Assembly (NCBI RefSeq): GCF_013307205.1 | Contig: NZ_CP028940.1 | Coordinates: 1,533,702 to 1,597,701 of the forward strand | Source: Polynucleobacter arcticus | Lineage (GTDB): Bacteria > Pseudomonadota > Gammaproteobacteria > Burkholderiales > Burkholderiaceae | DNA: 64,000 bases | Direction: 5' to 3' | Translations under genes and position numbers: made by a program | In this document: one piece after another, positions 1 to 64,000 of the stretch | Numbering within the stretch: position 1 is the first letter of the stretch | How the letters are laid out: each line of letters starts with the position of its first letter | Notes under the pieces: model-generated | What the model was told of the DNA's origin: nothing | The model's database searches: none | What the model saw: the letters and a program-made list of their open reading frames with translations, nothing else

Positions 1-1334
1 CCCAAACTTTGAATCAATTACTGTCAGAAGCCGCTGAATGCTACCGGCTCAATTTAACAGAAAAGGCTGAAAACCTCTATATTGCTGCACTCCAGATAAA
101 CCCCAATCAGGCCGGCGCTCTGTTTAACTTGGGAACCCTTCTATTGCGAAAATCTGATCTCAGAGGCGATCAGTTCATTAAGGACTCTTTTGCGCAAGAT
201 AGTAAAAATGAAATAGACCGCAATAAAGCTGTTGAGTTGGTGATACAAATTCTCCTATCTAACGCATACAAGAAACATGCAGAGGAGTGGGTGAGATTTG
301 CCGAGCTGAATCAACTCCATTTCCCGGCATTGAGCGAACTCAAAAGACAAGTTGAGATTCCAGCATATTTAGAAAAAACGATTTTCAGTCCAGAAAAAAA
401 TCAGCTTTTAGAGCGCTATCACCCAATAGAGTCATCCTCCTATGTATACGCAATAGATGTTGTGGGTGGATGCAATTTACGTTGTCCCACGTGCCCGGTT
501 GGTAATCAAAGTCAGATGCCAAAAGGAATCATGCAGCCGAAGTTATTTTTGGAGATTCTTGAAAAGATTTGCAGAGAAAATCCAAACCACAATCCGGATA
601 TTTGGCTTTTCAATTGGAGTGAGCCACTCCTGAATCCACACTTACCAGATTTCATCAAACAGATACGAGAAAAGAATCTAACCTCCTTTATTTCGAGCAA
701 CTTAAATATATCGGATCGAATTGAGCAGGTGATGGAGGCCAACCCCAATCGATTTAAAGTATCTATTTCTAGTTTGAAGCAGGAAGTTTATGAAGTCACC
801 CATGAACGCGGGGATATTCAAGTAGTCATTAGCAATTTTGAAAAACTAGCTGAAGCTAGAGATAAATATCAAGCATCTACTGAAATATGGGTGGGCCATC
901 ATCTCTATAAAAATACCATTGAGGAGATGCAACAGATCAAAGCACTTGCGGATGACTATGGTTTTGGATACCGCCCTTCATATGCAATCATGGCACCAAT
1001 CGAAAAAGCGTATTCTCTCATCAAAAATTTAGGTGATAACGCTTTGGGAATAGAACAGCAACTTTTCTTGCATCCAAAGACGATCACAGAGAATAACAAG
1101 CTTAGAAGATCGGGGAATATGGATTGTGAGTTACGATTTAACATGACTGCAATAAATTATGACGGCTCAGTTTCTTTATGTTGCGGCACAACAAAAGACC
1201 TCTCGGATACAGTAGATAAAAAAACCTATTTTTTAGAAAAAAACAGGGTCGAACTTGAGCAATTAAAATATGGTCACTCCTTCTGCTCCACCTGCATGAA
1301 TAACAATCTACACCTTACCATTCAGGATCTTTAG
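1..1334 (+). CDS. TPR-containing radical SAM/SPASM-like protein (5' partial)
   Basis: The reading frame is open to the left edge; the first in-frame start-like codon is a TTG at 9, so the true start probably lies outside the window. Counting from that TTG, residues 1-60 look like a TPR helix pair and residues 155-162 form the radical SAM CxxxCxxC motif (CNLRCPTC) that binds a 4Fe-4S cluster. A Cys-rich C-terminus (MDCE, LCCG, FCSTC) resembles a SPASM domain with auxiliary clusters. The substrate is unknown. The next gene starts 2 bp after the stop and encodes a GT41-like glycosyltransferase that also has TPR repeats, so the two may act together on a protein or peptide. Family call fairly sure; function not known. 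Confidence 0.75.
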   Translation, partial: QTLNQLLSEAAECYRLNLTEKAENLYIAALQINPNQAGALFNLGTLLLRKSDLRGDQFIKDSFAQDSKNEIDRNKAVELVIQILLSNAYKKHAEEWVRFAELNQLHFPALSELKRQVEIPAYLEKTIFSPEKNQLLERYHPIESSSYVYAIDVVGGCNLRCPTCPVGNQSQMPKGIMQPKLFLEILEKICRENPNHNPDIWLFNWSEPLLNPHLPDFIKQIREKNLTSFISSNLNISDRIEQVMEANPNRFKVSISSLKQEVYEVTHERGDIQVVISNFEKLAEARDKYQASTEIWVGHHLYKNTIEEMQQIKALADDYGFGYRPSYAIMAPIEKAYSLIKNLGDNALGIEQQLFLHPKTITENNKLRRSGNMDCELRFNMTAINYDGSVSLCCGTTKDLSDTVDKKTYFLEKNRVELEQLKYGHSFCSTCMNNNLHLTIQDL

Positions 1335-1336
1335 AC

Positions 1337-3058
1337 ATGCAATTTGATGTCCAATCTGCTCGAGAAAATTTAAAATTACAGCGCTTTGATTTGGCTGCAA
1401 CTCAATATCAAGAGCTAATAGCAAATTCTCCAACGGATTTCATCCTATACCTTGAGCTCTCATCAGCCCTGATGGGCCTTCAAAAGCTTGATGAGGCTCT
1501 CGTGGTTGTAAAGCAACTAGAGCATGTGGATTTCAAGCTACCAGAAGAGGTTCAACTTCAGAAGGCCAATATCAATCTTGCACAAGGTCGCTTTGCAGAG
1601 TCTATTCCTATTCTCCAATCACTTATTCTAAGCTCCTGTCATGAGCGCGCGAGGACCGCACTATCAAGCGCCTATCTTGGGGTTGGGTTGCCCACTAAAG
1701 CATCCGCCCTATTTAATGGAATTGAGGAGGAAAAATTAAGCCCGGGTGATGTTAACAATCTTGCCATTAGCCTTTGTGAGCAAATTCAAACTCCCAAAGC
1801 TTTAGATTTACTCTCCAAAAGAATCATCAATAAACAGTTTGACAACAGCACTATCTCCAATCTATTGATGCTTTCAAATTACCATGCATCACCTGAAAAC
1901 TATATTTCTACTGCTAAAAAAGAAATAAGGAAGGTTAATCAAGAAGAAAATGTTATGGCTATCAATAAGAAGTCAACGGATAACATTCGAGTAGGATTTA
2001 TTTCTGGAGATATGTACCAACATCCTGTTGGATGGTTTTTTATTGGCTTGCTAAAAGAGCTGAGTGAATCTTTTTCAACTACTATTTTCTATACCAATTC
2101 CAAAACAGATCAGTTAACCCATGACCTTATTGCCGCCGCTTCGGATTTTTACTTTGTTGAGCACTTAGCAGATGTAGACTTAATTCAAAAGATTCAAGCA
2201 GCTCAGATTGATGTTTTGATTGACTTATCTGGACATACCGCCAATAACAGACTATCGATATTTAACCAAAGAATAGCGCCAATTCAATTAAGTTATCTAG
2301 GCTACTTCGCATCAACCTATATGAGCAAAATGGATGGTGTAATTTTCGATCAATGGCATTTAACTGGCGTACCAGATGGAGTTTTTTCAGAACGCATCCA
2401 TCATTTACCATGCTCACGCTTTTGCTACACACCTCCGCCTTACATCCCTCAGATTACTGCACTACCGGCAATAGCAAATGGCATTATCACTTTTTGCAGC
2501 TTTAGTAGCACGTCCAAAATTAGTAATGAATGTATTGAGATGTGGGCAAAAACTTTAGAGGCAATACCTGAATCTAGAATTCAGTTGCGATGGAGAACGT
2601 TGCGCGATAGCCAACTAAGAGACCATATTAGAAAGTTATTCTTGTCGCATGGCATTCCCAACTCACGAGTTGAACTGTATCCAGATTGCGACCATGAATC
2701 ACTTTTCCATTTTTATAATGAGGTGGATATTGCATTGGATACCTATCCATTTTCAGGGGCAACCACTAGTTGCGAGGCCCTATCGATGGGTGTGCCTGTG
2801 ATTACGAGGACCGGTAAAAGCCCTGCCTCAAATCAAACAGCAAGTATCCTTAATGAACTTCACCTCAATGAGTGCATAGCAAATGATATTTCCGAGTTTG
2901 TGGAGCAAGCAAAAAAACTATCAAGCGACATAGAAAGACTCTCGAATTGGCGCTCTACGATGCGGGAACGAATTGCAAGTAGCGCTCTAGGTAACCCAAA
3001 ACTATTCACCTCTCACTTTTCGCAGTTAATTACTGAGATTTATCATGAAGGCCAGTAA
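1337..3058 (+). CDS. TPR / GT41 O-GlcNAc transferase-like (SPINDLY-type) protein
   Basis: 573 residues. The first 200 are helical TPR-like repeats; from about residue 217 the protein matches the catalytic part of glycosyltransferase family 41. Visible landmarks are FISGDMYQHP with His229 at the position of the OGT catalytic-region His, the DLSGHTANNR segment, QLSYLGYFAST, and a C-terminal nucleotide-sugar binding stretch DIALDTYPFSG...SCEALSMGVPV. Such bacterial proteins transfer a sugar to Ser/Thr of proteins or remain uncharacterised. It starts 2 bp after the radical SAM gene, implying one transcript. Acceptor and donor sugar cannot be told from sequence; pilin, flagellin or surface protein glycosylation are guesses. 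Confidence 0.8.
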   Translation: MQFDVQSARENLKLQRFDLAATQYQELIANSPTDFILYLELSSALMGLQKLDEALVVVKQLEHVDFKLPEEVQLQKANINLAQGRFAESIPILQSLILSSCHERARTALSSAYLGVGLPTKASALFNGIEEEKLSPGDVNNLAISLCEQIQTPKALDLLSKRIINKQFDNSTISNLLMLSNYHASPENYISTAKKEIRKVNQEENVMAINKKSTDNIRVGFISGDMYQHPVGWFFIGLLKELSESFSTTIFYTNSKTDQLTHDLIAAASDFYFVEHLADVDLIQKIQAAQIDVLIDLSGHTANNRLSIFNQRIAPIQLSYLGYFASTYMSKMDGVIFDQWHLTGVPDGVFSERIHHLPCSRFCYTPPPYIPQITALPAIANGIITFCSFSSTSKISNECIEMWAKTLEAIPESRIQLRWRTLRDSQLRDHIRKLFLSHGIPNSRVELYPDCDHESLFHFYNEVDIALDTYPFSGATTSCEALSMGVPVITRTGKSPASNQTASILNELHLNECIANDISEFVEQAKKLSSDIERLSNWRSTMRERIASSALGNPKLFTSHFSQLITEIYHEGQ

Positions 3059-3131
3059 CTACTGCTGAATCGTATTGCTACCGAGTGGCGCCCCATGGCA
3101 TTACTTAGTAGTGAAGTTTCAGATCAGATTG

Positions 3132-3593
3132 CTATAGATTCCAACGTGCCATTGCAGTATCGTCAGTCACACGGGCATCAACCCATCTTGCACCTTCCGG
3201 GGTATCTTCTTTTTTCCAGAACGGTGCGGCCGTTTTGAGATAGTCCATGATGAACTCACAGGCAGCGAATGCCTCCCCTCTGTGAGCGCTAGTAACTGCT
3301 ACCAACACTATTTGGTCTTCGGGCATTAATAGCCCTACTCGATGAATCACAAGGGTTTTATAAATATCCCAACGGCCTCTGGCTTGAGTAATGATTTCCT
3401 CAAGAGATTTTTCTGTCATCCCAGGATAGTGTTCTAGCGTCATGCCTTTGACTTGGCTACCGTCATTGAGATCGCGTACTGTACCCACGAAAGTCACTAC
3501 TGCACCTACGCGAGGATCATCCTTGCGAAGCGTTGTGACTTCAGTTGTTAAATCAAAGTCAGCCTCTTGAATGCGAATGAAATCATTTTGCAT
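3132..3593 (-). CDS. moaE: Molybdopterin synthase catalytic subunit MoaE
   Basis: Large subunit of molybdopterin synthase, which inserts two sulfurs into cyclic pyranopterin monophosphate using the MoaD thiocarboxylate. Conserved MoaE stretches are visible: GAVVTFVGTVRD, TLEHYPGMTEK, VIHRVG, AHRGEAF and KTAAPFWKKE, the last carrying the active-site Lys residues. I chose the ATG at 3593 (153 residues), one base after the moaD stop; a GTG at 3602 in the same frame would add three residues and overlap moaD by 8 bp. It is the last gene of a moeA-moaD-moaE operon read leftward. Convergent with the upstream glycosyltransferase gene. Confidence 0.93.
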   Translation of the reverse strand: MQNDFIRIQEADFDLTTEVTTLRKDDPRVGAVVTFVGTVRDLNDGSQVKGMTLEHYPGMTEKSLEEIITQARGRWDIYKTLVIHRVGLLMPEDQIVLVAVTSAHRGEAFAACEFIMDYLKTAAPFWKKEDTPEGARWVDARVTDDTAMARWNL

Positions 3594-3594
3594 A

Positions 3595-3852
3595 TTAGCC
3601 ACCAGTTACCGGGGGAAAGAAGGCTACTTCAGCACCCTCCAGCAGGAGAGTGGACTCCTTCACCATCTCTTGATTAAGGGCACAACGAATTACTTTTTTG
3701 CTCGCCAATACCTCAGACCAAGGATTGCCACGCTCAATGAGATAGCCCCGCAAATCGGCAATCGTCTTAACTGGCTCTGGAGCAGTAATACTCTCTTCAG
3801 CAATACCCAAGCCTTCACGGAGTGAGGCAAAGAATCGTAATTGGATTTTCAT
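3595..3852 (-). CDS. moaD: Molybdopterin synthase sulfur carrier subunit MoaD
   Basis: 85-residue ubiquitin-like protein (beta-grasp fold) ending in the required Gly-Gly (PPVTGG), where MoeB-type adenylation and then thiocarboxylation occur. It donates sulfur to precursor Z on MoaE. It lies between moeA (14 bp upstream) and moaE (ATG one base after its stop), which fixes the assignment over the similar ThiS. No moeB-like activating enzyme is seen in this window. Confidence 0.92.
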   Translation of the reverse strand: MKIQLRFFASLREGLGIAEESITAPEPVKTIADLRGYLIERGNPWSEVLASKKVIRCALNQEMVKESTLLLEGAEVAFFPPVTGG

Positions 3853-3866
3853 AAATGCTGATCCGC

Positions 3867-5120
3867 TTAAGAAAGAAGCGCATTAAAGGGAATGTATTTC
3901 ACCATATCCCCGGATTGAATCGGCTGATTTGGAGGACAGTCCACCAAACCATCGCCCCAGGAGGCGCTGGTGAGCACCCCAGAGCTTTGATTCGGAAATA
4001 GATCTAAACCACCCTGCGCATTGATCTTGACTCGCAGGAATTCATTACGACGATCGGCTTTGAGCCAATCAAAATCGGCGCGCATTGGGTAGGCCTGAGG
4101 AAGGCTCGCATCCCGTCCTTGCAACTTCAGAATGAATGGGCGTACAAATAATAAGAAGGTCACAAAACTCGAAACTGGGTTACCAGGCAAGCCAATAAAC
4201 CAAGTTTCTGCCTCTGCCGCACCACTCTTTGCATCATCCGACTTACGCACGGCACCAAAAGCCAAAGGCTTGCCGGGCTTAATACCAATTTGCCAGAGAT
4301 CTAATCTACCCTCAGCGGTCACTGCCGGCTTGATGTGATCTTCTTCACCCACAGATACGCCACCAGAAGTGATGATTAGGTCATGGTCTTTGCTAGCCTT
4401 GCGCAAGGTCTCTCGTGTGGCGCTGAGGCTGTCGGGAACAATGCCAAAGTCCGTTGCATCACAACCCAAGGATTTAATGCACGCCAACAAGGTATCGCGA
4501 TTGGAGTTGTAAATACCACCGGGTTTGAGCGGCTCGCCAGGCAATGAGAGTTCATCGCCGGTGAAAAATGCAGCAACCTTCACTTTACGCTTCACATTTA
4601 AATGCGTTAAGCCCGCTGAGGCAGCCATACCCAATTCTTGTGGGCGAAGAAAAGTGCCTGCGGTTAATGCAGTCTTTCCTGCCGTTAAATCCTCACCCCG
4701 CCGACGAATCCATTGGCCTGATGTTGGTGCGATATTCACTTGCACCTGATTCACAGACCCCTCGGGAACTGCGCAGTCTTCTTGCATGACTACAGCGTCA
4801 GCACCGGGTGGAACTGGTGCGCCAGTAAATATCCTGGCGGCAGTACCCGGCTCAAGTTGCGTGCCCATCGAGCCCGCCGGAATCCGTTGCGCAATCGTTA
4901 GAGTACTGCCGGGGATTTGAGTATCTGCAGTCCGCACAGCATAACCATCCATCGACGTGTTATCCAGCGGCGGCACATCAACCAAACTATTCACGCTTTG
5001 GGCAAGCACACGACCCAATGCAGCTTGCGTCGCCAACGTTTCAGTTTCAGCCACGGTCTTTGCGTGTGAGAGTAAGTGATCTAAAGCCTGCTGAGCAGTC
5101 AACATCGGTGGCTTAGTCAT
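3867..5120 (-). CDS. moeA: Molybdopterin molybdenumtransferase MoeA (copy 1)
   Basis: 417 residues, the usual MoeA length. It inserts molybdate into adenylylated molybdopterin. Visible family motifs: DNTSMDGYAV near residue 55, FTGAPVPPGADAVV, FFTGDELSLPG, TSGGVSVGEEDH and GLPGNPVSS, the last two being the MoCF-biosynthesis domain signature, followed by the C-terminal beta-barrel domain. First gene of the moeA-moaD-moaE operon, 14 bp before moaD and 14 bp after thrC, so it may be co-transcribed with thrC. A second, clearly different MoeA is at 56086-57408 with moaA and mobA. Confidence 0.93.
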   Translation of the reverse strand: MTKPPMLTAQQALDHLLSHAKTVAETETLATQAALGRVLAQSVNSLVDVPPLDNTSMDGYAVRTADTQIPGSTLTIAQRIPAGSMGTQLEPGTAARIFTGAPVPPGADAVVMQEDCAVPEGSVNQVQVNIAPTSGQWIRRRGEDLTAGKTALTAGTFLRPQELGMAASAGLTHLNVKRKVKVAAFFTGDELSLPGEPLKPGGIYNSNRDTLLACIKSLGCDATDFGIVPDSLSATRETLRKASKDHDLIITSGGVSVGEEDHIKPAVTAEGRLDLWQIGIKPGKPLAFGAVRKSDDAKSGAAEAETWFIGLPGNPVSSFVTFLLFVRPFILKLQGRDASLPQAYPMRADFDWLKADRRNEFLRVKINAQGGLDLFPNQSSGVLTSASWGDGLVDCPPNQPIQSGDMVKYIPFNALLS

Positions 5121-5134
5121 TGTGCTTTATGTAT

Positions 5135-6577
5135 TTAGTTGAGATGCGTTGTAATAAATGCTTTTACTTGATTGACGTCGGCATCGATATTTTCAACGCG
5201 CTGTGGCAAAGACTTGATATCTTTAAATGCTGCCGGGCAATCTGCGGGACGTCCCAAAGCGATTTCAATCGTTTCTTCAAACTTAATTGGCAAGGCAGTC
5301 TCCAACACCAACATCGGAATGCCTGGCTGTAAATGTTCTCTGGCGACTTTGATGCCATCAGCTGTATGCGTATCAATCATGACGCCATACTGCGCATCTA
5401 CATTGCGAATCGTTTCCAGACGATTCTCATGCGTGCTGCGGCCTGACTGAAAGCCATACTTCGCAATTTCTGCATAGACAGCATCTTTTGAAATATCAAA
5501 TCCACCAGCCTCGTCTACTTGCTTAAACATACCTGCAGTAACCTTGCCATCCTGACCCATAAGATCAAAGATAAAGCGTTCAAAGTTGCTCGCCTTAGAA
5601 ATATCCATAGAGGGGCTAGAGGTATGCAAAGTCTCGGCAGACTTACGTGCACGGTAAACGCCCGTACGGAAGAACTCATCGAGGACGTCGTTCTCATTCG
5701 TAGCGGCAATGAGATGCGCAATCGGTAAGCCCATCATGCGAGCAATATGACCGGCACAAATATTGCCAAAATTACCTGATGGCACTGTAAAGGAAACTTT
5801 TTCTGTGCTGGACTTGGTGGCAAGCAAATAACCTTGGAAGTAGTACACCACCTGAGCCACAACACGACCCCAATTAATCGAGTTCACTGTGCCGATTTGG
5901 TGATTGGCTTTAAAACTGTGGTCGTTACTGACTGCCTTCACAATATCCTGACAATCATCAAATACACCAGCCACTGCTAAGTTAAAAATATTCGGATCTT
6001 GTAAAGAATACATTTGCGCAGACTGAAACGAACTCATCTTGCCGCGCGGCGAAAGCATAAAGACGGTAACACCTGCTTTGCCCCGCATTGCATACTCAGC
6101 AGCACTTCCAGTATCCCCAGAGGTAGCGCCCAAAATATTGAGCTTTTGACCTTTTTTCTTGAGGGCATATTCAAAGAGATTACCAAGCAACTGCATTGCC
6201 ATGTCTTTGAATGCCAATGTTGGACCATTCGATAAGCTCAGTAAACCAATCCGTGTACCCTGCTCTTCACCTAGCCAATGAACTGGCGTAATGTCTTTGG
6301 CATTATCTTGAGCACGGCCGTTGCAATACACTTGCTCTGTATACGTTTTACGCAATAGAGTGCGCAAGTCTGCCTCAGGAATATCGTCGCAATATAGACT
6401 CAACACTTCATACGCAAGGTCAGCATAAGACAAGCCGCGCCAAGAATCCAATTGCTCTTTGCTCACCTGCGGATATTCGGCCGGTAAATACAAGCCGCCG
6501 TCTGGGGCCAAGCCACCAAGCAGAATTTCTAGAAAGGATTGTTGTGGGCTATTGCCGCGAGTCGATTGGTAACGCAT
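5135..6577 (-). CDS. thrC: Threonine synthase
   Basis: 480 residues, the long ThrC type of proteobacteria. A PLP enzyme converting O-phosphohomoserine to threonine. The N-terminal MRYQSTRG and the PLP lysine in LAFKDMAMQ (Lys124) are typical, as is the SGDTGSAA phosphate-binding loop and the SGNFGNICAG motif. It lies 7 bp after hom, so alaA-hom-thrC form a leftward operon covering the last steps from aspartate semialdehyde to threonine. No leader peptide attenuator is evident in front of it. Confidence 0.95.
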   Translation of the reverse strand: MRYQSTRGNSPQQSFLEILLGGLAPDGGLYLPAEYPQVSKEQLDSWRGLSYADLAYEVLSLYCDDIPEADLRTLLRKTYTEQVYCNGRAQDNAKDITPVHWLGEEQGTRIGLLSLSNGPTLAFKDMAMQLLGNLFEYALKKKGQKLNILGATSGDTGSAAEYAMRGKAGVTVFMLSPRGKMSSFQSAQMYSLQDPNIFNLAVAGVFDDCQDIVKAVSNDHSFKANHQIGTVNSINWGRVVAQVVYYFQGYLLATKSSTEKVSFTVPSGNFGNICAGHIARMMGLPIAHLIAATNENDVLDEFFRTGVYRARKSAETLHTSSPSMDISKASNFERFIFDLMGQDGKVTAGMFKQVDEAGGFDISKDAVYAEIAKYGFQSGRSTHENRLETIRNVDAQYGVMIDTHTADGIKVAREHLQPGIPMLVLETALPIKFEETIEIALGRPADCPAAFKDIKSLPQRVENIDADVNQVKAFITTHLN

Positions 6578-6584
6578 GATTATC

Positions 6585-7895
6585 TTAGGACAGATTTTCT
6601 AAACGGATCTTCACAACTGCGCCAGCGACAGTTTTCAGATTCTGAATTTCTTGAATTGCTGCCAGCATGTGCTTTTCTTTCGTCTCATGAGTTAGAGCAA
6701 CTAAATCTGTTTGACTCTCGCCCTCATCCGCCTCTTTTTGTAATAGCGCATCAATCGAGATGCCGTGGGAGGCTAAGATCTTGGTTATGTCAGCCAGCAC
6801 GCCAGCTTGATCGGCTACACGCAGACGTAAGTAATAACTGGTGGTGATTTCACCCATCGGCAATACGGCGATATCACGTACTGCATCCGGCTGGAATGCG
6901 AGGTAAGGAACCCGACTTTCAGGGCTTGCACCCAATAAACGCGTGATATCTACTAAATCGGCAATCACTGCTGAAGCGGTGGGTTCTGAACCAGCGCCCT
7001 TACCGTAGTAAAGCGTGGTACCTACTGCATCACCAAATACTTGAACGGCGTTCATCGCGCCCTCAACGTTAGCAATCAAACGCTTCGTCGGAATTAATGT
7101 CGGATGAACACGCAGCTCTACACCAGTAACCGTCTTTTTGGCGATACCCAATAACTTGATGCGATAGCCCAACTGCTCAGCATATTTAATATCAATAGCA
7201 TCTAATTTAGTAATACCTTCAACATGCGCTTTTTCAAACTGCATCGGGATACCAAAGGCGATTGCGCTCATGATGGTTGCTTTATGGGCCGCATCTACGC
7301 CTTCAATATCAAACGTGGGATCTGCTTCCGCATAACCCAAACGCTGCGCTTCCTTCAAGACCGTTGCAAAGTCTAGCCCTTTATCGCGCATCTCTGAAAG
7401 AATGAAGTTTGTTGTGCCATTGATGATGCCGGCAATCCACTCAATGCGGTTAGCAGTTAAGCCCTCACGCAAAGCTTTAATAATCGGAATACCGCCTGCA
7501 ACGGCCGCTTCGAATGCCACCATCACACCTTTTTCGTGCGCAGCTTTAAAGATCTCATTACCATGAACAGCGATCAATGCTTTATTGGCTGTCACTACGT
7601 GCTTACCAGCAGCAATCGCTTCAAGCACTAGATCTTTAGCAACACCGTAACCACCAATCAACTCTACAACAATATCGATCTCAGGATTGTTGATAACAGC
7701 ACGGGCATCACTCACGACTTGCGCGTGATCTTTGACTAACTCTTTAGCACGTTCTACATTGAGATCGGCAACGGTATTAATGCGAATACCTCGACCAGCG
7801 CGACGAGTAATTTCATCTTGATTGCGTTCGAGAACAGTGAATACTCCAGCACCTACAGTGCCAATACCTAATAGCCCAACTTGAATCGGTTTCAT
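6585..7895 (-). CDS. hom: Homoserine dehydrogenase
   Basis: 436 residues, monofunctional type (no aspartokinase domain). It reduces aspartate semialdehyde to homoserine with NAD(P)H. The N-terminal Rossmann motif GLLGIGTVGAGV is at residues 7-18, the catalytic domain shows GIINGTTNFIL and EADPTFDIEGVDAAHK, and a C-terminal ACT domain (about residues 350-430, YYLRLRVADQAGVLADI) suggests allosteric control, probably by threonine. Its start overlaps the alaA stop by 4 bp (ATGA), so translation is likely coupled. Confidence 0.95.
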   Translation of the reverse strand: MKPIQVGLLGIGTVGAGVFTVLERNQDEITRRAGRGIRINTVADLNVERAKELVKDHAQVVSDARAVINNPEIDIVVELIGGYGVAKDLVLEAIAAGKHVVTANKALIAVHGNEIFKAAHEKGVMVAFEAAVAGGIPIIKALREGLTANRIEWIAGIINGTTNFILSEMRDKGLDFATVLKEAQRLGYAEADPTFDIEGVDAAHKATIMSAIAFGIPMQFEKAHVEGITKLDAIDIKYAEQLGYRIKLLGIAKKTVTGVELRVHPTLIPTKRLIANVEGAMNAVQVFGDAVGTTLYYGKGAGSEPTASAVIADLVDITRLLGASPESRVPYLAFQPDAVRDIAVLPMGEITTSYYLRLRVADQAGVLADITKILASHGISIDALLQKEADEGESQTDLVALTHETKEKHMLAAIQEIQNLKTVAGAVVKIRLENLS

Positions 7896-9151
7896 AATGC
7901 CTTTGTTGCTGTTGAATGAGCCGCTTTGCGACTGTGTTTTTGACGATAACGCTCCAGAAAACGTGCAAGACGAGCAATCGCCTCGGTGATCACATCTTCA
8001 TGGGGTAAGAACACGACACGGAAGTGATCCGGCTTAACCCAGTTAAAGCCCGAGCCCTGAACTAGCAATATCTTCTCTTCCTTCAGAAGGTCGGCTACAA
8101 ACTGCTGATCATCTTCGATTGGGTACATCTCTGGATCAAGCTTCGGAAATAAATACAAAGCAGACTTGGGTTTAACGCAAGTCACACCAGGAATTGCTGT
8201 GATGAGCTTCCAAGCAAGATCACGTTGCTTAGCCAAGCGGCCACCCTCGGCTACCAGATCATTAATACTTTGATAGCCACCCAAAGCTGTTTGGATTGCG
8301 TATTGACCTGGTACGTTAGCGCACAGGCGCATCGAGGACAACATATTGAGACCTTCAATGTAATCTCGAATCATCTCTTTATCACCAGATACCACCATCC
8401 ACCCAGCACGATAGCCACAAGAGCGATAGTTCTTAGACAAACCATTAAAGGTGATAGTGACAACATCGGTAGATAAGGATGCTAAAGAGATATGCTGCTC
8501 TTGGTCGTACAACATCTTGTCGTAAATCTCATCAGCAAACAGGATTAAGTCGAACTCACGAGCGATCGCGGTTAACTCTGTCAAGACTTCCTTTGAATAG
8601 ATTGCACCAGTAGGATTGTTAGGGTTAATCACCACAATCGCTTTAGTCTGGGGAGTAATCTTTTTGCGGAGATCAGCCAAATCAGGCGCCCACTCTTTAG
8701 ACTCATCACATAAGTAATGCACTGGAGTACCACCAGATAAACTGACTGCAGCGGTCCACAAGGGATAGTCTGGAGCTGGCACTAGCACTTCATCACCATT
8801 ATTCAGTAATGCATTCATTGCCAAAACGATGAGTTCAGAGACACCATTACCGGTATAGATGTCATCCAAAGTAACACCTTGAATGCCTTTTTCTTGGCAA
8901 TAGTGCATGATTGCTTTGCGAGCCGCAAAGATACCCTTGGAATCGGAGTACGCTGATGCATTACTCAAGTTACGAATCATGTCCAACTGAATCTCTTCAG
9001 GGGGATCAAAGCCGAAAACACCCACATTGCCGATGTTTAATTTGATGATTTTGTGACCCTCTTCTTCCATCCGCTGTGCGAGTTCCAGCACGGGTCCCCG
9101 TATGTCGTAGCAGACGTGGTTGAGTTTTTCGGACTTGAGGATCGGTTTCAC
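7892..9151 (-). CDS. alaA: Alanine-synthesizing aminotransferase AlaA-like
   Basis: 419 residues, fold type I aminotransferase. PLP-binding Lys240 sits in FNGLSKNYRSCGYRAGW, the same position as in E. coli AlaA, and the N-terminus (LNHVCYDIRGPVLE) and NPNNPTGAIY motif match that family, which makes alanine from pyruvate and glutamate. A short extra C-terminus rich in Lys/Arg/His follows RFLERY. First gene of the alaA-hom-thrC operon; this order is common in Burkholderiaceae. Broader substrate use (valine, aspartate) is possible. Confidence 0.88.
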   Translation of the reverse strand: MKPILKSEKLNHVCYDIRGPVLELAQRMEEEGHKIIKLNIGNVGVFGFDPPEEIQLDMIRNLSNASAYSDSKGIFAARKAIMHYCQEKGIQGVTLDDIYTGNGVSELIVLAMNALLNNGDEVLVPAPDYPLWTAAVSLSGGTPVHYLCDESKEWAPDLADLRKKITPQTKAIVVINPNNPTGAIYSKEVLTELTAIAREFDLILFADEIYDKMLYDQEQHISLASLSTDVVTITFNGLSKNYRSCGYRAGWMVVSGDKEMIRDYIEGLNMLSSMRLCANVPGQYAIQTALGGYQSINDLVAEGGRLAKQRDLAWKLITAIPGVTCVKPKSALYLFPKLDPEMYPIEDDQQFVADLLKEEKILLVQGSGFNWVKPDHFRVVFLPHEDVITEAIARLARFLERYRQKHSRKAAHSTATKAL

Positions 9152-9172
9152 AATAAATTAGAGGGTAAGTTC

Positions 9173-9204
9173 TTGAAATTTAGGAAAAAACAGCTAGCTA
9201 TAAT
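9173..9204 (+). promoter_or_regulatory. Possible sigma70 promoter for the Mth938-like/arn operon
   Basis: An exact TATAAT hexamer lies at 9199-9204, 26 bp before the ATG at 9231. The only -35-like sequence is TTGAAA at 9173-9178, with a long 20-bp spacer, so the pairing is doubtful. It would drive rightward transcription into the arn genes; alaA is transcribed the other way from the same gap. Confidence 0.35.
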
Positions 9205-9230
9205 CACCTCAATTATGACAGAGAGTCCAT

Positions 9231-9608
9231 ATGAAGCTTCAATCTGACCCCCATTCCGGAGCCAACACGATCACCGGTTACGGTGATGGTTACATCGAGA
9301 TCAATAAGATCCCCTACAGTCATGCTGTTTTATTGAGCTCCGACGGCGAAATCCTGGAGTGGCCAGTCCAATCTTTTGATGAACTCAGTGCAGCTGATTT
9401 CAGTCAAATGGTGACCCTAAAGCCTGAATTAATCATTATTGGAACCGGCAAGCGCCAGCGCTTCCCTAAGCCAGAACTATTAAAAACACTGATTGAGGCC
9501 AAAATTGGCTTTGAAGTGATGGATTCTCAAGCAGCCTGTCGCACTTACAACATTTTAGTTGGCGAAGGCCGTCAAGTATTACTCGCCCTCATCGTGGAAG
9601 CCACCTAA
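9231..9608 (+). CDS. Mth938-like (DUF498) domain protein
   Basis: 125 residues, the usual length of the Mth938/NDUFAF3-like family, a small alpha/beta fold. It has the family pattern YGDGYIEINKIPYSHAVLL, LIIIGTGKRQRFPKPELL and the closing MDSQAACRTYNILVGEGRQVLLALI. The bacterial function is not established; the eukaryotic relative takes part in complex I assembly. Its stop overlaps the next ATG (TAATG), so it heads the arn transcript, but nothing in the sequence ties it to lipid A modification. Start at 9231 has a weak GAGAG ribosome site. Confidence 0.82.
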   Translation: MKLQSDPHSGANTITGYGDGYIEINKIPYSHAVLLSSDGEILEWPVQSFDELSAADFSQMVTLKPELIIIGTGKRQRFPKPELLKTLIEAKIGFEVMDSQAACRTYNILVGEGRQVLLALIVEAT

Positions 9609-11302
9609 TGCAATTTGGTCAGATTCGGCAGTCTAGCGCCCTAAACCCAGTCTCTATTTTGATTCTGGTGCTGATTTACGCATTGCTATGGTTTGGCACT
9701 CTTAACTACCGACACCTGATTCCATCTGATGAAGGTCGTTACGCTGAGATTGCCCGCGAAATGCTAGTAACAGGAGATTGGATAACCCCTCGCTATAACG
9801 GCTACAAATATTTTGAAAAGCCTCCTTTGCAAATTTGGGCTACTGCTAGTGCCTTCCACTTTTTTGGCATTGGCGATTGGCAAGCGCGCTTGTGGACTGC
9901 GCTCACTGGGTTTCTAACCATTATTTTTATTGGATTTACTGCAGCGCGTATCTATAGCGCCCGGGCGGGCTGGCTAGCTGCTATCGCTTTAGCCTCCAGT
10001 CCAATGTGGGTCATTGGTGGTCACGTGAACTCATTGGACATGGGGTTATCAGCATTCTTGGTTGCCGCTCTCTGCAGTTTGTTGCTAGCGCAAAACTCGC
10101 GCTACAAGACCCATAACCGAAATTGGATGTGGGCATGCTGGGCTTTTATGGCCCTAGCAACACTATCTAAAGGTGTCATCGGAGTAGCCATTCCCGGCAT
10201 GGTGTTTGTGGTTTATTCCATCACCGCGTGGGACTGGAAAATTTGGAAGCGGCTACACATTATTAGCGGCACTGTTTTGTTCCTGGCAATCACTGCCCCT
10301 TGGTTTGTGCTGGTATCGCAACGCAATCCTGAGTTCCTCGAGTTCTTTTTTATTCACGAACACTTGCAACGCTTTACTCAGAAAGCCCACAGCAGAACAG
10401 GCCCAATCTACTACTTCCTACCCTTGCTGCTCTTAGGTTTCTTGCCCTGGATCGCGCAAGTCCCCGGAGCCATTGGACAAGCTTGGCGAGAGCGTAATCG
10501 CGAGTTCTCCAGCGGCTGGCTGCTGACCTGTTGGTTTGCAGTCATCTTGGGATTCTTTAGTGTTTCTCAATCCAAATTACCTGGCTACATCATCCCTATC
10601 TTTCCAGCGCTAGCCATGATCGTCGGACATCGCTTGGATCGTAATCTAGGCTTTAGCAATGCACTCTCATTGCCTTGGCAAATACAAACGCTCTTCTTTG
10701 CCATTCTTGGTGGAGTTGGCTTTCTCTTCTTAGGTGAGGTTGGCAAACAAGCGCGACCAGATGAAATTGAAGCCTATGCGCAATATACCTATTGGGTGGT
10801 TGCAGCACTCATTGCATTGATCCTATGGAGTCTTTTGGCATTCGTGCAGAGTAAGCGCCATGGTTTATCAAGTATTACGAGTTTTGCTAGTGGCTTTTTT
10901 CTTTGCGCACTTATTGCGGGTACGGGTCATGAGACTTTGGGACGCGCAGTATCTGGTATCGATCTCGTGAAGCAAGTGAAGTCGAGTATTCCAGACAAAG
11001 TCAACTTCTATTCCGTACGAATCTTGGATCACACAGTACCTTTCTATCTAGGAAGGACTATGACGATGGTGGAGTTTTTAGATGAGCTTGGGTTTGGCGC
11101 CAAGCAAGAGCCTGAGCTATGGCTACCTACCTTAGATGCATTTATTGAGCGCTGGAAGGAAGACCAAACGGCTTATGCTTTGATGGTTCCGGAGCAATAT
11201 ATCGAGCTACAAAAACTCAATGTTCCCATGCAAGAGGTGGGACGCGATTCGAGGCGCGTGATTGTCAAGCACCCCGAGTCTACAAGTACTTCATCACAAT
11301 AA
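9608..11302 (+). CDS. arnT: ArnT-like glycosyltransferase family 39/83 (Ara4N transferase)
   Basis: 564-residue polytopic membrane protein. The N-terminus has a hydrophobic segment (residues 14-31) followed by the periplasmic loop RHLIPSDEGRYAEIAREM, where Asp and Glu match the catalytic metal-binding region of ArnT/PMT-fold enzymes, then YNGYKYFEKPPLQIW. About ten further hydrophobic segments follow, then a C-terminal periplasmic domain. It would move 4-amino-4-deoxy-L-arabinose from undecaprenyl phosphate to lipid A. Its place at the head of arnB, arnC, arnA and arnD supports the role; the exact acceptor site is not readable. Confidence 0.85.
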   Translation: MQFGQIRQSSALNPVSILILVLIYALLWFGTLNYRHLIPSDEGRYAEIAREMLVTGDWITPRYNGYKYFEKPPLQIWATASAFHFFGIGDWQARLWTALTGFLTIIFIGFTAARIYSARAGWLAAIALASSPMWVIGGHVNSLDMGLSAFLVAALCSLLLAQNSRYKTHNRNWMWACWAFMALATLSKGVIGVAIPGMVFVVYSITAWDWKIWKRLHIISGTVLFLAITAPWFVLVSQRNPEFLEFFFIHEHLQRFTQKAHSRTGPIYYFLPLLLLGFLPWIAQVPGAIGQAWRERNREFSSGWLLTCWFAVILGFFSVSQSKLPGYIIPIFPALAMIVGHRLDRNLGFSNALSLPWQIQTLFFAILGGVGFLFLGEVGKQARPDEIEAYAQYTYWVVAALIALILWSLLAFVQSKRHGLSSITSFASGFFLCALIAGTGHETLGRAVSGIDLVKQVKSSIPDKVNFYSVRILDHTVPFYLGRTMTMVEFLDELGFGAKQEPELWLPTLDAFIERWKEDQTAYALMVPEQYIELQKLNVPMQEVGRDSRRVIVKHPESTSTSSQ

Positions 11303-11318
11303 GGTCTTAAGCTGAACT

Positions 11319-12491
11319 ATGTCGACCACTGAAAATACGCCGCCCTTCATCCCCTTCACGCGCCCACACTTCAATCAAGAAACCATTGATGCCGTAGCTG
11401 AGGTCCTGCGTTCTGGCTGGGTCACTTCAGGACCTAAGCTTGCTGAGTTTGAAGCTTCCTTAAGCGAGTATTTTGGTGGACGCCCTGTACGTTGCTTTGC
11501 GAATGGCACTGCAACCATGAAGATTGCGTTGCAGGTTGCCGGTATAGGACCAGGTGATGAGGTCATTACCACTCCGATCTCTTGGGTTGCTACCTCCAAC
11601 GTCATTTTGAGTGTGGGCGCAACACCTGTGTTTGTAGATATTGATCCTCACACTCGCAATATTGACTTGAGTAAAGTAGCCGCTGCCATCAGCCCCAAAA
11701 CCCGAGCCATCATGCCTGTCTATTTAGCTGGACTGCCAGTCGATATGGATCAACTCTATAGCCTGGCAAAGCAATATCAATTGCGCGTCATTGAAGATGC
11801 AGCACAAGCCTTTGGATCACAGTGGAAAGGTCAAAAGATTGGCAGCATTGGCGATCTCGTGAGCTTCAGTTTTCAGGCAAACAAAAATTTGTCCACTGTT
11901 GAAGGTGGCTGCTTGGTATTGAACAATGTCGACGAGGCTAAGCTGGCTGAAAAGTTTCGCTTACAAGGTCTCACACGCCAAGGGATGGATGGGATGGATG
12001 TAGATATCTTGGGTGGTAAAGATAATTTGACAGATGTAAACGCAGTCATTGGCCTACATCAGCTCAAACAACTGCCAGCATTTCAGTCTCGCAGAACTGC
12101 TTTAGCAAGACAGTATTTTGATGTCATCCGCGCTGAGATGAAATCCGCTGGATTGGACGACTTACATTTAGAACTTCCGCTTGAAAACTTTACCGATAGT
12201 AACTGGCATATGTTTCAGGTCGTTTTACCGCTTGAGCAATTGAATGTGGATCGTGCGCAAGTAATGACAGAATTGAAAGATCTTGGCATTGGCACCGGCG
12301 TTCACTACCCTGCCATTACTGGGTTTACGCTATACCAAAAATTAGGCTACAGAACCGACTCTACCCCAATTGCACAACGCATCGGCCGCTCAATTCTGAC
12401 TCTCCCCCTCTTTCCGGGAATGGCAGATGAAGATATTGGCCGTATAGCCAGTGCTTTAACAGGAATTCTGAAGAAACACCGCAAAAGTTAG
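11319..12491 (+). CDS. arnB: UDP-4-amino-4-deoxy-L-arabinose aminotransferase ArnB
   Basis: 390 residues, DegT/DnrJ/EryC1 family, fold type I PLP enzyme. PLP Lys189 lies in SFSFQANKNLSTVEGG; the start PFTRPHF...LRSGWVTSGPKLAEFE is typical of ArnB. It transaminates UDP-4-keto-arabinose with glutamate to give UDP-Ara4N. It lies 16 bp after arnT and 31 bp before arnC in the same direction, which separates it from other sugar aminotransferases of the family. Confidence 0.87.
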   Translation: MSTTENTPPFIPFTRPHFNQETIDAVAEVLRSGWVTSGPKLAEFEASLSEYFGGRPVRCFANGTATMKIALQVAGIGPGDEVITTPISWVATSNVILSVGATPVFVDIDPHTRNIDLSKVAAAISPKTRAIMPVYLAGLPVDMDQLYSLAKQYQLRVIEDAAQAFGSQWKGQKIGSIGDLVSFSFQANKNLSTVEGGCLVLNNVDEAKLAEKFRLQGLTRQGMDGMDVDILGGKDNLTDVNAVIGLHQLKQLPAFQSRRTALARQYFDVIRAEMKSAGLDDLHLELPLENFTDSNWHMFQVVLPLEQLNVDRAQVMTELKDLGIGTGVHYPAITGFTLYQKLGYRTDSTPIAQRIGRSILTLPLFPGMADEDIGRIASALTGILKKHRKS

Positions 12492-12522
12492 TCTTGATAG
12501 CGGAATCAGGCAAAATTGCACT

Positions 12523-13494
12523 ATGACTGCGAATATAGCTAAGCAAGACAGCAATCCCACACTGAGTATCGTCATCCCCGTTTTTAACGAGGAAGATGGT
12601 CTTCAAGCCCTCTTCGATCGCTTATATCCAGCACTCGATACCTTAGCTAGCAAGCGCAACATTGCCTATGAAGTGGTCTTTGTGAACGATGGCAGCAAAG
12701 ATCGTTCCGCCGGCATCTTGGCTAAGCAAGTGGAATTGCGCCCTGACGTGACTCGGGCAGTTTTGTTTCATAGTAACTTTGGCCAGCATATGGCCATCAT
12801 GGCCGGTTTTGAATATTCCCATGGTGAATACATCATCACGCTCGATGCCGACTTACAAAATCCCCCTGAAGAAATCGATGCCTTGACGAATGAATTACTT
12901 AAAGGTCATGACTACGTCGGCACCATTCGCGCAGATCGTCGCGATAGCATCTTCAGAAAATTCGCTTCACGCGCCATGAATCATCTGCGCCAAAAAATTA
13001 CGCGCATCACAATGACAGATCAAGGCTGTATGTTGCGTGGCTATAGCCGTCGCATTGTAGATCTCGTGCGTCAGTGCGATGAAAGCAACACCTTCATTCC
13101 AGCATTGGCTTATACCTTTGCTGCGAATCCCACTGAGATTACCGTTAAACATGAAGAGCGTTTCGCTGGTGAATCCAAGTACAGCCTGTATCAACTCATT
13201 CGCCTGAACTTTGATTTAGTGACCGGCTTCTCTGTGATGCCGCTGCAGATCTTCTCTATCCTAGGTATGTTATTGGCAATGGCGGCTGGTAGTTTGTTTA
13301 TATACCTACTAGTTCGCCGCTTTGTTCTAGGCGCTGAGGTTGAGGGGGTTTTCACGCTCTTTGCCCTCACCTTCTTTTTGATTGGCGTCATGCTATTTGG
13401 CCTTGGCCTGCTTGGCGAATACATCGGCCGAATCTATCAACAGGTTAGAGAGCGTCCACGCTATGTTGTGCAAACTGTTTTAGAGAAAAAATAA
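12523..13494 (+). CDS. arnC: Undecaprenyl-phosphate 4-deoxy-4-formamido-L-arabinose transferase ArnC
   Basis: 323 residues, GT2 family. The N-terminal SIVIPVFNEEDGL and VFVNDGSKDRS motifs, the metal site DADLQNPPEE and two C-terminal transmembrane helices (about residues 235-262 and 272-300) fit ArnC. It puts formylated Ara4N on undecaprenyl phosphate at the inner membrane. Its TAA is immediately followed by the TTG start of the formyltransferase gene, so the two are likely translated together. Confidence 0.88.
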   Translation: MTANIAKQDSNPTLSIVIPVFNEEDGLQALFDRLYPALDTLASKRNIAYEVVFVNDGSKDRSAGILAKQVELRPDVTRAVLFHSNFGQHMAIMAGFEYSHGEYIITLDADLQNPPEEIDALTNELLKGHDYVGTIRADRRDSIFRKFASRAMNHLRQKITRITMTDQGCMLRGYSRRIVDLVRQCDESNTFIPALAYTFAANPTEITVKHEERFAGESKYSLYQLIRLNFDLVTGFSVMPLQIFSILGMLLAMAAGSLFIYLLVRRFVLGAEVEGVFTLFALTFFLIGVMLFGLGLLGEYIGRIYQQVRERPRYVVQTVLEKK

Positions 13495-14367
13495 TTGCAC
13501 GCAGTCGTCTTTGCTTATCACGATGTGGGTGTCAACTGCCTCAGAGCATTACTCCATGAGGGTATTCAGATTGACTTAGTAGTGACGCACCAAGATGATC
13601 CCAATGAAAACGTGTGGTTTGGCAGTGTTGCCAAGCTCTGTGAGGACCAGAAAATTCCTTACGTCACGCCGAATGCGGCTCAACTAATCGAGCTCGTTCC
13701 ACAGATTCAGAAGCTAGCGCCTGACTATCTATTCTCTTTTTATTACCGCCATATGATTCCCGCAGAGCTTTTGGCTTGCGCCAAGATTGCCGCCCTAAAT
13801 ATGCATGGCTCTCTATTGCCAAAGTACCGTGGTCGCGCACCAGTCAATTGGGCAATCTTGCATGGTGAAACTGAAACTGGCGCCACTCTGCATGTCATGG
13901 AAGTCAAGCCGGATGCTGGCGATATCGTAGGGCAGTCAGCCGTCTTAATTGGCCCCAATGAAACCGCTACGGATGTCTTTGTCAAAGTGAGCCAGGCAGC
14001 AGTAAATGTAATTAATCAGGTGCTACCGGAGCTGGTTCAGGGCCGCGTACCCAGAAAACCTAACTTACTGTCCGATGGTAGCTATTTTGGCGGGCGTAAG
14101 CCTTCGGATGGAGAAATTCTATGGCAACAGACGGCCCAGCAGGTTCATGACCTCGTTAGGGCTGTTGCACCGCCCTATCCTGGGGCTTTTACAGACTGGC
14201 AAGGTCAGCGGATGATTGTGGCTCGCACGAGTCTGGAGGGGCCCTTTCCAGCTCAATTAGATCTTGAGACCCCTGGCATCCAAGTGGTTGATAATCAGGT
14301 ATTCGGCATTGGCGGCGACCAACAAGCGGTAGAGATACTGAACTGGTTTACAGCAAAGACACATTAG
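13495..14367 (+). CDS. ArnA N-terminal activity: UDP-Ara4N formyltransferase (stand-alone)
   Basis: 290 residues, corresponding to the first half of E. coli ArnA. The N-terminus HAVVFAYHDVG and the active residues Asn102, His104 (NMHGSLLPKYRGR) and Asp140 match the ArnA formyltransferase numbering exactly. It transfers formyl from 10-formyl-tetrahydrofolate to UDP-Ara4N. The start is a TTG touching the arnC stop; no better start exists because homology begins at this codon. Unlike enterobacterial ArnA, the decarboxylase half is a separate downstream gene. Confidence 0.87.
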   Translation: MHAVVFAYHDVGVNCLRALLHEGIQIDLVVTHQDDPNENVWFGSVAKLCEDQKIPYVTPNAAQLIELVPQIQKLAPDYLFSFYYRHMIPAELLACAKIAALNMHGSLLPKYRGRAPVNWAILHGETETGATLHVMEVKPDAGDIVGQSAVLIGPNETATDVFVKVSQAAVNVINQVLPELVQGRVPRKPNLLSDGSYFGGRKPSDGEILWQQTAQQVHDLVRAVAPPYPGAFTDWQGQRMIVARTSLEGPFPAQLDLETPGIQVVDNQVFGIGGDQQAVEILNWFTAKTH

Positions 14368-14390
14368 ATTAAAAACGAGGCAGTAAAAAG

Positions 14391-15437
14391 ATGAAAAAAG
14401 TACTCATTCTTGGCGTAAATGGCTTTATTGGTCATCACCTTTCCAAGCGCATCCTAGAGACAACCGATTGGGATGTCTATGGCATGGATATGCAAAATGA
14501 TCGCTTAGGTGATTTGGTAAACCATCCGCGCATGCACTTCTTTGAAGGTGATATTACGATTAATAAAGAGTGGGTTGAATACCATATTCGTAAATGCGAC
14601 GTCATTCTGCCCTTGGTAGCTATTGCTACTCCAGCGACTTATGTTCAGCAGCCACTCAAAGTATTTGAGCTCGACTTCGAAGCAAACTTACCCATCGTAC
14701 GCTCTGCTGTTAAGTACAAAAAACATTTGGTATTTCCATCTACATCTGAAGTCTATGGGATGTGTGAAGATGCTGAGTTCGACCCCGCCGAATCTACGAT
14801 GGTCTATGGTCCGATCAACAAACCACGCTGGATCTACGCTTGCTCCAAGCAATTAATGGATCGTGTGATTTGGGGTTACGGCATGGAAGGCTTACGCTTT
14901 ACTCTCTTCCGTCCATTTAACTGGATTGGTCCTGGCTTAGATAGCATCTACACTCCAAAAGAAGGCTCCTCCCGTGTGGTAACTCAGTTCTTGGGTCATA
15001 TCGTTCGCGGCGAGCCAATTAACTTAGTTGATGGTGGAGCACAGAAACGCGCCTTCACATATGTTGATGATGGTATCGATGCGCTAGTACGCATCATTGC
15101 CAACCAAGACGGCATTGCTAATGGCAAGATCTACAACATTGGTAACCCAAAGAACAATCACTCTATTCGCGAACTCGCCAATCAAATGCTAGAAATTGCC
15201 CGCAGCATTCCGGAGTATGCGAAGACAGCCAATGAAGTGAAAATTGTAGAGACAACTTCTGGCGCCTACTACGGCGAAGGCTACCAAGATGTGCAAAACC
15301 GTGTTCCTGCGATCGATAACACGATGAGCGAATTAGGCTGGAAGCCAACTACTAATATGAGTGATGCGCTAAAGAATATATTTGAAGCCTACCGCCAAGA
15401 TGTAGAAAAAGCACGTCACCTAGTTGATACAGAGTAA
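14391..15437 (+). CDS. ArnA C-terminal activity: UDP-glucuronate oxidative decarboxylase (stand-alone)
   Basis: 348 residues, extended SDR fold, equal to the C-terminal half of ArnA. GxxGxxG at residues 8-14 (GVNGFIG) binds NAD; Ser119-Glu120, Tyr149 and Lys153 (YACSK) match the ArnA catalytic set, and Arg304 lies where the ArnA active-site Arg is expected. It converts UDP-glucuronic acid to UDP-4-keto-arabinose, the ArnB substrate. It begins 23 bp after the formyltransferase gene. The substrate-supplying UDP-glucose dehydrogenase (ugd) is not in this window. Confidence 0.88.
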   Translation: MKKVLILGVNGFIGHHLSKRILETTDWDVYGMDMQNDRLGDLVNHPRMHFFEGDITINKEWVEYHIRKCDVILPLVAIATPATYVQQPLKVFELDFEANLPIVRSAVKYKKHLVFPSTSEVYGMCEDAEFDPAESTMVYGPINKPRWIYACSKQLMDRVIWGYGMEGLRFTLFRPFNWIGPGLDSIYTPKEGSSRVVTQFLGHIVRGEPINLVDGGAQKRAFTYVDDGIDALVRIIANQDGIANGKIYNIGNPKNNHSIRELANQMLEIARSIPEYAKTANEVKIVETTSGAYYGEGYQDVQNRVPAIDNTMSELGWKPTTNMSDALKNIFEAYRQDVEKARHLVDTE

Positions 15438-15459
15438 GCGAAAGTTAATTTAAAAGTTC

Positions 15460-16377
15460 ATGGCAAAAATTGCACTCAAGGTAGATGTTGATACCTTACG
15501 CGGCACCAAAGAGGGTGTACCAAATTTAGCGCGCACGCTCGAGCGATTCGGTCTCAAGGCCACATTCTTGTTTAGTTTAGGTCCCGACCATACTGGTTGG
15601 GCACTCAAGCGGGTGTTTCGCCCCGGCTTCCTCAAGAAGGTGAGCCGCACCTCTGTAGTCGAGCATTACGGCATAAAGACACTACTCTATGGTGTTCTCC
15701 TGCCTGGCCCCGATATTGGAAAACAAGCTGCTGCTGAAATGCGTGCAATTGATTTGGCTGGTCATGAGACAGGTATTCATACCTGGGACCATGTGGCATG
15801 GCAAGATGCTGTGCGCAATCGCGATGCCCTGTGGACTCAAGCGCAAATGCAAAAAAGCTGGGATCGCTTTCTTGAGATTTTTGGACATCCACCGGCAACT
15901 TATGGCGCTGCTGGCTGGCAAATGAATGAGACTGCTTTTGAGCAACTTGACCAATGGGGTATCAAGTACTCCTCTGATGGCAGGGCTCAGCCTAATCTCA
16001 TGCCTTACCGTTTTACACTGCCTTCTGGCAAAGCAAAACACGTGCAGTACCCCACCACTTTGCCGACTTTTGATGAGTTGATTGGCATTGATGACGCTGA
16101 TGAATTTGGCGCAGTGAAGAAACTGCTCCAGATTACCCAAAGCAACCCCAATGACCAGGTATTTACTCTGCATGCTGAGCTTGAAGGCCAGAAACTACTT
16201 CCCGCCTTTGAGCAACTGCTGGCGGGCTGGCTGAATCAAGGACACGACCTAGTCACCATGGGAGAACTTCACCAATCTTGGGAAGCCACTAAGCAACTGG
16301 ATAAAATAGCCATACAGCCAGTTACCTGGGGAGAAATCCCTAACCGCAGTGGTGAGCTGATTTTGCAATTAGCGTAA
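15460..16377 (+). CDS. arnD: 4-deoxy-4-formamido-L-arabinose-phosphoundecaprenol deformylase ArnD
   Basis: 305 residues, polysaccharide deacetylase (NodB) fold. KVDVDTLRGTKEGVPNL at the start carries the metal/catalytic Asp pair of ArnD, HETGIHTWDHVAWQD the metal-binding His pair, and HAELEGQ a C-terminal active-site element. It removes the formyl group after transfer to the lipid carrier so that free Ara4N can be flipped and used by ArnT. Last gene of the arn cluster; no arnE/arnF flippase subunit is found here. Confidence 0.9.
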   Translation: MAKIALKVDVDTLRGTKEGVPNLARTLERFGLKATFLFSLGPDHTGWALKRVFRPGFLKKVSRTSVVEHYGIKTLLYGVLLPGPDIGKQAAAEMRAIDLAGHETGIHTWDHVAWQDAVRNRDALWTQAQMQKSWDRFLEIFGHPPATYGAAGWQMNETAFEQLDQWGIKYSSDGRAQPNLMPYRFTLPSGKAKHVQYPTTLPTFDELIGIDDADEFGAVKKLLQITQSNPNDQVFTLHAELEGQKLLPAFEQLLAGWLNQGHDLVTMGELHQSWEATKQLDKIAIQPVTWGEIPNRSGELILQLA

Positions 16378-16443
16378 GTACAACTGCTGTAGCCAGCATT
16401 TAGAATAAGTAATGCAGAGAAAAATTCAATAAGAGAGATCGTC

Positions 16444-16911
16444 ATGACAGTAGAAATTGGTAAGCCAATGCCCCAGTGCGCAGTCCCAGCAACCTCAGGA
16501 CTGACTTTTACTCCAGAATCAGCTAAAGGTAAAAAGCTGGTAATTTATTTTTATCCAAAAGATATGACTCCAGGATGTACCGCGGAGTCCGGCGAGTTTC
16601 GTGACCATATTGATGCCTTTACCAAGGCGAACACTCTGATCGTTGGCGTATCTAGAGATAGCCTAAAGTCGCATGACAATTTTAGAAGTAAGTTAGAGCT
16701 ACCATTTGAACTGGTTGCCGATACTGAAGAAGTGCTATGCCAACTGTTTGGTGTGATGAAGACGAAGAATATGTATGGCAAGCAGGTACGTGGAGTTGAG
16801 CGCAGTACCTTCCTCTTTGATTCCTCGGGCAATCTCGTGAGAGAGTGGCGCGGCCTGAAGATACCGGGACATGTGACAGAGGTATTACAAACTGCCCAAG
16901 AAACGCATTAA
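16444..16911 (+). CDS. bcp: Peroxiredoxin, Bcp/PrxQ type
   Basis: 155 residues, thioredoxin-fold thiol peroxidase reducing H2O2 and organic peroxides. The peroxidatic Cys45 is in DMTPGCTAESGEF. The resolving Cys found five residues later in E. coli Bcp is Gly50 here. Another Cys, Cys99 (EEVLCQLFGV), could resolve the sulfenate, as in some PrxQ enzymes, or the enzyme may be 1-Cys. It has its own ribosome site (AAGAGAG) and lies 66 bp after arnD. The arn genes probably do not depend on it. Confidence 0.92.
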   Translation: MTVEIGKPMPQCAVPATSGLTFTPESAKGKKLVIYFYPKDMTPGCTAESGEFRDHIDAFTKANTLIVGVSRDSLKSHDNFRSKLELPFELVADTEEVLCQLFGVMKTKNMYGKQVRGVERSTFLFDSSGNLVREWRGLKIPGHVTEVLQTAQETH

Positions 16912-16938
16912 GTTTTTAATAAATTTACTGGATGGCGC

Positions 16939-16966
16939 TTGCAAAGTATTTGATTTGGGGTAAAGT
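16939..16966 (+). promoter_or_regulatory. Candidate sigma70 promoter of the phoH leader/small RNA
   Basis: TTGCAA at 16939-16944 and TAAAGT at 16961-16966 are separated by 16 bp, a fair sigma70 pair. It lies just after the bcp stop and points to phoH. Transcription would start near 16973 and reach the terminator at 17100-17134 after about 160 nt. Not proven. Confidence 0.5.
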
Positions 16967-16972
16967 AAAGTC

Positions 16973-17134
16973 ATATGCACCGTAAGCGGCGAGAAAGTCC
17001 AATAGTCGGTTTAATTTATCAGCCTGAGTATTTCAGATCAGGTCCGGCAAACAACCCCCTCGGTTTTCTAGTTCGCATATCAACCAGTTTCGCAATAGGC
17101 CGTCAACGCACCCCGTTTGACGGTTTTTTCTTTT
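16973..17134 (+). ncRNA. Candidate structured leader or small RNA before phoH
   Basis: About 160 nt of non-coding sequence lies between a candidate promoter and a near-perfect intrinsic terminator, directly ahead of phoH. No reasonable open frame fills it. A segment CCGGCAAAC at 17044-17052 can pair, with one mismatch, with GTTTGACGG at 17115-17123, the descending arm of the terminator, so an alternative antiterminator fold is possible. It could be a free small RNA, a transcription attenuator of phoH, or both. I do not recognise it as 6S RNA or a known riboswitch. Confidence 0.45.
17100..17134 (+). terminator. Intrinsic terminator/attenuator just before phoH
   Basis: Stem CCGTCAA (17100-17106) pairs perfectly with TTGACGG (17117-17123) over a 10-nt loop and is followed by TTTTTTCTTTT. 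The U-tract runs directly into the phoH Shine-Dalgarno AGGAGA (17135-17140). This placement suggests that some transcripts end here and phoH expression depends on read-through. Confidence 0.75.
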
Positions 17135-17146
17135 AGGAGAGTCTGC

Positions 17147-18820
17147 ATGCCATTGCCCCCAATCCCAACTCAAATTGCTGGCCAAGTCAAAATTAGCGGT
17201 AAGGACACTCCCAATTTAAAGAAGCGTCCTGCTCCAGCCAAGTCTGTTGCGATGGAAAGTGATGCGCCTCATTGGACCGACGATGCAGAAGAAGATCTGT
17301 TCGATGCTGAGCTTGCGCTTGAGAAAATTAAAGGAGACCGTAGACCAGCTACGCCACGTAATGAACGTAGTAATACCAAGCTAGTAAATGTCCCAGAAAA
17401 ACCCAAACGCATGGTTCGTACTGGACCTCCAAGTCTATTCGTCCTGGACACCAACGTGTTAATGCATGATCCGAGCTCTTTGTTCCGTTTCTCGGAGCAT
17501 GATCTGTTTTTACCAATGACTACGCTGGAAGAATTGGATAACCACAAGAAGGGTATGACTGAGGTGGCTCGCAATGCTCGTACAGTGAGTCGCACCTTAG
17601 ATCAACTGGTAGCTGGCACTAGCGGCACCCTAGACGATGGCATCCCACTTAATAAATTAGGCAATCAAGACGTATCTGGTCGACTCTTTTTCCAAACCAA
17701 GCTCACTACTCTGGCCTTGCCAGAGGGTTTGCCTGAAGGTAAAGGTGACAACGTGATTTTGGCTGTTGTCAGTGAACTGCAAAAGACTCGCAAAGGACAA
17801 GAAGTAGTGTTGGTATCCAAAGATATCAATATGCGCATTAAGGCTCGTGCACTAGGATTACCTGCCGAAGACTATTTCAATGATCAAGTATTAGAAGATC
17901 GAGATTTGATGTACTCAGGCGTCATGACTTTGCCGACAGATTTTTGGCCAAAACATGGCAAAGCCATGGAAAGCTGGGCCGATGGCAAATCTGGCACGAT
18001 GTTTTATCGTGTTACGGGCCCTTCGGTACCCAGCATGCTGGTAAATCAGTTTGTTTATCAGGAAAATCCGGATGGTTCAACACCGTTCTATGCTCAGGTG
18101 AAAGAGATCAACGGCAAGACTGCGCTTCTCCAAACTTTGAGAGATTTTTCTCATCAAAAAAATAATGTGTGGAGCGTGACTGCGCGTAATCGTGAGCAGA
18201 ACTTTGCGCTAAATCTGCTCATGAATCCCGAAGTAGATTTCATTACCTTGCTCGGTCAAGCCGGCACCGGAAAAACTTTGCTGGCTTTGGCGGCTGGCTT
18301 AGAGCAAGTACTCGATAGCAAGAGATATAACGAGATTATCATCACTCGCGCTACCGTACCTGTTGGCGAAGATATCGGCTTCTTACCGGGCACCGAAGAA
18401 GAAAAGATGCAGCCATGGATGGGCGCCTTTGATGACAATCTGGAAGTACTCCATCGCAATGAAGATAATGCTGGTGAGTGGGGTCGTGCTGCCACCCAGG
18501 AATTGATTCGCTCGCGCATTAAAGTCAAGAGTATGAACTTTATGCGCGGTAGAACATTCGTAAGTAAGTTTGTCATCATTGATGAAGCACAAAACTTGAC
18601 ACCCAAACAGATGAAGACTCTGGTGACTCGTGCTGGCCCAGGAACGAAGATTATTTGTTTGGGTAACATTGCCCAGATCGACACGCCTTACTTAACCGAA
18701 GGCTCTTCAGGTCTTACTTATGTAGTAGATCGCTTCAAAGGTTGGCGTCATGGCGGACATGTGACCCTTGCCCGCGGTGAGCGTTCACGTCTTGCGGATC
18801 ATGCTGCTGACGCTCTCTAA
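17147..18820 (+). CDS. phoH: PIN-domain/PhoH-like ATPase
   Basis: 557 residues from the ATG at 17147, which has AGGAGA 6 bp upstream; a TTG at 17117 in frame lies inside the terminator and is unlikely. A Lys/Pro-rich head (1-90) is followed by a PIN nuclease domain beginning FVLDTNVLMHDPS with acidic Asp101, then by a PhoH ATPase domain with Walker A GQAGTGKT (370-377) and Walker B FVIIDEAQN (near 471). This fusion (YlaK/PhoH2 type) is thought to act on RNA as a helicase-nuclease; the exact role is open. Its terminator lies inside the start of the next gene. Confidence 0.88.
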   Translation: MPLPPIPTQIAGQVKISGKDTPNLKKRPAPAKSVAMESDAPHWTDDAEEDLFDAELALEKIKGDRRPATPRNERSNTKLVNVPEKPKRMVRTGPPSLFVLDTNVLMHDPSSLFRFSEHDLFLPMTTLEELDNHKKGMTEVARNARTVSRTLDQLVAGTSGTLDDGIPLNKLGNQDVSGRLFFQTKLTTLALPEGLPEGKGDNVILAVVSELQKTRKGQEVVLVSKDINMRIKARALGLPAEDYFNDQVLEDRDLMYSGVMTLPTDFWPKHGKAMESWADGKSGTMFYRVTGPSVPSMLVNQFVYQENPDGSTPFYAQVKEINGKTALLQTLRDFSHQKNNVWSVTARNREQNFALNLLMNPEVDFITLLGQAGTGKTLLALAAGLEQVLDSKRYNEIIITRATVPVGEDIGFLPGTEEEKMQPWMGAFDDNLEVLHRNEDNAGEWGRAATQELIRSRIKVKSMNFMRGRTFVSKFVIIDEAQNLTPKQMKTLVTRAGPGTKIICLGNIAQIDTPYLTEGSSGLTYVVDRFKGWRHGGHVTLARGERSRLADHAADAL

Positions 18821-19331
18821 GAAAGCCCTCTCATGCCGCACTCTGATGGGGTGCGGCATTTTTATTTGCATCCTCAGCATGCTCTCAGGATGCGCTAACT
18901 TTGGCTCAAAAAATCATGTAGCTAAGGTTGCCCAATTCAAACAAGACACGAGCGTTGGCACTGAGGATATCTCGATTGCAGCGCTAGGTTTGGTCGGAGT
19001 ACCCTATCGCTACGGCGGGAACAATCCTAACGGCGGATTTGATTGCAGTGGATTAATTGCCTACGTCTTTAATAAGTCTGCCAATATTAAACTTCCACGC
19101 ACCATTCAAGAGATGAGCAACCGAGGTCAAGGTGTCGATAACGGCTCACCTGCCCCTGGAGACCTAGTCTTTTTCAATACTACCGGGGCAAAGTTTTCCC
19201 ATGCGGGGATCTACGTGGGACAAGGCAGATTTGTACATGCCCCTAGTGCTGGCGGGACTGTCCGACTGGATTACATTACTGCGCCCTATTGGGCAGCGAG
19301 GTTTACTGAGGCTAGGAGATTAAGTCCCTAG
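18801..19331 (+). CDS. NlpC/P60 family lipoprotein (murein endopeptidase)
   Basis: 176 residues from the ATG at 18801, which overlaps the phoH end by 20 bp. This start gives a signal peptide with Lys7, Lys8 and Arg13, a hydrophobic core and lipobox LSGC with Cys31. An ATG at 18846 would leave a signal peptide without basic residues. The NlpC/P60 domain follows, with catalytic Cys82 (FDCSGL), His134 (FSHAGIY) and His146 (RFVHAPS), as in Spr/MepS peptidoglycan endopeptidases. The phoH terminator (18833-18867) lies within codons 11-23, so read-through or an internal promoter is needed. Family sure; start uncertain. Confidence 0.82.
   Translation: MLLTLSKKALSCRTLMGCGIFICILSMLSGCANFGSKNHVAKVAQFKQDTSVGTEDISIAALGLVGVPYRYGGNNPNGGFDCSGLIAYVFNKSANIKLPRTIQEMSNRGQGVDNGSPAPGDLVFFNTTGAKFSHAGIYVGQGRFVHAPSAGGTVRLDYITAPYWAARFTEARRLSP
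18833..18867 (+). terminator. Intrinsic terminator of phoH, inside the lipoprotein gene start
   Basis: A 9-bp perfect stem, ATGCCGCAC (18833-18841) with GTGCGGCAT (18851-18859), loop of 9, followed by TTTTATTT. It begins 12 bp after the phoH stop and overlaps the coding sequence of the NlpC/P60 signal peptide; an in-frame ATG (18846) is in the loop. Confidence 0.8.
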
Positions 19332-19344
19332 CAGTAATTAGAGA

Positions 19345-21840
19345 TTAAAACGGCTCGTATCCACCAGAGGAGTATCCAACCGATCCCATCGCCAAGTTAT
19401 CAAACTTGGTATATGGGCCTTGCCAGCTTAAGCGCACAGTACCGATCGGTCCATTACGCTGCTTGCCAATAATGATCTCTGCCATCCCTTTATCTTGGGT
19501 TGTATCTGGGTGATAGACCTCATCACGATAGATAAACATAATCAAGTCGGCATCTTGCTCGATCGCGCCTGACTCACGCAAGTCTGACATGATTGGGCGC
19601 TTATTAGGTCTTTGCTCAAGACCACGATTCAACTGGGACAGAGCCACTACGGGGCACTGCAATTCTTTTGCGAGAGACTTAAGCGATCGTGAAATCTCAG
19701 AGATTTCCGTTGCACGATTCTCAGAACCGGAACCACTCATCAATTGCAAATAATCAATTACAACAAGGCCTAGTGTGCCCCCAAAGTTACGAGCGATACG
19801 ACGCGCACGCGCACGCAACTCTAAACTAGAGAGAGCACCAGTCTCATCAATCAAAATCTGGGTATTGCTTAAACGGGCAATCGCATCTGTGACACGCGGC
19901 CACTCATCATCCTGCAGCTTACCGGTACGCATCCGACTTTGATCAACGCGCCCCACTGAGCCCAACAAACGAGATGCTAATTGTTCACCAGACATCTCCA
20001 TCGAGAACACAACCACCGGCAATCCTTCGGCTAGTGCTACGTTCTCTGCAATATTTAAGGCAAATGCTGTGTTGTGCGTCACTACGTAATCATTTGTTAT
20101 GTAGGTTCTGTCTGGATGGCTAACTGAGATACATTGAGCCTGTGCAACTCTAGATGGCTCAATACTCTTAAATGAAAGTCTGCGTTGGCGATCCCAACTT
20201 GCTCTGAGTCTTGCTTTCTTTTCAGGCAAAGTAAACGCCTGAAAGCCAGGACCAAAACTCATATTCAGAACATAAGCTAAGCGACCCTGCTTCTTTTCAC
20301 CCCGATAGGTGTAGCTCGACTGTTTGTGTGCGATTGAACAAAACCCACCCAATGATCTAGCTAGGGATGCAACATCTTCTGATAATTGCTTGCTTGCTGT
20401 GCAAAAGCGAATGGAGCCCCATTTCTCAATCCAGCCATCGGTATCCATCAGACCCTGAAACAGTGCAAGACGAGAGGTCTTATTTGCCTCAAGATAGGTT
20501 GTAGGAATGTATTTATCAAAACTTCTGCAACCTAAAACACCCAAGTCTTGTAATGCAGACCTAAAGTTATTTATTGGAACTGACTGGCGCTGGCCATTGG
20601 CCGCAATTCTGGCCTTAGAAACCAACCTCCAATCGAATGCGTTGGCATGAACTAACTCCATCTCATAGCCAGCAAGTGCATTGATGCGCTCTACAAGCTC
20701 TAGAGATTTGGTAGAAAACATCACGCTGCTATGAGACAAAGCTAATGTGCCATCGCCCAACAGTGCACCCAACACCCAAGGGTTAATCGGCAATATATTT
20801 GAATGACCGAAATCTCCAGAAACAGGATCAATCCACAAGCGATTTTTGTAGCGGGCACAGGAGAGCATCTCGATTAAACGCACTGTGCTGATGACTTTAG
20901 GTGCATCCCAATCGCGATACATCACGCGCCACAAGTGCTCATCACAGCACTCCGCTTCACGACCATCAGAGAAAATCACTTTGTATATCTGCTTGGTGCC
21001 TTGCGGGTAAATGCCAGTAACCATGGAATGTTGACCATCCACAGAGGCTAGTCGATCACCAAAGCGAAGATCGCCCATTAACTTCCAGCCATCAACCGTT
21101 TTGACCTTTGCATCTAATGGCTGCGCCTTGCCCATGGAAGGTCTTCCGGCCACAATCACCAAATCGCCTTTTTGCAGACCGCTGGTTTGCTTATCTAAAT
21201 CAATAAAACCAGTCGCAATACCCGTGATGTCACTTCCGCCTTGGCGGTTATAGAGCTCATCAATACGTGCCACAACGGTTTTGAGTAATGGCTCAATCTC
21301 TAGGTAATCGGCTTTGCGGCTACCCTCTTCACCAATTTGCAAGATACGTGACTCAGCTTCATCCAATAACGTTCTTACTGAACGGCCTTCGGGCACAAAT
21401 GCTGAGTTCACAATGTTGTCAGATACTTCAATTAAGCGGCGCAGAATACTGCGATCACGAACAATATCGGCATAGCCTTTGATATTCGCTGCACTTGGCG
21501 TGCTTTGCGCTAAAGAATTGAGGTAATCAATACCTACTAAATCACCACCCTGCTCGGACTTAACAGCCTCGTGAACAGTAATGACGTCAGCAGGATGATT
21601 GTCGCCAACTAAACGCTGAATGACCTTATAGACCAGAGCATGTTCAGGACGATAGAAATCTTTGTCAGTTAAGGTGCCGCCTAGGCGGTCCCAGGCTGTG
21701 TTGTCGATCAATAGACCGCCGAGCAGAGACTGCTCGGCTTCTACAGAATGCGGCGGTACTTTTAAGGCCTGCAAGGCTGCATCCCCAGAACCCATCATGC
21801 CAGGATTTGACATCAGGGAGCGTGAGCGGGATTCAGCCAT
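19345..21840 (-). CDS. dnaB: Replicative DNA helicase DnaB with in-frame intein
   Basis: 831 residues in one frame: DnaB N-extein 1-238, an intein 239-590, and C-extein 591-831. The spliced protein would be 479 residues, normal for DnaB. The N-terminal collar domain starts at KVPPHSVEAEQSLLGGLL. The Walker A motif GRPSMGK is cut after Lys238 and resumes as TAFALN, so unspliced precursor cannot form the ATP site. The C-extein has Walker B VVIDYLQLM, SQLNRGLE and LRESGAIEQDAD. It unwinds DNA at the fork. It lies 39 bp after rplI, at the end of the rpsF-priB-rpsR-rplI cluster, the order usual in this group. Confidence 0.96.
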   Translation of the reverse strand: MAESRSRSLMSNPGMMGSGDAALQALKVPPHSVEAEQSLLGGLLIDNTAWDRLGGTLTDKDFYRPEHALVYKVIQRLVGDNHPADVITVHEAVKSEQGGDLVGIDYLNSLAQSTPSAANIKGYADIVRDRSILRRLIEVSDNIVNSAFVPEGRSVRTLLDEAESRILQIGEEGSRKADYLEIEPLLKTVVARIDELYNRQGGSDITGIATGFIDLDKQTSGLQKGDLVIVAGRPSMGKAQPLDAKVKTVDGWKLMGDLRFGDRLASVDGQHSMVTGIYPQGTKQIYKVIFSDGREAECCDEHLWRVMYRDWDAPKVISTVRLIEMLSCARYKNRLWIDPVSGDFGHSNILPINPWVLGALLGDGTLALSHSSVMFSTKSLELVERINALAGYEMELVHANAFDWRLVSKARIAANGQRQSVPINNFRSALQDLGVLGCRSFDKYIPTTYLEANKTSRLALFQGLMDTDGWIEKWGSIRFCTASKQLSEDVASLARSLGGFCSIAHKQSSYTYRGEKKQGRLAYVLNMSFGPGFQAFTLPEKKARLRASWDRQRRLSFKSIEPSRVAQAQCISVSHPDRTYITNDYVVTHNTAFALNIAENVALAEGLPVVVFSMEMSGEQLASRLLGSVGRVDQSRMRTGKLQDDEWPRVTDAIARLSNTQILIDETGALSSLELRARARRIARNFGGTLGLVVIDYLQLMSGSGSENRATEISEISRSLKSLAKELQCPVVALSQLNRGLEQRPNKRPIMSDLRESGAIEQDADLIMFIYRDEVYHPDTTQDKGMAEIIIGKQRNGPIGTVRLSWQGPYTKFDNLAMGSVGYSSGGYEPF
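20071..21126 (-). mobile_element. Class 3-like intein with LAGLIDADG homing endonuclease in dnaB
   Basis: 352 residues (239-590 of the precursor). It begins with Ala239 instead of Cys/Ser, has block B ending DEHLW (His302, Trp304), block F with Cys570 (QAQCISV), and block G VVTHN with Thr588, His589 and terminal Asn590; the first C-extein residue is Thr. Trp in block B, Cys in block F and Thr in block G are the signature of class 3 inteins, which use the block F Cys in place of residue 1. Endonuclease motifs LLGDGTL (360-366) and LMDTDGW (464-470) are the two LAGLIDADG (DOD) blocks. The insertion point, the DnaB P-loop, is a known homing site. By eye it is somewhat more AT-rich than the exteins. 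Confidence 0.92.
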
Positions 21841-21879
21841 GAGGCTTATGGTTAATTAAAAAAACCGAAGGTATAAAGC

Positions 21880-22332
21880 TTACGCTTGCTCGCCAATTAC
21901 ACGGATAGTGATATCAGCCACTACATCGGTATGAACAGCTACCGCTACAGGGTGATCACCAACCATCTTCAATGGGCCAGTAGGCATACGTACAGAAGCT
22001 TTTTCAATTACAAAGCCCTTGGCTTTTAATGCATCAGCGATGTCATGGTTGGTTACAGAACCAAACAAACGACCGTCAACACCTGCTTTTTGACCGATTT
22101 CGAGAACCAGATCTTTGAGTTTGATACCAACTGCTTCAGCAGCAGCCAATTTCTCAGCAGCCAATTTTTCCAACTCAGCACGACGCACTGCAAAGTCAGC
22201 GATAGCTGTTTCGGTAGCACGACGGGCTTTACGTTGTGGGATTAGGAAATTGCGAGCGTAACCGTCTTTAACACGAACGATGTCACCGAGGTTGCCCAGG
22301 TTAATTACTTTTTCTAAAAGAATGATTTGCAT
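21880..22332 (-). CDS. rplI: 50S ribosomal protein L9
   Basis: 150 residues from the ATG at 22332, beginning [19 protein letters not shown], the standard L9 start; the frame is open a little further upstream but that part overlaps rpsR. Next comes the conserved [16 protein letters not shown] (two-domain L9, with a long connecting helix). It binds 23S rRNA near the L1 stalk. Fourth gene of rpsF-priB-rpsR-rplI. Confidence 0.97.
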
Positions 22333-22345
22333 TGAGGGCTCCCAA

Positions 22346-22618
22346 TTATTTCTTGTGTTGATCGGAGAATGGCAACAAAGCCAAGTAACGGGCACGCTTA
22401 ATAGCAGTATCTAACTGACGCTGATATTTTGCTTTTGTGCCTGTCAAACGTGCAGGAGTAATCTTGGCGTTTTCGCCAATGAAGTCCTTCAATGTATCTA
22501 CATCTTTGTAGTCGATCTGCTCTACGCCAGCAACAGTGAAACGGCAATAACGCTTACGCTTGAACAATGGGTTCTGAGCGGGTTTCTTTTTGAAATCGGG
22601 TTTCTTTCCAAACGCCAT
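22346..22618 (-). CDS. rpsR: 30S ribosomal protein S18
   Basis: 90 residues; the S18 core [18 protein letters not shown], then [20 protein letters not shown] and [18 protein letters not shown], is fully present. S18 pairs with S6 on the platform of the 30S subunit. Lies 13 bp after priB and 13 bp before rplI. Confidence 0.97.
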
Positions 22619-22631
22619 GATGATTTCCTCT

Positions 22632-22925
22632 TTAATTTTTCAATTGAATATGGGTGATATGGAAAACCAGTCTTTGATTACGTAGAGTCTTGGGTGCTAA
22701 GAATCCTTCAAACACTGCCTTGGCTCCTAAATCCATTTGCTCTAAGCCCTTTTGTATTGGGCCGATTGCGATGGCTTCAACATTCATCTGAATTTTCCTG
22801 GCTGTTCCTACCTCGCTTACCTCGCCGCTATGTTCTAGCTGGCAGTGCATCACGGGTATTCCTGCTGGTGTAAATCGAATCGCGTCTTTAGATACCAAGA
22901 ATGCAGTAAGGGTGAAATGATTCAA
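22632..22925 (-). CDS. priB: Primosomal replication protein N (PriB)
   Basis: 97 residues, single OB-fold related to [38 protein letters not shown] is the typical PriB start. It stabilises PriA on forked DNA during replication restart, upstream of DnaB loading. It sits between rpsF and rpsR as in most beta- and gammaproteobacteria; dnaB follows further down the same cluster. Confidence 0.93.
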
Positions 22926-22984
22926 CGCCGCTCCGTCACTCTGATACGTTTTCTAGTCTGTGTATTCCTCTTCAAATTTCTAAC

Positions 22985-23359
22985 TTAAGCCGCTACTACA
23001 GGAGCTTCGGTTTGAGCAGTTTTACGAGCTTCTTCACGTTGCACTTCTTTCATCATGATGGAAGGCTCAGTTTCGGCTTTCTTAGTCTTGATGATGAGGT
23101 GACGCAAAACAGCATCGTTAAATTTGAACGCATGCTCAAGCTCTTCCAGAGTTTTCTGGTCGCACTCAATATTCATGCAAACGTAGTGGGCTTTAGCGAG
23201 TTTATCGATCATGTAAGCCATCTGACGACGGCCCCAATCTTCAATACGATGAACTTTGCCGCCAGCAGCTGCTAATGTCGCTTTGTAGCGATCAATCATT
23301 GCAGGCACTTGCTCGCTTTGGTCCGGATGGACGATAAAAACGATTTCATAATGACGCAT
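22985..23359 (-). CDS. rpsF: 30S ribosomal protein S6
   Basis: 124 residues, starting [18 protein letters not shown] with [26 protein letters not shown], both diagnostic of S6. The C-terminal 25 residues are an acidic/Ala-rich tail. First gene of the cluster, with a good ribosome site (AAGGAG) before the ATG at 23359 and a folded leader upstream (23383-23433). Confidence 0.97.
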
Positions 23360-23382
23360 TTAACACTCCTTAAGGATGAAGT

Positions 23383-23433
23383 CACCTGGGCGTCTTGCTA
23401 ACTTCCGATGGTTTTAAAGTTAGCGCCAGTGTG
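23383..23433 (-). promoter_or_regulatory. Folded rpsF leader, possible S6:S18 autoregulatory site
   Basis: Reading the minus strand, GCTAACTT (23424-23417) pairs with AAGTTAGC (23404-23397) around a loop holding CCATCGG, and CAC-GGC on the 5' side can pair with GCC-GTG on the 3' side as an outer stem. The hairpin ends 24 bp before the rpsF start. Many bacteria have an S6:S18-binding leader at this place; the match to that motif is my inference from position and shape. Confidence 0.4.
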
Positions 23434-23492
23434 ACAAGGTAGTAACAAATTGTAGGTAAAACGAGCTACGCATATTTACTGCTTTTAAGTCC

Positions 23493-24569
23493 TCACCAAA
23501 CTTCAGGTAAGTCCGCTATTCTAGCAAAAAAATCCTGCCAAGTCAGGGGTTTACCAACTAAATTTGCCTGCTTTGCCGCATTCAGAGCTAATTGAAGGGC
23601 GATTCTGGCTCGCGGGGCAGTGAATGACCCTGAAGCACAGCATCCGATTGAATCCACCTCGGGAATGTTTTGTAAAGTAGCGCCCGCACCCGTTCTCGTC
23701 GTTCTCACCAAGGCAATACCTTGTGCCATGGCCTGATCCAGAGGTTTTACCCAAGCATCATGAATGCCACCCTGCCCTGATCCAGCGACTATCAAGCCCT
23801 GAACATCGCTCTTAAGCCACTGAACCACCGTTTCAGGGCGAGCACCTGCATGACTAGTCAAGATTTCAATCCAAGGCCATTCCCCCGCTTGTGGAATAGG
23901 CAAATCCTCATTCCAAGCAGCCTGCACTGCTTTTACGCCAGATAGCCAGGAGGGCTTAACCAGTCGAATGGGGCTATTTGGCGAATCCTGAATGGGCGCA
24001 TTAAGTGCTCTGGCATGACGTTTGGCTAGATCCATCGCCATACACACTTTACCGCCCATTACCGCAAAAATTCCTCCGGGACAGTTCTCAATCGAGGTTG
24101 AAGCCCAACGTAAGGCATCCAACAAATTGGATGGTCCATCTGCTCCAGGCGCATTACTCGGCAGCATTGCCCCGGTCAAAATAACTCTTTTGGACTGAGT
24201 CTGGGCTAATTTTCCACAAGTTACTTGGAGAAATATGCCCGTCTCCTCGATCGTATCGGTACCGTGGGTAATCACAAGCCCTTTTACCGAGTCATCCATT
24301 AGCGCTTCCCTAACCGCAATCCCAAGGTCAGTCAGATTAGCCTCAGCAAGATTGCGACTATCAATGTTGGCTAATTGACGTGAAACTAGCGCAATGCCTT
24401 GGGGAATAGCCGATTGAACCTGGCCAAGTAATGCCTCAATTCCCACTTGACCAGCCTGGTATTGCATAGGGGTCTGTTCGGGATTTAGTGCAAGACCCGC
24501 GATCGTGCCACCCATACCTAAAACCAAAATATGGGGTGTATTTGCAGGGATATTGGAGGTTGAGCTCAT
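23493..24569 (-). CDS. L-asparaginase (asparaginase/glutaminase family)
   Basis: 358 residues from the ATG at 24569; the frame is open to 24686, but that part overlaps lexA and looks non-coding. Catalytic Thr22 in LGMGGTIAG and the THGTDT motif (101-106, Thr104-Asp105) define the family; LTGAMLPSNAPGADGP follows. No signal peptide, so cytoplasmic. It hydrolyses asparagine to aspartate and ammonia. Divergent from lexA with 61 bp between. Confidence 0.88.
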   Translation of the reverse strand: MSSTSNIPANTPHILVLGMGGTIAGLALNPEQTPMQYQAGQVGIEALLGQVQSAIPQGIALVSRQLANIDSRNLAEANLTDLGIAVREALMDDSVKGLVITHGTDTIEETGIFLQVTCGKLAQTQSKRVILTGAMLPSNAPGADGPSNLLDALRWASTSIENCPGGIFAVMGGKVCMAMDLAKRHARALNAPIQDSPNSPIRLVKPSWLSGVKAVQAAWNEDLPIPQAGEWPWIEILTSHAGARPETVVQWLKSDVQGLIVAGSGQGGIHDAWVKPLDQAMAQGIALVRTTRTGAGATLQNIPEVDSIGCCASGSFTAPRARIALQLALNAAKQANLVGKPLTWQDFFARIADLPEVW

Positions 24570-24613
24570 CTTCGCATTATCCGCCTTCAAATAGCTTGAA
24601 TATTCAAATAGTG

Positions 24614-24629
24614 CTGTATACAATCCCAG
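24614..24629 (+). promoter_or_regulatory. LexA (SOS) box in front of lexA
   Basis: CTG-N10-CAG, reading CTGTATACAATCCCAG, ends one base before the lexA ATG. It fits the LexA operator consensus CTGT-N8-ACAG except for one half-site base (CCAG). This is the expected autoregulation site; binding here would block the lexA start and perhaps affect the divergent asparaginase gene. Confidence 0.75.
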
Positions 24630-24630
24630 T

Positions 24631-25350
24631 ATGGACATAAATACAGTTGATTTTCTGGAGGAGCTGATTGCCCTCCCCAAGCTCACCGCACGTCAAAGTG
24701 AGATTTTGGAATTGATTACAAAGGCCATTGAGGAAAGTGGCTCTCCTCCTACTCGCGCAGAAATTGCAACGCAACTCGGCTTTGCCTCTGCCAATGCTGC
24801 TGAGGAGCACTTGCGTGCTTTAGCGAAAAAAGGGTACATTGAACTTACCCCAGGAACCTCTCGTGGCATTCGTATTCCGCAGCGATTTAATCAAACGCGT
24901 AACCCCAATCAATATCGCCAGATGTCTTTGCCGTCCGGTGCGCTTCAGCAACTCACTTTGCCTCTCATTGGCCGTGTTGCTGCAGGCTCCCCCATCATGG
25001 CCGTTGAGCATATTGAAAAACAAGTGCCGATTGATCCGAGCTTGTTTAGCAAGGGCGCTGATTACTTGTTGAAAGTAGTTGGCATGAGTATGCGCGATGC
25101 AGGCATTCTCGATGGCGACTATCTGGCAGTCAGAAAAACTTCCGAAGTGCGCAATGGTGACATCGTTGTCGCCCGCTTAGATGACGAGGTCACAGTGAAA
25201 CGTTGGAACCAAAAGAAAACAGCCAACGGCATGGTGATTGAATTGCAAGCCGAGAACCCAGATTTCAAAAATATTATGGTTGATGCTCGTCAGCAGAACT
25301 TCGCGATTGAAGGTCAAGCAGTCGGCCTCATCAGGGCTGGCGGGCTCTGA
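24631..25350 (+). CDS. lexA: SOS repressor LexA
   Basis: 239 residues. A winged-helix domain starts at [13 protein letters not shown] (17-29), about 15 residues later than in E. coli, so it carries an N-terminal extension. The cleavage site Ala118-Gly119 is in GRVAAGSP, and the dyad is Ser153 (VGMSMRD) and Lys190 (VTVKRW). DNA damage and RecA trigger self-cleavage and derepression. It is preceded by its own SOS box. Confidence 0.95.
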
Positions 25351-25374
25351 GTCGCCCAGCCCAATAAAGCAAAA

Positions 25375-25404
25375 GGCCTCTCAGTGAGGCCATTCATCTT
25401 TTTT
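25375..25404. terminator. Bidirectional terminator between lexA and a small lipoprotein gene
   Basis: GGCCTC (25375-25380) pairs with GAGGCC (25386-25391), loop of 5. On the minus strand the stem is followed at once by TTTTGCTTT, a good tail for the leftward lipoprotein gene; on the plus strand the T-run comes 7 nt after the stem, weaker, for lexA. Confidence 0.65.
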
Positions 25405-25426
25405 GGTGCAGCTATTTTTGGTGCTT

Positions 25427-25888
25427 TTATTTCTTGGTCGGCGCGACCACATTAGCATTCTTAGGTGACGCAGTAATAGTAATCAGCGTTTTCGGACCAG
25501 TGAATGCACCCTCATTTAATTCCACAGTGGATGTCCGATCCCCTTTTGTAAAAACCAAAATACTGGTTTTTGATTTGACAGCGCTCACCGTAGTCCATCC
25601 AGCTTTTGGATATTCCGCCTGAAAGAATGCATAAATATCTGTTGGGGTTTGCACACCAGAGAGCACTACTCGACCAACCCAGTTATCACCACGACCAATA
25701 ATGAGTGAATCAGAGCCAATAATTCTGGATGCTGCCGGCAAAGGCATATCTCCTAAAAGTTGTGACTGAATTTCTTGGACTTCGCTTGGGGTACCTGTTG
25801 GTGCATCTCCGGAGGATGCACAAGCCGCCAATAACGCACATAGTACTACCGACAATGTGATGATTTTGAGTCGCTTCAGTTTGTTCAT
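25427..25888 (-). CDS. Small predicted lipoprotein of unknown function
   Basis: 153 residues. Signal peptide with basic N-terminus (MNKLKRLK), hydrophobic core and lipobox LAAC at about Cys23, then a Ser/Gly/Thr linker and a roughly 110-residue domain with alternating hydrophobic residues (VGRVVLSG, DIYAFFQAEYPKAGWTTVS, LITITASP), suggesting a small alpha/beta periplasmic fold. No family recognised with certainty. Single gene, convergent with lexA, next to two tRNA genes. Confidence 0.75.
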   Translation of the reverse strand: MNKLKRLKIITLSVVLCALLAACASSGDAPTGTPSEVQEIQSQLLGDMPLPAASRIIGSDSLIIGRGDNWVGRVVLSGVQTPTDIYAFFQAEYPKAGWTTVSAVKSKTSILVFTKGDRTSTVELNEGAFTGPKTLITITASPKNANVVAPTKK

Positions 25889-25972
25889 GTTGTTACCCTA
25901 GCAATGAATTTGGCTGCGTACTTAATCTTCAAAATATCTTAGATGAACCCTGCAAGGTTTACTCTAGATTAC

Positions 25973-26046
25973 TGGAGGCGCGTGAGGGAATCGAACCCCC
26001 GTACGAAGCTTTGCAGGCTCCTGCCTAACCACTCGGCCAACGCGCC
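25973..26046 (-). tRNA. tRNA-Cys (GCA)
   Basis: Cloverleaf read on the minus strand: acceptor GGCGCGT/ACGCGCC, D-arm GCCGAGTGGTTAGGC, anticodon loop CTGCAAA with anticodon GCA, T-loop TTCGATT, discriminator T and genome-encoded CCA (25973-25975). Confidence 0.95.
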
Positions 26047-26063
26047 AAAAACCCAAATCAAAA

Positions 26064-26090
26064 ATGGGAAGCTTTTTAAGGGCTTCCCAT
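26064..26090 (-). terminator. Hairpin between tRNA-Gly and tRNA-Cys
   Basis: Nine-base perfect stem ATGGGAAGC (26090-26082 on the minus strand) with GCTTCCCAT (26072-26064), loop of 9, followed on the minus strand by TTTTGATTT. It can end tRNA-Gly transcripts or be a processing hairpin if both tRNAs are co-transcribed. Confidence 0.55.
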
Positions 26091-26096
26091 CGAACT

Positions 26097-26172
26097 TGGA
26101 GCGGGAAAGGAGGTTCGAACTCCCGACCTATACCTTGGCAAGGTATCGCTCTACCAGCTGAGCTATTCCCGC
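26097..26172 (-). tRNA. tRNA-Gly (GCC)
   Basis: 76 nt on the minus strand: acceptor GCGGGAA/TTCCCGC, D-arm GCTCAGCTGGTAGAGC, anticodon loop TTGCCAA with anticodon GCC, T-arm GGGAGTTCGAACCTCC, discriminator T and encoded CCA. Followed by tRNA-Cys 50 bp downstream. Confidence 0.96.
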
Positions 26173-26289
26173 ATAACAGGGCAGTAGTTTAGCAAACAAT
26201 TTAAAAGAAGGCATTTTTTGCTGTAGAACCTTGAAACAGGGATAGGCCCTAGATCGCTCAAGCCCATGTATTGTCTGGCTGCACTGTCT

Positions 26290-26865
26290 TTATTTAGCTT
26301 GATCCACTAACTGGGGCAAGGCCTTCTTCATGTAATAAAACATCGACCACAGCGTTAAAAAGGATGCAATCCAGATCAACCATGTGCCAACTTGTGCGCA
26401 ATTGAGCCAGCCAAACAAGGTGTCGTTTAATAGCAAAAATGGGATCGCAATCAGTTGAGCAGTCGTTTTTAACTTCCCGACCATGTGAACCGCAACACTT
26501 TTACCGGCGCCCAGAAGTGCCATCCACTCTCTTAATGCTGAGATGGTGATTTCACGACCAATAATGATTAGGGCAACCCAGACTTGGACGCGATCCATGT
26601 TGAGCAAGACTAGCAATGCAGCAGCAACAATGAGTTTGTCAGCAACGGGGTCTAGGAATTGACCAAATGCAGACTCCTGTTTCATGCGACGAGCGAGAAA
26701 GCCATCCAACCAATCAGTTACGGCAGCCAAAACAAAAATAACAGTTGCTGTGAGGTTCTTATCAAAAGGACTTAACCAGTCAGTGGGTAAATAAAATACT
26801 GCGACCACTAATGGGATGGCTGCTACACGCAACCAAGTCAGGGCAATAGGTAAATTAAAAGGCAT
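26290..26865 (-). CDS. pgsA: CDP-diacylglycerol--glycerol-3-phosphate 3-phosphatidyltransferase
   Basis: 191-residue membrane enzyme with about five hydrophobic segments. The CDP-alcohol phosphatidyltransferase motif D-G-x2-A-R-x8-G-x3-D-x3-D is seen in DWLDGFLARRMKQ and FGQFLDPVADK. It makes phosphatidylglycerophosphate in phosphatidylglycerol synthesis. Lies 36 bp after uvrC in the same direction, a common pairing in proteobacteria. Confidence 0.95.
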   Translation of the reverse strand: MPFNLPIALTWLRVAAIPLVVAVFYLPTDWLSPFDKNLTATVIFVLAAVTDWLDGFLARRMKQESAFGQFLDPVADKLIVAAALLVLLNMDRVQVWVALIIIGREITISALREWMALLGAGKSVAVHMVGKLKTTAQLIAIPFLLLNDTLFGWLNCAQVGTWLIWIASFLTLWSMFYYMKKALPQLVDQAK

Positions 26866-26901
26866 AGCTTAAGGATAAACCAATGTCAGCGCCCTGGGAA
26901 A

Positions 26902-28830
26902 TCAATGAAGCTGTCGATAAATTTGTTCAGCTAATGCGGTGGAGATCCCCTCCACACCAGAGAGCTCCTCAATAGTGGCATTGGCAACGCCACGCAAGCC
27001 ACCAAATCGGGCCAGTAGTTTTTGACGGCGCTTTGCCCCAATCCCCTCAATCTCCTCCAGCTGAGAAACCGTCCTGGCTTTTGCCCGCTTAGCCCGCATA
27101 CCCGTAATGGCAAACCGATGCGCTTCATCGCGGATCTGGGCCACCAATAACAAAGCGGCACTATCAATACCGAGTTCAAGAGACTGACGACCGTCTGCAA
27201 AAATTAAGGTCTCTAAACCCACCTTACGCCCCTCTCCCTTTGCAACGCCCACGATGAGACTAATATCCATGCCGAATTCACAGAGTACTTGCCTTGCCAT
27301 CTCAACCTGACCTTTGCCACCATCAATCAAGATGAGTTGTGGCATCTTCTCAACAGGAAGCTCTTGAAAGTTTGCGTAACGCCGTTGCAAAACTTGGCGC
27401 ATCGCTGCGTAGTCATCGCCTGGAGTAATGTCATTAATATTAAAGCGGCGATATTCACTAGGCTGCATGGCATTTTTTGAATACACCACACAAGATGCTT
27501 GCGTTGCCTCGCCAGAGGTGTGGCTAATATCAAAACACTCAATGCGCAACTGCTCAAGACTTTCTAACTCCAAAGCCAAGATATCTGCCAATGCTCGAGC
27601 TCTTGCTAACTGACCACCAGTCTCGACTAAGCGCTTAGCAATTGCAATCTTGGCATTGCCTTCAGCCATTGCCAACCAATGCCGTCTCTGCCCTTGAGGC
27701 TGATGAAGAAAGGTAATACGCTTACCTGCTTGGGCATTGAGTAAATCATGTAAACCTTCCGGAGGGGCTTCTTCAGCAGACTCCTCTAGCGCCGTCACAT
27801 CATCGCCCAGCTTTTTTAAAGGATGATTGAGAATGAGAACTGGTGGAATTAAATTGGTTGTTGCTTCACCATCCCCAATTTTCTCTTCAAGATAGTGCTG
27901 CGCAATAAATGCCTCGAGAATTTCTGCAGGTGGCGGAAGTTCTCCCGAGCTAGAGCGCAAACCCTTAGGAAAATAGGCGCGATCACCCAAATGACGACCA
28001 CCACGGATCATTGCCAAGTTCACGCAGATCACGCCCTCCATTTGCGCTACAGCAATCACATCGACATCGCCCTCACCATCAGCGACGGTATCCATCGATT
28101 GTTGTTGCAAAACACTCGAGAGATCAGCAATTCGATCCCTTAAGACAGCGGCCATTTCAAATTCCATAGCATCGCTGTAGGCGTGCATTTTCTTTTCCAA
28201 CTCAGATAGCACGCGACTATGATCGCCCTCTAAAAAGCGTTTAGCTTGGGCTACATCTTGCCCATATTGATCCACACTGAGCCGCCCTACGCAGGGCGCG
28301 CTACAACGATGAATTTGGTGCAGCAAACAGGGTCGACTACGATTCTTAAAGACCGAGTCCTCGCAAGTTCTCAAGCGAAACACTTTCTGCAAAATTTGTA
28401 CGCTGTTACGTACTGCCCATGAATTAGGGAATGGCCCAAAGTAGTTATTACGCTTATCCGTTTTTCCTCTATAAGAGGCCAAGCGCGGAAACTGGTGGCC
28501 TGTCAACATCACATAGGGATAAGACTTATCATCTCGAAAGAGAATATTGAATGGAGGGGCTAACTCCTTAATCAAGTTATTCTCTAGAATTAAGGCCTCG
28601 GTTTCTGAGCGTGTTACTGTTGTTTCATAGCGAGCAATCTTTCCCACCATCAGCTCTATCCGCGGCGAAAGTTGCGTGCGCTGAAAGTAACTAGATACCC
28701 GCTTTTTGAGATTGCGCGCTTTACCGACATATAAGATATGTCCCGCCTCATCAAAGAAGCGATATACCCCCGGTAATCCGGGTAGCCGTTTAACATCCTG
28801 CTGAAGGGTTTCATAAAGCGAATTACTCAT
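26902..28830 (-). CDS. uvrC: Excinuclease ABC subunit C
   Basis: 642 residues. GIY-YIG nuclease domain at the N-terminus ([29 protein letters not shown]), a Cys cluster ([25 protein letters not shown]), UVR motif ([13 protein letters not shown]), RNase H-like endonuclease domain (ECFDISH) and C-terminal helix-hairpin-helix ([13 protein letters not shown]). It makes both cuts in nucleotide excision repair. Its ATG shares two bases with the divergent earP ATG. Confidence 0.97.
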
Positions 28831-29908
28831 GCGTTGGGATATTTTCTGTCAAATCGTAGATAACTATGGTGATGCTGGTGTTTGCTGGCGTCTAGCGAGA
28901 AGCTTAACAAGTCTTCACGGCCAAGAGGTGCGCATTTTCTGCGATGACCTGCCAACCCTCAATTTACTCGCTTCTGGAGTTGATCCGGAAATCAAACGCA
29001 GAATCAATATCCAGCCCTGGGAAGCTAGCCATAACAACAGCCGTCACCCAGTAGAAACGCCCGATGTTGTCATTGAAGCTTTTGGGTGTGATCTGCCTAA
29101 TCGCTACCTTGCAGGCCTACTGATTGCCCCCAAAAAACCCATCATCATCAATCTAGAGTACTTGAGCGCCGAACCTTGGATTGCAGATTTTCATGGGAAG
29201 CCATCACCGCAAGCTCATGGCATACCGAAGTATTTCTTCTTCCCAGGGTTTCAGGAGAATGCAGGAGGCCTCCTCATTGACCCCGCACCCGCAGACTCCT
29301 TGGCTTGTAGCGCTACTGTTCCAGAAAGCTTAGAAACCCATTGGAAGCTATTACGCCCTAATTCGAAACGCATCAGCGTCTTTTGTTATCCAGGCGCTCC
29401 CCTTTTAAAGTGGCTAGAGGATCTCGGAAGATTAGGTGAGGACTTCGACATTGTTCTAGCACACGGTCAGCTTCAACAGCTTCAGTTCAGCTCTAGTCGC
29501 CCTAAGCAAGAAATTACGCTACCGAAATCTATTCAACTCATCTCCATTCCCTTTGTTTCTCAAGATGAATATGATTGGGTTCTCTCGCAATGCGATTTCA
29601 ATATTGTTCGCGGGGAGGACTCTTTTGTCCGAGCACAATTGGCAGGTAAACCCTTTATTTGGCATATTTATCCCCAAGAAGATCGTGCTCATGAAGTCAA
29701 GCTAGCGGCATTCTTAGATCTTTATCTTGGAGAGGCACCACAAGAGCTGAAGCATGCCGTCATTGCTGCCATGACATGGGCAATGCCAGCAGAATGGTAT
29801 CAATCCATTGCAGGCTGGAGAGACCATTCCAAGGCTTGGCATGCAGATTTACAGAAAAAACAGGCTGACGGCGGTCTAGCTGCCCGTCTAGTGGCCTTTG
29901 TAGCCTAA
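28829..29908 (+). CDS. earP: EF-P arginine rhamnosyltransferase EarP
   Basis: 359 residues, GT-B fold (family GT104). The start [22 protein letters not shown] carries the catalytic Asp region, and [29 protein letters not shown] the dTDP-rhamnose site. It rhamnosylates Arg32 of EF-P, whose gene is 87 bp downstream. Homology begins at the second residue, so the start at 28829 is firm even though it overlaps the uvrC start codon. No clear Shine-Dalgarno precedes it. Confidence 0.95.
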
Positions 29909-29995
29909 TCTTCGGTCTCATTAAGCTTTGGGCGGGTACAATCTTCCTTTTGATAAAACCCGCAGAAAATCAGCTCTGCACCCAGGAATAGCAAG

Positions 29996-30556
29996 ATGAA
30001 AACAGCACAAGAACTCCGCGTTGGTAACGTAGTCATGATCGGCACTGATGCCATGGTCGTTTTAAAAGCAGAATACAGCCGCTCTGGCCGTAACTCTTCT
30101 GTTGTCAAAATGAAATTTAAGAACTTGTTAAGTGGCGCTCCCAATGAAGGCGTATTCAAAGCCGATGACAAGTTTGATGTGGTAATCCTAGATAAGAAAG
30201 ATTGCACCTATTCTTATTTTGCAGATCCAATGTATGTGTTCATGGATACGGAATACAACCAATATGAAGTAGAAGCGGAGTTCATGGGTGATGCACTACA
30301 TTACCTCGAAGAAAGCATGCCATGTGAGGTTGTGTTCTACGAAGGTAAGGCACTGTCTGTTGCAATGCCAAACTCCCTGGTTCGTGAAATCATTTACACA
30401 GAGCCAGCAGTTAAAGGCGATACCAGCTCAGGCAAAGTATTAAAGACTGCGAAATTAGCCACTGGCTATGAATTGCAAGTGCCTTTGTTCTGCAACACTG
30501 GAGACAAGATCGAGATCGATACTCGCACCGGTGAATATCGCAGCCGCGCTAACTAA
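29996..30556 (+). CDS. efp: Elongation factor P (Arg32 type)
   Basis: 186 residues, three OB-like beta-barrel domains. The tip loop is YSRSGRN with Arg32, the residue modified by EarP, not the Lys34 used by EpmA. It relieves ribosomes stalled at polyproline. Good ribosome site (AGGA) before ATG. Followed by a strong terminator. Confidence 0.97.
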
Positions 30557-30574
30557 TTAGCTCGCTTGATCAAC

Positions 30575-30605
30575 AAAAAGCACGGCATGCCGGGCTTTTT
30601 TATTT
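30575..30605 (+). terminator. Intrinsic terminator after efp
   Basis: AAAAAGC-CGGC (30575-30586) pairs with GCCG-GCTTTTT (30589-30600) across a 2-nt apex, with single mismatch, and runs on into TTATTT. It is 18 bp past the efp stop. Confidence 0.8.
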
Positions 30606-30630
30606 CCTCAATCAACATCATAATGAAACT

Positions 30631-31632
30631 ATGGATGACACTATTTCCCCTGAAATCACCACCTTAGCTCTTGAGGATATTCCGCATCTGATTGAGTGTG
30701 TCCGGCGCTGTTATGGGGATAGCTACCCCAACCCAATCATGTATGACGCTGCCAAGCTAACAGATGCAATCGTCACAAAGAAAATACATTCTATAGTTGC
30801 AAAGCTGGGAAATAATCAAATTATTGGACACTGCGCATTAACTTTTAATGGCAGTGAAAATGCTTCACCGGAAGCTGGAAAAATGATGGTGGATCCAAAC
30901 TACAGGGGCCATCACATTGCTGAGTTAATAGCAAAAAAACGAATAGAGATTGCCCAGTCTTTAGGTTTGCCAGGTTTTTGGACTGAATGCGTTACCAATC
31001 ACCCTTACAGCCAACATGAAATGATTGCTTTCAATGCGAAAGAAACTGGTCTTTTTATCGGGGATGTTCCAACCACAATTGCAATGCAGGGTTTACAAAA
31101 CTTTAGTGATACACGCATGTCTTTACTAGCGTTTTATCTCCCTCTAAAGGATCGCCCACATAATATTTATGTCCCAAGCCAGCATACTGAGCACTTAAAT
31201 GCGCTGTTAACAAGCGTAAACCTCCAGCGAACCATCAGCAATGTAAGTACTCCGGGGATCGGAAAAACAAAGCTAAGGACTGAAATTGATTCCAAAGACC
31301 AAGTTGCCAATATCTCGGTAGACTATATCGGCGCGGATTTAATAGCATCAGTTAAAACAGAGTTACAAAAACTTGAGTCTCTAAACATTGCCTCTGTTTA
31401 TCTAGATCTGCCCATTACACAAAATGCGGCTGCCCATGCTTATATTGAATTGGAAGGATTGGGTTTCTTTTGGGGATCTTGGATTCCACATTTCTCTACT
31501 AAGGGAGATATTCTTCGCCTACAGAAGATTTATCAAACTGTGAACGTCAATGAAATCATATGCGCCAGAGAGCAAGGGGAAGAAGTTAAAAAGTTTGTTA
31601 TCTCGGAGTGGGAGAGAGTTTCGAAGAAATAG
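30631..31632 (+). CDS. GNAT-like acetyltransferase, function unknown
   Basis: 333 residues. Residues 1-140 have the GNAT pattern: a central strand IVAKLGNNQIIGHCAL, then acetyl-CoA loop region MMVDPNYRGHHIAELIAKKRIE (an R/Q-x-x-G-x-G/A-like RGHHIA) and FWTECVTNHPYSQ. The C-terminal half (about 150-333) resembles a degenerate second domain with Tyr/Asp strands. It stands alone between efp and nagZ, where relatives usually have no such gene, and it ends 5 bp from the convergent nagZ. Substrate unknown. Confidence 0.7.
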   Translation: MDDTISPEITTLALEDIPHLIECVRRCYGDSYPNPIMYDAAKLTDAIVTKKIHSIVAKLGNNQIIGHCALTFNGSENASPEAGKMMVDPNYRGHHIAELIAKKRIEIAQSLGLPGFWTECVTNHPYSQHEMIAFNAKETGLFIGDVPTTIAMQGLQNFSDTRMSLLAFYLPLKDRPHNIYVPSQHTEHLNALLTSVNLQRTISNVSTPGIGKTKLRTEIDSKDQVANISVDYIGADLIASVKTELQKLESLNIASVYLDLPITQNAAAHAYIELEGLGFFWGSWIPHFSTKGDILRLQKIYQTVNVNEIICAREQGEEVKKFVISEWERVSKK

Positions 31633-31637
31633 AGTTT

Positions 31638-32726
31638 CTATCCAATTAACTTCAGCTGCTGAAGTAGGCCTTTAGCATGCCGGTATTGCGCCTCGGACTG
31701 TAACTCATCCCATGTAGGGGCTGCGGCAGTCGGCATCAAGCGATTTAAACGAACAGCGGATTCAGCTTGCTTTGCTTTAGAAACCTTTAATTGACTCAGT
31801 AGTTGATCTGCCAGATCTGGGCGATTACAGATTAATACTGCATCACATCCCGCTTCAAGTGCCATGCCAGCACCTTTCACGACAGAGCCAGCCACACTGG
31901 CCCCCTCCATCGAGAGGTCATCACTAAAAATCACACCTTCAAAGCCCAACTCTTGACGCAAGATAGAGTGCAACCAAATCTTAGAAAATCCCGCAGGATT
32001 CTTATCCACCTTAGGGTAGATGACATGCGCAGGCATCACCGCAGTCAAACTCAGATCAAGCCACTCATAAGGCTTTGCATCGGTATTCAGAATTTGTTCT
32101 AAGGAGCGCTCATCTACCGGAATTGCCACATGGGAGTCTGCTTCAGCCCAACCATGCCCTGGAAAGTGTTTGCCACAGTTCGCCATTCCAGCAAGGCGCA
32201 AGCCTTCATTCAAGCTCTTGGCTAATGCAAAAGTAATCTGTGGATCACGACTAAAGGCACGATCACCAATGACACCACTACGACCAAAATCTAAATCCAA
32301 CACTGGCGTAAAACTCAAGTCCACGCCACAGGCACGAAGCTCTGCAGCCAAAACGTAGCCACAAGCAGTAGCTGCTGCCATCGCTAAAGCAGCGGATTCG
32401 GCGGCATGTTTTGATTGATGCGCTGATGTATTTTTAGCACCCCAAAGCTCGCCAAGCTTACGCATTGCAGGTAAATGAGTAAACCCATCAGTTCTGCAGC
32501 GCTGTACTCTTCCCCCTTCATGGTCAATCGAGATCAACACATCAGGACGTAGCTTTTTAATCTCTGCAGTCAGTTTAGTAAGCTGCTTACGATTAGAAAA
32601 ATTTCTGCCAAATAAAATCACACCACCGGTCAGCGGGTGCAGAATACGACGGCGATCTGCAGCATTTAACTCAAGACCAACAACATCCAAAGTCACTGGG
32701 CCGGGTTTCATTGTCGACTTACTCAT
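31638..32726 (-). CDS. nagZ: Beta-N-acetylhexosaminidase NagZ
   Basis: 362 residues, GH3 family, cytoplasmic. It removes GlcNAc from anhydromuropeptides in cell wall recycling. The mobile loop KHFPGHGWAEADSH carries the catalytic Asp/His pair, and SDDLSMEG the nucleophile Asp. SIDHEGGRVQR is a further signature. Last gene of the lepA-to-nagZ leftward run, 45 bp after acpS. Confidence 0.95.
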   Translation of the reverse strand: MSKSTMKPGPVTLDVVGLELNAADRRRILHPLTGGVILFGRNFSNRKQLTKLTAEIKKLRPDVLISIDHEGGRVQRCRTDGFTHLPAMRKLGELWGAKNTSAHQSKHAAESAALAMAAATACGYVLAAELRACGVDLSFTPVLDLDFGRSGVIGDRAFSRDPQITFALAKSLNEGLRLAGMANCGKHFPGHGWAEADSHVAIPVDERSLEQILNTDAKPYEWLDLSLTAVMPAHVIYPKVDKNPAGFSKIWLHSILRQELGFEGVIFSDDLSMEGASVAGSVVKGAGMALEAGCDAVLICNRPDLADQLLSQLKVSKAKQAESAVRLNRLMPTAAAPTWDELQSEAQYRHAKGLLQQLKLIG

Positions 32727-32771
32727 GTATTCCTCGAAATTGTTTAGTTTTAATTTGCTCTAGATGATGTT

Positions 32772-33164
32772 TTATTTTTGCACTACGATGACATGCGCAA
32801 TAGCCATATCTTGCTCATCACTAACTGTCACCTGAGCTTCCCAATTTCTTTCTTGCATAAACTGAGCCAGTGCCCCTATGTAGGAAGTAACTGGCTTGCC
32901 GCTGGGCTCATTCAATGTTTGGAGGGATCGCCAAGTCATAGGCATTCTCATGCCTAGGCCAATTGCTTTTGAAAATGCTTCTTTAGCTGCAAAGCGCGTT
33001 GCCAAGAAGGCAATGCCCCTTTTATGGTTTCTGGCCAAACGATGTTTAAAAACTAACATCTCATCTGGCCCAAGAATTTTTTCAGCTAGCCGCCCGTGGG
33101 TTCGATCGTAGGCAGCTTGAAGCCGCTCGATCTGCAAAATATCAGTACCAATACCAATGATCAT
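32772..33164 (-). CDS. acpS: Holo-[acyl-carrier-protein] synthase
   Basis: 130 residues. Metal/CoA-binding [12 protein letters not shown] (Asp8) and [12 protein letters not shown] (Glu62) are the two AcpS motifs. It attaches 4'-phosphopantetheine to Ser37 of AcpP, whose gene is in the same leftward run. 13 bp after pdxJ. Confidence 0.95.
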
Positions 33165-33177
33165 ATGCGTATGAATT

Positions 33178-33921
33178 TTAAGAGTTGGCTCTGCCCTGAT
33201 CCATCAGCACTTTCATATCGGTAATCGCGTTTTGCCAACCCTTAAAGAGGGCTTCAGCAACAATCGCATGACCGATATTGAGCTCAGAGAGCTCACTAAT
33301 TGCAGCAACCGGCATCACATTACCCTCATGTAATCCATGGCCTGCATTGACTCGCAAACCAATGCTTTTCCCAAACTGTGCTGCTTTTCTAATCCGCTCG
33401 AGTTCTTGCATTTGTTTATCGCCTGCGAGATCTGCGTAGCGCCCAGTATGCAATTCAACCACTGTTGCGCCAATGTCCTTTGCGGCTTGGATTTGCTTTT
33501 CTTCTGGGTCAATAAAGAGTGATACCCGAATCCCTGCATTTTTTAACTGGGTAGTTGCCGCTTTCACAGCATCAAAGTATCTCACTACGTCTAAACCACC
33601 TTCAGTAGTCACTTCCTCACGCTTTTCAGGAACGAGACATACATCGTGGGGCTTCACCTGGCAAGCGATCTCAATCATCTCCGGTGTGACAGCGCACTCT
33701 AGATTCATACGCGTCTGAATTAAAGGGCGCAAGGCCATTAGGTCAGCGTCCTTAATGTGACGACGATCTTCCCGTAAATGCAAGGTAATCAGATCGGCAC
33801 CAGCCTCTTCAGCTAAACGCGCCGCCCTCAAAGGATCGGGATAAGTCGTCCCACGTGCATTACGCAAAGTAGCTACGTGATCAATATTGATGCCAAGCTC
33901 AAGTTTTGGTGGCGTATTCAT
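33178..33921 (-). CDS. pdxJ: Pyridoxine 5'-phosphate synthase
   Basis: 247 residues, TIM barrel. [17 protein letters not shown] at the start, [34 protein letters not shown] and VNAGHGLH are the PdxJ signature stretches. It joins 1-deoxyxylulose 5-phosphate with 3-amino-2-oxopropyl phosphate. Lies 12 bp after recO; the recO-pdxJ-acpS order is widespread. Confidence 0.96.
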
Positions 33922-33933
33922 TCAAGTAGCTTA

Positions 33934-34668
33934 CTAGATTTTTTTCAGATCAATCAAAATCTGGCGGGTTGTCAGCACTTGATCCTGAAGGTGTAGCCCC
34001 AGCAAGAAGCGCATCAATTGCTTACTTTCAGAAAGTGTCTCTGAAGCAGAAAAATCACCCGCTGCGATTGCCAGCAGGGATTGGCCACTCAAGACCGGCC
34101 AATGACCTGGATCATCGCTTTGCGCAGGCCTCACGCCGCGCTCTGGCTGATAAACGTACCGCTCTTCTAAGATCGGGGCGCTATTGGTCTCTACGCAGCG
34201 ATCTAATGCTGCGGCATAGCCCGTCTCTTGTAGCAGGGTTAACTCAAATGGACGAAGAATTTCTTCTAAGCCCTTAGACTCAAATTCAAGATTAGATAAA
34301 GCAGAAATAGTATCGGTGTAGTGATCGTAGAGCCTCTCATAATCGTCTTCACGCGCCAAGAACTTGACCAGTAACTCGTTGAGGTAAAAACCGCAAAGCA
34401 GTGCATCACCCACTAAAGATGGTGTGCCACCTACCCACTCTGACTTTGTCAAAGTGCGTAACTCGGATTTACCACTCCAAGAAACCAATAAGGGCTGGAA
34501 TCGCTGGAGAACCGGTCGCAATACGGAGTGCGGGCGTTTAGCACCCTTAGCAATTAAAGCCATACGACCGTATTGCCGCGTAAAGACATCCAGAATTAAA
34601 CTGGTTTCCTTGTAAGGAATGCTGTGCAATACAAAAGCGGGTTCGTCGGCAACACGAATCGAGGCCAT
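33934..34668 (-). CDS. recO: DNA repair protein RecO
   Basis: 244 residues. OB-fold N-terminus (AFVLHSIPYKETSLILDVFTRQYGRMALIAKG) typical of RecO, a central helical domain with GFYLNELLVKFL, and no zinc-binding Cys set, as in E. coli. It loads RecA on SSB-coated DNA in the RecFOR pathway. Six bp after era. Confidence 0.95.
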   Translation of the reverse strand: MASIRVADEPAFVLHSIPYKETSLILDVFTRQYGRMALIAKGAKRPHSVLRPVLQRFQPLLVSWSGKSELRTLTKSEWVGGTPSLVGDALLCGFYLNELLVKFLAREDDYERLYDHYTDTISALSNLEFESKGLEEILRPFELTLLQETGYAAALDRCVETNSAPILEERYVYQPERGVRPAQSDDPGHWPVLSGQSLLAIAAGDFSASETLSESKQLMRFLLGLHLQDQVLTTRQILIDLKKI

Positions 34669-34674
34669 GGGAAC

Positions 34675-35613
34675 TTACTCTAGACCTTGCGCACGAAGCT
34701 CAGCACGGTCATCTGCCCAACCGCGTTTAACCTTGACCCAGGTCTCCAAAAAGACTTTACCATCGAAAAGCTTTTCCATATCAATACGCGCATCGGTGGA
34801 GATCTTCTTCAGACGCTCACCCTTGGCACCAATAATCATGGCTTTATGGCTATCGCGGTCCACCAAAATCGTAGCCGCAATGCGACGCATCTTGCCATCC
34901 ATCTTGAATTGATCAATCACTACAGTGCTGGTGTAAGGCAACTCTTCACCAGTAAAGCGGAAGACTTTCTCACGCAAGATTTCAGCAGCTAGAAAACGTT
35001 CGCTGCGATCGGTGAGAGTATCGCCATCGTATACCGCTGGCGCTTCAGGTAAATAGCCCTCTAAAACATCCAAGAGTCTTTGTACATCACCAGGGCTTTT
35101 GGCACTCATGGGCACGATCTCAGTAAATTCACATTGACTTTGATCCTCGTGACCACCCAGATCACTCCAAGGCTGACTCATTTCCTTCATGAAATTGAGC
35201 AATGCTTGATCTCGCTCAGATGGAGTCTGAAAGCGGCTATTAAACAAGTCCAATTTGTTCAAAACTAAGACAACCGGCAAATCATTGGGGAGTAGGCGGA
35301 GAACCTTCTTGTCATCCTCACCAAAGTAACCTGCCTCAACGACAAAGCAAGCAACATTCACATCTTGTAATGCAGTGGTGACCGTGCGGTTCAGTGCTTT
35401 GTTGAGGGTATTCATCAAGCGAGTCTGAAAACCCGGGGTATCAATAAAGATAAATTGCGCCTCTTCACGATTTTGGATTCCTAAAATACGGTGACGAGTT
35501 GTCTGTGCTTTGCGTGAAGTAATGCTGATCTTCTGACCAACCAAAGCATTCAAAAGGGTTGATTTGCCCATATTGGGACGGCCAACAATGGCGATAGTGC
35601 CGCATCTAAACAC
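34675..35613 (-). CDS. era: GTPase Era
   Basis: 312 residues. G1 GRPNMGKST (11-19), G3 DTPGF, G4 NKLD, and a C-terminal KH domain with [12 protein letters not shown]. It binds the 3' end of 16S rRNA in 30S maturation. It has a slightly enlarged region around residues 145-165. Two bp after rnc. Confidence 0.97.
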
Positions 35614-35615
35614 GA

Positions 35616-36407
35616 TTAGCCCTTCAGCTTAAGATTTAACTGCTCTTCGGTTGCTACTTTTTTTGCTGCCTTCTTTTTGGCTGACCGAGTCTTTTTGGGC
35701 TTACCCAATTCTTGAGGCAAGGCCTTTAGTGCGGCGATCAGAGCCAATTTGGCGGCAGCTTGCTCAGCTGCACGTCGGGAGGCACCCTCACCCTTAACGG
35801 CTACTTTTATATTAGGTATTAAGCACTCAACTTCAAATTGCTGATTATGTGCAGCACCGCTAGTGCCTGTAACGTTATACGTAGGTAAAGGTAATTGATA
35901 GCTCTGCAAGCATTCTTGCAACAGAGTCTTATCGTCCTTACCCAAAGTCTTTGGATCCACGTGAGCCAAAATGATGGAATAGAGTTTGCGCAGACAAGTT
36001 TTGGCAGCATCAAATCCACCATCCAAAAAGATCGCACCAGTAACCGCCTCAAGAGTATCAGCCAATATGGATGGGCGACGAAAACCACCACTTTTGAGTT
36101 CGCCCTCTCCTAAACGAAGGTAGTCAGATAGCGATAGTGTTTGCGCAATTTCATATAGAGCTTGTTGCTTGACTAAGTTTGCGCGTACACGAGACAGATC
36201 GCCTTCATCTAAATCGGAGTAGCGCTCATAGAGCATTTCTGCCACCACGCAATTGAGAATCGAGTCACCTAAAAACTCTAAGCGCTCGTTATTCTTCTTA
36301 CTATGACTGCGATGTGTCAGCGCTTGATTGAGCAACTCCAACTTCTTGAACGTATAACCAAGTTGCGCTTGCAGTGGTGCCGTCTCGATAGTGGCTCGGG
36401 CGTTCAT
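35616..36407 (-). CDS. rnc: Ribonuclease III
   Basis: 263 residues from the ATG at 36407, 4 bp after the lepB stop; a further in-frame ATG at 36437 lies inside lepB. The RNase III signature [11 protein letters not shown] is at 41-51; a dsRNA-binding domain covers about 165-235, and a Lys/Ala-rich tail follows ([16 protein letters not shown]). It processes rRNA and other double-stranded RNA. Confidence 0.96.
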
Positions 36408-36411
36408 GACT

Positions 36412-37218
36412 TTATTCGAAGCCGCCAATACGGCCAAGATTTCCGAGATTCAACCAAACAAAGAAGGCTTTACCCACGATATTTTTATCCGGTACGAATC
36501 CCCAATAACGAGAATCTGCGCTGTTATCTCGGTTATCGCCCATAGTGAAGTAATGTCCCGCAGGAACAGTACAAGTGAGCCCAGCATTTTGATATTGGCA
36601 GTTTTCAAACCCAGGGAAACGTTCTGCAGGGAACATGCCAGCAGGACGATCTGGGTCATTCAGAATCTCATGCCTATTGCCACCTAAATCTATAGGAAAA
36701 GATTCCACAAACCGTTTGGCATAACGCATATTTTCAGGATCGAGATAAGACTCGCCGCCACTGTATTGCAAGGGCTGACCATTCACTGTTAAACGCTTAT
36801 CTTGATAAGTAATGGTATCGCCTGGCAAAGCCACAACACGTTTAATGTAGTCTATTGATTCATCGCGGGGATAGCGGAACACCACAACATCGCCACGCTT
36901 GGGAGAGCCTAACTCCACTACCTTCTGATTAATGACTGGCAAGCGAATGCCATAAGTAAATTTATTCACCAGAATGAAATCGCCAATTTGCAGGGTGGGG
37001 ATCATCGATCCTGATGGGATTTTGAATGGCTCCACAATAAAAGAACGTAATACAAATACCGCACAAATCACTGGGAAGAAGCCGGCGGTATATTCCAACC
37101 ACAAGGGCATGCGCTCAACACCGACCGCACGTCTTTGTGGTGCAAAGTACAGTCGATCAGCAACCCAGGCAATACCGGATACGACCACTAAGATAAACAG
37201 GATGAGAGCGAAGTTCAT
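36412..37218 (-). CDS. lepB: Signal peptidase I
   Basis: 268 residues, inner membrane. One N-terminal transmembrane helix (3-20), a second hydrophobic stretch (43-62), then catalytic Ser71 ([10 protein letters not shown]) and Lys126 ([11 protein letters not shown]), and box [15 protein letters not shown]. It cleaves signal peptides of secreted proteins. It overlaps lepA by 1 bp and precedes rnc. Confidence 0.97.
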
Positions 37219-39023
37219 TAACCGTCCACCTGCAAAATAGCTAGGAAGGCTTCTTGTGGAATCTCCACATTACCCACCTGCTTCATACGTTTTTTACCTT
37301 CTTTTTGCTTCTCTAATAACTTACGCTTACGAGAAATATCACCACCGTAACACTTGGCCAATACGTTTTTACGTAAGGCCTTCACGTTTTCACGAGCAAC
37401 AATATTGCTACCAATCGCCGCCTGAATAGCCACATCAAACATTTGACGGGGAATGATGCCGCGCATCTTCCCAACCACTTCACGCCCGCGATGCTGACTG
37501 TTGCTGCGATGAACGATCACCGACAGAGCATCAACGCGTTCGTTATTAATCAAAATATCTACCTTCACTACATCGGCTGGACGATATTCCTTAAACTCGT
37601 AATCCATGGAGGCGTAACCACGGGAGATGGACTTCATCTTGTCAAAGAAGTCCAACACAATCTCCGCCATCGGCAACTCGTAGGTGAGCTTAACTTGACG
37701 CCCCAGATAATTCATATCCATCTGAATGCCACGCTTACCAACGCATAAAGTAATCATTGCGCCGACATACTCTTGAGGCATATACAGATTCACCGTCACA
37801 ATCGGCTCAAGAATCGTATTGATCTTGCTAGCCTCTGGCATCTTCGATGGGTTATCGACCGATAAGATAGAGCCATCAGATTGCTCTACCTGGTAGACCA
37901 CCGTTGGAGCAGTGGTAATAAGATTCATGCCGTACTGACGTTCTAAACGCTCTTGCACAATCTCCATATGGAGCAGACCAAGGAAACCGCAGCGGAATCC
38001 AAAACCCAGAGCCTGAGATACCTCTGGCTCGTATAACAGTGAAGCATCATTTAATTGCAGCTTTTCCAAAGATTCACGCAACTGATCATATTCACTGGCT
38101 TCTACTGGATACAGCCCTGCAAAGACTTGGGGCTTAACCTCTTTAAAACCAGGCAAAGGTGCAGTAGCGGGTATCCGGCCTTGCTGTCCAGAGGTGTGAG
38201 TGACCGTATCACCCACCTTGGCAGCTTTTAACTCTTTAATACCGGCGATCACAAAGCCTACTTGACCAGCAGATAGCTCAGGACGATCAACAGACTTTGG
38301 ACTGAATACGCCCACATGTTCAACTAAATGGCTTGAGCCGTTAGCCATTAAGGTAATTTTTTCTTTAGGCTTTAAAGTGCCATTCACAACACGCACTAAC
38401 ATCACCACGCCTACGTAGTTGTCAAACCAAGAATCGATGATCAATGCTTGCAATGGGTCAGCAGCACTTCCTTTTGGCGGAGGCACCCGAGCAATCATCT
38501 CCTCAATCACTTCTGCAACACCCATACCCGTCTTAGCCGAGCAGGTCACTGCATCAGATGCATCAATCCCAATAACATCTTCAATTTCTTTTTTAGCGCG
38601 CTCAGGATCTGCTTGAGGCAAATCAATTTTATTGAGCACTGGCACAACCTCAACACCCAACTCCAGCGCCATATAGCAGTTGGCAACAGTTTGCGCTTCA
38701 ACGCCTTGACTGGCATCCACCACTAGCAATGCGCCTTCACATGCAGACAAGGAGCGACTCACTTCATATGAGAAGTCAACGTGTCCTGGCGTATCAATCA
38801 GATTGATGCTGTAGGTCTTGCCATCTTTAGCCTTATAGGACAGCGCTGCAGTTTGCGCTTTAATGGTGATGCCACGCTCACGCTCAATATCCATTGAGTC
38901 GAGAACCTGAGCTTCCATTTCACGATCAGAGAGACCGCCACATAATTGAATAATGCGATCAGCAAGCGTTGATTTGCCGTGATCGATGTGGGCGATGATA
39001 GAGAAATTGCGGATTAAATCCAT
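37218..39023 (-). CDS. lepA: Translation factor GTPase LepA (EF4)
   Basis: 601 residues. G1 AHIDHGKST (11-19), G3 DTPGH, G4 NKID, EF-G-like domains and the LepA-specific C-terminal domain ([22 protein letters not shown]). It acts on ribosomes, probably in initiation or biogenesis. It follows mucD after a 143-bp gap that may hold its promoter. Confidence 0.97.
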
Positions 39024-39166
39024 AGCGTCTTATTTGGTCTTTAAAAAACGCCTTGTCAGAACGCACCACAATGATGCGCTGCAAAAAGTCGTCTTAAAGC
39101 GATTGTAATGGGTGGCGCCAAATTAGCGCCAAACCCGTTTTTTTACCTTGAAAAGCAGGATTTTGC

Positions 39167-40612
39167 TTATTTTGGTCTTATCGGAATAATTAAGGTGCTA
39201 TCGGCCCGACGAACAAAAACCGGGACGGACTTATTAGCATCCAAACCCTTAACCAAGCCCTCAAACTGCTTTACCCCGGTGACATCTGCATCCGCTATCC
39301 GAATAATGACATCGCCCTGGCGCACCCCTGCACGTGCTAAAGGTCCATCACCTAAGCCGGTAACCTCAACGCCACCACGGATATTGAGCTCTTTTCTCTT
39401 GCTATCCGAGGGCTCAGACACTGCCACCCCAAGAGCGTTGGCATTGGATCCGCTGGAGTTAGGGCTATCCGCCTTCTTCACGGCAGCCTGGCCAGCCTCG
39501 GTATCCACCACAGTGACCATCAAATCCTTAGTGCTACCTTTGCGCCACACCTGAATACTTGCACTAGTACCCGGCTTGGTTTCTCCAACCGCTCTTGGTA
39601 AATCAGTAGATTTGCCAATATCACGGCCATTAAAACTCAGGATCACGTCGCCTGACTCAATGCCACCAGCTGCCGCAGGACCACCCGGTTCCACATTACG
39701 AACATAAGCACCGCGAGGTTTACCCAGACCCAAGCTTTCAGCAATTTCTTTAGTTAGCTCACCTAAAGCGACACCAATACGACCACGAGTCATTTTTCCA
39801 TTGGTACGCAATTGATCTGCAACCCGCATCGCCTCATCAATCGGAATAGCAAAAGAGATACCCATGTATCCGCCGGAACGACTAAAAATCTGCGAGTTAA
39901 TGCCAATGACTTGTCCAGCAGTATTGAGAAGTGGGCCACCAGAATTGCCTGGGTTCACCGCTACGTCAGTCTGTATGAATGGCAAATAATCGCCCGTGTC
40001 ACGGCTCTTAGCAGATACGATACCGGCAGTCACGGTATTCTCCAATCCAAATGGCGAACCAATTGCCAGCACCCACTCCCCTACTCTCACTCTAGAGGAG
40101 TCACCCAAGGACAGCTTAGGTAAATCACGTGCATCAATTTTGACAACTGCTACATCGGTACGCTTATCCATGCCCAATAATTTGGCCTTGTACTCACGCT
40201 TATCAGTCAAGGTGACATAGATAGTATTCGCACCCTCGACCACATGGGCGTTTGTCAAAATTAATCCATTGGATTCAATAATGAAGCCTGAACCTACCCC
40301 GCGATCAGCCTCTTGCGGCTTTCCAGGATTTGGTTGCGATTGCTTTGGGCCACCAGGAAGTCCGGGGATGGGAACTCCAAAGAATCGACGGAAGAACTCA
40401 GCCTGATCCTCGGGCATACCTGGAATGCCGCCTTGAGACTGTTGCATCACTTTTTCAGTGGTGCGGATATTGACTACCGCAGGGCTGGCACGCTCGACTA
40501 AATCGGCAAAATCAGGAATAGATACACGCGGATTTTGCGCAAATACAGTCGGAGTAAACGCGAGTTGTCCCAAACTCAGGATAGCTAGGAGTGCAATAAG
40601 GTACTTTTTCAT
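39167..40612 (-). CDS. mucD: Do/MucD-family periplasmic serine protease
   Basis: 481 residues from the ATG at 40612, giving a clean signal peptide MKKYLIALLAILSLG...VFAQ; an upstream ATG at 40642 would spoil it. Catalytic triad His123 (TNAHVVEG), Asp153 (RTDVAVV) and Ser224 (GNSGGP), then two PDZ domains (about 255-350 and 395-475). Periplasmic quality control. It sits 61 bp after fabF with no rpoE-rseA-rseB between, unlike Ralstonia and Burkholderia. Confidence 0.94.
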   Translation of the reverse strand: MKKYLIALLAILSLGQLAFTPTVFAQNPRVSIPDFADLVERASPAVVNIRTTEKVMQQSQGGIPGMPEDQAEFFRRFFGVPIPGLPGGPKQSQPNPGKPQEADRGVGSGFIIESNGLILTNAHVVEGANTIYVTLTDKREYKAKLLGMDKRTDVAVVKIDARDLPKLSLGDSSRVRVGEWVLAIGSPFGLENTVTAGIVSAKSRDTGDYLPFIQTDVAVNPGNSGGPLLNTAGQVIGINSQIFSRSGGYMGISFAIPIDEAMRVADQLRTNGKMTRGRIGVALGELTKEIAESLGLGKPRGAYVRNVEPGGPAAAGGIESGDVILSFNGRDIGKSTDLPRAVGETKPGTSASIQVWRKGSTKDLMVTVVDTEAGQAAVKKADSPNSSGSNANALGVAVSEPSDSKRKELNIRGGVEVTGLGDGPLARAGVRQGDVIIRIADADVTGVKQFEGLVKGLDANKSVPVFVRRADSTLIIPIRPK

Positions 40613-40673
40613 GATGCTATAGACCTGCTTGGTAAAAACCAATAAAAGATAGGAAGAGAACTAACTATGAATA

Positions 40674-41921
40674 TTAGATCAATTTGCCAAAAATCAAGGT
40701 ACCGTTAGTACCCCCAAAGCCAAAGTTGTTTTTGATGGCGTGGTCAATCTTCACATCGCGGGCAGTATTGGCGCAGTAGTCCAAATCACACTCGGGATCT
40801 TGATTAAATATGTTAATTGTTGGTGGAGATTTCTGGTGGTGCAGGGCCAAAATGGTAAAGACAGACTCCAAGCCACCGGCACCGCCTAAAAGGTGGCCAG
40901 TCATTGACTTGGTAGAGTTGATCAAGGTTTTCTTGGCATGGTCCCCAAGAGCGGCCTTAATGGCAGCAGTTTCATTCTTATCACCCAAAGGTGTAGAAGT
41001 GCCGTGCGCATTAATGTACTGAATCTGATCGGCATTTAAACCAGCGTCGCGCATGGCATTGTTCATGCAGCGGCGCGGACCATCCATATTAGGTGCAGTC
41101 ATGTGATACGCATCACCACTCATGCCAAAGCCCAAGAGCTCACAGTAGATCTTTGCACCACGGGCCTTAGCATGCTCATATTCCTCAAGAACGATCACGC
41201 CGGCACCCTCACCCAGAACGAAACCATCGCGGTCTCTGTCCCATGGACGTGAAGCGGTTGCAGGGTCATCATTGCGAGTTGATAGCGCTCTGGCAGAGGC
41301 AAAACCACCAACACCCAATGCAGATATCGTGGATTCAGCGCCGCCAGCAACCATCACATCAGCATCACCATACTGAATTAATCGTGCCGCCAATCCAATA
41401 CTATGCAGACCAGTTGTACAGGCAGTCACCGCAGCCACGTTTGGGCCTTTAAGACCAAACAAGATGCTGAGGTGCCCAGAAATCATATTAATGATTGAGC
41501 CGGGTACAAAAAATGGAGAAATACGACGAGGACCGCGAGCGAGTAATTCAGCGCCGGTCTCTTCAATCATTGGCAAACCACCAATGCCTGAACCAACCAT
41601 GACGCCAACGCGCTCTGCGTTCTCTTCGGTTATTTGTAAACCACTATCTCGAATCGCTTGGGTACCAGCGGCGATACCATAATGAATAAAGGTATCCATA
41701 TGGCGAGCCTCTTTGGCAGAAACATATTCTTCGACATTAAAGTCTTTCACCTCACCAGCAAAATGCACGCTGAGCGGAGTATGGTCAAACTTGGTGATGT
41801 TAGCAATGCCAGATTTACCCGCAAGCAAATTAGACCAAGCTACATCAACCGAATTACCAACTGGTGAAATAAGGCCCAAGCCGGTAACAACAACCCGGCG
41901 ACGGCCATTTGATGCTGACAC
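40674..41921 (-). CDS. fabF: Beta-ketoacyl-ACP synthase II
   Basis: 415 residues, thiolase fold. Catalytic Cys168 (TACTTGLHS), His306 ([11 protein letters not shown]) and His343 ([10 protein letters not shown]). It elongates acyl-ACP with malonyl-ACP. Lies 28 bp after acpP, closing the fab cluster. Confidence 0.97.
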
Positions 41922-41949
41922 TGTATTAGCTATTAACTAAGCTAGGGAA

Positions 41950-42189
41950 TTAACCCTGAGCTTTTGATTGAGCAAAATCGATGGCGAGCTGAACAGTAGT
42001 GATTTTTTCAGCTTCCTCATCCGGAATTTCAATCCCGAATTCGTCTTCCAAAGCCATTACCAATTCAACTGTGTCAAGAGAGTCTGCGCCCAAGTCATTC
42101 ACAAAAGAAGATTCATTCTTGATCTCTGCTTCTGCGACGCCTAATTGCTCAGCGACGATCTTCTTAACGCGTTGTTCGATGTTATCCAT
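41950..42189 (-). CDS. acpP: Acyl carrier protein
   Basis: 79 residues from the ATG at 42189. Ser37 in [18 protein letters not shown] is the phosphopantetheine site. The start [12 protein letters not shown] is the standard one; an ATG 12 bp upstream is in frame but not conserved. Acidic four-helix protein. Confidence 0.97.
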
Positions 42190-42292
42190 TAATTCCCCCA
42201 AGGGTTGTAAAAAAACGATGAAAAGAATTTTATCAGCTTGGCGGGCTAAATTATTAAATCCACCAAAAAATGATTCAATTCCGAGCTTATTT

Positions 42293-43036
42293 TTAGGCTA
42301 AATAGAGGCCACCATTGACATGCAGGGTGTTCCCAGTGATGTACCCAGCAGCTGGGGAGGCTAAAAACGCCACCGCCTGAGCCACATCCTCGGGGCTACC
42401 CAAGCGCGCTAAGGGGATATTCGCTTTAAGCGCATTTTGCTGGTCTTCACTTAGGGCGCGGGTCATATCGGTATCAATAAACCCAGGGGCCACACAATTT
42501 ACGGTGATGTTGCGACTGCCAATTTCACGGGCTAAAGCGCGGGTCATCCCCGAAACACCTGCCTTGGCTGCAGCATAGTTTGCTTGGCCTGGGTTGCCCA
42601 TATGACCCACAATAGAAGTGATATTGATAATTCGACCTGCACGGGCCTTCATCATTGGGCGCATAACAGCCTGTGAAAGACGAAAAACAGCGCTTAAGTT
42701 GGTATCGATGACATCGGTCCACTCGTCTGTTTTCATGCGCATCGCTAAGTTATCACGGGTAATACCTGCGTTATTAACCAAAATGCCAATACCGCCAAAA
42801 TCTTTGACGATCAATTCAATAATCTCTTCGCAAGCTTTTGGGTCAGTCACATTCAATACCATACCGCGCCCGCCGCTTGCTTCTAGACGTTCATTAATTG
42901 CCTTTGCGCCTTCCTCAGAGGTAGCGGTGCCAATCACTTTGGCGCCGCACTGGACTAATTCATCTGCAATCGCTCGACCAATGCCGCGCGACGCGCCCGT
43001 CACTAATGCAATTTGCCCACTGAGATCAAGGTTCAT
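42293..43036 (-). CDS. fabG: 3-oxoacyl-ACP reductase
   Basis: 247 residues, SDR family. TGASRGIG (13-20) binds NADPH; catalytic Ser142, Tyr155 and Lys159 (YAAAK). Reduces beta-ketoacyl-ACP. 39 bp after fabD; 103 bp before acpP, enough room for an acpP promoter. Confidence 0.97.
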
Positions 43037-43075
43037 CTGTGTCTTTCCTAAGTTCTTTAATGTGTTGATGCGTAG

Positions 43076-44011
43076 TTACTTTACTGCTGCCAAAGCTTCG
43101 TTGAGACTTACCTCATCAAAAACAGGTAATCCAACAACATCCTCATTGATACGCTTAGTCAACCCAGCCAATACCTTGCCAGGGCCGCACTCGACGACTT
43201 GGGTAATGCCTTGCTGAGCCATGGCATTGATAGTCTCTTGCCAACGCACAGGCTTGGCAGCTTGGCGCACTAAGGCATCTTTAATGGCAAGCGGATCATT
43301 CAATATCTCTACGTCGACATTATTAATAACAGCGATGGTCGGGGTCTTGAATTCGATATTAGCTAGATAACCTTGTAGCTTCTCGGATGCAGGCTGCAAC
43401 AAAGAAGAGTGAAATGGTGCAGATACGGGTAAAGGTAAAGCGCGTTTAGCACCAGCGACCTTTAACAACTCACATGCTTTAGTAACCGCATCGCTACCTC
43501 CAGCAATCACCACTTGACCCGGTGCATTGAAGTTCACCGCTTCCACTACTCCGCCACAGGCTGCAGCAGCGTCAGCACAAACCGTCTTCACAATCGCATC
43601 GTCTAATCCTAAAATCGCGGCCATACCACCCGTACCAACCGGTACTGCAGTCTGCATGGCTTCAGCACGAAAACGTACCAAAGGTACCGCATCTTTAAAA
43701 GAAATGACCCCAGCAGCAACCAAAGCCGAATACTCACCAAGACTATGGCCTGCCATCATCTTAGGAATAGCGCCACCGGAAGCTAGCCAAGCACGATAAA
43801 ACGCGATGGCTGCGGTGAGCATGACGGGTTGCGTATTGGTTGTTAATGACAATGCTTCTGCAGGGCCTTCAGCAATGAGTTTTGCAATATCTTGACCCAA
43901 TACCTCAGAAGCCTCCTCCAATGTCGCACGTACTTCAGGGCGATCTGCAATTGAATTGAGCATCCCAACAGATTGGGAGCCCTGACCAGGAAATACGAAT
44001 GCAAATGTCAT
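43076..44011 (-). CDS. fabD: Malonyl-CoA--ACP transacylase
   Basis: 311 residues. Nucleophile Ser90 in MAGHSLGEYSAL, active His in APFHSSLL, and FVFPGQGSQSVGM at the start. Makes malonyl-ACP. Between fabH (39 bp) and fabG (39 bp). Confidence 0.97.
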   Translation of the reverse strand: MTFAFVFPGQGSQSVGMLNSIADRPEVRATLEEASEVLGQDIAKLIAEGPAEALSLTTNTQPVMLTAAIAFYRAWLASGGAIPKMMAGHSLGEYSALVAAGVISFKDAVPLVRFRAEAMQTAVPVGTGGMAAILGLDDAIVKTVCADAAAACGGVVEAVNFNAPGQVVIAGGSDAVTKACELLKVAGAKRALPLPVSAPFHSSLLQPASEKLQGYLANIEFKTPTIAVINNVDVEILNDPLAIKDALVRQAAKPVRWQETINAMAQQGITQVVECGPGKVLAGLTKRINEDVVGLPVFDEVSLNEALAAVK

Positions 44012-44050
44012 AGGAATAGTCGTTAAATAATAGTTATCAATATTGTTGCT

Positions 44051-45037
44051 TTAGTACTTAACAGCTACCGCACCCCAAGCAAAGCCGCCGCCCACACCCT
44101 CTAGTAAGAGGTGTTGACCGCGCTGAATTTGTCCGGAACGAACGCCCGCGTCTAAAGCAAGCGGAATAGACGCAGCAGAGGTATTACCGTGCTCGTGCAA
44201 AGTCACAATCACCTTATCCATCGACATACCCATCTTGCGTGCAGTGCTCTCCATAATGCGAATATTCGCTTGATGTGGCACTAACCAATCGATTTGTTCT
44301 GGCTTAAGATTAGCTTTTTCTAATGCCTCATGAGCAACTTGCTCGAGGACTTTCACGGCCAGCTTAAATACTGCGGGGCCATCCATCGTAAGGTATGCAG
44401 ATCCTTCCACACCACCTTGCTTAGCGCGCCCTGGAACGCACAAAATATCGCGTTGACTACCATCCGCATGTAAGGCAGTTGCCAAAATTCCGGGTTCAGA
44501 CGAGGCTTCTAGCACTACTGCACCAGCGCCGTCACCGAACAAAACTGAAGTCGTGCGATCTTGGAAATCCAAAATGCGAGAGAACGTTTCCGCACCAAGA
44601 ACCAAGACTTTTTTGTAAGTCCCTGTACGTATAAATGCATCGGCAATTGCAAGCGCATAAGTAAAGCCAGCACATACTGCCTGCACATCAAATGCTGCGC
44701 AGTTAGTGTGGGCACCCAACTTATCTTGAACTACACAGGCTGTGCTTGGAAAACCACCCAAATGATCGGGCGTTGATGTTGCCAAAATAATGAGATCGAG
44801 ATCCTCTGATGAGCACCCGGCTACCTCTAAAGCTGCCTGGGCAGCAATGACTGCCAAGTCGCTCGTCAGCTGATTATCAGCTGCAAAATGACGGGCAGAA
44901 ATCCCGCTTCGAGTCACAATCCACTCATCGCTAGTCTCAAGGCCAACCTTAGCCAAACGCTCAACGAGATCTTGATTAGTTAAACGCAACTCAGGAAGAT
45001 AACTTCCCGTTCCCGCTATCCGTGAATATGTAGTCAT
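44051..45037 (-). CDS. fabH: Beta-ketoacyl-ACP synthase III
   Basis: 328 residues. Catalytic Cys122 ([13 protein letters not shown]), His255 (VPHQANIRI) and Asn285 ([11 protein letters not shown]). It starts fatty acid synthesis from acetyl-CoA and malonyl-ACP. Two bp after plsX. Confidence 0.97.
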
Positions 45038-45039
45038 GA

Positions 45040-46050
45040 TTATTTTGTCTCCACCACAAAAGCTTGAGCAATGCGATCTACCATGCGATTCTTCGCTGCT
45101 TCATATGCACGATCTAGCGCAAATCCAAAGGCAAAGCGATCTGCAGAACCATGGCTTTTAATCACGCAACCGCGTAACCCTAAAAGCACTGCCCCGTTAT
45201 AACGGCGATGATCAACGCGCATGCGTACGCGAAGCAAAGGCACCATGGCGCAAATTGCCATTAATTTAGTGAGCAATGAGCGGTTAAATTCTTCTTTAAT
45301 TAAGCCGCTCATCATCTTGGCCAAACCCTCGCTCGCCTTGAGGACGACGTTACCAACAAAACCATCGCACACCACGATATCCGTAGTGCCCTTAAAAATA
45401 TCATTGCCTTCTACGTTGCCATAAAAGTTTAAATCGGTCTGACGTAGCAACTCACTGGTCTGCTTCACCACCTCATTCCCTTTAATAACCTCTTCACCAA
45501 TGTTCAGTAGACCAATTGAAGGATTTTGAATGCCCTCTACCACCTGCACCATCACATTAGCCATTTGCGCAAACTGCACCAAGTGCATCGGCTCGCAATC
45601 AGCATTAGCGCCGAGATCGAGCATCGTGGTGCCACGGCCTTTTTCATTGGGAATCGCAGTCGCAATTGCAGGGCGATCAACACCCTCTAGGGTTTTCAGG
45701 ACATAGCGAGCAATGGCCATTAAGGCGCCCGTATTGCCAGAGGAGATTACGGCATCCGCTAAACCTTCCTTCACCTGCTCGATGGCAACGCGCATAGAAG
45801 AATCTTTTTTACGGCGCAGCGCTACCTCAATGGGATCATCCATGAGGACAACCTCACTAGCGGAAATAATTTGAATGCGCTCCAATGGCGCTTTTGGAAA
45901 CTGACTTAAGGCTTGCTTGAGTAGCTCCGAATTGCCAACCAAGGCAATATTGACATCATCATGTTTTTCCAGGAAATCACAACACGCGGGAACTGTGACG
46001 ATTATTCCGTGATCTCCGCCCATGGCATCGATAGCAAGAGTGACACTCAT
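45040..46050 (-). CDS. plsX: Phosphate acyltransferase PlsX
   Basis: 336 residues. [11 protein letters not shown] at the start, [37 protein letters not shown], and [15 protein letters not shown] are all PlsX signatures. It turns acyl-ACP into acyl-phosphate for phospholipid synthesis. It follows rpmF after a terminator-like hairpin, so it may have its own promoter or depend on read-through. Confidence 0.97.
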
Positions 46051-46082
46051 AGAATCGAGAATTGCTGCAAGTGGTGTGTTTA

Positions 46083-46112
46083 AGAAAAAAGCGGCTTTTG
46101 TTGGAGCCGCTT
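46083..46112 (-). terminator. Intrinsic terminator between rpmF and plsX
   Basis: On the minus strand AAGCGGCT (46112-46105) pairs with AGCCGCTT (46096-46089), loop of 8, followed by TTTTTT-C. It lies 22 bp after the rpmF stop, so ribosomal protein and lipid synthesis transcripts can be uncoupled here. Confidence 0.8.
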
Positions 46113-46133
46113 CTCTCTTTTCAGACTAAAGAA

Positions 46134-46313
46134 TTAGTCGTTTTTTGTTTTAACAACTTTACGGCCACGATAGTAGCCATTTGGTGAAATGTGGTGGCGC
46201 AAGTGAGCCTCACCAGTTGTGGCTTCGACAGCCGTAGCAGGTGCGGTCAAAAAGTCGTGCGCACGGTGCATGCCACGTTTGGATGGGGATTTTTTATTCT
46301 GTTGGACGGCCAT
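46134..46313 (-). CDS. rpmF: 50S ribosomal protein L32
   Basis: 59 residues: [20 protein letters not shown] at the start and [15 protein letters not shown] at the end are diagnostic of L32. It lacks the zinc-binding Cys pairs of some L32 proteins. Preceded by yceD (105 bp upstream) and followed by plsX, the classical order. Ribosome site AGGAG before the ATG. Confidence 0.95.
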
Positions 46314-46418
46314 ATTGAACTCCTAAGCAAGGCAATATTCTAGCATGTAAATTGGGATAAATGCCTGACTGACTGATAAAACCAGCTTGAAACATAGTCC
46401 CTAGGGACTGGGGTTAAA

Positions 46419-46997
46419 TCAGTTTTTCTTCATATTTTTCAGTATGTTAAAGGGATTTTGAGGTTTTTCAGGGGCATCTGCTGACTCCCCACCTTCTCCG
46501 AATGAGGAGGCATGCGGCTGGCAAGCACCCTCTGGATGCTTTGGAATTAAAGGCATCGAGAGCAGAATTTCATCCTCAATTAACCCTAAGAGGTCAAAGT
46601 GCTGACTTGCCACCAAAGGCTCTTGCTGGTCATCCTCCATCGGGAAGGCGTCCGCCTCTTCCTCGGTGGCCACCATGACAAATCGACTCTTTTGCGCCAA
46701 ATCTAGGCCACAATCCTGCAAACAACTCTGACAAACCAGGTGAATACGGCCTTTTACAGCCAATTCCAGGATTTGTTGGGGCTCAGAACCTGGAGAGTCC
46801 ACAAAATGGGTCTTGAGCTGCCAATGGAAGCCATCACCCGGCTCAATACTGGAGGCCTCCTCAGCTATTCTAGGCAGCACAGCAATACCTAAAAAGCCAG
46901 CACCTTGATGGGACTGGGGGGCACAAAAATCGATCCTGCGTAAAGCACTAGGATCCGTGGATAGCTCGACTTGAGGTAAAACTTGATTACGATTCAT
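46419..46997 (-). CDS. yceD: YceD-family (DUF177) protein
   Basis: 192 residues. The DUF177 Cys cluster is seen at Cys89, Cys92 and Cys96 (HLVCQSCLQDC). In E. coli YceD is linked to 23S rRNA accumulation; mechanism not settled. An acidic stretch and the Asp/Glu-rich DEILLSMPLIPKH region follow, as in relatives. Upstream of rpmF, as in most proteobacteria; divergent from maf. Confidence 0.87.
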   Translation of the reverse strand: MNRNQVLPQVELSTDPSALRRIDFCAPQSHQGAGFLGIAVLPRIAEEASSIEPGDGFHWQLKTHFVDSPGSEPQQILELAVKGRIHLVCQSCLQDCGLDLAQKSRFVMVATEEEADAFPMEDDQQEPLVASQHFDLLGLIEDEILLSMPLIPKHPEGACQPHASSFGEGGESADAPEKPQNPFNILKNMKKN

Positions 46998-47040
46998 GAC
47001 ATCAGTCTAAATGAAGGCTTCAGCGAAAGTACAAGTAGTC

Positions 47041-47643
47041 ATGAGTAATTCTGTAAAAAAACTAATTTTGGCGTCTACCTCGATCTATCGTCGAGAGCTC
47101 TTAGAGCGCCTGCGCATTCCCTTTGAGGTCATCCCACCCAAGGTAGATGAGACCCCTTTGCCCGGTGAAAGCACTCTAGAGCTTGCTCTGAGATTAGCCA
47201 AAGCCAAGGCAAGCGCAGTTGCCAAAGATCATCCGGAAGCCTGGGTCATTGGTTCTGATCAAGTAGCAGACCTGTGCGGAGCAGCAATCGGTAAGCCCGG
47301 AAACTTTGAACGGGCAATGGCACAGCTTCAACTCATGCGTGGTGCAACTGTGACCTTTCAAACAGCGCTATGTCTCATGCGAGGTAATGAGGAAACAACG
47401 ATCAATATCCCTACGGAAGTTACTTTTCGTAAACTTGCGGACGATGCTCTGGAGGCTTACCTCCATGCCGAAGAGCCCTATGACTGCGCGGGTAGCGCCA
47501 AATCTGAAGGCTTAGGAATCTCACTCTTGGAATCCATTCAGAGTGATGATCCCACCGCATTAATTGGCTTGCCATTAATTGCGCTGAGCGGTCTCTTGCG
47601 TGAAGCTGGCTTCACCATTCCAAATAAGCCAAGTAAGCAATAA
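47041..47643 (+). CDS. maf: Maf-family nucleoside triphosphate pyrophosphatase
   Basis: 200 residues from the ATG at 47041, where homology starts (KKLILASTSIYRRELLERL); an ATG at 47011 would add ten residues. Motifs PPKVDETP, VIGSDQVADL and a C-terminal LPL follow. Maf proteins hydrolyse non-canonical or modified NTPs (this subtype resembles YceF, 7-methyl-GTP). Only 43 bp separates it from the divergent yceD. Confidence 0.9.
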   Translation: MSNSVKKLILASTSIYRRELLERLRIPFEVIPPKVDETPLPGESTLELALRLAKAKASAVAKDHPEAWVIGSDQVADLCGAAIGKPGNFERAMAQLQLMRGATVTFQTALCLMRGNEETTINIPTEVTFRKLADDALEAYLHAEEPYDCAGSAKSEGLGISLLESIQSDDPTALIGLPLIALSGLLREAGFTIPNKPSKQ

Positions 47644-47655
47644 GTAAATAAAACA

Positions 47656-48429
47656 ATGAGCTCAACACTAGGCACCCTCTTTTTAATTCCCAATACTTTG
47701 GGAGATGATGCTCGGGTTGAGCAATTGCCCTGGGTTTTACCAAGTGAAACGATTACGCAAACATCAAAACTAGTTCACTGGATTGTGGAGGATGCCAAAA
47801 CTGCGCGAGCTTTTTTAAAAGCGGTTGATAGCGTTTCGCCTTTAGCCTGCACCATTCAAGAAATGCAAATGAGTGAGTGGCGTGGCCAAGCCAGAAACGC
47901 AAAGTATGGTGATGCAGTAAAGCCCATGGATTTACTCAAGCCTTTGGTGGCCGGCAACGATATGGGCCTCATGTCGGAGGCTGGTGTTCCCGGAGTGGCA
48001 GATCCTGGTGCAGAACTCGTATTGGCAGCACACAAACTGGGCGCCAAAGTAAAACCTTTAGTAGGTCCAAGCTCAATTTTATTGGGCCTCATGGCTAGCG
48101 GCTTAAACGGTCAACGCTTTGCGTTTCAGGGCTACATTCCGCATGATGCGCAAGACCGTATCGCCAGGCTCAAACAATTAGAAGTGGAATCCAGAAAATT
48201 GCAGCAGACTCAAATTTGGATTGAGACACCCTATCGCAACACCGCTATGTTGATGGCCTGTCTCAATGCACTGGCGCCACAAACCATGCTGTGTCTTGGC
48301 ATGGATCTGAGTCTACAAAGTGAAATGATTACGACACTCTCGATTACAGACTGGCGCAAGCGTTATCCGAATGAAGCAGCATGTGCCTCATTACAAAATA
48401 GGCCAGCAGTATTTCTATTGCTGGCCTAA
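47656..48429 (+). CDS. SAM-dependent methyltransferase of the tetrapyrrole methylase/RsmI fold
   Basis: 257 residues. GTLFLIPNTLGDD at the start, MGLMSEAGVPGVADPGAELV and GPSSILLGLMASGLNGQRFAFQGYIP match RsmI-related methylases (16S rRNA C1402 2'-O type), but the sequence is a divergent relative, and WIETPYRNTAML replaces the usual ESPHR-like stretch. The target may differ from RsmI. It lies 12 bp after maf. Confidence 0.82.
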   Translation: MSSTLGTLFLIPNTLGDDARVEQLPWVLPSETITQTSKLVHWIVEDAKTARAFLKAVDSVSPLACTIQEMQMSEWRGQARNAKYGDAVKPMDLLKPLVAGNDMGLMSEAGVPGVADPGAELVLAAHKLGAKVKPLVGPSSILLGLMASGLNGQRFAFQGYIPHDAQDRIARLKQLEVESRKLQQTQIWIETPYRNTAMLMACLNALAPQTMLCLGMDLSLQSEMITTLSITDWRKRYPNEAACASLQNRPAVFLLLA

Positions 48430-48451
48430 GCTGTGTTGGCTGACTGTCTTG

Positions 48452-49411
48452 TTACTTTAAGTCGGGTGTCTTGATCAGTGCCTTGCCTGCTGCGGCACCG
48501 ACCTCAGCACCAAAGCGCTTAGCAACGCGTTCGGCAAAATTCTCTTTCATGGTGTAGTCCAGAATATCCTGAGCCTTAAAGATATCGCGCGCTACAGACT
48601 CCACAGTCCCATAGCCATCAACCAAGCCGTTTTTAATTGCCTGCTCACCATTCCAAACCCGGCCAGAAAACATATCCGGGGTTTCTTTTAAGCGATTGCC
48701 GCGCCCCGCTTTAACCACTGCAATAAATTGCTGATGAATCTCATCAATCATGGTTTTAATCATTTCTACTTGCTGGGGATTTTCCTTGGAGAAGGGATCC
48801 ATCATGCCTTTGTTAGAACCGGCAGTAATCATGCGGCGTGTCACGCCTAATTTCTCCATCAGACCAGTAAAACCAAAGCCCTCCATGATCACGCCGATAG
48901 AGCCTACAAGACTGGCCTTATCGACCAAAATTTGATCTCCCGCAACAGCGACGTAGTAACCGCCTGAAGCACAAATATCCTCAATGACTACATAGAACGG
49001 TTTGGCTGGGTAGAGTTTGCGTAAGCGATGAATCTCATCATTAATCATGCCGGCTTGAACTGGGGAGCCCCCAGGGCTATTAATGCGCAACACTACCCCT
49101 GCGCTATTCTCATTCTCGAATGCTGCGGTCAAAGACGAGTTGATGTCCAAGGCATTTGCCATGGAGCTTGAAGAAATTTCTCCCTCGAGAGTAACTAAAG
49201 CCGTGTGCTTGTCAGTTCCCATGCCACGTCCTGGCAGATGAAAATCAAATATCGTTAGAATCGCGCCCACAAAAATAATTAATGTAAGAACCCGAAATAC
49301 CGCCTTCCAGCGACGTGCCTTGCGAGTCTCTTTTAGATTCTCTAACAACAAATGCTCGAGCGCTTGACGCTCCCAGTTTGGATTCGTATTGTCAGATTGA
49401 TTGTGATCCAT
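48452..49411 (-). CDS. sppA: S49-family signal peptide peptidase (SppA-like)
   Basis: 319 residues, short SppA form. One transmembrane helix at about 38-56, then a ClpP-like domain with dyad Ser149 (ICASGGYYV) and Lys201 (AGSNKGMMDPF), 52 residues apart as in Bacillus SppA. It degrades signal peptides and perhaps membrane proteins on the outer side of the membrane. It follows the HAD gene after 22 bp. Confidence 0.92.
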   Translation of the reverse strand: MDHNQSDNTNPNWERQALEHLLLENLKETRKARRWKAVFRVLTLIIFVGAILTIFDFHLPGRGMGTDKHTALVTLEGEISSSSMANALDINSSLTAAFENENSAGVVLRINSPGGSPVQAGMINDEIHRLRKLYPAKPFYVVIEDICASGGYYVAVAGDQILVDKASLVGSIGVIMEGFGFTGLMEKLGVTRRMITAGSNKGMMDPFSKENPQQVEMIKTMIDEIHQQFIAVVKAGRGNRLKETPDMFSGRVWNGEQAIKNGLVDGYGTVESVARDIFKAQDILDYTMKENFAERVAKRFGAEVGAAAGKALIKTPDLK

Positions 49412-49433
49412 CTTTTTTAATCCTTTTTACTTG

Positions 49434-50120
49434 CTAGTTTTTAATCGTGAGATTCTGACTTAGCCAACGCGTCAGCTGCGAGACATCATCTACATGGGTG
49501 AGTGATGGCGCTTCTTTTAAAGTACTTGGGGGATGTGCGCCATAAGTTACCGCCACAGCATCCACTCCTGCATTAGCCGCCATATCCAAATCATGGGTAG
49601 TATCGCCAATCATCAGCATTCGACGCATCGGCACTTGCATCACATCGGACAACTCTAAGAGCATTCCAGGATGCGGCTTAGAGAAGGATTCATCGGCAGT
49701 GCGGGTTTCATGAAACATCTGCTCTAGCTGATGATGCTTCAGGGAGCGATCTAGGCCCACGCGAGATTTACCAGTGGCAACTCCCAATAAGTAACCCTCC
49801 TCACGCAAGTTTGCTAGCAACTCACGAATGCCTGGAAATAAATCGAGCTCGTGATCTTTCGCTAAGTAGTGAAAGCGAAAACGCTCAGTCAACTTAGGGA
49901 AATGCGCTGGCTCGATCCAGGGCACTGCCCTCCTCAGTGAATCATGTATACCTAAACCAATGACTGAGCTTGCCAAAGAGTCATCCGGCTCCTTGAAGCC
50001 GAGATCACGGCAGGCCTGCTGTATGCATTCCACTATGGTTGGGGTGGAATCCATAATCGTCCCATCCCAGTCCCACACAATCAGGTCATAACGTCTTTCG
50101 GGCTTTTGTTCTTCAATCAT
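49434..50120 (-). CDS. HAD-superfamily phosphatase (Gph-like)
   Basis: 228 residues. HAD motif I DWDGT (Asp17, Asp19), motif II in GVATGKSR, and motif III/IV GDTTHDLDMAANAG. The cap domain is of the phosphoglycolate phosphatase type. In beta-proteobacteria this gene is usual after rluC; the substrate is not fixed. It starts directly at the end of rluC (no gap). Confidence 0.87.
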   Translation of the reverse strand: MIEEQKPERRYDLIVWDWDGTIMDSTPTIVECIQQACRDLGFKEPDDSLASSVIGLGIHDSLRRAVPWIEPAHFPKLTERFRFHYLAKDHELDLFPGIRELLANLREEGYLLGVATGKSRVGLDRSLKHHQLEQMFHETRTADESFSKPHPGMLLELSDVMQVPMRRMLMIGDTTHDLDMAANAGVDAVAVTYGAHPPSTLKEAPSLTHVDDVSQLTRWLSQNLTIKN

Positions 50121-51158
50121 TTAAATATCAATCGCTCTACTGGGTTCAGTTGTGACTTCAAAGTTTTTCATCATGGCGGTAAATTCAGCGGGCAAAGGCG
50201 ACTCAATGCGCATTTTCTCGCCAGTACGTGGGTGAGTAAAGCCAGCCAAGTGGGCATGTAAGTACAGGCGCTTCGATTTCACAAGCTTATCTTGATCTTC
50301 AAAGCCATATTTGTCATCACCCAAAATAGAGTGTCCTAATTTCTGCAAATGGACTCGAATTTGGTGGGTACGCCCGGTTTTTAACTGAGCCTCAGCAAGG
50401 GTAATTGCCACTTCTCCACGATGCATTACTTTAGTGACGCGCAAAGCCGTATGGCTTGGTAAGCCATCTGGGTCAACCCGGACGCGGCGCTCACCATTGG
50501 CCAATAGGTATTTATGTAATGCAAATTTCAGCTGCATCGTGCCCGCACCTTGAGCAATTTCTCCATGGGCTAGCAAGTAGTAGCGCTTATCAGTCTGACC
50601 TTCACGAATCTGCCGATGCAGTTCCACCAAAGCGCTCCGCTTTTTAGCCAAGAGTAAGACGCCTGAGGTATCTCGGTCTAAGCGATGGACTAGCTCCAGA
50701 AATTTGAGTTCAGGACGGGTAATGCGCAGGGTCTCAATAACACCCAAAGCAATGCCTGAACCTCCATGAACAGCTAAACCTGCGGGCTTATTCACTATTA
50801 ATAAGGCTTCATCCTCAAACAAAATGGGCATTTTGTCGGAATAGCCCTGTGCCCGAGATTTGGTTTGGGCTGTATTAACGGCTGCCATTTGGGCAGGCTC
50901 GGCTATCCGAACTGGCGGGACTCTAACCACATCCCCCTCAATTAAGCGGGTAGTGGGTTCAGCCCTTTTCTTATTTACTCGGACTTCGCCAGAGCGAATA
51001 ATCCGATAAACGTGGCTTTTGGGAACCCCTTTAGCCCAACGGAGCAGGTAGTTATCCAAACGCTGGCCAGCCTCCTCAGGACCAATAGTCTGAAGAAGCA
51101 CAGCAGCAGGAGCAGCTATTTTTACCTGTGAAGGCTTGAAAATGGGTTCGGATTTCAT
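50121..51158 (-). CDS. rluC: 23S rRNA pseudouridine synthase RluC
   Basis: 345 residues. S4-like RNA-binding domain at about 30-85 (QRLDNYLLRWAKGVPKSHVYRIIRSGEVRVN is the S4 region), and catalytic Asp161 in HRLDRDTSG. It makes pseudouridine in 23S rRNA (955, 2504, 2580 in E. coli). Divergent from rne, the same neighbour as in E. coli. Confidence 0.94.
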   Translation of the reverse strand: MKSEPIFKPSQVKIAAPAAVLLQTIGPEEAGQRLDNYLLRWAKGVPKSHVYRIIRSGEVRVNKKRAEPTTRLIEGDVVRVPPVRIAEPAQMAAVNTAQTKSRAQGYSDKMPILFEDEALLIVNKPAGLAVHGGSGIALGVIETLRITRPELKFLELVHRLDRDTSGVLLLAKKRSALVELHRQIREGQTDKRYYLLAHGEIAQGAGTMQLKFALHKYLLANGERRVRVDPDGLPSHTALRVTKVMHRGEVAITLAEAQLKTGRTHQIRVHLQKLGHSILGDDKYGFEDQDKLVKSKRLYLHAHLAGFTHPRTGEKMRIESPLPAEFTAMMKNFEVTTEPSRAIDI

Positions 51159-51234
51159 GATTTATCTCTCTTGCCACCTCGACGAGGGTCGACAAGGGAC
51201 TTAACAATACCCCATTGTCCTTCAACTTGTGCCG

Positions 51235-51240
51235 TATAAT
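51235..51240 (+). promoter_or_regulatory. -10 element of the rne promoter
   Basis: Exact TATAAT in the rluC-rne gap, pointing to rne; no strong -35 at 17 bp (CATTGT with 16-bp spacing at 51213-51218 is the best). Start would be near 51247, making a leader of about 367 nt. Confidence 0.6.
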
Positions 51241-51246
51241 CAACGT

Positions 51247-51613
51247 TCTAGCCAATTTATTGGCCCGAGACTAGCCTGGTTCAGGTTAGATTCGTGGAGC
51301 TTGGAGTCGCCCTTAATAGACTCCCGGGGTTGCCCCTCCCCCGTTGTAATGAGGCGCAGGGTTGGTGTGCCGTATGCCGCGACCCGCGATTAGAAGACAG
51401 TTTTCAGGCGCGCGCCTGCATTGATGACCTAAAGGAGGTCTCTGCGGCGATCGTCAAGTGTGGCACCGGTTGAATAAGACATGGTGTACCAGGCAAAAGA
51501 TGCCTGGATTAGCTTGATCCACACTCCAAAGCCGCCAATGGGCTACGCTCAAGCGGTATCTAACTTGTCTCTAACGCAGCGCGCAGCGACGCACTCCCCA
51601 ATAGGAGAGTGTT
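51247..51613 (+). promoter_or_regulatory. Long structured 5' leader of rne
   Basis: The 455-bp gap between rluC and rne is not coding. Most of it would be the rne leader. It is full of hairpins: GGAGTC/GACTCC (51303-51308 and 51319-51324), GGGG/CCCC (51326-51329 and 51333-51336), a perfect 14-bp palindrome CAGGCGCGCGCCTG (51405-51418) and GACCT/AGGTC (51426-51430 and 51436-51440). RNase E autoregulates through its leader in E. coli and Pseudomonas; this one resembles them by position, not by sequence I recognise. It is not RNase P RNA: the conserved GAGGAAAGTCCGGGC is missing. Confidence 0.55.
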
Positions 51614-54289
51614 ATGAAACGCATGTTATTCAATGCAACTCAACAAGAAGAGTTGCGAGTTGCCATCGTCGATGGTCAAAAACTCATTGATATTGATATC
51701 GAAGCTGCCGGTCGTGAACAACGCAAAGGCAACATTTACAAAGGTGTGATTACTCGTATTGAGCCATCGCTCGAGGCTTGCTTTGTAAATTATGGTGAAG
51801 AACGCCATGGCTTCTTGCCGTTTAAAGAGGTTGCCCGCACCTATTTTAAAGAAGGTGTTGATGTCCGTAATGCCTCTATTAAGGAAGCGCTACGCGAAGG
51901 CCAAGAAATCATTGTTCAGGTAGAAAAAGAAGAGCGTGGCCAAAAAGGTGCCGCCCTGACCTCCTTTGTATCTCTGGCAGGTCGCTATTTAGTATTAATG
52001 CCAAATAACCCACGCGGAGGTGGTGTTTCACGTCGAATTGAAGGCGAAGATCGTCAAGAACTCCGTGAAGCAATGTCTCAATTAGAAGTACCTGATGGCA
52101 TGAGCATCATTGCTCGTACAGCTGGTATTGGCCGTGACGCTACTGAATTGCAATGGGACTTAAGTTACCTTATGCAGTTGTGGACAGCGATTGATGAGGC
52201 CGCTAAAGGCAATTCAGCGCCACTATTGATCTACCTCGAATCGAGCTTAGTAATTCGCGCAATCCGCGATTACTTCCAGCCAGATATTGGCGAAATCCTC
52301 ATTGATACCGATGACATCTACGAGCAAGCTGCTGCGTTCATGTCGGTAGTCATGCCGGATAACCTGCCAAGAGTGAAGCGTTATCAGGACGATGTGCCAT
52401 TGTTCTCCCGCTTCCAAATTGAACATCAAATTGAAACAGCGTACTCACGCACCGTGCCACTACCTTCTGGCGGCGCGATCGTGATTGACCACACTGAAGC
52501 TTTGGTTTCAGTAGACGTGAACTCAGCACGTGCAACGCGTGGCTCTGATATTGAAGAGACCGCCACCCGCACCAACTTAGAAGCTGCTGATGAAATCGCG
52601 CGCCAAGCACGTTTACGTGACTTAGGCGGCCTCATCGTCATCGACTTTATTGATATGGAATCGAGCAAGGCTCAGAAGGATGTTGAGAATCGCTTACGCG
52701 ATGCACTCCGTCATGACCGTGCACGCGTTCAAATGGGCAAGATTTCCAAGTTTGGCTTAATGGAAATGTCGCGCCAGCGTTTGCGCCCTGCTCTGTCTGA
52801 AGGTAGCCATGTGACCTGCCCGCGTTGTAACGGCACTGGTCATATCCGCGATACCGAATCATCTGCATTGCAAGTCTTACGCATCATCCAAGAAGAGGCA
52901 ATGAAGGAAAACACTGCCGCTATTCATACGCAAGTTCCAGTTGAAGTGGCTGCCTTCTTGCTCAATGAGAAGCGTGCTGAAGTGATTAAGATTGAGTCCC
53001 GCTTCAAGGTAAATGTCTTAATGGTTCCGAACAAACACCTAGAGACACCACACTACAAACTTGAGCGTTTACGTCATGATGACCCACGTCTTGATGACCA
53101 AAAAGCCAGTTATGTCATGGCTGAAGAAGCTGCTCGTGAACTCGAGACAGATACCGCTGTTAGTCGCAAGGACGCAGAAGTAAAAGCGCGTCCAGAAGCT
53201 GCAGTGAAGGGCATTACACCTAATGCACCTGCACCGGCAAGCCAACCACGTCCTGCACGGGTTGAAAAGACTGCGACTGCAACTGAAACTGCCAGCACCG
53301 GTGGATTCTTTGGATTTATTAAGAACTTATTCTCCTCATCTCCAGCGCCAGAAGAAAAACCCGCTCCAAGCGCTCCACGTGGTCGCAATCAAAACAATCG
53401 CAATGGTAATGGCGGTGGTAATAACCGCAACCGCGGTCGTCGTGGTGAGCGTAGTGATCGTGGTGAACGTCCAGCTGAAGGTACAGCAGTAAGTACAGAG
53501 AGTGGAAGCACCCCACGCGAAGCTGCTGCTGGCCGAGGTCGTCAAGATGGCCGTAATCGTAACGGCAACCGTAATCAAAATAATCAAAACCCAAAACCAG
53601 AGAATCAAGCTGCGGTAACTCCGGCTACTGAAGCTGCGCCTGGCGTAGAAGCTGCGCCAAGTGTCGATGGCGAAGAGCGTCGTGGTCGTGGTCGCAATCG
53701 TCGTGGTCGTGGTCGTGGTCAACGTGGCGAGCGAACTGAGTCCAATGATGATGTTGCGAACACTTCTGTTGTTGCAGTAGCTACTGCATTTTCTGGCCCA
53801 CCAGTGGGAATGGGTGGAGCATCGGCTTCTATGCCCATCCAAAACATCACACAGAGCTTTGGTAATGCTGTGACTGCTACTCCTACAGCGTCTAAGGAAG
53901 CAAAGGAAAGAGCACCACGCGAGCCAAGAGAGCCAAGAGAGCAACGTGCACCGCGTCAAAGTAATCGCCCATCAGCCAACACAGCTTCAGTACCTGCCCC
54001 GCAGGTTACAGCTGCTCCGGCACCAGCGATTGAAGTAATTGCTAAGCCCATGCCCGAGCTTCCGAAAGTAGCCTTTCAGGCACTAGAAGAGACGCCATTA
54101 CATAGCGTGGTTCAGTCTGCTGGCATGGTCTGGGTAGCAACTGACTCTAGCAAACATCAAGAAGCACAATCGCAAATTAAGGCTGAGCCGGAAATTATGC
54201 CTATGGGTAGAACACCCAAGGCGCCGGTAAGTCTGCAAAATGGTCCCATGGTTTTAGTTGAAACCGGCGGCCAAGAAAAGACGGTATAA
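51614..54289 (+). CDS. rne: Ribonuclease E
   Basis: 891 residues. S1 domain about 37-120, 5'-sensor region, and DNase I-like domain with catalytic Asp301 ([11 protein letters not shown]) and Asp344 (VIDFIDM); the zinc link CPRC (Cys402, Cys405). From about residue 530 the C-terminal half is disordered: Asn/Arg/Gly-rich stretches, repeated REP units and Ala/Pro runs, with a conserved-looking tail VLVETGG. This half would be the degradosome scaffold and RNA-binding part. Ribosome site AGGAGA, 5 bp before ATG. Confidence 0.96.
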
Positions 54290-54299
54290 ACCAATTTCT

Positions 54300-54340
54300 C
54301 CAAACTGCTACTTATCCCACATGGGTAATTGGCAGTTTGG
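54300..54340 (+). promoter_or_regulatory. Hairpin between rne and moaA
   Basis: CCAAACTGC (54300-54308) pairs perfectly with GCAGTTTGG (54332-54340); inside it CCCA/TGGG forms a second short stem. No T-run follows, so it is not a standard terminator. It lies 31 bp before the moaA start and could be a regulatory or processing hairpin. Confidence 0.45.
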
Positions 54341-54371
54341 CAGAAAGACCGTTTCATAGCCATAATTAGCC

Positions 54372-55484
54372 ATGGTTGAAAAAGTCATCCCCATTCGTTT
54401 AGATGAAGGCAAAGGCCTTAGTCCGTCCATCCCAGCGCAACTGATTGCCGCCAACCCTTTAAATAAAGATACTCGCGGACGTCCTCTGCGCGATTTGCGC
54501 ATCTCCGTAACGGATCGATGCAATTTCCGCTGCACCTACTGCATGCCGAAGGAAATCTTCGACAAGAACTATCCCTATCTCTCTCATGATGAATTACTTA
54601 GCTTTGAGGAGATCACGCGGTTAACCGCGATTTTTGCTTCGCTGGGTGTTGAAAAAATTCGCCTAACCGGTGGGGAGCCTTTGCTCCGCAAAAATCTTGA
54701 AGTACTCATCGAGATGCTGGCCAAGATTAAATCCGCAACAGGCCAAGCGCTAGATTTAACACTCACGACCAACGGTAGTATTTTGCGTAAGAAGGCAGTT
54801 GCATTAAAAGCAGCGGGCCTGCATCGTTTGACTGTGAGTCTTGATGGCTTAAATGATGACATCTTCAAAAAAATGAATGATGTTGATTTTCCGGTAACAG
54901 ATGTACTTGATGGTATTGCTGCAGCTCAAGAAGCGGGCTTTACCAATATCAAAGTAAATATGGTCGTGAAGAAGGGTACAAACGACCAAGAGATTGTTGC
55001 GATGGCCAAGCATTTCAAAGGTACCGGCGTTACCCTACGTTTTATTGAATTCATGGATGTGGGGAGTTCCAACGGCTGGGATATGTCACAAGTTCTTCCA
55101 TCCCGAGAAGTTGCCAATCGCATTCACGCTGTCTTTCCAATAGAACCGATTGAGGCGAACTATCCTGGCGAGGTTGCGCAACGCTGGCGCTATGTCGATG
55201 GCTCTGGCGAGATTGGCTTTATTTCAAGTGTTACTCAAACCTTCTGCCATGAGTGCACGCGCGCTCGAATTTCTACTGATGGTCAGCTCTATCTTTGCTT
55301 ATTTGCGAATACAGGTTTTGACTTCAAAACAATGTTGCGCGCAGGAAAAAGTGATTTGGAGATTGCAAATGCAGTCATGATGACCTGGGCTGGACGCGAG
55401 GATCATTACTCAGAAATTCGGGGATCAAATACGATTGACCTCAAGGGGATCCGCAAAGTAGAAATGTCATACATCGGCGGCTAA
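54372..55484 (+). CDS. moaA: GTP 3',8-cyclase MoaA
   Basis: 370 residues. Radical SAM cluster Cys50, Cys54, Cys57 (CNFRCTYC), second 4Fe-4S cluster at Cys292, Cys295, Cys309, and the essential C-terminal Gly-Gly. It makes the 3',8-cyclo-GTP precursor of molybdopterin. It overlaps mobA by one base (TAATG), so moaA-mobA-moeA form an operon. moaC and moaB are not in this window. Confidence 0.96.
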
Positions 55485-56089
55485 TGATTACTGCAAATCA
55501 AATTACTGGGCTTATTTTGGCGGGTGGGCGTGCCCAACGCATGGGTGGCATCGATAAAGGATTAATTCCTTTTCATGGCAAGCCCTTGATTGAAGCTGCT
55601 ATCAATCGACTCAAACCTCAGGTCAGCACCATTCTGATTAACGCCAACCGGAGCATTACAAAGTACTCTCACTACGGCTATCCAGTAGTGATGGATGAAA
55701 CACCCGACTTCTCTGGTCCCCTAGCTGGTTTTTCAGTGGGACTGAAGCATTGCAAAACACCTTACCTACTCACATCCCCTTGCGATTCGCCCTTATTACC
55801 AACCGATCTTGCCGAAAAAATGGGGGCTGCACTTGAAGGAAATGATTTAGAACTCGTCTTTGCCTCCTCACAAGAAGACGGTGGAAAGATTTGGTCACAA
55901 CCGGTTTTCTGCCTAATGCGCAGCAACTTACAAGAATCTTTAGATGTCTTTTTAAGTAAGGGGGATCTGAAGATTGATCGCTGGTTTACAGAATTGCGAT
56001 CTGGCACCGTAGTATTTGAGAGCCCCTTGGCATTTGCCAATGTGAATACACCTGAAGAGCTGACTGCTTTAGAAAAGGTTTCTCAATGA
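55484..56089 (+). CDS. mobA: Molybdenum cofactor guanylyltransferase MobA
   Basis: 201 residues. GTP-binding LAGGRAQRMGGIDKGL (12-27), then SGPLAGFSVGL and PCDSPLL, with the metal Asp. It adds GMP to molybdopterin to make MGD. Translation is coupled to both neighbours (ATGA overlap with moeA). Confidence 0.94.
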   Translation: MITANQITGLILAGGRAQRMGGIDKGLIPFHGKPLIEAAINRLKPQVSTILINANRSITKYSHYGYPVVMDETPDFSGPLAGFSVGLKHCKTPYLLTSPCDSPLLPTDLAEKMGAALEGNDLELVFASSQEDGGKIWSQPVFCLMRSNLQESLDVFLSKGDLKIDRWFTELRSGTVVFESPLAFANVNTPEELTALEKVSQ

Positions 56090-57408
56090 CCGATTTAAAT
56101 CCTTACTCACCTAATAGCCCTATTTTATTAAGCACTTCTTTGCATGTTGATGAAGCTCGTAAGGCGATTTCAGGCCTAGTGAGCGATTTGATTGAAGAGT
56201 CTCGCAAACTGAATAGCGCAAGCGACATGGAGTGCGTCACCTTAGATAAAGCGATCGACCGTATTCTCGCGGAAGATTTACTCTCCCCCATCAATGTTCC
56301 TGCTGCAGATAATTCTGCAATGGATGGCTTTGCTTTCAACGGAGATTGTCTTGGCGATAGCATCAATACTGTCACTCTTCAGATAGTTGGCACTGCCTAT
56401 GCTGGCAAACCTTATTTAGGCACGATTGGTGCTGGAGAGTGCCTTAAGATTATGACGGGTGCCCTCATGCCTGCTGGCTGCGACACCGTCATCCCACAAG
56501 AGTTAACGGACTTTGCAGATCAGTCCGTTGTCGGCTTCAAACAAAATCAAGTAAAGCGTGGAGACAATCGACGTTTATGCGGTGAAGACTTACAACATAA
56601 CAAGGCGGCTATTGCTGCTGGACGCTTATTGCGCCCATCTGACCTAGGCTTAGCAGCCTCACTGGGTATTGCAACGCTCAAAGTCTACCGTAAACTCAAG
56701 GTGGCTATTCTGTCCTCAGGGGATGAATTACGTCCCCTCGGTCAAACTTTGGATGCTGGCAGTATCTATGACAGCAATCGCTACAGCCTCACTGGTTTAC
56801 TCAATCGACTCAATCTAGAAGTAATAGATTGTGGAATTGTGCGTGATGATCCCGCCTCACTTAAGGCGGCATTCATAGATGCAGCTTCTAAGGCAGACGT
56901 CCTCATTTCTTCTGGCGGTGTCTCGGTAGGTGAAGCCGACTTCACCAAACAAATCATGCAAGAACTGGGAGATGTCGGTTTTTGGAAAATCGCTATGCGT
57001 CCAGGCCGCCCAATGGCTTTTGGAGTGCTAAAGTCTGTTCCAGGATCCAGCCGCAAGACGCTCTTCTTTGGCTTACCCGGTAACCCTGTAGCAGTAATGG
57101 TGACCTTCTACCAATTTGTGCGCTCCGCTTTATTGCAACTCAATGGTGCAAGTCAGACGGAGGTGCCATTGATCCAGGCGATCGCAGAAGCGCCGATTCG
57201 GAAAAAACCAGGTCGTACAGAATTTCAACGTGCTATTTTGGAGCGTGGTCCAGATGGAAGGCCTACCGTCAAACTCACTGGCAGTCAGGGCGCCGGGATT
57301 CTGAGATCAATGAGCGAGGCAAATTGCTTTGTCATTCTGCCCCATGATCAAGGCAATGTTGCTGCTGGAGACTGGGTAGATGTGGCACTTTTTGACGGAC
57401 TGCTTTAA
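56086..57408 (+). CDS. moeA: Molybdopterin molybdenumtransferase MoeA (copy 2)
   Basis: 440 residues. ADNSAMDGFAF, MTGALMPAGCDTVI, LSSGDELRPLG, SSGGVSVGEADFTK and GLPGNPVAVM are the MoeA motifs. It differs along its length from the copy at 3867-5120, so this is an old paralogue pair. It overlaps mobA by 4 bp. The two copies may split molybdate insertion, or one may serve a different metal or condition; that is inference. Confidence 0.93.
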   Translation: MTDLNPYSPNSPILLSTSLHVDEARKAISGLVSDLIEESRKLNSASDMECVTLDKAIDRILAEDLLSPINVPAADNSAMDGFAFNGDCLGDSINTVTLQIVGTAYAGKPYLGTIGAGECLKIMTGALMPAGCDTVIPQELTDFADQSVVGFKQNQVKRGDNRRLCGEDLQHNKAAIAAGRLLRPSDLGLAASLGIATLKVYRKLKVAILSSGDELRPLGQTLDAGSIYDSNRYSLTGLLNRLNLEVIDCGIVRDDPASLKAAFIDAASKADVLISSGGVSVGEADFTKQIMQELGDVGFWKIAMRPGRPMAFGVLKSVPGSSRKTLFFGLPGNPVAVMVTFYQFVRSALLQLNGASQTEVPLIQAIAEAPIRKKPGRTEFQRAILERGPDGRPTVKLTGSQGAGILRSMSEANCFVILPHDQGNVAAGDWVDVALFDGLL

Positions 57409-57419
57409 GATTGCACCTC

Positions 57420-57713
57420 ATGAAACTCACCAAAAAAGAAATCGTCTTCGTAGATCCCATGCATACCGCCAAAACCTTGGTTTTGGTTTATCTCTGCTTC
57501 TCCTTTCCAATCGTATTGCTAGCCCTATTTGTCGCATTTATTCGTGACGGCGAAATCCCAGGCTTTACGGTGCTCTCAGCATTAGTCCTTAATGCATTGC
57601 TCGGTTTTGCTTTATTGTGGATTGCCTGCAAGGTATACAACTGGGTGGCAGGAAAATTTGGTGGAATCGAGCTTGCCCTCAGAGAGCTCACAGAAGAAAT
57701 CGAAGCCGACTAA
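57420..57713 (+). CDS. Small two-helix membrane protein, function unknown
   Basis: 97 residues from the ATG at 57420. Two hydrophobic segments at about 18-41 and 50-72, a short charged head (MKLTKKEIVFVDP) and an acidic tail (ALRELTEEIEAD). No family recognised. Eleven bp after moeA, so probably co-transcribed. Confidence 0.75.
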   Translation: MKLTKKEIVFVDPMHTAKTLVLVYLCFSFPIVLLALFVAFIRDGEIPGFTVLSALVLNALLGFALLWIACKVYNWVAGKFGGIELALRELTEEIEAD

Positions 57714-57746
57714 TTTTTTCACTCGACTTGACTTCGCGCCTTACGT

Positions 57747-58766
57747 CTAATTTTCAGTCGTCAATAATTCAGTATTAATTAAACTTGGTGGCCGCTTACC
57801 ATCAAGCGCTGCTCGTAGATTTTCTACTGCAAGATCTACCATCGCTCTACGCGTTTTTTCAGTAGCACTGGCAATGTGCGGAGCCAATACAATATTCTTA
57901 CACTTGAGCAACTCCGGATGCACCTGAGGCTCGCCTTCAAACACATCTAATCCAGCAGCAAATATTCTTCCGCCTTGCAATGCTTGTGCCAAAGCGCCAT
58001 CATCCACAATGCCGCCACGGGCAATATTAATCAGGGTTGCCGTGGTTTTCATGAGGGCAAGTTCTGGTGCGCCAATCGTATGATGATTTTGTGCGGTGTA
58101 TGGCAGAACCAATACAACGTGGTCAGCAGTACGGAGTAGTTCTTCTTTAGAAACATAAGTTGCTCCACAAGATTTTTCATCAGCATCCGAGAGATGACTA
58201 CGATTGTGATAGACCACCTTCATACCAAAACCGAGTGCGCGCTTAGCTATGCCTTGACCAATCCGCCCCATACCAATAATGCCAATAGTACTGTGATGCA
58301 AGTCCATCCCGAGTGGGTTATTCACAATCGACCATTGATCCCACTTTCCTGATCTGACCCAATGCTCTGATTCAGTCATCCGTCTAGCAGTAGCCATTAG
58401 TAAAGCAAAGCCAAAATCAGCCGTGGTATCCGTAAGCACATCAGGGGTATTAGTGGCCATCACTCCCGCAGCGGTAATGGCAGGAACATCAAGGTTGTTA
58501 TATCCAACCGAGATATTGGCCACCACCTTCAAATTTTTAGCATCAGAAAGAGCTGCCGCATCAATTCGCTCACTACCGGCAACCAGAGCACCGTCCACCT
58601 CTGAAAGCGCCTTTTTTAGCTCCTCAGCGGTCAATATCTTGTCGGACTGATTAGATTGAACCTCGTAGGATTCCTCTAATTGAGCTAGAGCCTCGGGAAA
58701 TATCGCTCTTGCGACCAAAATCTTAAACTTTCTAGAGGCTGCAGGGGTGTGGGCTTGTGAGTTCAT
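57747..58766 (-). CDS. D-2-hydroxyacid dehydrogenase (glyoxylate/hydroxypyruvate reductase type)
   Basis: 339 residues. NAD-binding GIIGMGRIGQGIAKRALGFG-like Rossmann motif near 165, catalytic Arg in NIARGGIVDD, Glu in the following segment and His in APHIASATEKTR. Close to GhrB/GyaR enzymes reducing glyoxylate or hydroxypyruvate; the substrate is not settled. Single gene, divergent from fdxA. Confidence 0.87.
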   Translation of the reverse strand: MNSQAHTPAASRKFKILVARAIFPEALAQLEESYEVQSNQSDKILTAEELKKALSEVDGALVAGSERIDAAALSDAKNLKVVANISVGYNNLDVPAITAAGVMATNTPDVLTDTTADFGFALLMATARRMTESEHWVRSGKWDQWSIVNNPLGMDLHHSTIGIIGMGRIGQGIAKRALGFGMKVVYHNRSHLSDADEKSCGATYVSKEELLRTADHVVLVLPYTAQNHHTIGAPELALMKTTATLINIARGGIVDDGALAQALQGGRIFAAGLDVFEGEPQVHPELLKCKNIVLAPHIASATEKTRRAMVDLAVENLRAALDGKRPPSLINTELLTTEN

Positions 58767-58844
58767 AGCGTGACTTTACCTCAACTAAATTGACCCTTTC
58801 ACCTGAAAAAAGACTGATTCGGCTAAAATTGGGTTTTCTAACTT

Positions 58845-58868
58845 AGAAGCTCACCAATCTGAGCTTCT
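58845..58868 (+). promoter_or_regulatory. Hairpin in the fdxA leader
   Basis: AGAAGCTC (58845-58852) pairs perfectly with GAGCTTCT (58861-58868), loop of 8, 15 bp before the fdxA ATG. No clear Shine-Dalgarno follows, so the stem may affect translation. Confidence 0.35.
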
Positions 58869-58883
58869 CACCTGCAAACCATC

Positions 58884-59207
58884 ATGACTTACGTTGTTAC
58901 CGAAGCCTGTATCCGCTGTAAATACACTGATTGCGTCGATGTCTGCCCAGTCGATTGTTTTCGTGAAGGCCCTAACTTTTTAGTCATCGATCCAGATGAA
59001 TGTATCGATTGCGCAGTATGCGTACCTGAGTGCCCAGTCAATGCAATTTATGCAGAAGATGATGTGCCAGGAGATCAACAATCTTTCATTAAATTGAATG
59101 CGGACTTATCGTCTTCATGGGCATCTATTACCAAATCTAAAGCGGCAATGCCTGAAGCTGAAGAGTGGAAAGACGTTAAAAATAAACTTGATCAACTGGT
59201 AAAGTAA
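58884..59207 (+). CDS. fdxA: 7Fe ferredoxin FdxA
   Basis: 107 residues. [17 protein letters not shown] and [16 protein letters not shown] give the Cys pattern of [3Fe-4S][4Fe-4S] ferredoxins of the FdxA type, with the typical C-terminal extension ([16 protein letters not shown]). Electron carrier, probably reduced by the reductase encoded one base downstream. Confidence 0.94.
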
Positions 59208-59208
59208 A

Positions 59209-60252
59209 TTGCACTCTCCCATTGAAACCGATGCAGTCATTATTGGCGCAGGTCCGGTGGGACTCTTCCAAGTCTTTGAACTGGGACTACTAGAGATTAA
59301 AGTGCATGTGATTGACTCCCTGCCCGAAGTTGGCGGTCAATGTATTGAGCTTTACCCAGATAAACCGATTTATGACATTCCAGCTGTTCCGATCTGTACG
59401 GGTCGCGAGCTAGTAAGTAATCTCTTAAAACAAATCGAGCCATTCGCGCCTCAGTTTCATTTAAACCAAGAGGTCTCTACCCTTGAGAAACAAGCCGACG
59501 GGCGCTTTCTGATTGGCACGTCCCTCCATCAATACTTCCTCAGTAAAACTGTTTTCATTGCTGCAGGCGTTGGCGCATTTCAACCAAGACTGCTTGCTCT
59601 AGAGGGTATTGATGCTTTTGTAGATCAGCAAGTGTTCTATCGCGTTAAAAATCCAGATCAATTTACAGGCAAGAGAGTAGTCATTTGTGGTGGCGGAGAT
59701 TCCGCACTTGATTGGGCGCTCCACTTTGTTGGCAAAGCTGCGAGTGTGACACTGATTCATCGTCGAGATGAGTTCAAAGCAGCGCCGCAATCGGTAGCCA
59801 AGATGCGTGCCTTGTGTACCTCCGGTCAAATGCAATTGATCATTGGGCAGATTACTGGCCTTGAGTCTTCCGATGATCGGCTAACTGAGATTGCCGTAAC
59901 CGATATTGATGGCAAAGTGCAAATGATTGGCTTAGATTCACTGTTATTGTTTTATGGCCTCTCGCCTAAATTAGGTCCGATTGCAGGCTGGGGCTTAGAA
60001 ATTGATCGCAAACAAATTGCAGTAGATACAGCCCACTTCCAAACCAGCATTCCTGGGATTTATGCTGTTGGTGACATTAATATCTACCCAGGCAAGAAAA
60101 AACTCATCTTGTCAGGATTTCATGAGGCAGCTTTGGCAGCATTTTCAGCGGCCGCTTATTTGGCCCCTGAAAAGCAGATTCAACTCCAGTACACCACCAC
60201 CTCCCCGAAGCTTCATAAAGCGCTTGGGGTGAGTCCACCGACATTCGAGTAA
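59209..60252 (+). CDS. Ferredoxin/flavodoxin--NADP reductase, thioredoxin-reductase-like type
   Basis: 347 residues. FAD motif [15 protein letters not shown] near the start, [23 protein letters not shown] motif [14 protein letters not shown], and a C-terminal FAD site [15 protein letters not shown]. This matches the YumC-type FNR family. Start is a TTG one base after the fdxA stop; homology begins at this point. The two genes make a redox pair on one transcript. Confidence 0.9.
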
Positions 60253-60290
60253 GCTCTCAACACCACCGAATTATTTGACTGAATAAACCT

Positions 60291-61085
60291 ATGCGTCAAT
60301 ATCACAATCTCATGAAGGAAGTCCTCGAAAAGGGCGTCCAAAAATCCGACAGAACTGGTACGGGAACTATCTCTATCTTTGGCCATCAGATGCGTTTTAA
60401 TCTGGCCGAAGGTTTTCCGATGGTGACTACCAAAAAGCTTCATCTCAAGTCCATCATTCAGGAACTACTCTGGTTTCTCAAAGGGAGCACTGATAACAAC
60501 TGGCTCAAAGAGCGGGGCGTATCTATTTGGAATGAATGGGCAGCGCCTGATGGCGATCTAGGCCCGATTTACGGTTATCAGTGGCGCTCTTGGCCCGCTC
60601 CGAATGGTGAGCACATTGACCAGATCGCCGAGGTGGTGGAGACCCTTAAAAAGAATCCGGATTCTCGCCGCATTATTGTTTCCGCCTGGAACGTGGCTGA
60701 TATCCCCCGCATGGCCCTAGCGCCCTGTCATGCCTTCTTTCAGTTCTATGTGGCAGACGGTAAATTGTCCTGCCAACTCTATCAACGTAGTGCGGATGTC
60801 TTCCTAGGAGTCCCTTTTAATATCGCGAGCTATGCACTGCTGACTCACATGATGGCACAGCAGTGCAATCTGGAGGTAGGCGACTTTATCTGGACTGGCG
60901 GTGACTGCCATCTTTACAGCAACCACTTGGAACAAGTCGATCTGCAACTGTCTAGAGACTTCTTTCCACTGCCTAAACTCAATATTTTGCGTAAGCCCGA
61001 CTCGATCTTTGATTACGAGTTCGAAGACTTTGAAATTGCCGGCTATGAATCCCATCCTGCTATTAAAGCTCCTGTAGCCATTTAA
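60291..61085 (+). CDS. thyA: Thymidylate synthase
   Basis: 264 residues, same length as E. coli ThyA. Catalytic Cys146 in [11 protein letters not shown], the folate and dUMP sites ([26 protein letters not shown]) and the closing PVAI. Converts dUMP to dTMP with methylene-tetrahydrofolate. 14 bp before folA. Confidence 0.98.
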
Positions 61086-61099
61086 GAAATCAGATCACC

Positions 61100-61597
61100 A
61101 TGACCACAGCCACACACCCCGCCATCTCCATGATTGTTGCCCGCTCACGTAATCACGTGATTGGTAGAGATAATCAAATGCCCTGGAAGATTTCTGCTGA
61201 CCTGCAGTTTTTTAAAAAAGTGACCATGGGTCACCCCGTCATTATGGGTCGAAAAACGTGGGAATCGATTGGTCGCCCATTGCCAGGACGTCGCAATATT
61301 GTGGTGAGTCGTAACGCTGACTTGCAGCTCACTGGCGCAGAAGTGGTCAACTCACTGGATGCAGCACTCGCTAGTTTGAGTGAATTCCCCCGTGTATTTG
61401 TGATTGGTGGAGAGCAACTCTTTACACAAGCCTTCCCCAAAGCAGATCGACTTTACATCACCGAAATCGATATCGATGTAGAAGGTGGCGATACCTTCTT
61501 TGCAGTTCCCAACGAATCCGAATGGAAAGAGGTGGAGCGTACCCCGGCCTCAGAGGATGGGGTGACTTTTAGTTTTCTTACTTTAGAACGCAAGTAA
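61100..61597 (+). CDS. folA: Dihydrofolate reductase
   Basis: 165 residues. IGRDNQMPWKISADLQFF with catalytic Asp34, MGRKTWESIGRPLPGR, and FVIGGEQLF. It regenerates tetrahydrofolate used up by ThyA, encoded just upstream. Confidence 0.96.
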   Translation: MTTATHPAISMIVARSRNHVIGRDNQMPWKISADLQFFKKVTMGHPVIMGRKTWESIGRPLPGRRNIVVSRNADLQLTGAEVVNSLDAALASLSEFPRVFVIGGEQLFTQAFPKADRLYITEIDIDVEGGDTFFAVPNESEWKEVERTPASEDGVTFSFLTLERK

Positions 61598-61643
61598 TTC
61601 GGACTAACATCGTCAATGAGTCAGGCTGCAAGTTGCAGCTTGA

Positions 61644-63050
61644 TCAAAAATTTTCTGTAGCGCAGCTAAGCTTGCCCGATTTAATGGCTCGCAAAAAGGT
61701 ATCGTAGTCTGCTTCATTTTGCTTGCTATACGCGATTGAGAAATTAACAAGGGCATCATCTAATGCATCGCCTTGACCACAATAGCCAGCAAGTACAGCT
61801 GCATCCCCTGAGCGAGCATGTGCATTAGCCAATGCCCATCCAAATATTTTCGCAAAATCAGGAAATACCTGGGTGTTGATATCATCATCCCCAATAGAAA
61901 TTCCACCCTTCATATCGCGCAACTGTCGGACATAAAAATCCGTTTCCACCGTGCTCCCAAAACCCAAAAAGAGGTCTGGCGCGCCCTGAATTAAGCACTG
62001 GCCATCAACTACCCGCTCACCTTGCGAGCTAAATTTCGTATCTGGGAAAAAGGGGGCTAGGACTGACTGTTGAGCCTCCTTTGTCTGCAGAAAAAGTGGG
62101 TCATGCACATCAAGACCTTCAAAATACATCACCCAACAAGAAGTGCCTACGCTACCGACGCCTACTATCTTTCGAGCCCAGTCAATCCATTTGTATTTCA
62201 GCAGCAAGTTTTTTCGATCTGGCAACAAAGATTTGATGTATGAATTTAAACCCGCATCATTAAGCTCCGATATGCTACTCCCATGGTAAGAGAACTCGAG
62301 ATGCTCTATGAATGGTGGGTTGTTAACCAGTCGGATGCCGGCAGGCGTCATCTCTGTTAATTTGCCGATGACGCCTTGACTACTATTATTTCTCGCCTTA
62401 TCAAGTAATCTTTTTAGGTACTTTTTACCAGCCGGGCTCCCGTAGTTGGCTGCGACGCTTAATAAAGCTTTCTCATCAATGTAGGTATGCTTCAAATCAA
62501 TATAAGGGGTCGTAGCATATTGATGAAGATAATTTCGATACATAGTAGAAATATTTCGAACAATCATTTCGCCATAAGCTTGATCTTGACCGAGTTGTTG
62601 AGCGGCAATCATTGCGCTGGCTGTCAGTCGCTTTAAATCCCAGTCAAAATTACCCGGAAGGGTTTCATCAAAGTCATTAATTCCAAAGACTAGCTGATGT
62701 TCAGATGTCGAAAAGAAGCCAAAGTTACTTACGTGCATATCACCACATAACTGGACGGTGATAGGAGGACTTGCAGTGCCAGCCAAGTCCTTGGCCATAA
62801 TTGCAGCACCACCTCTAAAAAAGGAGAATGGATTCACAGCCATACGAGCATGACGAATTGGGACGTATTCGGGAATACGTGATTTTGCTTGGGTCAGTAA
62901 TATATTAATAGGGGATTGACGCTTGCCCTTGACAACGAAATCACCAATCGAAGCACGGCCGACTTGTTTGCGTATAGATCTCCCAAGATCATGTTGATCC
63001 TTAATGCTTGGATTCTTAGTCAGGAATGATTTGTATAGTTCGCTACTCAT
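61644..63050 (-). CDS. DUF2252 family protein
   Basis: 468 residues. The family core is clear: RHARMAVNPFSFFRGGA near residue 65, CGDMHVSNFGFF, FGINDFDETLPGNFDWDLKRL, and a C-terminal WALANAHARSGD. The D-x-H and DFD motifs recall kinase-like/aminoglycoside phosphotransferase folds. Biological role is not known. Single gene between folA (convergent) and the TRAP binding-protein gene. Confidence 0.85.
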   Translation of the reverse strand: MSSELYKSFLTKNPSIKDQHDLGRSIRKQVGRASIGDFVVKGKRQSPINILLTQAKSRIPEYVPIRHARMAVNPFSFFRGGAAIMAKDLAGTASPPITVQLCGDMHVSNFGFFSTSEHQLVFGINDFDETLPGNFDWDLKRLTASAMIAAQQLGQDQAYGEMIVRNISTMYRNYLHQYATTPYIDLKHTYIDEKALLSVAANYGSPAGKKYLKRLLDKARNNSSQGVIGKLTEMTPAGIRLVNNPPFIEHLEFSYHGSSISELNDAGLNSYIKSLLPDRKNLLLKYKWIDWARKIVGVGSVGTSCWVMYFEGLDVHDPLFLQTKEAQQSVLAPFFPDTKFSSQGERVVDGQCLIQGAPDLFLGFGSTVETDFYVRQLRDMKGGISIGDDDINTQVFPDFAKIFGWALANAHARSGDAAVLAGYCGQGDALDDALVNFSIAYSKQNEADYDTFLRAIKSGKLSCATENF

Positions 63051-63128
63051 ACTTTGATAATGCCATAAGGTACTAACCCAGCCCTCTTCAAAGACGATTG
63101 AGAGTTAGACAAAAGGATTCATTCGAGA

Positions 63129-64000
63129 TCAGAGTTTCTTAGCAAAACTGTACTGCGCGAATGCTTGCTCAGCCACATTGAACCACTGTGCCTCCATGTT
63201 TCTGAATACACGATAGTCTTCAAAGATTTTCTTGAACTGTGGGCTCTTGGCAGACTCTTCGGCGTAGGTTTCTTGCGCTGCCTTAAAGCAGGCATCCAGC
63301 ACAGAGGTATTGAACTTGCGCAATACTGCGCCATTCTGAACAAGGCGCTGCAATGCCGGTGGATTTAAAGCATCATATTTAGCGCACATATCAACATGCG
63401 CTTCAAAACAAGCCGCTTCCCATGCCGCTTGATAAGAGGGTGGCAAAGAATCCCACTGCTTCTTATTGACTAAAAATGAGAGGCCAGCGGCACCCTCCCA
63501 AAAGGCAGGGTAATAGTAATTTTTTGCTACTTTAGCTAAGCCCAGCTTTTCATCGTCATAAGGACCCACGAATTCAGCAGCATCAATCGTACCTTTTTCT
63601 AGAGCGGAGTAGATTTCACCGGCAGGCAGCTGCTGAGGAATAACGCCTAATTTAGCAAGCACTTGCCCAGCAAAACCAGCGATGCGGAATTTAAGCCCCT
63701 TCAGATCTTCTGGGGACTTAATCTCTTTGCGAAACCAGCCACCCATCTGCGTACCCGTTTGTCCACCCAAGAAATTCACAATGTTGTAGCTAGCGTAGAG
63801 CTCACGCATCAGCTTCATGCCATTGCCATGCAACATCCATGCAACCTGCTGACGTGCAGTCATGCCAAATGGCGCAGCCGTGTCAAAAATAAATGCGCTG
63901 TTCTTGCCTAAGTAGTAATAACTTGCAGTGTGTCCACACTCCACTGTACCGTTCTGGACTGCATCCAACACCTGTAATGCAGGAACCACTTCGCCAGCAG
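63129..64000 (-). CDS. TRAP transporter solute-binding protein (5' partial)
   Basis: The frame runs off the right edge; the upstream codons GEVVPALQVLDAV continue the family, so the start and signal peptide are outside. DctP/TakP-like features: GEVVPALQVLDAVQNGTVECGH, SYYYLGKN, FAPFGM-like AAPFGMTARQQ, LRFRIAG-like LKGLKFRIAGF with the substrate-binding Arg, and GTIDAAEFVGPYDD. Binds organic acids for a TRAP transporter; membrane subunits would be beyond the window. About 290 residues visible. Confidence 0.87.
   Translation of the reverse strand, partial: AGEVVPALQVLDAVQNGTVECGHTASYYYLGKNSAFIFDTAAPFGMTARQQVAWMLHGNGMKLMRELYASYNIVNFLGGQTGTQMGGWFRKEIKSPEDLKGLKFRIAGFAGQVLAKLGVIPQQLPAGEIYSALEKGTIDAAEFVGPYDDEKLGLAKVAKNYYYPAFWEGAAGLSFLVNKKQWDSLPPSYQAAWEAACFEAHVDMCAKYDALNPPALQRLVQNGAVLRKFNTSVLDACFKAAQETYAEESAKSPQFKKIFEDYRVFRNMEAQWFNVAEQAFAQYSFAKKL

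Follow-up and report, generated by a model that had tools for sequence, protein, structure and literature searches.

The dnaB gene of Polynucleobacter arcticus, a freshwater bacterium whose named relatives are also Polynucleobacter, is interrupted within its P-loop. The locus raises the question of what kind of element lies there and why some close relatives are free of it. The window, the whole stretch of DNA that was analysed, spans 64,000 nucleotides. The element is an intein that is itself ordinary for its class, and the interest lies in the population pattern. Among readable dnaB loci of the genus, 59 bear the intein and 78 are free of it, and close species occur in both states, making the genus a natural experiment. 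Newly added here are the patchiness within the genus, the purifying selection on the nuclease, the crossing between classes, and the codon pattern at the insertion site.

The intein in the dnaB P-loop

The dnaB precursor, recomputed from the DNA, is an 831-aa open reading frame. The intein comprises precursor residues 239-590, an in-frame insertion of 352 aa between GRPSMGK and TAFALN, i.e., between the Lys and the Thr of the Walker A motif (P-loop). Residues W304, C570, T588, H589, N590, and T591 (+1) were recovered from the translation, and the computed spliced DnaB has 479 aa. The insertion, its first residue (Ala), and the product length agree with the first-pass annotation. Pfam places the DnaB N and C domains on either side of the intein and LAGLIDADG_3 inside it (E 3e-8 for the intein alone). 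The features are the following.

19345..21840, minus strand: dnaB precursor, 831 aa (recomputed ORF and Pfam domains)
21127-21840, minus strand: N-extein, part of the dnaB precursor
19345-20070, minus strand: C-extein, part of the dnaB precursor
20071..21126, minus strand: class 3 intein, 352 aa, at Walker A Lys/Thr (ORF, conservation, structure model and PDB matches)
21124..21126, minus strand: Ala1, non-nucleophile first residue (kept in 108 of 109 distinct inteins)
20929..20952, minus strand: block B ECCDEHLW with Cys60, Cys61, His64, and Trp66 of the WCT triplet (conservation)
20743..20772, minus strand: LAGLIDADG motif 1, LGALLGDGTL (Asp125 in 105 of 109)
20431..20460, minus strand: LAGLIDADG motif 2, FQGLMDTDGW (Asp230 in 103 of 109; LAGLIDADG_3 match)
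20227..20799, minus strand: homing endonuclease domain, approximate, intein residues 110-300 (Pfam, structure matches, dN/dS 0.058)
20131..20133, minus strand: block F Cys332, predicted first nucleophile (kept in 108 of 109)
20071..20079, minus strand: block G Thr350-His351-Asn352 (translation and conservation)
21127..21132, minus strand: extein codons -2 and -1, left-hand side of the putative homing target (intein-state association; no effect in the hold-out)
20062..20070, minus strand: extein codons +1 to +3, right-hand side of the putative homing target (intein-state association; +1 confirmed in the hold-out)
Within 20062..20070, minus strand: Thr+1, predicted second nucleophile (first C-extein codon)

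The genes ahead of dnaB are rpsF, priB, rpsR, and rplI, the usual chromosomal surroundings of dnaB. A DnaB_C search of the one-contig 2.09-Mb genome found no second dnaB. The one other match was weak and fell in a 476-aa frame elsewhere, which we take to be RadA. The first-pass annotation had suggested comparing relatives for intein-free dnaB, and 78 of the 137 readable loci of the genus are uninterrupted at the P-loop; the insertion is therefore real and not due to chance. Elsewhere in the window, a PhoH2-like protein (17117-18820; E 1.5e-70, below its curated cut-off) adjoins an NlpC/P60-like protein (18768-19331).

Class 3 inteins, as outlined in PMC5222942 and PMC6195587, lack a nucleophile at residue 1, carry Trp B:12, Cys F:4, and Thr G:5, and are followed by Ser or Thr. 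Here residue 1 is Ala, W66, C332, and T350 are the predicted WCT triplet, and Thr occupies +1. Insertion between the Walker A Lys and Thr/Ser is that of DnaB-b (P-loop) inteins. Two intact motifs and the fold place it among LAGLIDADG homing inteins, and the presence of the nuclease domain separates it from the mycobacterial DnaB-b mini-inteins. Conservation was assessed in 152 extracted P-loop inteins, representing 109 distinct sequences. A1, H64, W66, C332, T350, H351, and N352 are all kept in 108 of the 109, which upholds the earlier class 3 assignment by Trp304, Cys570, and Thr588. SMGK precedes and Thr follows all 152, as expected from the P-loop site that the first-pass annotation had named. 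Its two-motif LAGLIDADG nuclease is likewise supported, by the Pfam match and by motif acids kept in 103-106 of 109. The one exception among the 109 (L100, from G681) is an unrelated 494-aa Cys1 class 1-like intein at the same P-loop position in another member of the taxonomic class.

A structure model built from a 48-sequence alignment has a pLDDT of 89.9. Its best PDB match is PI-SceI (E 4.9e-16), and other LAGLIDADG inteins also rank at the top. The class 3 DnaB inteins of Mycobacterium smegmatis and M. chimaera appear lower in the list, matched over the splicing domain; for M. smegmatis DnaBi1 (6bs8), two of three chains align at rmsd 1.5-1.6 A with 30% identity. W66 aligns to the Trp of EHLW in the gp41-1 intein 6riz (title: C1A, F65W, D107C). 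The NCBIfam model intein_Nterm (TIGR01445) has no match anywhere in the genome, and a search by that model therefore misses this intein.

Within block B, Cys60 is kept in 107 and Cys61 in 108 of the 109 distinct inteins. This adjacent pair, giving CxxH where TxxH or DxxH might stand, is near-invariant in bacterial relatives. ECC is present in 40 of 52 viral loci and the full ECCDEHLW in 38 of 52.

By analogy with the family, Cys332 would attack the Lys-Ala bond, the chain would then be transferred to Thr+1, and Asn352 would cyclise, leaving the joined DnaB. That splicing gates the replicative helicase, as the first-pass annotation held, is only inferred.

Presence, gain, and loss of the intein

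The intein was matched in 60 of 151 genomes in the genus search, full-length in 56. Across 186 Polynucleobacter genomes, the left intein junction is found in at least 70 and the empty-site pattern in at least 67, both lower bounds because the patterns are strict. Four rows were dropped (the fragments G066 and G093, G147 at a contig edge, and G067, which is cut), and G281 and G407 were added to the loci from the family search. The tree was built from rplI and the extein of 130 genomes (74 free, 56 bearing); seven genomes without a usable rplI are absent from it.

On this tree, closely related Polynucleobacter species without the intein exist, and the intein state changes 31 or more times, at least 19 of them forced by supported branches. 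Presence is clustered (31 changes vs. a mean of 42.3 for shuffled labels). In 50 close pairs, which are not independent, the nuclease region has a dN/dS of 0.058, compared with 0.040 and 0.050 in the two splicing parts and 0.015 in the exteins. The nuclease part is under purifying selection. The sister species G091 and G004 carry unlike inteins (extein pS 0.171, intein 0.444), while G098 and G008 carry inteins that are too similar (extein pS 0.189, intein 0.064), as do G094 and G135. Intein and extein synonymous distances correlate with a Spearman coefficient of 0.64. Judged from sequences, the state changes, the nuclease dN/dS, and these pairs fit repeated gain of the intein. Tree comparison by Robinson-Foulds and site-likelihood was not clean, and the distance contrasts were relied on instead: intein data reject the extein tree (z 12.8), extein halves likewise reject each other's trees (z 5.3-7.1), and, per site, the rejection of the intein tree by extein data is weaker than that seen in the extein-half controls.

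Outside the genus, the family search matched 31 of 299 genomes, 16 of those in Polynucleobacter. The class search matched 16 of 369, with only two strong matches besides the genome itself. Among the best 80 of 104 relatives, the named carriers at about 50% identity or more include Burkholderia, Paraburkholderia, Trinickia, Limnobacter, Rhizobacter, and the gammaproteobacterium Dyella flagellata. The inteins of Dyella flagellata and Trinickia mobilis are 81% identical and their exteins 57%; the intein has therefore moved between bacterial classes. Viral relatives are distant, with a best full-length match of 39% and one partial match of 41%. The nearest named phage intein is at 37.7% (best 40 of 677 records). 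GK stands directly before the insertion in 45 of the 52 viral loci read.

Several other loci were observed in these searches. On one viral contig (L053), a DnaB-like frame contains a related intein, inserted at AGRPGMGK/T. The dnaB frames of two deep-branching genomes, L264 and L265 (G100 and G043), have 967 and 971 aa; each contains a divergent P-loop intein, of 335 and 343 aa respectively, that is 41-42% identical across its first 268-269 residues, and each is interrupted a second time near C-extein residue ~167. Three 630-aa dnaB frames, L261, L262, and L263 (G025, G003, and G140), are uninterrupted at the P-loop but have about 140-150 extra aa near C-extein residue ~167, which may represent a small intein at a different DnaB site. 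A 974-aa Polynucleobacter frame away from dnaB (L295, G009 C6) contains an intein-like stretch, 29% identical.

An old, vertically inherited intein with a decaying nuclease and many losses would suit the clustering on the tree and the correlated distances. This is unlikely, given the purifying selection and the retained motif acids of the nuclease, the sister species with unlike inteins, and the transfer across classes. Another reading is that the intein is retained because it regulates DnaB, holding back its activation under redox or metal stress, a role proposed for M. smegmatis DnaBi1. Oxidation blocks DnaBi1 splicing according to PMC6195587, and Cys60 and Cys61 lie conserved beside the active-site His. 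Their occurrence in viral ECCDEHLW can be counted for regulation too, but because the same Cys are conserved in phage proteins, a role in structure or catalysis is favoured over host regulation, and the intein is absent from more than half of the readable dnaB loci. Regulation is thus quite improbable. Splicing by a class 1 or class 2 route can call only on Ala1, a feature of class 2 too; residue 1 is not a nucleophile, +1 is Thr and not Cys, and the class 3 Trp and Cys are present, so that this route is very hard to credit. The first-pass annotation had held that homing may be active. The state changes, the constrained nuclease, and the class crossing argue for such activity, as far as sequences can.

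Codons around the insertion site

The codon analysis used a main-clade set of 93 genomes (53 bearing, 40 free), leaving out 37 deep-branching genomes of the 130, chosen by eye. Each of 519 variable codons in dnaB and rplI was tested for association with intein state. Codons -2, -1, +1, +2, and +3 give the five strongest associations (z 6.9-11.5), followed by -31 and +22 (z 6.5); more than ten codons away, the mean lies close to zero. The common intein-bearing flank is GGTAAGACTGCATTT. Among main-clade alleles, the 15-mer GGTAAR/ACTGCATTT occurs in 19 of the 53 that bear the intein and in none of the 40 free ones; among deep-branching genomes it occurs in one free (G116) and one bearing (G032). 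Intein-free G116 carries GGTAAAACTGCATTT. Many free alleles in the haplotype list depart from the common bearing haplotype at several codons, and natural intein-free alleles there include GGAAAAACGGCGTTC, GGGAAAACCGCGATG, GGAAAAACGGCGATG, and GGTAAAACGGCGTTC. Codons uncommon in dnaB are used by free alleles at -2 (GGA/GGG, 17/40) and +2 (GCG, 21/40), and +1 is ACG in 16/40 vs. 4.8 expected. Met is found at +3 in 11/40 free and 0/53 bearing alleles. Rare codons alone are weak evidence, because codon use is also unusual at -7, alike in both states.

Close pairs differ at -2..+3 by 0.758 for bearing/free (100 pairs), 0.216 for bearing/bearing (77), and 0.492 for free/free (24), vs. 0.24 elsewhere. 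None of 5000 label permutations, which ignore kinship, reached the observed contrast. In phylogenetically independent pairs, having at least three of the five target codons, a trait defined post hoc after the data were seen, goes with the intein in 9.5 and against it in 0 (median p 0.0039). Single codons gave 13.4 to 2.6 for +1 ACT (median p 0.013), 11.5 to 1.2 for -1 AAG (p 0.006), 7.2 to 0.8 for +3 TTT (p 0.039), 0.8 to 6.0 for -2 GGA/GGG (p 0.125), and 6.3 to 2.2 for +2 GCA (p 0.29). Codon +4 GCA runs in the opposite direction (p 0.039), and the control codons +6, -7, and -12 show no association in these pairs. The codon difference was not seen in a further genus of the family, where 6 bearing alleles were compared with 30 free ones; the latter were chosen by an amino-acid-fixing pattern, 30 loci being taken from a longer match list.

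A hold-out of 24 genomes outside the main analysis (12 bearing, 12 free) was used. Codon +1 is ACT in 10/12 bearing vs. 2/12 free (p 0.0033) and ACG in 0/12 vs. 6/12 (p 0.014). Codon +2 GCA shows a trend (8/12 vs. 3/12, p 0.10), while -2 GGT (10/11 vs. 9/12) and -1 AAG (4/11 vs. 5/12) do not differ in this set. Codon +1 is trusted most, because the hold-out bore out +1 only.

Terminal-branch changes per codon at -2..+3 are 0.245 for free and 0.098 for bearing tips, vs. 0.108 and 0.106 elsewhere. Free tips exceed bearing tips on each of four trees. On every one of them, none of the 307 windows shows so large a difference, and label permutations reach it in 0, 0, 0, and 8 of 20000 cases. Within-state trees were made because uniform intein-bearing flanks could bias parsimony. 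Free alleles alone take 15.6 steps per codon at -2..+3 vs. 9.8 elsewhere (7/310 windows as high), bearing alleles alone 11.6 vs. 11.7, and deep-branching free alleles 9.0 vs. 9.7. Codon -1 is an exception, with 7 steps among free alleles. By these tip and within-state counts, which parsimony and recombination limit, the excess change lies mostly in free alleles of the clade where the intein is common. Such an excess is predicted by escape and not by co-conversion alone.

The favoured reading, at a probability of roughly 0.8, is that this class 3 intein splices in cis and homes actively by means of a functional LAGLIDADG nuclease, the mostly synonymous target change being escape. The nuclease would cleave intein-free dnaB where the intein inserts, with repair then copying the intein in. 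The intein would be gained and lost repeatedly among Polynucleobacter species, and free alleles with extra, mostly synonymous changes straddling the insertion point would no longer be recognised. The signature, the site, the patchiness, the constraint on the nuclease, and the codon pattern are observed; we infer splicing, cleavage, and escape. For the narrower claim, that intein-free Polynucleobacter escaped a circulating intein by mostly synonymous rewriting of the Walker A cutting-site codons, the odds are about even. Against it, single synonymous changes are reported to be well tolerated by homing endonucleases (PMC3024317), and the nuclease of a Haloferax intein recognised the target of a relative despite differences that were mostly synonymous (PMC10643990).

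Co-conversion alone, a possible though somewhat doubtful account, holds that homing copies a few donor flank codons, so that bearing alleles share donor-like flanks and free alleles stay native. Co-conversion accompanies homing (PMC3943268). Its signs lie just outside the target: with extein distance allowed for, identity of bearing pairs tracks intein distance at -8..-4 and +4..+8 (p 0.033 and 0.003), but at -2..+3 intein distance does not predict it (p 0.12). Variation in bearing alleles falls below that of matched codons at -2 (10 steps vs. 14.0) and +1 (10 vs. 18.2), which also fits flanks travelling with the intein, and is very high at +4/+5 (25 and 21 steps). A search for a long co-conversion tract found none. 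Against co-conversion alone, free alleles by themselves are fast at four of the five codons and use gene-uncommon codons (-2 GGA/GGG, +1 ACG). Escape and co-conversion may act together. Escape, if true, is a host-parasite arms race in the codons of a protein motif hardly free to change.

Comparison with known systems

Target-site resistance to a homing endonuclease is an assumption of homing-cycle and gene-drive theory, and the genus makes it directly testable in bacteria with natural alleles. A literature search, covering mostly non-subscription papers, found none naming both Polynucleobacter and intein and, by titles and abstract starts, none dealing with escape from an intein through synonymous target change.

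The novelty that the first-pass annotation implied for a chromosomal class 3 DnaB intein does not hold. One in the P-loop (site b) is published for M. smegmatis, M. leprae has a class 3 homologue of DnaBi1 (both in PMC6195587), and M. chimaera DnaB1 is also class 3 (PMC7664689). Nor is the nuclease new, since LAGLIDADG motifs are reported for 82.5% of 1701 class 3 inteins (PMC7891396). M. smegmatis DnaBi1 shares the gene, the P-loop site, a non-nucleophile at residue 1, the WCT triplet, and a similar HINT fold. It differs in having Ser+1 and DxxH in block B, where the Polynucleobacter intein has Thr+1 and CxxH; at that block B position, class 1 has Thr, M. smegmatis Asp, and the Polynucleobacter intein Cys (PMC6195587 for the first two). 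Mycobacterial DnaB-b inteins are described without an endonuclease in PMC5050341, whereas this intein has a complete LAGLIDADG domain.

Class 3-type phage inteins in GK/T of Walker A (helicases, terminases, RecA-like) share a related start and the block B motif. They are the nearest viral models, yet distant: 39% at best over full length, compared with about 48-94% for Burkholderiales dnaB inteins (best 80 of 104). PI-SceI and the archaeal VMA inteins share the HINT plus LAGLIDADG architecture but lie in another host gene. Both splice by the class 1 route.

Spread of inteins between species and resistant alleles with a splicing-blocking residue are already described in the intein literature. 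The haloarchaeal mcm and polB homing inteins (PMC10643990, PMC4071816, and PMC3024317) are likewise patchy, home in replication genes, and have had resistant alleles discussed. Haloarchaeal resistance is tied there to a splicing-blocking +1 proline, whereas the Polynucleobacter changes are mostly synonymous.
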